Below, piece by piece: positions 1-19,697 of a stretch of 19,697 bases of DNA (within the stretch, counting starts at the first letter, position 1; every line of letters starts with the position of its first letter). The stretch covers positions 1 through 19,697 of the forward strand of contig CAJKXG010000001.1 of assembly GCA_905203795.1 (NCBI GenBank). The letters run 5' to 3'. The position numbers and the translations under genes are program-made. A model generated the notes under the pieces. That model did no database searches. It saw only the letters and a list, made by a program, of their open reading frames with translations, and was not told where the DNA came from. The DNA comes from an uncultured Oscillospiraceae bacterium. GTDB taxonomy: Bacteria > Bacillota > Clostridia > Oscillospirales > Acutalibacteraceae.

Positions 1-2
1 TG

Positions 3-1580
3 CAGCGTTTCGGCGGCACGCTGACCTTCGGCTATTTCAGCACAGCGTATGAGATTTACACTCCGATCTACGTGATTGCGACCGCCGGACTGCCGGTGGC
101 GGTGTCCCGTCTGGTGTCCGAACGGGTGGCGCTCGGACGGTATCGGGATGTAAAAACCATTTATGGCGTGGCGCGTTCCGCCTTTTTGCTGACCGGCACG
201 ATCGGGTTTATCGCGATGCTCATCGCCTCCTTCCTGTATCCGGTGTATGTGGCGGGCAACGCGGAAAGCCGTTGGGCCATGATGGTCATGGCGCCGGCGG
301 TGTTCTGCTGCTGTATGGTATCGGCGCACCGCGGATTGTACGAAGGCATGCGCAATATGACGCCGACAGCGGTATCGCAAGTCATCGAGGCGTTGGGCAA
401 GCTGGTGCTGGGACTGGGGCTGGCGTACATCGGTCATCGGCTCGGTTGGAAAGAGCCGTTCGTTGCCACCGCCGCCATGGCAGGCGTCACCATCGGCACG
501 ATTTTCGCGCTGCTGTATATGATGGTGCGCTATCATCGTCACGGTACCGGCATTGCCCAAAGCGAGCTCATTTCCTCGCCGCCGTCTATCACGCGCAAAA
601 GCGCTTTGAAAATGCTGCTCGCCATTGCCATTCCTGTGGCACTCGGCTCAGTCGCCACACAGCTGACCAATTTGATCGACGTCGCCTCGTTGCAAAGATG
701 TCTCAAAAATGTCATCACCGATAACGGCGATACGATCCGCGCCATGTATGAGACGCAATTGACAGCGGACGGGGTGGACAACAGCGTGAAGGAAATAGCC
801 ACATGGCTATACGGTAACCGTGGTATCGCCATGACCTATGTCAATCTGATTCCCAATTTGACGTTGACATTCGGCATCAGCGCCTTGCCCGCGATCACAG
901 CCGCTTGGGCGATCAAGGATCGCAGACAAATTCGTTCCACGGTGGAATCCGTGTTGCGTATTACCCTGCTGTTGGCGATGCCGTCCGGTATCGGCATGGC
1001 GATGCTCGGCAAACCGCTGATGTATTTGATCTACAATGAATCGGTTGCGTCTGTGGTCGGACCGTTGCTGAACGTGTTGGGCATTGCGGTGATTTTTATT
1101 TGCTTGATCGCGCCGATCAACGCCATCTTTCAAGCGGTCGGTCGTGCCGATCTGCCGGTGAAAATCATACTGGTGGGCGGCGTTGTCAAACTGGCACTCA
1201 ATTTGATACTGGTGAGCATCCCTTCCGTCAATATCATGGGCTCCGCCATCAGCACGCTGGCGTGTTATGTGGTCATGGTTGTGATCAGTATGGTGATGCT
1301 TCTGAAAACCGTGCGCATTCGTCTGCATTTCGGAACAGTGGTGCTGAAACCGCTGGTCGCGGCATTGCTTTGCGGGCTTTCTGCGTACGGCGTCAACTAT
1401 TTGCTGTGCGCCATGTCCCTGAATCAACGCATTTCGGTGCTGATCGCCTTGATTTGTGCCGTCATTGTGTATATTTTTGCTCTCCTGTTTTTGAGAATTC
1501 TGACGAAAGATGATGTTTTGATGCTTCCAAAGGGAGAAAAAATCGCGCAACTACTTGCAAAATATCACTGGATAGGGTAA
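3..1580 (+). CDS. MurJ/SpoVB-like (YabM-type) lipid-linked oligosaccharide flippase, 5' end cut off
   Basis: This is a multi-pass membrane protein of the MOP superfamily, close to SpoVB/YabM polysaccharide-biosynthesis flippases, which move lipid-linked glycan precursors across the cytoplasmic membrane. The frame is open to the left edge, giving 525 codons, and the residues there (GYFSTAYEIYTP, then ATAGLPVAVSRLVSE) match the conserved first transmembrane region of the family. I judge that about 35-45 N-terminal residues are missing, and that the internal GTG at 72 is not the real start. Around ten further hydrophobic segments follow. A hydrophilic insert near residues 225-265 lies before the GIAMTYVNLIPNLTLTFGISALP segment region. 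The neighbours mazG, hup and rqcP fit the Bacillus yabM-yabN-yabO order, which supports a YabM-type identity. The substrate, spore cortex or vegetative wall precursor, cannot be told from sequence. The family call is firm; the subfamily is less so. Confidence 0.88.
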   Translation, partial: QRFGGTLTFGYFSTAYEIYTPIYVIATAGLPVAVSRLVSERVALGRYRDVKTIYGVARSAFLLTGTIGFIAMLIASFLYPVYVAGNAESRWAMMVMAPAVFCCCMVSAHRGLYEGMRNMTPTAVSQVIEALGKLVLGLGLAYIGHRLGWKEPFVATAAMAGVTIGTIFALLYMMVRYHRHGTGIAQSELISSPPSITRKSALKMLLAIAIPVALGSVATQLTNLIDVASLQRCLKNVITDNGDTIRAMYETQLTADGVDNSVKEIATWLYGNRGIAMTYVNLIPNLTLTFGISALPAITAAWAIKDRRQIRSTVESVLRITLLLAMPSGIGMAMLGKPLMYLIYNESVASVVGPLLNVLGIAVIFICLIAPINAIFQAVGRADLPVKIILVGGVVKLALNLILVSIPSVNIMGSAISTLACYVVMVVISMVMLLKTVRIRLHFGTVVLKPLVAALLCGLSAYGVNYLLCAMSLNQRISVLIALICAVIVYIFALLFLRILTKDDVLMLPKGEKIAQLLAKYHWIG

Positions 1581-1583
1581 AAT
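1555..1583 (+). promoter_or_regulatory. Predicted sigma-A promoter for mazG
   Basis: TTGCAA (1555-1560) and TAAAAT (1578-1583) are separated by 17 nt. The -35 matches TTGACA at 4 of 6 bases and the -10 matches TATAAT at 5 of 6. The -10 begins on the TAA stop codon of the upstream flippase gene, so mazG may be transcribed on its own as well as by read-through. Confidence 0.6.
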
Positions 1584-1613
1584 AGTGTTCAGAATGAGTT
1601 GAAGGTGCTGAAT

Positions 1614-2420
1614 ATGCCGCATAAGTTTCCGATAAAAGAGCAGTATACGATCGATGATTTGATCGAAATCATGGCGATTCTTCGTTCGCCGACAGGCTGT
1701 CCGTGGGATCGTGAACAAACACATGAAAGCATCCGTTCCAATTTGCTGGAGGAAACACACGAGGCGATCGAAGCCATCAACGCCAAAGACCTCGACGGTC
1801 TGAAGGAAGAGCTCGGCGACGTGCTGATGCAGGTGATCTTTCACGCGCAGATGGAAGAAGAAGCGGGCCATTTCACCTTTGACGATGTGGCGGACGGGGT
1901 TTGTAAAAAGCTGATCGTGCGGCATCCGCATGTGTTTGGCGATACGTCTGCCGAGGATTCTGCCGCCGTGTTGCGCAATTGGGACGCCATCAAACGCAAG
2001 ACGAAGGGGGAAGGCACGACCCAAGCGGATCTGCTTCGCAATGTGCCGCGTTCTTTGCCGGCACTGATGCGAGCGGGCAAGGTGCAGAATCGTGCCAAAC
2101 GCGTGGGCTTCGATTGGCCGGATGTGTCCGGCGCATTGGAAGCGCTCGACAGCGAGTTGGCAGAGTTTCACGAAGCGGTTGCGAGCGGTGATCCTGCGGC
2201 AATCGAAGAAGAATTGGGCGATCTGCTGTTTTCCGCCGTCAACGTATCCCGTTTTGTGGATACCGATGCGGAACAGTCGTTGACGACTGCCACCGATAAA
2301 TTCATCCGTCGCTTTGATCGGGTGGAACAGCTCGCGGCAGAACGCGGGATTGAGTTGTCGTCAGCCACATTGGAAACGTTGGATGCCTTGTGGGCGGAGG
2401 CAAAACAACAAACAAAATAA
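1614..2420 (+). CDS. mazG: MazG nucleoside triphosphate pyrophosphohydrolase
   Basis: The product is a cytoplasmic all-alpha NTP pyrophosphohydrolase that cleaves (d)NTPs to NMP and PPi, a nucleotide-pool house-cleaning role. From the ATG at 1614 it has 268 residues, close to the usual ~263 of full-length MazG. Both tandem MazG domains are visible. The first has EExxE at 46-50 and EELGD at 65-69; the second has ELAE at 181-184 and EELGD at 199-203. The signature GCPWDREQTHESI lies at 28-40. The frame could open at TTG 1599, but GAAGGTG at 1601-1607 sits 6 nt before ATG 1614, so I prefer that start. Unlike Bacillus YabN it lacks the N-terminal tetrapyrrole-methylase-like domain. It sits between the flippase gene and hup. 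The family is certain; the physiological substrate is not known. Confidence 0.95.
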   Translation: MPHKFPIKEQYTIDDLIEIMAILRSPTGCPWDREQTHESIRSNLLEETHEAIEAINAKDLDGLKEELGDVLMQVIFHAQMEEEAGHFTFDDVADGVCKKLIVRHPHVFGDTSAEDSAAVLRNWDAIKRKTKGEGTTQADLLRNVPRSLPALMRAGKVQNRAKRVGFDWPDVSGALEALDSELAEFHEAVASGDPAAIEEELGDLLFSAVNVSRFVDTDAEQSLTTATDKFIRRFDRVEQLAAERGIELSSATLETLDALWAEAKQQTK

Positions 2421-2518
2421 ACCGTCCGTTCCAACTTGTCCAAGCGCGGTGCGCATGCTATGCGACCCGTTGGTGATAAAGCGTAAAGCTACGCTGAAAT
2501 TTATGGAGGTATGTGAAA

Positions 2519-2794
2519 ATGAAGAAAGTGGAATTGATTGCATCTGTTGCGGAGAAAACCGGTCTGACGAAAAAAGACGCTGAAAAAGCTGTCGCGGCTG
2601 TTCTGGATTCCATCGTGGAAGCCGTTGCGTCCGGCGATAAGGTGCAGGTTGTCGGTTTCGGCACGTTTGAGGTTCGTACACGTGAGGCGAGAACCGGTCG
2701 TAACCCGCGCACGAAGGAGACCATCACCATTCCGGCTTCCAAACAGCCCGTGTTCAAAGCCGGCAGCGCTTTCAAGGATGCCGTTGCGAAGTAA
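2519..2794 (+). CDS. hup: HU family histone-like DNA-binding protein
   Basis: This is a 91-residue nucleoid protein that binds and bends DNA as a dimer. It has the full HU layout: N-terminal helices (residues 3-38), the conserved GFGTFEVR turn (46-53), and the DNA-intercalating beta arm with R61-N62-P63 followed by [18 protein letters not shown] at 2513 is in frame, but GGAGGT at 2505-2510 is only 2 nt from it and 8 nt from the ATG at 2519, so ATG 2519 is the likely start. The codon choice is strongly biased, as expected for an abundant protein. It lies 98 nt after mazG and 75 nt before rqcP. I see no strong promoter in the 98-nt gap. A perfect hairpin follows the stop codon. Whether it is HU or an HU-like paralogue cannot be settled here. 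Confidence 0.95.
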
Positions 2795-2808
2795 TTAGCA
2801 GGACTATG

Positions 2809-2839
2809 AAGAAGCCGCCCTTTATACGGGCGGCTTCTT
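2809..2839 (+). terminator. Hairpin after hup (terminator or attenuator)
   Basis: A perfect 12-bp stem (2809-2820 with 2828-2839) has a 7-nt loop. Only a short, interrupted T run follows (TTATGTCTT), so termination may be partial. That would let some transcription continue into rqcP 30 nt downstream while giving hup the higher expression. Confidence 0.6.
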
Positions 2840-2869
2840 ATGTCTTGATAAAACGAGAGGAGACATATC

Positions 2870-3109
2870 ATGCGGTTGGATAAATATTTGAAAGTATCCC
2901 GTCTGATCAAGCGACGCACCGTGGCAAACGAAGCGTGCGATGCCGGACGGGTATTGGTCAACGACAAACCGGCACGCGCCTCGTATGACGTGAAAGTCGG
3001 CGATGTGTTGTCGATCCAGCTTGGCGCGAGAGAACTGCGGGCTGAGGTAGTTGCTGTGGAAGAGACGGTTGCCAAAAACGACGCTGCCTTGCTGTATAAA
3101 CTGCTGTAG
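2870..3109 (+). CDS. rqcP: S4-domain RNA-binding protein RqcP (YabO/Hsp15-like)
   Basis: This 79-residue protein is made up almost entirely of an S4 RNA-binding domain: MRLDKYLKVSRLIKRRTVANEACDAG at residues 1-26, then GRVLVNDKPA and the KVGDVLSIQLG strand. Family members (YabO/RqcP in Bacillus, Hsp15 in E. coli) bind obstructed 50S subunits carrying peptidyl-tRNA. In Firmicutes they work with RqcH in C-terminal alanine tailing during ribosome quality control. The ATG at 2870 has GAGAGGAG at 2855-2862 with a 7-nt gap. The position after mazG and hup matches the conserved yabN-yabO order. The usual downstream genes yabP, yabQ and divIC are absent here, replaced by a tRNA gene. Confidence 0.93.
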   Translation: MRLDKYLKVSRLIKRRTVANEACDAGRVLVNDKPARASYDVKVGDVLSIQLGARELRAEVVAVEETVAKNDAALLYKLL

Positions 3110-3142
3110 ATGAAGTTTTCAAAAGAAAGTCCGTCAAAGGAC

Positions 3143-3171
3143 TTGCGAAAGCCGAAAAGCTGTGGTACAAT
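3143..3171 (+). promoter_or_regulatory. Predicted sigma-A promoter for tRNA-Leu
   Basis: TTGCGA (3143-3148) and TACAAT (3166-3171) are separated by exactly 17 nt, with an extended -10 (TGTGG just before TACAAT). The tRNA begins 38 nt after the -10, so a short 5' leader is expected. There is no other gene between. Confidence 0.75.
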
Positions 3172-3208
3172 AACGGGAGTGTTTTCGGCACGTCGTCCAC
3201 GAGCATTT

Positions 3209-3290
3209 GCGGGCGTGGCGGAACGGCAGACGCGCCGGTCTTAGGAGCCGGTACTTCGGTGTAAGGGTTCAAGTCCCTTCGCCCGCACCA
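3209..3290 (+). tRNA. tRNA-Leu, anticodon UAG
   Basis: This is a class II tRNA. The acceptor arm GCGGGCG (3209-3215) pairs with CGCCCGC (3280-3286), followed by A and an encoded CCA (3288-3290). The anticodon stem CCGGT/GCCGG closes a 7-base loop CTTAGGA (3240-3246), giving anticodon TAG (3242-3244), which reads CUN leucine codons. The 11-nt variable arm (3252-3262, TACTTCGGTGT) is typical of leucine. The T arm AAGGG-TTCAAGT-CCCTT (3263-3279) is intact. It has its own promoter upstream and a terminator 3 nt downstream, so it is transcribed alone. Confidence 0.97.
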
Positions 3291-3292
3291 CA

Positions 3293-3333
3293 CCTGCGGT
3301 GAGCAAGTCGCGCACCGCAGGCTTTTCTTTTTG
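3293..3333 (+). terminator. Rho-independent terminator of tRNA-Leu
   Basis: A perfect 9-bp stem (CCTGCGGTG 3293-3301 with CACCGCAGG 3313-3321) has an 11-nt loop and is followed by CTTTTCTTTTTG. It starts 2 nt after the encoded CCA end. Confidence 0.85.
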
Positions 3334-3383
3334 TTTATCCACAGATTCCCGCGTTTTGTCCGACATATTTTCTGTTACATTGT

Positions 3384-3421
3384 GCCGCCGTCGCGGTCAG
3401 CGCCTTGACCGCAACGGCGGC
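3384..3421. repeat. Long inverted repeat between tRNA-Leu and the araC-type gene
   Basis: Arms 3384-3399 and 3406-3421 pair over 16 positions with one mismatch, around a 6-nt loop. No T run directly follows on either strand, so it is not a standard terminator. It could be a relic terminator, an mRNA-stabilising hairpin or a regulator site. The rest of the 233-nt gap (3291-3523) holds the tRNA terminator and no supported gene. Confidence 0.6.
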
Positions 3422-3523
3422 AATCACTTCGCATACTTTTTCACGTAATACGTCAAAACAGCAAGAAAGGTCGAGAGATCCGTTTCCCGTTGTAGTAGGA
3501 TAAACGCATCGGAGGTGAAGCGT

Positions 3524-4402
3524 GTGACGGAGCAAATATTGGCGGTACAGCGGATGCAGGAGTACATCGACGCCCATTCGGACGAGACGATCAATCTTGC
3601 GCAATTATCGGAGGTGTCCTTGTTTTCCCCATGGCATTCCTACAGACTTTTCAAGGAACACACCGGTTTTACCGTGGCGGAATACAGCAGACGATTGCGC
3701 CTATCCAAGTCCGCTTTGCGGCTGAAAGACAAGAACTGCCGCATTGCCGATGTGGCCTTTGACATGGGATTCGGCAGCGTCGATGGCTATCAGCGGGCAT
3801 TCCGCCGCGAGTTTGGCTGCAACCCGACCGAATACGCCAAATCAAGACCGCCCATCACACTCTTCGTTCCTTACGGTGTCAAATTTAAACACATGGAAAA
3901 GGATGCGATCGACATGGAAAATGTACAAAGTGTTTTTGTTCAACTGATCCGCAAGCCCGCACGGAAAGCGATCATTAAGCGCGGGGTCAAGGCAGAGCAG
4001 TATTTTGATTACTGCGCAGAGGTCGGCTGCGATGTGTGGGGATTGCTGATGAGCATGGATTCTCTTGACGGTGAACCTGTTTGTCTGTGGCTGCCGGAAC
4101 GATTCAAAAAGCCGAACACCTCCACCTATGTGCAGGGTGTGGAAGTGCCGCTGGATTACCAGGGCATTATCCCGGATGGCTTCGATGTCATCGAACTGCC
4201 GGCGTGCCAATATCTGATGTTTCAGGGGGAACCGTTCCGCGAAGAGGAGTACGACAAAGCGATTTTGGCAGTACAGCACGCGATGGATAAATACGATCCG
4301 ACCACGATCGGTTATGTGTGGGACGATGACAATCCTCGTATTCAGCTGGAACCCATTGGAAAAAGAGGGTATATGGAACTGAAAGCAGTAATCGAAAAAT
4401 AA
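3524..4402 (+). CDS. AraC family transcriptional regulator with GyrI-like ligand-binding domain
   Basis: This one-component regulator has 292 residues. The N-terminal ~107 residues form the double helix-turn-helix of the AraC/XylS family: the first helix pair covers LAQLSEVSLFSPWHSYRLFKEHTG (25-48), and the second carries IADVAFDMGFGSVDGYQRAFRREFGCNPTEY (74-104). The rest (about 133-292) is a GyrI-like/AraC effector-binding domain of the kind that binds hydrophobic small molecules in Rob and BmrR-type regulators. GTG 3515 opens the frame, but GGAGGTG at 3511-3517 overlaps it and lies 6 nt before GTG 3524, so 3524 is the better start. No transporter or enzyme target is adjacent and a terminator follows, so its regulon is probably elsewhere. 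The ligand is unknown. Confidence 0.9.
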   Translation: MTEQILAVQRMQEYIDAHSDETINLAQLSEVSLFSPWHSYRLFKEHTGFTVAEYSRRLRLSKSALRLKDKNCRIADVAFDMGFGSVDGYQRAFRREFGCNPTEYAKSRPPITLFVPYGVKFKHMEKDAIDMENVQSVFVQLIRKPARKAIIKRGVKAEQYFDYCAEVGCDVWGLLMSMDSLDGEPVCLWLPERFKKPNTSTYVQGVEVPLDYQGIIPDGFDVIELPACQYLMFQGEPFREEEYDKAILAVQHAMDKYDPTTIGYVWDDDNPRIQLEPIGKRGYMELKAVIEK

Positions 4403-4429
4403 TCTCCTTAAACATCAAATAACAGCAAA

Positions 4430-4457
4430 AAAACAGCTCTTTCGGGGGCTGTTTTTT
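4430..4457 (+). terminator. Rho-independent terminator after the araC-type gene
   Basis: AAAACAGC (4430-4437) pairs with GCTGTTTT (4448-4455) around a short G/C-closed loop containing TTCGG. The 3' arm runs into six T residues (4452-4457). It is 27 nt after the stop codon. Confidence 0.85.
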
Positions 4458-4577
4458 GCAAAATAATCGCGATGAATTTGCGTATAGCGGAAAGATCGTT
4501 TGCCGGCGAAACAAATAGCCGTCACAGACATAACGTTTCCTCGCGGTCGCATATATGTGAACTGAGGGGGAATGACG

Positions 4578-5243
4578 ATGCTGAATGTCCTGTGGGCGGT
4601 TTTAATGCTGGTGTCCATCGTCGCGGGTGTGGTGAACGGGCGTATGGAGGAGGTCAACAACGCGCTGTTAGGGGGCGGTGGAGCGGCCATCACGTTGTCG
4701 CTGTCGCTCGGCGGCGCGATGTGCTTGTGGGGCGGCTTGCTCCGCGTGGCGGAAAAAGCCGGTGTGACCGAACGGCTGAGTAAATGGATGTCACCGCTAA
4801 TGCGCCTGTTGTTTCCGGGATTGCCGCCGGACGGTGCGGCCTGTCGCGCCATTCTCATGAACATAGCGGCAAATTTGCTGGGACTCGGCAATGCTGCCAC
4901 CCCGTTCGGCATCAAGGCGATGGAAGAACTGCAAGCCTGCAATCCGCGTCCGGATTACGCGTCTCGGCATATGATCACGTTTGTGGTATTGAATACCGCT
5001 TCCATTCAACTACTTCCCACCACGGTTGCCACGCTGCGCTTAGAAGCGGGTTCATCCAGCCCGATGGTGATCCTGCCCGCCGTGTGGCTGACTTCTATCG
5101 GCGCTGCTGCCATGGCGGTGCTGACCGCCAAATTGCTGGGAAAGGAGCGAACCCCACGTGCAACAACTGACCATCTGGGCGGTGCCGTTGTTCGTCACCG
5201 TCATACTGGGAGCGGGTCTCGTCAAACGGGTTGCCATATTTGA
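4578..5243 (+). CDS. spmA: Spore maturation protein A
   Basis: This is an integral membrane protein of the SpmA family, needed with SpmB for proper dehydration of the spore core in Bacillus and Clostridium. The recognisable nucleoside-recognition (Gate) type region has NIAANLLGLGNAATPFGIKAM at residues 95-115 and ITFVVLNTASIQLLPTT at 133-149, with hydrophobic segments at 1-20, 33-55 and 162-187. ATG 4572 is in frame but only 1-2 nt from GAGGGGG (4564-4570). ATG 4578 has a 7-nt gap and is preferred, giving 221 residues. Family members usually end near 190-200. The last ~29 residues here are low in hydrophobicity and are read from DNA that also encodes the start of spmB, so the tail looks like an unconserved extension. 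The gene pair implies endospore formation. Confidence 0.93.
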   Translation: MLNVLWAVLMLVSIVAGVVNGRMEEVNNALLGGGGAAITLSLSLGGAMCLWGGLLRVAEKAGVTERLSKWMSPLMRLLFPGLPPDGAACRAILMNIAANLLGLGNAATPFGIKAMEELQACNPRPDYASRHMITFVVLNTASIQLLPTTVATLRLEAGSSSPMVILPAVWLTSIGAAAMAVLTAKLLGKERTPRATTDHLGGAVVRHRHTGSGSRQTGCHI

Positions 5244-5679
5244 CGAATTCACCACCGGTGCCGGAGATGGGCTGCGTACCTGCGTGCGGGTGCTGCCGTC
5301 TTTGGTCGCACTGATGACGGCGGTGGAAATGCTGCAAGCTTCCGGCATTACCGAACAAATCGCGTCGTTGCTGTCGTCTCCGGCAGCAGCAATCGGTTTT
5401 CCGCCGGAAGCATTGCCGCTGGCGTTTTTACGTCCGATCTCGGGTAGCGGTTCGCTTGCTGCACTCAAACAGGTGTTGTCTCACTATGGACCGGACAGCC
5501 ATGCAGGGCTGGTCGCCTGTGTGCTGCAATGCTCCACCGAAACCACCTTCTACACGATGGCGGTTTACTACGGTGCGGTACGGGTGCGGCATACCCGCCA
5601 CACCCTTGCGGCCGCGTCGATAGGGGATATCAGCGGCTTGATTTTTGCAGCGTTTACCGTGCGAATCCTGTTGCTTTGA
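5158..5679 (+). CDS. spmB: Spore maturation protein B
   Basis: This 173-residue membrane protein is the partner of SpmA in spore core dehydration. Family marks are VAIFDEFTTGAGDGLRT (25-41), RPISGSGSLAALKQ (92-105) and CSTETTFYTMAVYYGAV (125-141), with hydrophobic segments at 5-22, 46-60 and 158-173. The start is GTG 5158, preceded by AAAGGAG at 5141-5147 with a 10-nt gap. The N-terminus begins where SpmB proteins normally do, so the 86-nt overlap with spmA is real unless the spmA stop has shifted. The length matches the family (about 170-180). Translational coupling with spmA is likely. The next gene, adhE, has its own promoter. Confidence 0.93.
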   Translation: MQQLTIWAVPLFVTVILGAGLVKRVAIFDEFTTGAGDGLRTCVRVLPSLVALMTAVEMLQASGITEQIASLLSSPAAAIGFPPEALPLAFLRPISGSGSLAALKQVLSHYGPDSHAGLVACVLQCSTETTFYTMAVYYGAVRVRHTRHTLAAASIGDISGLIFAAFTVRILLL

Positions 5680-5703
5680 ACACAATTCCCTCTCGGATTG
5701 TGT
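5680..5703 (+). terminator. Possible weak terminator after spmB
   Basis: ACACAAT (5680-5686) pairs perfectly with ATTGTGT (5697-5703) across a 10-nt loop that could add two G-C pairs. The following ATTTCTC is only weakly T-rich. It overlaps the spmB stop codon. Confidence 0.35.
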
Positions 5704-5756
5704 ATTTCTCACAAAGCGTGACTTCTTCGCTTGTTTATAATTATGTAAGCGGTCTC

Positions 5757-5785
5757 TTGACGATTGCTTTTATTCATGATAAACT
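5757..5785 (+). promoter_or_regulatory. Strong sigma-A promoter of adhE
   Basis: TTGACG (5757-5762) and TAAACT (5780-5785) are separated by 17 nt, with an extended -10 (TGA immediately before TAAACT). Transcription should start near 5792, leaving a leader of about 70 nt before adhE. It is the only convincing promoter upstream of the six genes ending at 13829. Confidence 0.75.
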
Positions 5786-5794
5786 TAAGCTACA

Positions 5795-5812
5795 TTGTTA
5801 AAAAAATATCAA
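5795..5812. promoter_or_regulatory. Candidate Rex (NADH/NAD+ sensor) operator
   Basis: TTGTTAAAAAAATATCAA matches the clostridial Rex consensus TTGTTAAnnnnTTAACAA at 12 of 14 defined positions. The left half is perfect and the right half is 5 of 7. It lies 9 nt after the -10, directly over and just past the predicted transcription start, where a bound repressor would block initiation. Rex releases DNA when NADH is high, and adhE is a classical Rex target in Clostridia. No rex gene is in the window. Confidence 0.6.
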
Positions 5813-5860
5813 GCAAGTGAATTTTGCTTTTTGGTAGTTTCAGAAAGGATGGTCACGACG

Positions 5861-8458
5861 ATGGAACGAGAGAGAATCGAAACGGTGGAGCAGTTGGAAG
5901 CGGCGCTGAAGCGCGTGAAAGCGGCACAGGCAGTGTATGCGACGTATACGCAGGAACAGGTGGACGCGATCTTTTTGGCGGCGGCAACGGCGGCGAATCG
6001 GATGCGCATCCCGCTGGCCAAAATGGCGGTGGAAGAAACCGGCATGGGCGTGGTGGAGGATAAGGTCATCAAAAACCACTACGCGTCGGAATATATCTAC
6101 AATACATACCGCAACACCAAAACCTGCGGTGTGATCGAAGAGGATCAAGCGTTCGGCGTGAAGAAGATCGCCGAACCGATCGGCGTGGTAGCGGCGGTCA
6201 TCCCGACCACCAACCCGACCTCCACGGCGATCTTCAAGACGCTGATCGCGCTGAAAACGCGCAACGCCATCGTCATCAGTCCCCATCCGCGCGCGAAGGA
6301 AAGCACCATCGCGGCGGCGAAAGTGGTGCTGGACGCGGCTGTGGCGGCGGGCGCACCGGAGGGGATCATCGACTGGATCGACGTGCCGAGTCTGGAGCTG
6401 ACCAACACCGTGATGCGGGAAGCGGACATCATCCTTGCGACGGGCGGTCCGGGCATGGTGAAAGCGGCGTATTCCAGCGGCAAACCGGCGCTGGGCGTGG
6501 GCGCGGGCAACACCCCCGCCATCATCGACGACACGGCGGATATCCTGCTGGCGGTCAACTCGATCATCCATTCCAAGACGTTTGACAACGGCATGATCTG
6601 CGCGTCGGAGCAGTCGGTGATCGTGCTGGATAAGGTGTATGCGAAGGTGAAAAAGGAGTTTGCGGCGCGCGGCTGCTACTTCCTGAACAAAGAAGAAACC
6701 GAAAAGGTGCGCAAGGTGATCATCGTGAACGGCGCGCTGAACGCGAAGATCGTGGGACAGCCTGCGGCGAAGATCGCGGCGCTGGCGGATGTGACCGTGC
6801 CGGAAACCACGAAGATCCTGATCGGCGAAGTGGAAAGCGTGGAGCTGTCGGAGGAATTCGCACACGAAAAGCTGTCGCCGGTGCTGGCGATGTACAAGGC
6901 GAAGGATTTTGCCGATGCGCTGGATAAGGCGGAGCATCTGATCGCGGACGGCGGCTACGGACACACCTCGTCGGTGTATCTGAACACGGTGACCGAGCAG
7001 GCGAAGCTGGCGGAATTCGGCGAGCGGATGAAGACCTGCCGCATTCTGGTGAACACGCCGTCGTCGCAGGGCGGCATCGGCGATCTGTACAACTTCAAGC
7101 TGGCTCCGTCGCTGACGCTGGGCTGCGGCTCGTGGGGCGGCAACTCGGTCAGCGAAAACGTGGGTGTGAAGCATCTGCTGAATGTCAAGACGGTCGCCGA
7201 GAGGAGAGAGAATATGCTGTGGTTCCGTGCGCCGGAAAAGGTGTATATCAAGAAAGGCTGCCTGCCGGTGGCGCTGGATGAGCTGGGCGCCGTGATGGGC
7301 AAGAAAAAAGTGTTCATCGTGACCGACTCGTTCCTGTACAACAACGGGTACACCAAGGCGATCACGGATAAGCTGGACGAACTGGGCATCCGCCACACCA
7401 CGTTCTACAACGTCGCGCCCGATCCGACGCTGGCGTGCGCCAAGGAAGGCGCGGCACAGATGGCGGCGTTTGAGCCGGATTGCATCATCGCCGTGGGCGG
7501 CGGCTCTGCGATGGACGCAGGCAAGATCATGTGGGTGATGTACGAGCATCCGGAAGCGGACTTCATGGATATGGCGATGCGGTTTATGGATATCCGCAAG
7601 CGCGTGTACACGTTCCCGAAGATGGGGGAGAAAGCGTACTTCATCGCGGTGCCGACGTCGGCCGGTACGGGTTCGGAGGTGACGCCGTTTGCGGTCATCA
7701 CCGACGAGCAGACGGGTGTGAAATATCCGCTGGCGGATTATGAGCTGCTGCCGAAGATGGCGATCGTGGACGCGGACATGATGATGAACGCGCCGAAGGG
7801 GTTGACGTCTGCGTCGGGTATCGACGCGGTGACGCACGCGCTGGAGGCGTATGCGTCGATGCTGGCGACGGATTACACCGACGGTCTGGCGCTGCGTTCG
7901 CTGCAAATGATCTTCGAGTATCTGCCGCGCGCATACGACAACGGACCGAACGATCCGGTGGCGCGTGAAAAAATGGCGAATGCGGCGACAATGGCGGGCA
8001 TGGCGTTTGCCAACGCGTTCCTCGGCGTGTGCCATTCGATGGCGCATAAGCTGGGTGCGTTCTACCATCTGCCGCACGGCGTGGCGAATGCGCTGATGAT
8101 CGACGAGGTGCTGCGGTTCAATGCGGCGGAAGTGCCGACGAAGATGGGCACGTTCCCGCAGTATGACCATCCGCACACGCTGGCACGGTACGCCGAGGTG
8201 GCGGACGCGCTGGGTGTGAAGGGCAAGACCAACGAAGACAAGCTGAACGGTCTGATCGCGAAGATCGACGAATTGAAGGAAAAGATCGGCATCAAAAAGA
8301 CGATCCGCGACTACGGTGTGGATGAACAGGAATTCCTGGCGCGTCTGGACGACATGTGCGAGCAGGCGTTCGACGACCAGTGCACCGGCGCCAACCCGCG
8401 CTATCCGCTGATCTCCGAGATCAAGCAAATGTACCTCAACGCCTATTACGGCGCGTGA
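5861..8458 (+). CDS. adhE: Bifunctional acetaldehyde-CoA / alcohol dehydrogenase
   Basis: AdhE reduces acetyl-CoA to acetaldehyde and then ethanol, using two NADH, and forms cytoplasmic spirosome filaments. From ATG 5861 it has 865 residues, normal for the family. The N-terminal CoA-acylating aldehyde dehydrogenase domain (about 1-440) has the catalytic C247 in FDNGMICASEQS and the PTTNPTSTAIFK segment at 115-126. A linker leads to the iron-dependent alcohol dehydrogenase domain (about 450-865), with GGGSAMDAGK at 546-555, TSAGTGSEVTPFA, and iron ligands D655, H659, H725 and H739. ATG 5849 is also in frame, but AGAAAGGA ends directly before it; ATG 5861 is about 12 nt away, slightly long. Codon use is strongly biased, which suggests high expression. 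A promoter and a Rex-like operator lie upstream, and the kinase gene follows after 31 nt. Both active sites look intact. Confidence 0.97.
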   Translation: MERERIETVEQLEAALKRVKAAQAVYATYTQEQVDAIFLAAATAANRMRIPLAKMAVEETGMGVVEDKVIKNHYASEYIYNTYRNTKTCGVIEEDQAFGVKKIAEPIGVVAAVIPTTNPTSTAIFKTLIALKTRNAIVISPHPRAKESTIAAAKVVLDAAVAAGAPEGIIDWIDVPSLELTNTVMREADIILATGGPGMVKAAYSSGKPALGVGAGNTPAIIDDTADILLAVNSIIHSKTFDNGMICASEQSVIVLDKVYAKVKKEFAARGCYFLNKEETEKVRKVIIVNGALNAKIVGQPAAKIAALADVTVPETTKILIGEVESVELSEEFAHEKLSPVLAMYKAKDFADALDKAEHLIADGGYGHTSSVYLNTVTEQAKLAEFGERMKTCRILVNTPSSQGGIGDLYNFKLAPSLTLGCGSWGGNSVSENVGVKHLLNVKTVAERRENMLWFRAPEKVYIKKGCLPVALDELGAVMGKKKVFIVTDSFLYNNGYTKAITDKLDELGIRHTTFYNVAPDPTLACAKEGAAQMAAFEPDCIIAVGGGSAMDAGKIMWVMYEHPEADFMDMAMRFMDIRKRVYTFPKMGEKAYFIAVPTSAGTGSEVTPFAVITDEQTGVKYPLADYELLPKMAIVDADMMMNAPKGLTSASGIDAVTHALEAYASMLATDYTDGLALRSLQMIFEYLPRAYDNGPNDPVAREKMANAATMAGMAFANAFLGVCHSMAHKLGAFYHLPHGVANALMIDEVLRFNAAEVPTKMGTFPQYDHPHTLARYAEVADALGVKGKTNEDKLNGLIAKIDELKEKIGIKKTIRDYGVDEQEFLARLDDMCEQAFDDQCTGANPRYPLISEIKQMYLNAYYGA

Positions 8459-8489
8459 TCCCCATATTTTTCGGAAAGGACTGTCTTGT

Positions 8490-9239
8490 ATGAATCTCGA
8501 AAAAGTCATTGCTGTCCGCAATAATAAAACCGTGTATCGCGACGGCGATAAGGTCATCAAGGTGTTTGACGAAGCCTATTCCAAGTCGGATGTCCTCAAC
8601 GAAGCGCTGAACCAGGCGCGTGTGGAGGAGACGGCGCTGAACATTCCGCGCATTCTGGAAGTCACGAAAACCGACGGCAAGTGGGCGATCGTGTCCGAGT
8701 TTATCCCGGGCAAAACGCTGGCGCGCCTGATGGAGGAAGAGCCTGCGCGCGAGGACGAATATCTCAATCTGTTCGTCAATCTGCAAATGGAGATGCACGC
8801 GCAAAACTCGCCGCTGCTGAACAAGTTGAAGGATAAAATGAACCGCAAGATCTGCGAAACCACGCTGGACGCGACCACGCGGTATGAGCTGCATACGCGT
8901 CTGGAGGGAATGCCGCGCCACAACAAAGTGTGCCACGGCGATTTCCACCCCGCGAACATCATTATCACGCCGGAAGGCACGCCCTACATCCTCGACTGGT
9001 CGCATGCCACGCAGGGCAATGCGTCTGCGGATGTGGCGCGTACCTATCTGCTGTTCCGTCTGGCGGGCGAGGACGCGCGCGCCGAGAAATATCTTGACCT
9101 GTTCTGCGAAAAGAGCGATACCGCCCGGCAGTACATCCAGAAGTGGCTGCCCATCGTGGCGGCTTCCCAGTCGGTCAAAGGCAAACCGGAGGAACGCGAG
9201 TTCCTGCTCCGCTGGGTGAACGTGGTGGATTACGAATAA
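8490..9239 (+). CDS. APH/choline-kinase-fold phosphotransferase
   Basis: This 249-residue soluble kinase belongs to the aminoglycoside phosphotransferase/choline kinase superfamily. The ATP-binding lysine is probably K24 in KVIKVF. The catalytic loop is HGDFHPANI at 149-157, with D151 as catalytic base and N155 as metal ligand. The second metal aspartate is D169 in YILDWSHA. The hinge-like segment WAIVSEFIPGKTLARL lies at 65-80. GGAAAGGA (8473-8480) is 9 nt before ATG 8490. It lies 31 nt after adhE and 46 nt before the ferredoxin gene, with no terminator on either side, so it is probably co-transcribed with both. The substrate is unknown: small alcohol, sugar or protein are all possible in this superfamily. 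Nothing here shows it to be a resistance gene, and its setting argues against that. Confidence 0.8.
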   Translation: MNLEKVIAVRNNKTVYRDGDKVIKVFDEAYSKSDVLNEALNQARVEETALNIPRILEVTKTDGKWAIVSEFIPGKTLARLMEEEPAREDEYLNLFVNLQMEMHAQNSPLLNKLKDKMNRKICETTLDATTRYELHTRLEGMPRHNKVCHGDFHPANIIITPEGTPYILDWSHATQGNASADVARTYLLFRLAGEDARAEKYLDLFCEKSDTARQYIQKWLPIVAASQSVKGKPEEREFLLRWVNVVDYE

Positions 9240-9285
9240 GCAAAAGCGATGGGTACAGATTGGTACAGAAAGGAAGGATCATACC

Positions 9286-9531
9286 GTGAAAATCACCATT
9301 TGCATCGGCAGTTCCTGCCATTTGAAGGGTTCACGCCAAGTTGTAGAAGAATTGCAAAAGCTGATTACGGAACACAATGTCGGCGACAAAGTGGAGCTGG
9401 CGGGGACGTTTTGCATGAACAATTGCCAAAACGGCGTGTGCGTGACGGTGGACGGCGCGGCACATTCCCTGTCACCGGAAACCACCCGCACCTTCTTCGA
9501 GACGGAAGTATTGCCCGCACTGAAAGCCTGA
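9286..9531 (+). CDS. Thioredoxin-like [2Fe-2S] ferredoxin (NuoE/HydC-type domain)
   Basis: This 81-residue protein contains only a thioredoxin-fold [2Fe-2S] domain as in NuoE and HydC. The four expected ligands are C6 and C11 (CIGSSC) and C43 and C47 (CMNNC); C52 is an additional cysteine in the same loop (CQNGVC). GTG 9286 is the start, with AAGGAAGGA (9270-9278) 7-8 nt upstream. It is followed after 15 nt by the sensory hydrogenase gene. Such small ferredoxins often accompany these hydrogenase clusters, so it probably passes electrons to or from one of the two encoded hydrogenases. Which partner it uses cannot be seen. It lacks the N-terminal helical part of full NuoE, so it is unlikely to be a complex I subunit. 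Confidence 0.88.
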   Translation: MKITICIGSSCHLKGSRQVVEELQKLITEHNVGDKVELAGTFCMNNCQNGVCVTVDGAAHSLSPETTRTFFETEVLPALKA

Positions 9532-9546
9532 TTCGGGGGTCTACAT

Positions 9547-11223
9547 ATGGCAGAGTTTTTGAAGCTGAAAAAATCGAACTGCAAGAATTGCTATAAATGT
9601 ATCCGCCACTGCCCTGTAAAGTCCATCCGCTTTTCAGGCAACCAAGCGAATATCGTGGGGAACGAGTGCATTCTCTGCGGTCAGTGCTTCGTGGTCTGCC
9701 CGCAAAACGCGAAAGAAATCGCGGACGACACGGAACGCGTAGGCGTGATGCTGCACGGTGATGCGCCGGTTTACGCCAGCGTAGCGCCCTCCTTTGTCGC
9801 CAACTACGACGGCATCGGGATCGAAACGTTGGGAAAAGCATTAAAGGCGTTGGGCTTTACAGATGCGGAGGAAACCGCCATCGGCGCGACCATCGTCAAG
9901 AAGGAGTATGAGCGCATCCTGCGGGAGGAAAAACCGCCGGTGCTGATCTCCTCCTGTTGCCATTCCGTCAACCTGCTGATCCAGAAGCACTTCCAAGGCG
10001 CGCTGAGTTATCTCGCGGCCGTGGAATCGCCTATGCAGGCGCATTGTCAGGACATCAAACGCCGCCATCCGGATGCGAAGGTCGTGTTTATCGGACCGTG
10101 CGTCGCCAAAAAGGACGAGGCGGATCACTACGCCGGCTTCGCGGACGCGGTGCTGACCTTTGAGGAGCTGTCGCGTATGATGGATCAGGCGGGCGTGACG
10201 CTGGAAAGCGGTGCGGATGTGACGGAGGAGAGCCGCGCGCGTTTGTTCCCGACGACGGGCGGTATCCTCAAAACCATGGTGCAGGATCAGCCGGACTATA
10301 CGTATATGGCGATCGACGGTGTGGAAAACTGCATGGCGGCGTTGCAGGAGATCGAGCAGGGCGGCTTGCGCCACTGCTTTATCGAGATGTCCGCCTGCGT
10401 GGGAAGCTGCGTCGGCGGTCCGGTCATGGAAAAATACCACCGTTCGCCCGTCCGCAGCTTTGCGGCGGTGTCGTCGTACGCGGGTCAAAAGGATTTCGCC
10501 GTGGAATCGCCCGCGCCGGAGAAAATCCATAAGTCTATCGAATATATCGGTCGCAAGCTGCCGATGCCGACCGAGGCGGAGATCACCGCCATCCTGCGGC
10601 AGATGGGGAAAATGAAGCCGGCGCACGAACTGAATTGCGGCTCGTGCGGCTATAACACCTGCCGCGAAAAGGCGATCGCGGTGTATCAGGGCAAGGCGGA
10701 TCTGACGATGTGCCTGCCGTTTCTCAAGGATCGCGCGGAGAATTTCACCGATAATATCCTCAATAATACCCCCAACGGCATTGTGGTGCTGAACGAGGAA
10801 CTGGAAGTGCAGCAGCTCAACCGCGCGGCGTGCCGCATTTTGAATCTGCGCAACGCGTCGGATGTGCTGGGCGAGCAGGTGATCCGCATTCTCGACCCGC
10901 AGGATTTCATGAAGGTGCGCGACGAAGGCGCCAGCATCCGCGATCACCGCGTGTATCTGGCGGAATACAACAAATACGTGGAGGAGACCATCCTCTACGA
11001 CCGCGAATACCGCGTCGTGATGGCAATCCTGCGCGACGTCACCGATGAGGAGAGCCAGCGCGAGCGCAAGGAGGCTATCAGCCGTCAGACAGTGGAGATC
11101 GCCGACCGCGTCGTGGATAAACAGATGCGGATCGTGCAGGAAATCGCGTCGCTGCTCGGCGAGACGGCGGCGGAAACCAAAATTGCCCTGACCAAGCTGA
11201 AGGAGTCGATTTCGGATGAATAA
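9547..11223 (+). CDS. Sensory-type [FeFe] hydrogenase with PAS domain (HsfB/HydS, group C-like)
   Basis: This 558-residue protein combines a hydrogenase fold with a signalling module. Two [4Fe-4S] sites lie at C12/15/18/22 and C41/44/47/51. The H-cluster domain follows: L1 as SSCCHSVN (C137, C138), L2 as GPCVAKKDE (C185) and L3 as MSACVGSCVGG (C284, C288). All four cluster ligands are kept, but L1 lacks the PxW of catalytic enzymes and the residue two before C284 is Ser instead of the Met of CpI. A further four-cysteine domain (C364/367/372/389) precedes a PAS domain (about 400-500) and a helical, probably coiled-coil tail. There is no kinase or DNA-binding output of its own. The start is ATG 9547 with a weak GGGGG site. 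The end overlaps the phosphatase gene by 8 nt (ATGAATAA), implying tight coupling and a sensor-effector pair. The H2-sensing role is inferred from family and architecture. Confidence 0.9.
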   Translation: MAEFLKLKKSNCKNCYKCIRHCPVKSIRFSGNQANIVGNECILCGQCFVVCPQNAKEIADDTERVGVMLHGDAPVYASVAPSFVANYDGIGIETLGKALKALGFTDAEETAIGATIVKKEYERILREEKPPVLISSCCHSVNLLIQKHFQGALSYLAAVESPMQAHCQDIKRRHPDAKVVFIGPCVAKKDEADHYAGFADAVLTFEELSRMMDQAGVTLESGADVTEESRARLFPTTGGILKTMVQDQPDYTYMAIDGVENCMAALQEIEQGGLRHCFIEMSACVGSCVGGPVMEKYHRSPVRSFAAVSSYAGQKDFAVESPAPEKIHKSIEYIGRKLPMPTEAEITAILRQMGKMKPAHELNCGSCGYNTCREKAIAVYQGKADLTMCLPFLKDRAENFTDNILNNTPNGIVVLNEELEVQQLNRAACRILNLRNASDVLGEQVIRILDPQDFMKVRDEGASIRDHRVYLAEYNKYVEETILYDREYRVVMAILRDVTDEESQRERKEAISRQTVEIADRVVDKQMRIVQEIASLLGETAAETKIALTKLKESISDE

Positions 11224-12388
11224 TTTGTGCGCCGACATCGGCTATAAAAGCGTCAATAAACACGGCGAGCAGTTGTGCGGCGACCATATCGACGTGGTGG
11301 AGCAGGACGAGCGCTCTACCGTGATCGTGTTGGCGGACGGCTTGGGAAGCGGCGTCAAAGCCAGCATCCTGTCTACGCTGACTTCCAAGATCATCTCCAC
11401 CATGGTGGCGGAAAACATCCCGCTGGAGGATTGTGTGGCGACCATCGCCGCCACATTGCCGGTCTGTTCGGTGCGCGGCGTGGCGTATTCCACCTTCACC
11501 ATTATTCGGCTGGTGGACAACGAAGAAGCGGAGATTATCCAATACGATAACCCGCCGGTGATCCTGTTGCGGGACGGCGTTAACGTGGAATATCCGTATA
11601 CCGAGACGACCATCGGCGGCAAGGTGATCCGCCGTTCCCGCATTCCGTTGCAGGAAAACGACCTGTTCATCGCCATGAGCGACGGCGCGATCCACGCCGG
11701 CGTCGGCATGACGCTGAATTTCGGCTGGGAGCGCGAGGATATCGTCAAATTCATGGAGGCCTTCTATGATGTGGGCTTCACCGCCAAAACGCTCACCACC
11801 ATCCTGCTGGACGAGTGCTGTCGGCTGTACGGCGGCGAGCCGGGGGACGACACCACCGTCTGCACGGTGCGCATCCGTCGGCGCGAGCCGATGAATCTGA
11901 TGCTCGGTCCGCCCGCCAACCGCGACGACGTGAATAAAATGATGTCGCTGTTCTTTTCCAAGGGCGGCAAGCACATCGTGTGCGGCGGTACGACCTCGTC
12001 GTTGGCGGCGGCGTATCTGCGCAAGCCGCTTGTGCCGAAGCTGGATTTCGCCGATCCGGAGATCCCGCCGATCGCGGAGATCGAAGGGGTGGATCTGGTG
12101 ACGGAGGGCGTGATCACCATGAGCCGTGTGCTGACCTATGCGCAGGATTATCTCAAGGATAACGAGACATATCATCAGTGGAGCTGTCATCAGGACGGCG
12201 CGTCCAAAATCGCCCGCCTGTTGTTTGAGGAAGCGACGGATATCCGTTTCTTCGTCGGGCGCGCGGTCAATCCGGCGCACCAAAACCCCAATCTGCCCAT
12301 CAATTTCAATATCAAGATGCGGCTGGTGGATGAGCTGACGGATTGCCTGAAGCGCATGGGAAAACGCATCACCGTCACGTATTTCTGA
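11216..12388 (+). CDS. SpoIIE/PP2C-type serine/threonine phosphatase with extra C-terminal domain
   Basis: The first ~222 residues of this 390-residue protein form a metal-dependent SpoIIE-like phosphatase. Metal-binding motifs are GD at 23-24, ADGLGSG at 40-46 (D41, G42), SDGAIHAG at 155-162 (D156) and PGDDTTV at 209-215 (D211, D212). All the acidic residues needed for activity seem present. Residues about 225-390 form a separate domain that I cannot name, with LGPPANRDDV, CGGTTSSLAAAYL (256-268) and EGVDLVTEGVITMSRVL (290-306). There is no membrane segment, so it is not SpoIIE itself. The gene overlaps the sensory hydrogenase gene by 8 nt and is followed after 16 nt by the catalytic hydrogenase gene. 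Its likely job is to relay the sensor's state by dephosphorylating an unknown partner, possibly an anti-sigma antagonist or an enzyme. Signal direction and target are inference. Confidence 0.88.
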   Translation: MNNLCADIGYKSVNKHGEQLCGDHIDVVEQDERSTVIVLADGLGSGVKASILSTLTSKIISTMVAENIPLEDCVATIAATLPVCSVRGVAYSTFTIIRLVDNEEAEIIQYDNPPVILLRDGVNVEYPYTETTIGGKVIRRSRIPLQENDLFIAMSDGAIHAGVGMTLNFGWEREDIVKFMEAFYDVGFTAKTLTTILLDECCRLYGGEPGDDTTVCTVRIRRREPMNLMLGPPANRDDVNKMMSLFFSKGGKHIVCGGTTSSLAAAYLRKPLVPKLDFADPEIPPIAEIEGVDLVTEGVITMSRVLTYAQDYLKDNETYHQWSCHQDGASKIARLLFEEATDIRFFVGRAVNPAHQNPNLPINFNIKMRLVDELTDCLKRMGKRITVTYF

Positions 12389-12404
12389 TTCCGGAGGAGT
12401 TGCC

Positions 12405-13829
12405 ATGAGAAAATTCGACACCAAGGTGCAGCATCTGAAATATAAGGTGCTGCGTGAGGTCGCACGGCAGGCGTGGAACAATACGCTGCTGGAGCACGTG
12501 ACCGATATTCCGAAAATCATCGTGCCCGGTAAGGAACCGACGATGCGCTGCTGCGTCTATAAGGAACGCGCCATTCTCGGCGAGCGCGTCAAGATGGCGA
12601 TGGGCGGCGATAAATCCAACCCCAATGTCATCGAAGTCATCGACATCGCGTGCGACGAATGTCCGACGAGCGGCTATTCCGTGACGGATTCCTGCCGCGG
12701 CTGTATCGCGCATCGCTGCGAGGACGTCTGCAAGCGCGGTGCAATCAGTTTCGATCAGCACCAGAAAGCGCATATCGACAAATCCAAATGCGTGGAGTGC
12801 GGTCAGTGCGCGAAGGTTTGCCCGTACAGCGCTATCAGCAACAATAAACGCCCTTGCGAAAATGCCTGCAAAATCAAGGCGATCTCCATGGGCGAAAGCA
12901 TGGCGGCGTCGATCGACAACGAAAAATGCATTTCCTGCGGCGCGTGCGTGTACCAATGCCCGTTTGGCGCGATCACGGACAAGTCGTTTATTCTGAATGT
13001 GATCGATCTCATCCAGCGCAGCGAAGGCAATCAGGCGTATAAGGTGTACGCCGTCATCGCCCCGTCCATTTCCAGCCAGTTTACCTATGCCAAGCTGGGA
13101 CAGGTCATCGCCGGCATCAAAAAGCTGGGCTTCTTCACGGTGGTGGAAGCGGCACTCGGCGCGGACATGGTCGCGTGGGCGGAATCGGCGGAATTGGTGG
13201 AAAAAGGCGTGCTGACCAGTTCCTGCTGTCCGGCGTTTGTGGCGTATATCCATCAACAGTTCCCGTCGCTGACAGGGTATATTTCCCACAACCTCTCTCC
13301 GGCGGCAACCATTGCCAAGTACATCAAGGAGACCGATCCCGAGGCGAAAATCGTGTTTATCGGTCCGTGCACGGCGAAGAAAATGGAGTTCCAGAAGCCG
13401 GAGGTGCGCCCGTATATCGACAGTGTGATCACGTTTGAGGAATTGCAGGCGCTGTTCGACAGCCGTGATCTCGACATCATGACGCTGGAAGAGGACGTGC
13501 TGGACAACGCTTCCTATTACGGTCGCATTTTTGCCCGCAGCGGCGGTCTGTCCGACGCGGTGGCGCAGGGCTTGAAGGAACACGGCATCGACGATTTTGA
13601 GCTGAAAGCGATGCCCTGCGACGGCATTGAAGCGTGCCGTGCGGCGCTGCTCCGCCTGTCCAAAAAAGTGCTGCCCGCCAACTTTATCGAGGGTATGGCG
13701 TGCGTCGGCGGCTGTATCGGCGGCGCCGGTTGCCTGACCCACGGCGAAAAGAATAAAGCGGAAGTGGACAAGTACGGTCAGGAAGCCTTGGAAAAGACGA
13801 TCGGTGACGCGATCGGTCAGTTGAAATAA
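12405..13829 (+). CDS. Monomeric [FeFe] hydrogenase, group B1/B3-like
   Basis: This is a 474-residue ferredoxin-linked hydrogenase. H-cluster motifs are TSSCCPAF (C274, C275), IGPCTAKKMEF (C322) and GMACVGGCIGG (C433, C437). The Met two before C433 is kept as in CpI, while the Met normally two before the L2 cysteine is Gly. The cysteine-rich N-terminal half has C97/100/105/109, C129/132/135/139, an inserted pair C151/C155, and C175/178/181/185, so three [4Fe-4S] sites are likely; C49, C50, C83 and C86 lie further upstream. This spacing differs from the CpI-type enzyme and fits the group B family. GGAGGAG (12392-12398) precedes ATG 12405. It is the last gene before a strong terminator. It probably evolves H2 from reduced ferredoxin, though uptake or regulation cannot be excluded. 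No maturation genes are adjacent. Confidence 0.93.
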   Translation: MRKFDTKVQHLKYKVLREVARQAWNNTLLEHVTDIPKIIVPGKEPTMRCCVYKERAILGERVKMAMGGDKSNPNVIEVIDIACDECPTSGYSVTDSCRGCIAHRCEDVCKRGAISFDQHQKAHIDKSKCVECGQCAKVCPYSAISNNKRPCENACKIKAISMGESMAASIDNEKCISCGACVYQCPFGAITDKSFILNVIDLIQRSEGNQAYKVYAVIAPSISSQFTYAKLGQVIAGIKKLGFFTVVEAALGADMVAWAESAELVEKGVLTSSCCPAFVAYIHQQFPSLTGYISHNLSPAATIAKYIKETDPEAKIVFIGPCTAKKMEFQKPEVRPYIDSVITFEELQALFDSRDLDIMTLEEDVLDNASYYGRIFARSGGLSDAVAQGLKEHGIDDFELKAMPCDGIEACRAALLRLSKKVLPANFIEGMACVGGCIGGAGCLTHGEKNKAEVDKYGQEALEKTIGDAIGQLK

Positions 13830-13846
13830 CCAAATCGCTTGTTGCG

Positions 13847-13878
13847 CACCGACCGCCGAAAACGGCGGTCGGTGTTTT
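13847..13878 (+). terminator. Strong Rho-independent terminator closing the adhE-hydrogenase unit
   Basis: A perfect 12-bp G+C-rich stem (13847-13858 with 13863-13874) has an AAAA loop and is followed by TTTT (13875-13878). It begins 17 nt after the hydrogenase stop codon and is the first clear terminator downstream of the adhE promoter. Confidence 0.9.
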
Positions 13879-14083
13879 GCGTGACGATACATTTGGCGTT
13901 TCACAAGATCATGGGATATCTGGATACATTCACGAAAACGGAGAAAAAACAGCCTGCCGTCGAGAATTCTTCCACAAAAATTTGCGGCGATTTTTCGGTT
14001 TTCGCGGACGATTTATGCGTATGAAACGTGTCTGTATTTGTCGGAAATTTCAAAAAATACGGGGCACGTGGCTTGTGTTTTTA
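13879..14083. other. A+T-rich intergenic stretch without a supported gene
   Basis: The whole gap between the hydrogenase and the dockerin gene is 13830-14185 (356 nt). Apart from the terminator on its left and the promoter on its right, I see no gene. The frames of 60-80 codons here have no ribosome binding site, run into the dockerin leader and resemble nothing I know. Base composition is clearly more A+T-rich than in the flanking genes. Confidence 0.6.
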
Positions 14084-14112
14084 TTGACATCGTTTAAAGA
14101 ATGTGGTATGGT
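14084..14112 (+). promoter_or_regulatory. Predicted sigma-A promoter of the dockerin gene
   Basis: A consensus TTGACA (14084-14089) and TATGGT (14107-14112) are 17 nt apart, with an extended -10 (TGTGG before TATGGT). The leader would be about 65 nt. It contains a small GACCGC/GCGGTC inverted repeat (14125-14138), which is too short to name. Confidence 0.7.
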
Positions 14113-14185
14113 ATAAACGTGTTGCGACCGCGAGCGGTCACTGCACTAAGAAAATTGCAAGTAGAAAAAAGGAAGGTGTGTTCGT

Positions 14186-17100
14186 ATGAAGCGATGGCTG
14201 GCTTTGCTGCTGACGTGTTTACTGACCGTGCCGTTTTCGCTGCTCCCGCAAATGGTGAGCGCCGAAAGCGACCGCGTATTGGCGGATACGACCTACACAG
14301 TGGCGCTTAAGAAAACCATCCCGAACAGCGGATTGCTGGTTTCCAACGGCAAAAAGTTTACTGCCGTGGACCTGTCCGCGTACGACATGAGTAAATTGGC
14401 ACTGGAAATGGATGTTCTCTATAACGGGGATGTCGATGGTGTTAAGCAAGCAGCCGGTGCTACCGTGGAGCTGACCAGCTCCGGCGAATCCGGCAAACAA
14501 TCCCTCACATGGTCCGCTGCCGACTGGGATTGGAAGAAAAACGAATGGTTCCGTGTGAGCATGCCGCTTGATCAAGCGGTCAATAGCGACTTCAATCTTG
14601 CTCGTGTGAACTATGTCCGTCTGGCGATCATCGGTCTGCCGGACGCGATGAAGGGCAAGCAGGTGACGTTCCGCGTGTGCAACGTGCGTGTGGTGGATAC
14701 CACCGTCGCTGCTCCGGCGGACGATCGCATCGGTGACGGCACACCGCCCGAGCTGATCCCCAACTGGCAGATCGTGGAGAGCGAGTATCCCACGAATGAG
14801 TTGGTGGTCGCCGGTTTCGATCTGAGCGATTTTATGCAGCCGAACACCGACGAGGATGCGACGACGCTGATCCAGTCGCTGCTCGATAAGCTGTTTGAAG
14901 TGGGCGGCGGCACGCTGTATATTCCGGAGGGCGAATACGTCCTGAAGGGCAAGCTGTTGTTGCAGGAGGGCGTGACGATCAGCGGTGACTGGCGCGCGCC
15001 GACTGCCGAAAATCCGCAAGCGACCGGCACGATCCTGAAGGCGTATTACGGTCGCGGTATGACGGAAGATACAACCGGCAATACCTCCAATGCCTTCATC
15101 ACCCTCAGCCCGAACTCCAGTGTGGAGAATCTGACCATCTGGTATCCGGAGCAGGATCCGGAGAATATTGTGCCGTATCCGGTGTCCATCCTGCTGTATG
15201 ACCCGACCAGCTGGGGCAAGGACTATACGCATGTGCGCAACATGACGTTCATCAACTCCTATAAAGCGGTCAAGCAAGGTCCGGAGGGCAGCGGTTGCCC
15301 GAATATCCACAATGTCTACGGCACGCCGTTGTATAACGGCGCACAACTGGACGGCATCGCGGACGTGGGTCGTTTTGATTACATGTTCTTCTCGCCGTTC
15401 TACTGGGAGAACTGCGGTCTGCCGGGCGCACCGACCACCGATGCCGCGAAAAAGGCGCTTGAGGATTACCTCATCAAAAACGCCACCGGCATTATGGTGC
15501 AGCGCGTGGACTGGTCGTATTTCGCGTTCTCGCGTGTGGAAGGCTACCTGAACGGTATGTATTTTGCCGAGTCGGTGCATTCGCCCGGTTCGTACTCCAA
15601 CGGTCAGTGCTATGACATGACCTTTGTGAACTGCGACACCGGTATTCTGTTTGAGGGTATCGCGAACGCCGGCGAGCTGTTTGCCAAGATCAATATTGAC
15701 AATTGCCGCATCGGTATCCGCGACTATTATCACAAGGATATCGCGGTCGGCAACATGGAGCTCAGCTATATCACCATCGACGCGACCGAAACAGCGATCT
15801 GGCATCAGGGCACCAACCGTATGATCTTCTTTGAGACCACGGTGGAAAACGGCGATGTCATTTCGGAGCATGGTCCGTTGGTGATGTCCGCCTGCGATTT
15901 CAAGACGGCAGCGCCGCAGATCACGCTGCCCATCGGTGCGACCGGCGGCATCTTCCACGGCAACACCGCGGAAGGCGATTTCAAGGTATCCAATCCGGGT
16001 CTTGCACCTGTTACCATCGACGAAAAGCCTCTCAAAACGCCCGATATCGATTTCCTGACGGCGGAGCAGGCGGAGGATAAGTTCAGCAAACCGGCGCGCA
16101 ATGTGCTGTATCTGGCGGATCTGGATGCGACGCAGAAAACCGATGTGACGGCGGCGTTGCAGGAACTGCTGGATAAAGCCGGCAAAGAAGGCGGCGGCGT
16201 GGTGTTTATCCCCGGCGGTCGCTATCGTATGGATGGCAGCGTGACTGTCCCGAGCGGCGTGGAACTGCGCGGCGCGGTCAATGTGGGTCGCAACCCCTTC
16301 AAAACGGGCACGATCCTCGAAGTATACGGCAAGACGGGCGACCCGACGGTGGTGCTGAGCGCCAACAGCGGTGCGGTCGGTCTGGTGTTCGATTATCCCG
16401 TGCAGGGCAACTCTATTGACGATTTGGAAGAATACCCCTATGCGCTGCAAGGTCGCGGCGAAAATGTCTATATGATCAATATCGCCCTGCGCAACGCCTA
16501 CAACGGCATCGACCTGATGACCTACCGCTGCGATAACCACTATGTGCGGTACATGGCGGGCTTCTGCTTCAACAACGCCATCAAGATCGGCGGCGGTTCG
16601 AAGAACGGCGTCGTTTCCAACTATCAGATGAACTCCAGCGCGTGGCTGAACGGTGCGGAGAGCAAGTACGGTTCTTGGGAGAATTCGCCGCGCGAAGTGG
16701 GCGACGGCAGCAATCCGGACGCGGTGTCCTCGATGCAAAAGGCGACGGAACTGCGCGACCTGCTGGTGCAGAAGAACTGCCATAGCCTGATCGTCGGCGA
16801 CGTCACCGATCAGATCCTGTACGACAACTTCACGTATATCGGCGCGCGCGGCGCGATCTTTGTCGAAGAAAACGGCAAGGGCGCCAGCGGCTGGAACGTC
16901 GGTAACGCCTACGACTACACCACGACCGGCATTGAAATCCAGGCTCTGGATGATATGGATTTCATCAATGTGCAGATCGTGAGCTATAACTACACTGCGA
17001 ATTTCGGCAGCGATGTGATTCATCAGATCTACACCAATGAGAAATTTGATGGCGAAGTCAACTTTGTCAACGTTGCCTGCTGGGCACAGCCGACCAGCTT

Positions 17101-18298
17101 TGTCCGTGTAGACGGCGGTAAGGTGAACATCTACAACAGCAACTACGATTCGCGCACCAAGAGCAACGCGTTTATGAGCGTCAAGGACGGCGCAACGCTG
17201 TATATGCAAAACGGCGCGCTGTACAGCTCCGGTCTCAAGCTGCTGATGACAGAGGACAGCGCTCATGATGCGCTGACCATGAACGGCTTCTATTATGAGA
17301 ACACGATGAGTGACATGTCCGACATCGAGGGCTTTACCAGCAACCAAAAGCGTCTGACCGCATGGAATGTGCCGACGAACGCGGTGATCGATCCCGAAGC
17401 GACCATGATCTTTACCGAGACCTTCGACGATTATCCCGTGCAGGAGGAGCCGGTGAACGGCGTCAATAACGCGTTTGGTTCGCAGGGCTCTTTCTCCAAG
17501 ACGTCTGCGCCGGATGCGGGCGTCAATGTGACGCTGGTGCGTACCGGCTCGCAGTTTGCGGCCCGTCTGTACATGACGGCTGATAAATCCAGCGTGTCGA
17601 TGAACAACGATACCATCGTGCTGGACAGCGGTTCGGCGGATTCGCTGTATCACTTTGAGACGCGTGTGAACATCGGCTCCATGTGCAGCGGCGAATATTC
17701 GCAGTTCTATATCGCGGCGTACAATATTGCCGGCACGATCGCGCGCGAACCGATGCAGCTCGTGGTGTTCAACGGCAAAAACGAGGTGCAAGTGGACGGC
17801 AAAACGCTGACCACTTGGGAAAAGAACACATGGTATCGTGTGGGTATCGAAATCGACCTGCGTGATCAGAAGCATAAGACCTATCGCGTGTATCTCTTTG
17901 ATGACGAGTACAACGTGATCGCGATCAGCGGACTGGCAGCTTTCGATGAAGGCTATCAGGACAACGACGGCGGTGTGGGTCACTTCTCCTTCGAGGGTCT
18001 GGCGGACAGTGCCGCCGCGTCCAATGAAACGATTACGGCGATGGTGGAATACTGCTACATCTCCGGTCGTGACCAAAGCTCCTTCCCGCAAGCTCCGGAC
18101 GATGGTAAGAGGGGCGATGTGAACGGAGACGGTTCGGTGGACAGCTCGGATGCCCGTATGATCCTGCAAGCCTCCGTCAATAAGATCACGCTGACAGACA
18201 GCCAGCAGACCGTGGCGGATGTGAACGGTGACCAGACGATCGACAGCTCGGATGCCCGTATGGTGCTGCAAGCGGCGGTCGGTAAGATCACACTGTAA
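14186..18298 (+). CDS. Secreted multidomain protein with two tandem pectate-lyase-like beta-helix modules and a type I dockerin
   Basis: This 1370-residue extracellular protein probably acts on or binds plant polysaccharide. A signal peptide is clear: KR, a hydrophobic core, then cleavage after VSA near residue 26. Residues about 30-178 form a beta-rich, carbohydrate-binding-like module. Two beta-helix modules follow, each opening with a pectate-lyase-3 type signature: DATTLIQSLLDK then GGGTLYIPEGEYVL (from about 222), and DVTAALQELLDK then GGGVVFIPGGRYRM (from about 648). Two such modules in tandem recall GH55 glucanases, but I cannot place a catalytic residue, so activity is unproven. About 1075-1292 looks like a LamG/concanavalin-type fold. 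A dockerin covers 1310-1370. AAGGAAGG (14169-14176) is 9 nt before ATG 14186. Promoter and terminator flank it, so it is monocistronic. The dockerin implies anchoring to a cohesin scaffold encoded elsewhere. Confidence 0.85.
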   Translation: MKRWLALLLTCLLTVPFSLLPQMVSAESDRVLADTTYTVALKKTIPNSGLLVSNGKKFTAVDLSAYDMSKLALEMDVLYNGDVDGVKQAAGATVELTSSGESGKQSLTWSAADWDWKKNEWFRVSMPLDQAVNSDFNLARVNYVRLAIIGLPDAMKGKQVTFRVCNVRVVDTTVAAPADDRIGDGTPPELIPNWQIVESEYPTNELVVAGFDLSDFMQPNTDEDATTLIQSLLDKLFEVGGGTLYIPEGEYVLKGKLLLQEGVTISGDWRAPTAENPQATGTILKAYYGRGMTEDTTGNTSNAFITLSPNSSVENLTIWYPEQDPENIVPYPVSILLYDPTSWGKDYTHVRNMTFINSYKAVKQGPEGSGCPNIHNVYGTPLYNGAQLDGIADVGRFDYMFFSPFYWENCGLPGAPTTDAAKKALEDYLIKNATGIMVQRVDWSYFAFSRVEGYLNGMYFAESVHSPGSYSNGQCYDMTFVNCDTGILFEGIANAGELFAKINIDNCRIGIRDYYHKDIAVGNMELSYITIDATETAIWHQGTNRMIFFETTVENGDVISEHGPLVMSACDFKTAAPQITLPIGATGGIFHGNTAEGDFKVSNPGLAPVTIDEKPLKTPDIDFLTAEQAEDKFSKPARNVLYLADLDATQKTDVTAALQELLDKAGKEGGGVVFIPGGRYRMDGSVTVPSGVELRGAVNVGRNPFKTGTILEVYGKTGDPTVVLSANSGAVGLVFDYPVQGNSIDDLEEYPYALQGRGENVYMINIALRNAYNGIDLMTYRCDNHYVRYMAGFCFNNAIKIGGGSKNGVVSNYQMNSSAWLNGAESKYGSWENSPREVGDGSNPDAVSSMQKATELRDLLVQKNCHSLIVGDVTDQILYDNFTYIGARGAIFVEENGKGASGWNVGNAYDYTTTGIEIQALDDMDFINVQIVSYNYTANFGSDVIHQIYTNEKFDGEVNFVNVACWAQPTSFVRVDGGKVNIYNSNYDSRTKSNAFMSVKDGATLYMQNGALYSSGLKLLMTEDSAHDALTMNGFYYENTMSDMSDIEGFTSNQKRLTAWNVPTNAVIDPEATMIFTETFDDYPVQEEPVNGVNNAFGSQGSFSKTSAPDAGVNVTLVRTGSQFAARLYMTADKSSVSMNNDTIVLDSGSADSLYHFETRVNIGSMCSGEYSQFYIAAYNIAGTIAREPMQLVVFNGKNEVQVDGKTLTTWEKNTWYRVGIEIDLRDQKHKTYRVYLFDDEYNVIAISGLAAFDEGYQDNDGGVGHFSFEGLADSAAASNETITAMVEYCYISGRDQSSFPQAPDDGKRGDVNGDGSVDSSDARMILQASVNKITLTDSQQTVADVNGDQTIDSSDARMVLQAAVGKITL
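18113..18295 (+). repeat. Dockerin duplicated calcium-binding segment
   Basis: This encodes two F-hand half-repeats, DVNGDGSVDSSDARMILQA and DVNGDQTIDSSDARMVLQA, each followed by xxVxKITL. Calcium ligands fall at positions 1, 3, 5, 9 and 12 of each loop. The DNA of the two SSDAR regions is identical over 21 bases, so the duplication is recent or kept uniform. Confidence 0.9.
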
Positions 18299-18310
18299 AC
18301 CGATATCTGT

Positions 18311-18348
18311 AAACGCCCTCGCGTGTATCTCGCACGCGAGGGCGTTTT
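18311..18348 (+). terminator. Rho-independent terminator of the dockerin gene
   Basis: A perfect 15-bp stem (18311-18325 with 18333-18347) has a 7-nt loop and ends in TTTT (18345-18348). It starts 13 nt after the stop codon. Confidence 0.92.
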
Positions 18349-18387
18349 GCGGTTGTGACCTTTGTTTGCAACATAGGCAATATGGAC

Positions 18388-18417
18388 TTGCGATGATGCG
18401 GTATTCTGTGGTATACT
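18388..18417 (+). promoter_or_regulatory. Predicted sigma-A promoter for the PHP-domain gene
   Basis: TTGCGA (18388-18393) and TATACT (18412-18417) are 18 nt apart, with an extended -10 (TGTGG before TATACT). It lies between the dockerin terminator and the PHP gene start at 18459. Confidence 0.65.
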
Positions 18418-18458
18418 GTAATACACCGGACAAAAAGACGATAAAAGGACTGAGGTTC

Positions 18459-19142
18459 ATGGGTTTGATCTGTTGGGAAGCGCATGCGCACACGAGCGAG
18501 TGCAGCCCTTGCGGGCAGGTGCCGGCCAAAACGCTGGCGGAGTGGTATATTCAGGAAGGCTACGGCGGCGTGATCGTGACCAATCACCTGTCGGACTACG
18601 GGTTTTCCTATGTGCGGGAGAAATCGTGGCAGGAGCAGGTGCTTTGGTATTACAACGGCTATCAGATGGTGCGCGATGCGGCGGGCGATCGGATGCAGGT
18701 GTTGTTCGGCGCGGAGATCAATTTCCGCGGCGACCCCAACGATTACCTCGTGTACGGCATGACGGTGGAATGGCTGCTGGCACATCCGGAATTGCTGGAT
18801 ATGGGCGTCCGCGCCTTTTCCGAGGAAGCGCGGCGCAACGGCTGGCTGCTGTATCAGGCGCATCCCTTCCGCAATAATATGCGCATCGTTGAGCCGGCGC
18901 TGTTGGACGGCATCGAAGTGTTCAACGGCAATATGCGGCACGATTCCCGCAACTTTATCGCGGCGCAGTGGGCGGCGCGATACGGGTTGCTGACTATCGG
19001 CGGCTCAGATTTTCACGAAGAGGAAGACACCGCACGCGGCGGCTTTTTCACCGGCTGCGACATCACGGATAACCGCACGCTGATCGAAGCGCTGCGGCAG
19101 CCTGTCATCATCAAAACGAGTGCGGAGAAATTTGGATTATGA
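18459..19142 (+). CDS. PHP-domain metal-dependent phosphoesterase
   Basis: This 227-residue cytoplasmic protein is of the PHP (polymerase and histidinol phosphatase) superfamily. Metal-ligand motifs occur in the expected order: HAHTSECS (H9, H11), VTNH (H43), GAEINF (E86), QAHPFR (H135) and GGSDFH (D184, H186). The start is ATG 18459, with AAAAGGA (18443-18449) 9 nt upstream; the longer frame from 18228 would run back through the dockerin gene and its terminator and is not credible. Relatives hydrolyse small phosphoesters or nucleotides, and the substrate is not predictable here. The stop overlaps the start of the next gene (ATGA at 19139-19142), so the two are translationally coupled, a hint that the role may be RNA or nucleotide related. 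Confidence 0.88.
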   Translation: MGLICWEAHAHTSECSPCGQVPAKTLAEWYIQEGYGGVIVTNHLSDYGFSYVREKSWQEQVLWYYNGYQMVRDAAGDRMQVLFGAEINFRGDPNDYLVYGMTVEWLLAHPELLDMGVRAFSEEARRNGWLLYQAHPFRNNMRIVEPALLDGIEVFNGNMRHDSRNFIAAQWAARYGLLTIGGSDFHEEEDTARGGFFTGCDITDNRTLIEALRQPVIIKTSAEKFGL

Positions 19143-19697
19143 GTGAACATTTGCAATTTGCCGCCCCCTGTCTGTTTGGCGTGGAGGGGATACTGGGCGA
19201 TGAACTGCGGCGCATGGGCGCGGCGGATGTACGCCCGCAAAACGGACGGGTGCTGTTTGCCGGCGATCTGTCCATGATGGCGCGCGCCAATATCCGTTCC
19301 CGCTATGCGGAGCGCATCCAACTGCACATGGGCAGCTTCACCGCCGCCACCTTCGACGCGCTGTTTGAGGGGGTGCGCGCGTTGCCGTGGGAGCGGTGGA
19401 TCGGCGTCAACGATCGGTTTCCCGTCAAGGGCTGGTCGCTGAACTCCGCCCTGCACAGCATCCCCGATTGCCAGTCCATCATCAAAAAAGCCGTGGTAGA
19501 GCGGCTCAAGGCGCATTACGGCGTATCGTGGTTTGAGGAAAGCGGCGCGCTGTTTCAGATTCAGTTCACCATCCTCAAGGACGAGGTGACGCTGCTGATC
19601 GACACCAGCGGCGCGGGGCTGCACAAGCGCGGATATCGCGCCAACGCGGGCGGCGCGCCGATCAAGGAGACGCTCGCCGCCGCCATCGGCGATGTGA
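19139..19697 (+). CDS. RlmL/YpsC-type 23S rRNA guanine-N2 methyltransferase, 3' end cut off
   Basis: The first 186 residues are visible and the frame is open at the right edge; family members are about 370-390 long. The N-terminal ferredoxin-like and THUMP RNA-binding region is recognisable: LQFAAPCLFGVEGILGDELRR at the start, the IRSRYAERI stretch, and DTSGAGLHKRGYR followed by PIKETLAAA, which is the junction to the Rossmann methyltransferase domain. The SAM-binding and catalytic motifs lie beyond the window. ATG 19139 overlaps the TGA of the PHP gene by 4 nt. By family, the product probably makes an m2G in 23S rRNA (the RlmL-type site). The exact target in this lineage is not certain. Confidence 0.92.
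   Translation, partial: MSEHLQFAAPCLFGVEGILGDELRRMGAADVRPQNGRVLFAGDLSMMARANIRSRYAERIQLHMGSFTAATFDALFEGVRALPWERWIGVNDRFPVKGWSLNSALHSIPDCQSIIKKAVVERLKAHYGVSWFEESGALFQIQFTILKDEVTLLIDTSGAGLHKRGYRANAGGAPIKETLAAAIGDV

What the first reader, a model, noticed from the sequence alone, without database searches (positions are those of the whole stretch)
5757..13878. Single redox unit joining adhE, a kinase, a ferredoxin, a sensory hydrogenase, a phosphatase and a catalytic hydrogenase
Seen: one strong promoter, six same-strand genes with gaps of 31, 46, 15, -8 and 16 nt, no internal terminator, one strong terminator at the end. Known: AdhE uses NADH; group B-type hydrogenases work with ferredoxin; PAS-bearing [FeFe] hydrogenases are thought to sense H2 or redox state. 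I recall a related link between ethanol dehydrogenase, HydS and HydA2 in Ruminococcus albus, but have not checked it. Inference: the unit balances ethanol against H2, with the sensor reading H2 and the phosphatase relaying it. The kinase and ferredoxin make it a fuller circuit than sensor plus enzyme.
Basis: partly seen in the sequence, partly recalled or inferred. Interest (0 to 1): 0.75.

Follow-up and report, generated by a model that had tools for sequence, protein, structure and literature searches.

The report
Ethanol-and-hydrogen redox operon of Clostridia
Six neighbouring genes that make ethanol and hydrogen, with a putative hydrogen sensor and its phosphatase between them, form one conserved unit of a kind already known from the rumen bacterium Ruminococcus albus, and a Rex-type operator match at its promoter suggests that the NADH level helps to switch it on.

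Summary
In detail: six + strand genes, 5861-13829, gaps 31, 46, 15, -8 and 16 nt, no internal + strand terminator-like site, a strong hairpin at 13846-13875. The promoter is only an average match. The unit is not new in kind. R. albus 7 plasmid pRUMAL01 carries rex-adhE-phosphotransferase-trxF-trxF-HydS-SpoIIE phosphatase-HydA2, matching in count and content the published eight-gene cluster that falls 111-fold in co-culture with an H2 consumer. All six genes were seen together in 40 of 80 related loci; adhE was never seen without the kinase (43 of 43). The window is a trimmed version: no rex, no second trxF, no adjacent lysR. New here: a 12/14 Rex-box match at the adhE promoter (5795-5812), also in 12 of 14 other adhE-led relatives. 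rex-led relatives encode a variant Rex, and a TATCGATA element was found only in genomes that have it (30 of 37 against 0 of 39). Best reading: Rex reads NADH/NAD+ for transcription; HydS with its phosphatase is a second layer. H2 sensing and the targets of kinase and phosphatase remain undemonstrated.

The parts
5757..5785 (+). candidate sigma-70 promoter TTGACG-17-TAAACT with TG before the -10
   Evidence: 9 of 12 matches; not above chance by itself
5795..5812 (+). Rex-box-like operator TTGTTAAAAAAATATCAA, just after the -10 hexamer
   Evidence: 12 of 14 consensus positions; only match with up to 3 mismatches in the window, but 44 of 200 shuffled windows have at least one such match; 12 of 14 other adhE-led relatives have a >=12/14 match within 300 bp upstream, shuffles 0.8%
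5861..8458 (+). adhE, bifunctional acetaldehyde-CoA/alcohol dehydrogenase (865 aa)
   Evidence: NF010378 1398.6 bits, cut-off 951; 78% identical to R. albus pRUMAL01 AdhE
8490..9239 (+). APH-fold small kinase (249 aa), substrate unknown
   Evidence: PF01636; K24, H149-G150-D151, N156, D169-W170 invariant in 26 rows; AlphaFold2 mean pLDDT 89.4
9286..9531 (+). TrxF-like thioredoxin-fold [2Fe-2S] protein (81 aa, GTG start)
   Evidence: PF01257 27.9 bits, cut-off 24.8; C6-x4-C11 and C43-x3-C47 read from the sequence
9547..11223 (+). [quoted passage not shown]
   Evidence: PF02906, PF04060, PF00989; invariant cysteines; motifs in relatives
11216..12388 (+). SpoIIE/PP2C-type phosphatase with an extra C-terminal alpha/beta region, residues 225-390
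12405..13829 (+). HydA2-like monomeric group B [FeFe]-hydrogenase (474 aa)
   Evidence: TIGR04105 563.1 bits, cut-off 450; 76% identical to R. albus HydA2
13846..13878 (+). intrinsic-terminator-like hairpin with a 13-bp stem and short T run
   Evidence: -30.7 kcal/mol, z -5.5

Best explanation
The six genes are one transcription unit, a trimmed member of the R. albus-type adhE-hydS-hydA2 cluster. SHOWN by sequence: gene content and order, conservation, intact catalytic and cluster-ligand residues, a Rex-box match at the promoter. INFERRED: when NADH and H2 build up, a housekeeping Rex repressor, loaded with NADH, leaves its box at 5795-5812 and the unit is transcribed. AdhE then spends NADH on ethanol and the group B hydrogenase spends reduced ferredoxin on H2, so pyruvate oxidation continues when the bifurcating hydrogenase is held back by H2. 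HydS (H-cluster, C-terminal Fe-S cluster, PAS) with the TrxF-like protein reads H2 or redox state and, through its conserved C-terminal stretch, sets the activity of the SpoIIE-type phosphatase encoded directly after it; this layer restrains adhE transcript and/or AdhE activity. The APH-fold kinase works on the AdhE side (AdhE, a partner or a metabolite); its substrate is a guess.
For: Gene order: 40 of 80 loci show all six; adhE with kinase 43 of 43; phosphatase after HydS 72 of 72 loci with at least 1.3 kb downstream. R. albus 7 has the same six plus rex and a second trxF, 64-78% identical protein by protein. Published transcription: eight-gene cluster 111-fold down in co-culture (passages of PMC6776011). 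Published genetics: hfsA or hfsB deletion raises adhE transcript two- to threefold and NADH-ADH activity, and high ethanol needs hfsC and hfsD (PMC5707799). Rex: window box; 12 of 14 other adhE-led loci >=12/14 against 0.8% in shuffles; 24 of 30 such matches in 1.16 Mb of loci, window included, lie within 300 bp upstream of the first visible unit gene; Rex boxes predicted before adhE and hfsABCD in T. saccharolyticum, where deleting rex raises adhE expression (passages of PMC5886521).
Against: No expression data for this organism, and no whole genome is held, so a rex gene in it is not shown. The window's Rex box is 12/14, a single case, and 44 of 200 shuffled windows hold some match with up to 3 mismatches. 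Genome-wide counts of the box show no clear excess over the reversed pattern; its left half resembles an extended -10, which shuffles do not allow for. Two adhE-led loci lack a >=12/14 box (L013 10, L037 8). L066 has a box though no Rex above the cut-off was found in its genome; L027 has a canonical-scoring Rex but no box. In T. saccharolyticum high-ethanol strains rex expression rises, opposite to a simple Rex explanation, and deleting the whole hfs operon does not raise ethanol substantially. R. albus itself has no canonical box in the locus examined (best 10/14). Target of the phosphatase and substrate of the kinase unknown.
Confidence: 0.72

Rival explanations
1. HydS is the transcriptional switch: it senses H2 directly and, through the phosphatase, switches an unknown transcription factor that turns the whole unit on at high H2 (model of Greening 2019, and of Zheng 2014 as cited by others).
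For: Proposed in PMC6776011 (passages); HydS-phosphatase is the most constant pair and occurs without HydA in 5 of 61 loci with at least 4 kb downstream; a LysR-type gene lies next to many of these clusters.
Against: The six genes include no recognised transcription factor; Rex boxes and rex genes supply a known NADH-responsive route; loss of hfsB raises, not lowers, adhE transcript in T. saccharolyticum.
Confidence: 0.2
2. Kinase and phosphatase form a reversible protein-phosphorylation pair acting on AdhE.
For: Both conserved with adhE in the same unit; both keep their catalytic residues; NADH-ADH but not NADH-ALDH activity changes in hfs mutants, hinting at control of the enzyme itself (PMC5707799).
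Against: The phosphatase is kept in loci that lack kinase and adhE; the best structural and sequence matches of the kinase are small-molecule kinases (APH, choline kinase), although weak protein-kinase matches also occur; no phosphorylation data on AdhE were seen.
Confidence: 0.2
3. Ordinary co-transcription only: adhE and the hfs-like genes share a promoter because both are Rex-controlled electron sinks; HydS is a minor hydrogenase and no signalling takes place.
For: Rex boxes are predicted before both adhE and hfsABCD where the two are separate; HydS here keeps the proton-relay cysteine in 73 of 77 sequences, so it may turn over H2.
Against: PAS and Fe-S modules, constant phosphatase partner, opposite phenotypes of hfsAB and hfsCD deletions.
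Confidence: 0.1

Closest known systems
Ruminococcus albus 7 pRUMAL01 eight-gene cluster (rex-adhE-kin-trxF1-trxF2-hydS-SpoIIE-hydA2)
   Same: Six genes in the same order and strand, 64-78% protein identity, overlapping HydS and phosphatase genes
   Different: Window lacks rex, trxF2 and an adjacent lysR gene and has a canonical Rex-box match that the R. albus locus lacks; R. albus has the TATCGATA element, which the window lacks
hfsABCD of Thermoanaerobacterium saccharolyticum, with adhE elsewhere on the chromosome
   Same: PAS-bearing sensory hydrogenase, SpoIIE-type phosphatase, ferredoxin-linked hydrogenase in one operon; Rex boxes predicted before adhE and hfsA (passages)
   Different: adhE (Tsac_0416) is not in the hfs operon (Tsac_1550); sequences were not compared here, and whether hfsA corresponds to trxF was not tested
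TmHydS and TamHydS, putative sensory [FeFe]-hydrogenases (groups C and D)
   Same: Two N-terminal 4Fe-4S sites, Cx2Cx4Cx16C in 77 of 77; Met353 to Gly (58 of 77, pattern silent in 19) and Met497 to Ser (72 of 77), as reported for TmHydS
   Different: The Cys299-equivalent, reported as not conserved in those subclasses, is present here in 73 of 77 sequences; TamHydS has no PAS domain

Membership tests
R. albus-type adhE-hydS-hydA2 cluster | adhE, phosphotransferase, TrxF, HydS, SpoIIE phosphatase, HydA2 in this order on one strand | tested here: met
R. albus-type adhE-hydS-hydA2 cluster | rex as first gene and two trxF genes | tested here: not met
   No rex hit in the window; only one trxF place. 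Among relatives these vary: of 37 loci with at least 5.5 kb upstream, 18 have rex and 27 have two trxF, so I do not treat them as essential to the kind
R. albus-type adhE-hydS-hydA2 cluster | co-transcription, and fall in transcript when H2 is removed | not testable with these tools
   No expression data; structure only
Group C (M2f) sensory [FeFe]-hydrogenase | H-cluster cysteines, two N-terminal 4Fe-4S sites, Cx2Cx4Cx16C, PAS domain | tested here: met
Group C (M2f) sensory [FeFe]-hydrogenase | absence of the Cys299 proton relay (reported for the subclass; may not define it) | tested here: not met
   SSCCHS in the window, Cys kept in 73 of 77; reported absence from PMC8163306 passages
Group B monomeric [FeFe]-hydrogenase (TIGR04105) | score above the curated cut-off | tested here: met
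   563.1 against 450 bits; the group A model reaches 160.8, below its cut-off 405.95
SpoIIE/PP2C phosphatase | SpoIIE domain with conserved aspartates | tested here: met
Rex-controlled promoter | operator close to TTGTTAANNNNTTAACAA at the promoter | tested here: met
   12/14 at 5795-5812, conserved in position in relatives
Rex-controlled promoter | NADH-sensitive binding by Rex | not testable with these tools
   needs EMSA or a reporter

The most novel reading that the evidence does not exclude
The switch of these units is a composite Rex/LysR promoter, not the sensory hydrogenase. A LysR-type activator encoded next door would bind a helically phased site near -61.5. A variant Rex paralogue (helix close to VRKDLxxVSGxGKPKxGY), usually encoded as first gene, would bind TATCGATA palindromes laid over that site, while the housekeeping Rex binds a box over the -10. 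The R. albus 111-fold response to removal of H2 would then be read through NADH by a plasmid-borne Rex variant with a new operator. The window would be a derivative that lost lysR and the variant rex and keeps only the housekeeping Rex box.
Probability: 0.5. Interest if true: 0.62.

Novelty: new member of a known kind. Interest (0 to 1): 0.42.

Why it matters
Ruminal and gut Clostridia decide here between ethanol plus ferredoxin-linked H2 and acetate plus bifurcated H2, which feeds methanogens and sets ethanol yield. The standing model gives the decision to a putative H2-sensing hydrogenase. The comparative evidence adds a second, testable controller: Rex proteins with two different operators, one of which I did not find in print. 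That makes the question 'does the cell read H2 or NADH?' directly testable with short DNA fragments and two proteins.

Tried and rejected
A LysR protein as sole owner of the TATCGATA element: rejected, because lysR also stands before adhE-led units that lack the element (10 of 11 with room). Simple kinase-phosphatase pairing: weakened, since the phosphatase occurs without the kinase. The kinase as a drug-resistance gene: not favoured; only the fold is shared (APH(3') model 28.3 bits, cut-off 205), and it is kept inside a fermentation unit. De novo 8-mer search in adhE-led upstream regions gave AT-rich words close to the null. Genome-wide counts of the Rex box show no clear excess over the reversed pattern, so only its position at this promoter is informative. 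For the phosphatase C-terminal region (225-390) the fold searches were filled by PP2C hits, so its fold is untested. Literature searches for a Rex paralogue (4 papers) and for Rex with TATCGATA (370 papers, 20 shown, unspecific) listed nothing relevant.

Limits: the TATCGATA pattern was written after I had seen the rex-led upstream regions among all 80 loci. Of the 15 element-positive genomes in the second set, 4 (L012, L039, L046, L068) had been seen with the element before and 11 had not. G050 (L037) has a Rex of intermediate score (183 bits) and was counted as without the variant. Extra element sites of the second set (for example in G027, G028, G051, G067) were not examined. Many contigs are truncated, so the label 'adhE-led' in the tree includes loci whose upstream end is missing; the genome-level labels avoid this. 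Genomes are mostly MAGs of unknown completeness. The tree is the quick kind with SH-aLRT support only. adhE counts use hits of at least 60% identity, so more distant ADH genes (L011, L039, L056, L071) are not counted. Gene names for L005, L006, L058, L071 and L074 downstream ORFs were read by eye. L083 (37% identity) was left out of the tree and of the HydS motif counts.

Full report
WHAT IS THERE. Families: AdhE (NF010378 1398.6 bits, cut-off 951); APH-fold kinase (PF01636); thioredoxin-like [2Fe-2S] protein (PF01257, 27.9 against 24.8 bits); an H-domain protein with Fer4, FeS and PAS domains (HydS); SpoIIE phosphatase (PF07228); group B1 hydrogenase (TIGR04105, 563.1 against 450 bits). No + strand terminator-like site lies inside. 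The hairpin after the last gene folds at -30.7 kcal/mol, z -5.5. The promoter at 5757-5785 is an average match: 9 of 12, with 18 such sites in the window against 12.3 expected. The upstream neighbour ends in its own hairpin (5680-5703, z -3.4).

KNOWN COUNTERPART. R. albus 7 plasmid pRUMAL01 (L081) reads lysR, rex, adhE, phosphotransferase, trxF, trxF, HydS, SpoIIE phosphatase, HydA2. The window proteins are 78, 68, 67, 64, 70 and 76% identical to their counterparts. Passages of PMC6776011 report a putative eight-gene cluster with ferredoxin-only hydrogenase, bifunctional alcohol/aldehyde dehydrogenase and sensory hydrogenase, 111-fold down in co-culture; they propose H2 sensing by the group C enzyme and do not name Rex (0 occurrences in the main text). 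That this cluster is the eight genes from rex to HydA2 is my match of count and content. [quoted passage not shown] Zheng 2014 itself is not held. PMC6776011 calls the hydrogenase group A1; the window's homologue scores as group B.

GENETICS IN A RELATIVE SYSTEM. In T. saccharolyticum, deletion of hfsA or hfsB (hfsB is called the homologue of R. albus hydS) raises ethanol, adhE transcript two- to threefold and NADH-ADH activity; deletion of hfsC or hfsD does not, and deletion of the whole operon had no substantial effect on ethanol (passages and Discussion of PMC5707799). The authors note that rex expression goes the opposite way from a simple Rex model. Passages of PMC5886521 give predicted Rex sites before adhE and hfsABCD, and higher adhE expression after rex deletion.

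CONSERVATION. One genome scan returned 80 loci, its cap. All six genes were seen together in 40 of 80, many contigs being truncated. Among the 37 loci with at least 5.5 kb upstream, adhE and kinase occur together in 27, kinase alone in 5, neither in 5, adhE alone in none; over all 80, adhE with kinase 43 of 43. The phosphatase follows HydS in 72 of 72 loci with 1.3 kb downstream, with the same start-to-start distance as in the window (1669 nt) in 52 of the 79 measured. HydA is missing in 5 of 61 loci with 4 kb downstream. So HydS plus phosphatase is the fixed core, and the kinase goes with adhE. Most of the 37 have two trxF genes (27); the window has one. The window's nearest rows by tree path are L004 and L003, both rex-led with one trxF; its exact place is unresolved.

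REX BOX AT THE WINDOW PROMOTER. TTGTTAAAAAAATATCAA at 5795-5812 matches 12 of 14 positions and is the only hit with up to 3 mismatches in the window (expected 0.27; 44 of 200 shuffles have at least one). Best match within 300 bp upstream of the first unit gene, >=12/14: adhE-led 13 of 15 (window included), rex-led 5 of 22, kinase-led 1 of 10, trxF-led 2 of 11; shuffles of the adhE-led regions 0.8%. In 1.16 Mb of loci, window included, 24 of 30 such matches fall within 300 bp upstream of the first visible unit gene. Genome-wide there is no clear excess over the reversed pattern, so the position carries the argument. Of the 10 adhE-led genomes searched, all with a box, 9 have a high-scoring Rex hit; L066 has none above the cut-off. 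Of 14 rex-led genomes, 5 of 6 with a second Rex hit of 70 bits or more have a box (L027 does not), and 0 of 8 without one have a box; here 'canonical' is by score. The canonical helix was read directly in 7 proteins of other genomes in the set.

VARIANT REX AND ITS ELEMENT (relatives, not the window). All 22 Rex proteins encoded in the units carry VRKDL..(V/I/A)S..G(K/R)P(K/R).G(Y/F), against IRQD.N.FG.FGQQGYGY in the 7 canonical ones read. Upstream of rex lies TATCGATA-N5-8-TA(T/C)CGA(T/C): 18 of 22 rex-led units by this pattern, 21 of 22 by a looser one. In 26 genomes or records: 15 of 16 with the variant Rex have it, 0 of 10 without. In 50 more: 15 of 21 with (at least 244 bits; the next hit below is 183), 0 of 29 without; 11 of those 15 had not been seen when the pattern was written. 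Together 30 of 37 against 0 of 39, with at least 12 changes of either label forced by well-supported branches of the HydS-phosphatase tree, so shared descent alone does not explain it. The reversed pattern hit 1 of 26 and 3 of 50. Of eight extra places examined, three are upstream of redox genes: a NuoE-HATPase-Nuo51 operon behind an array of TATCGATA copies (L144), an iron-ADH followed by a variant rex (L146), and a second variant rex followed by lactate/malate dehydrogenase and fumarase genes (L147); the other five overlap open reading frames (L145, L148, L149, L150, L151; the frame in L150 is short and may not be a gene). L020 has the element before HydS, with its variant rex elsewhere in the genome.

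PROMOTER GEOMETRY. In 18 of 21 rex-led promoters with an element a -10-like hexamer (at least 4 of 6) starts exactly 38 nt after the element, the best or tied-best in 16; L064 is off by one, L038 and L068 do not fit. Of the three other element sites tested, L020 is off by one, L144 and L146 do not fit. Taking the hexamer as -12 to -7, the element is centred near -61.5. Most adhE-led promoters keep a similar backbone without CGAT; compare L017/L019 with L010, and L072/L033 with L050; L030 is less alike. A lysR gene stands within 1.8 kb upstream in 14 of 19 rex-led and 10 of 11 adhE-led loci with room, but only 2 of 8 kinase-led and 1 of 7 trxF-led. I read this as a LysR-type activator site with variant-Rex palindromes laid over it. 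The window has neither a lysR gene (no significant hit) nor this element, and its promoter is built differently.

VERDICT. The new parts are the Rex-box match at its promoter and, in relatives, a Rex variant tied to its own operator. Direct H2 sensing by HydS, and what the kinase and phosphatase act on, remain open.

Noticed in passing
L081:4276-4297 and other rex-led loci (18 of 22 by the strict pattern); genomes: TATCGATA-N5-8-TAYCGAY element found only in genomes that encode a variant Rex with an altered recognition helix (30 of 37 against 0 of 39).
   Followed up: yes
rex-led and adhE-led promoters, e.g. L072 and L050 upstream of the first gene: Backbone element phase-locked near -61.5 plus a lysR gene close upstream in 24 of 30 rex-led or adhE-led loci with room; looks like a LysR-type activator site.
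   Followed up: partly
L144:2623-2681: Array of TATCGATA copies upstream of a NuoE-HATPase-Nuo51 (bifurcating-hydrogenase-like) operon in a relative, suggesting the variant Rex also controls that hydrogenase.
   Followed up: partly
window 9547-11223, residue C137; 73 of 77 HydS sequences: The Cys299-equivalent proton-relay cysteine is retained, with the following Pro replaced by His, unlike reports for TmHydS and TamHydS.
   Followed up: partly
L005, L006, L058, L071, L074: HydS plus phosphatase without a following HydA; L074 instead continues with a LysR-like gene and, as read by eye, dehydrogenase and NuoE/NuoF-like genes.
   Followed up: partly
window 11216-12388, residues 225-390: Phosphatase carries a conserved extra C-terminal alpha/beta region with no Pfam match, perhaps a ligand or partner domain.
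   Followed up: partly
window 14186-18298: 1370-aa protein with pectate-lyase-like stretches and a C-terminal dockerin; the best promoter-like match of the window (14084-14112, 10 of 12) lies before it. The organism is probably a fibre degrader.
   Followed up: no
window 4572-5679: Two overlapping Gate-domain genes upstream, SpmA/SpmB-like by recall.
   Followed up: no
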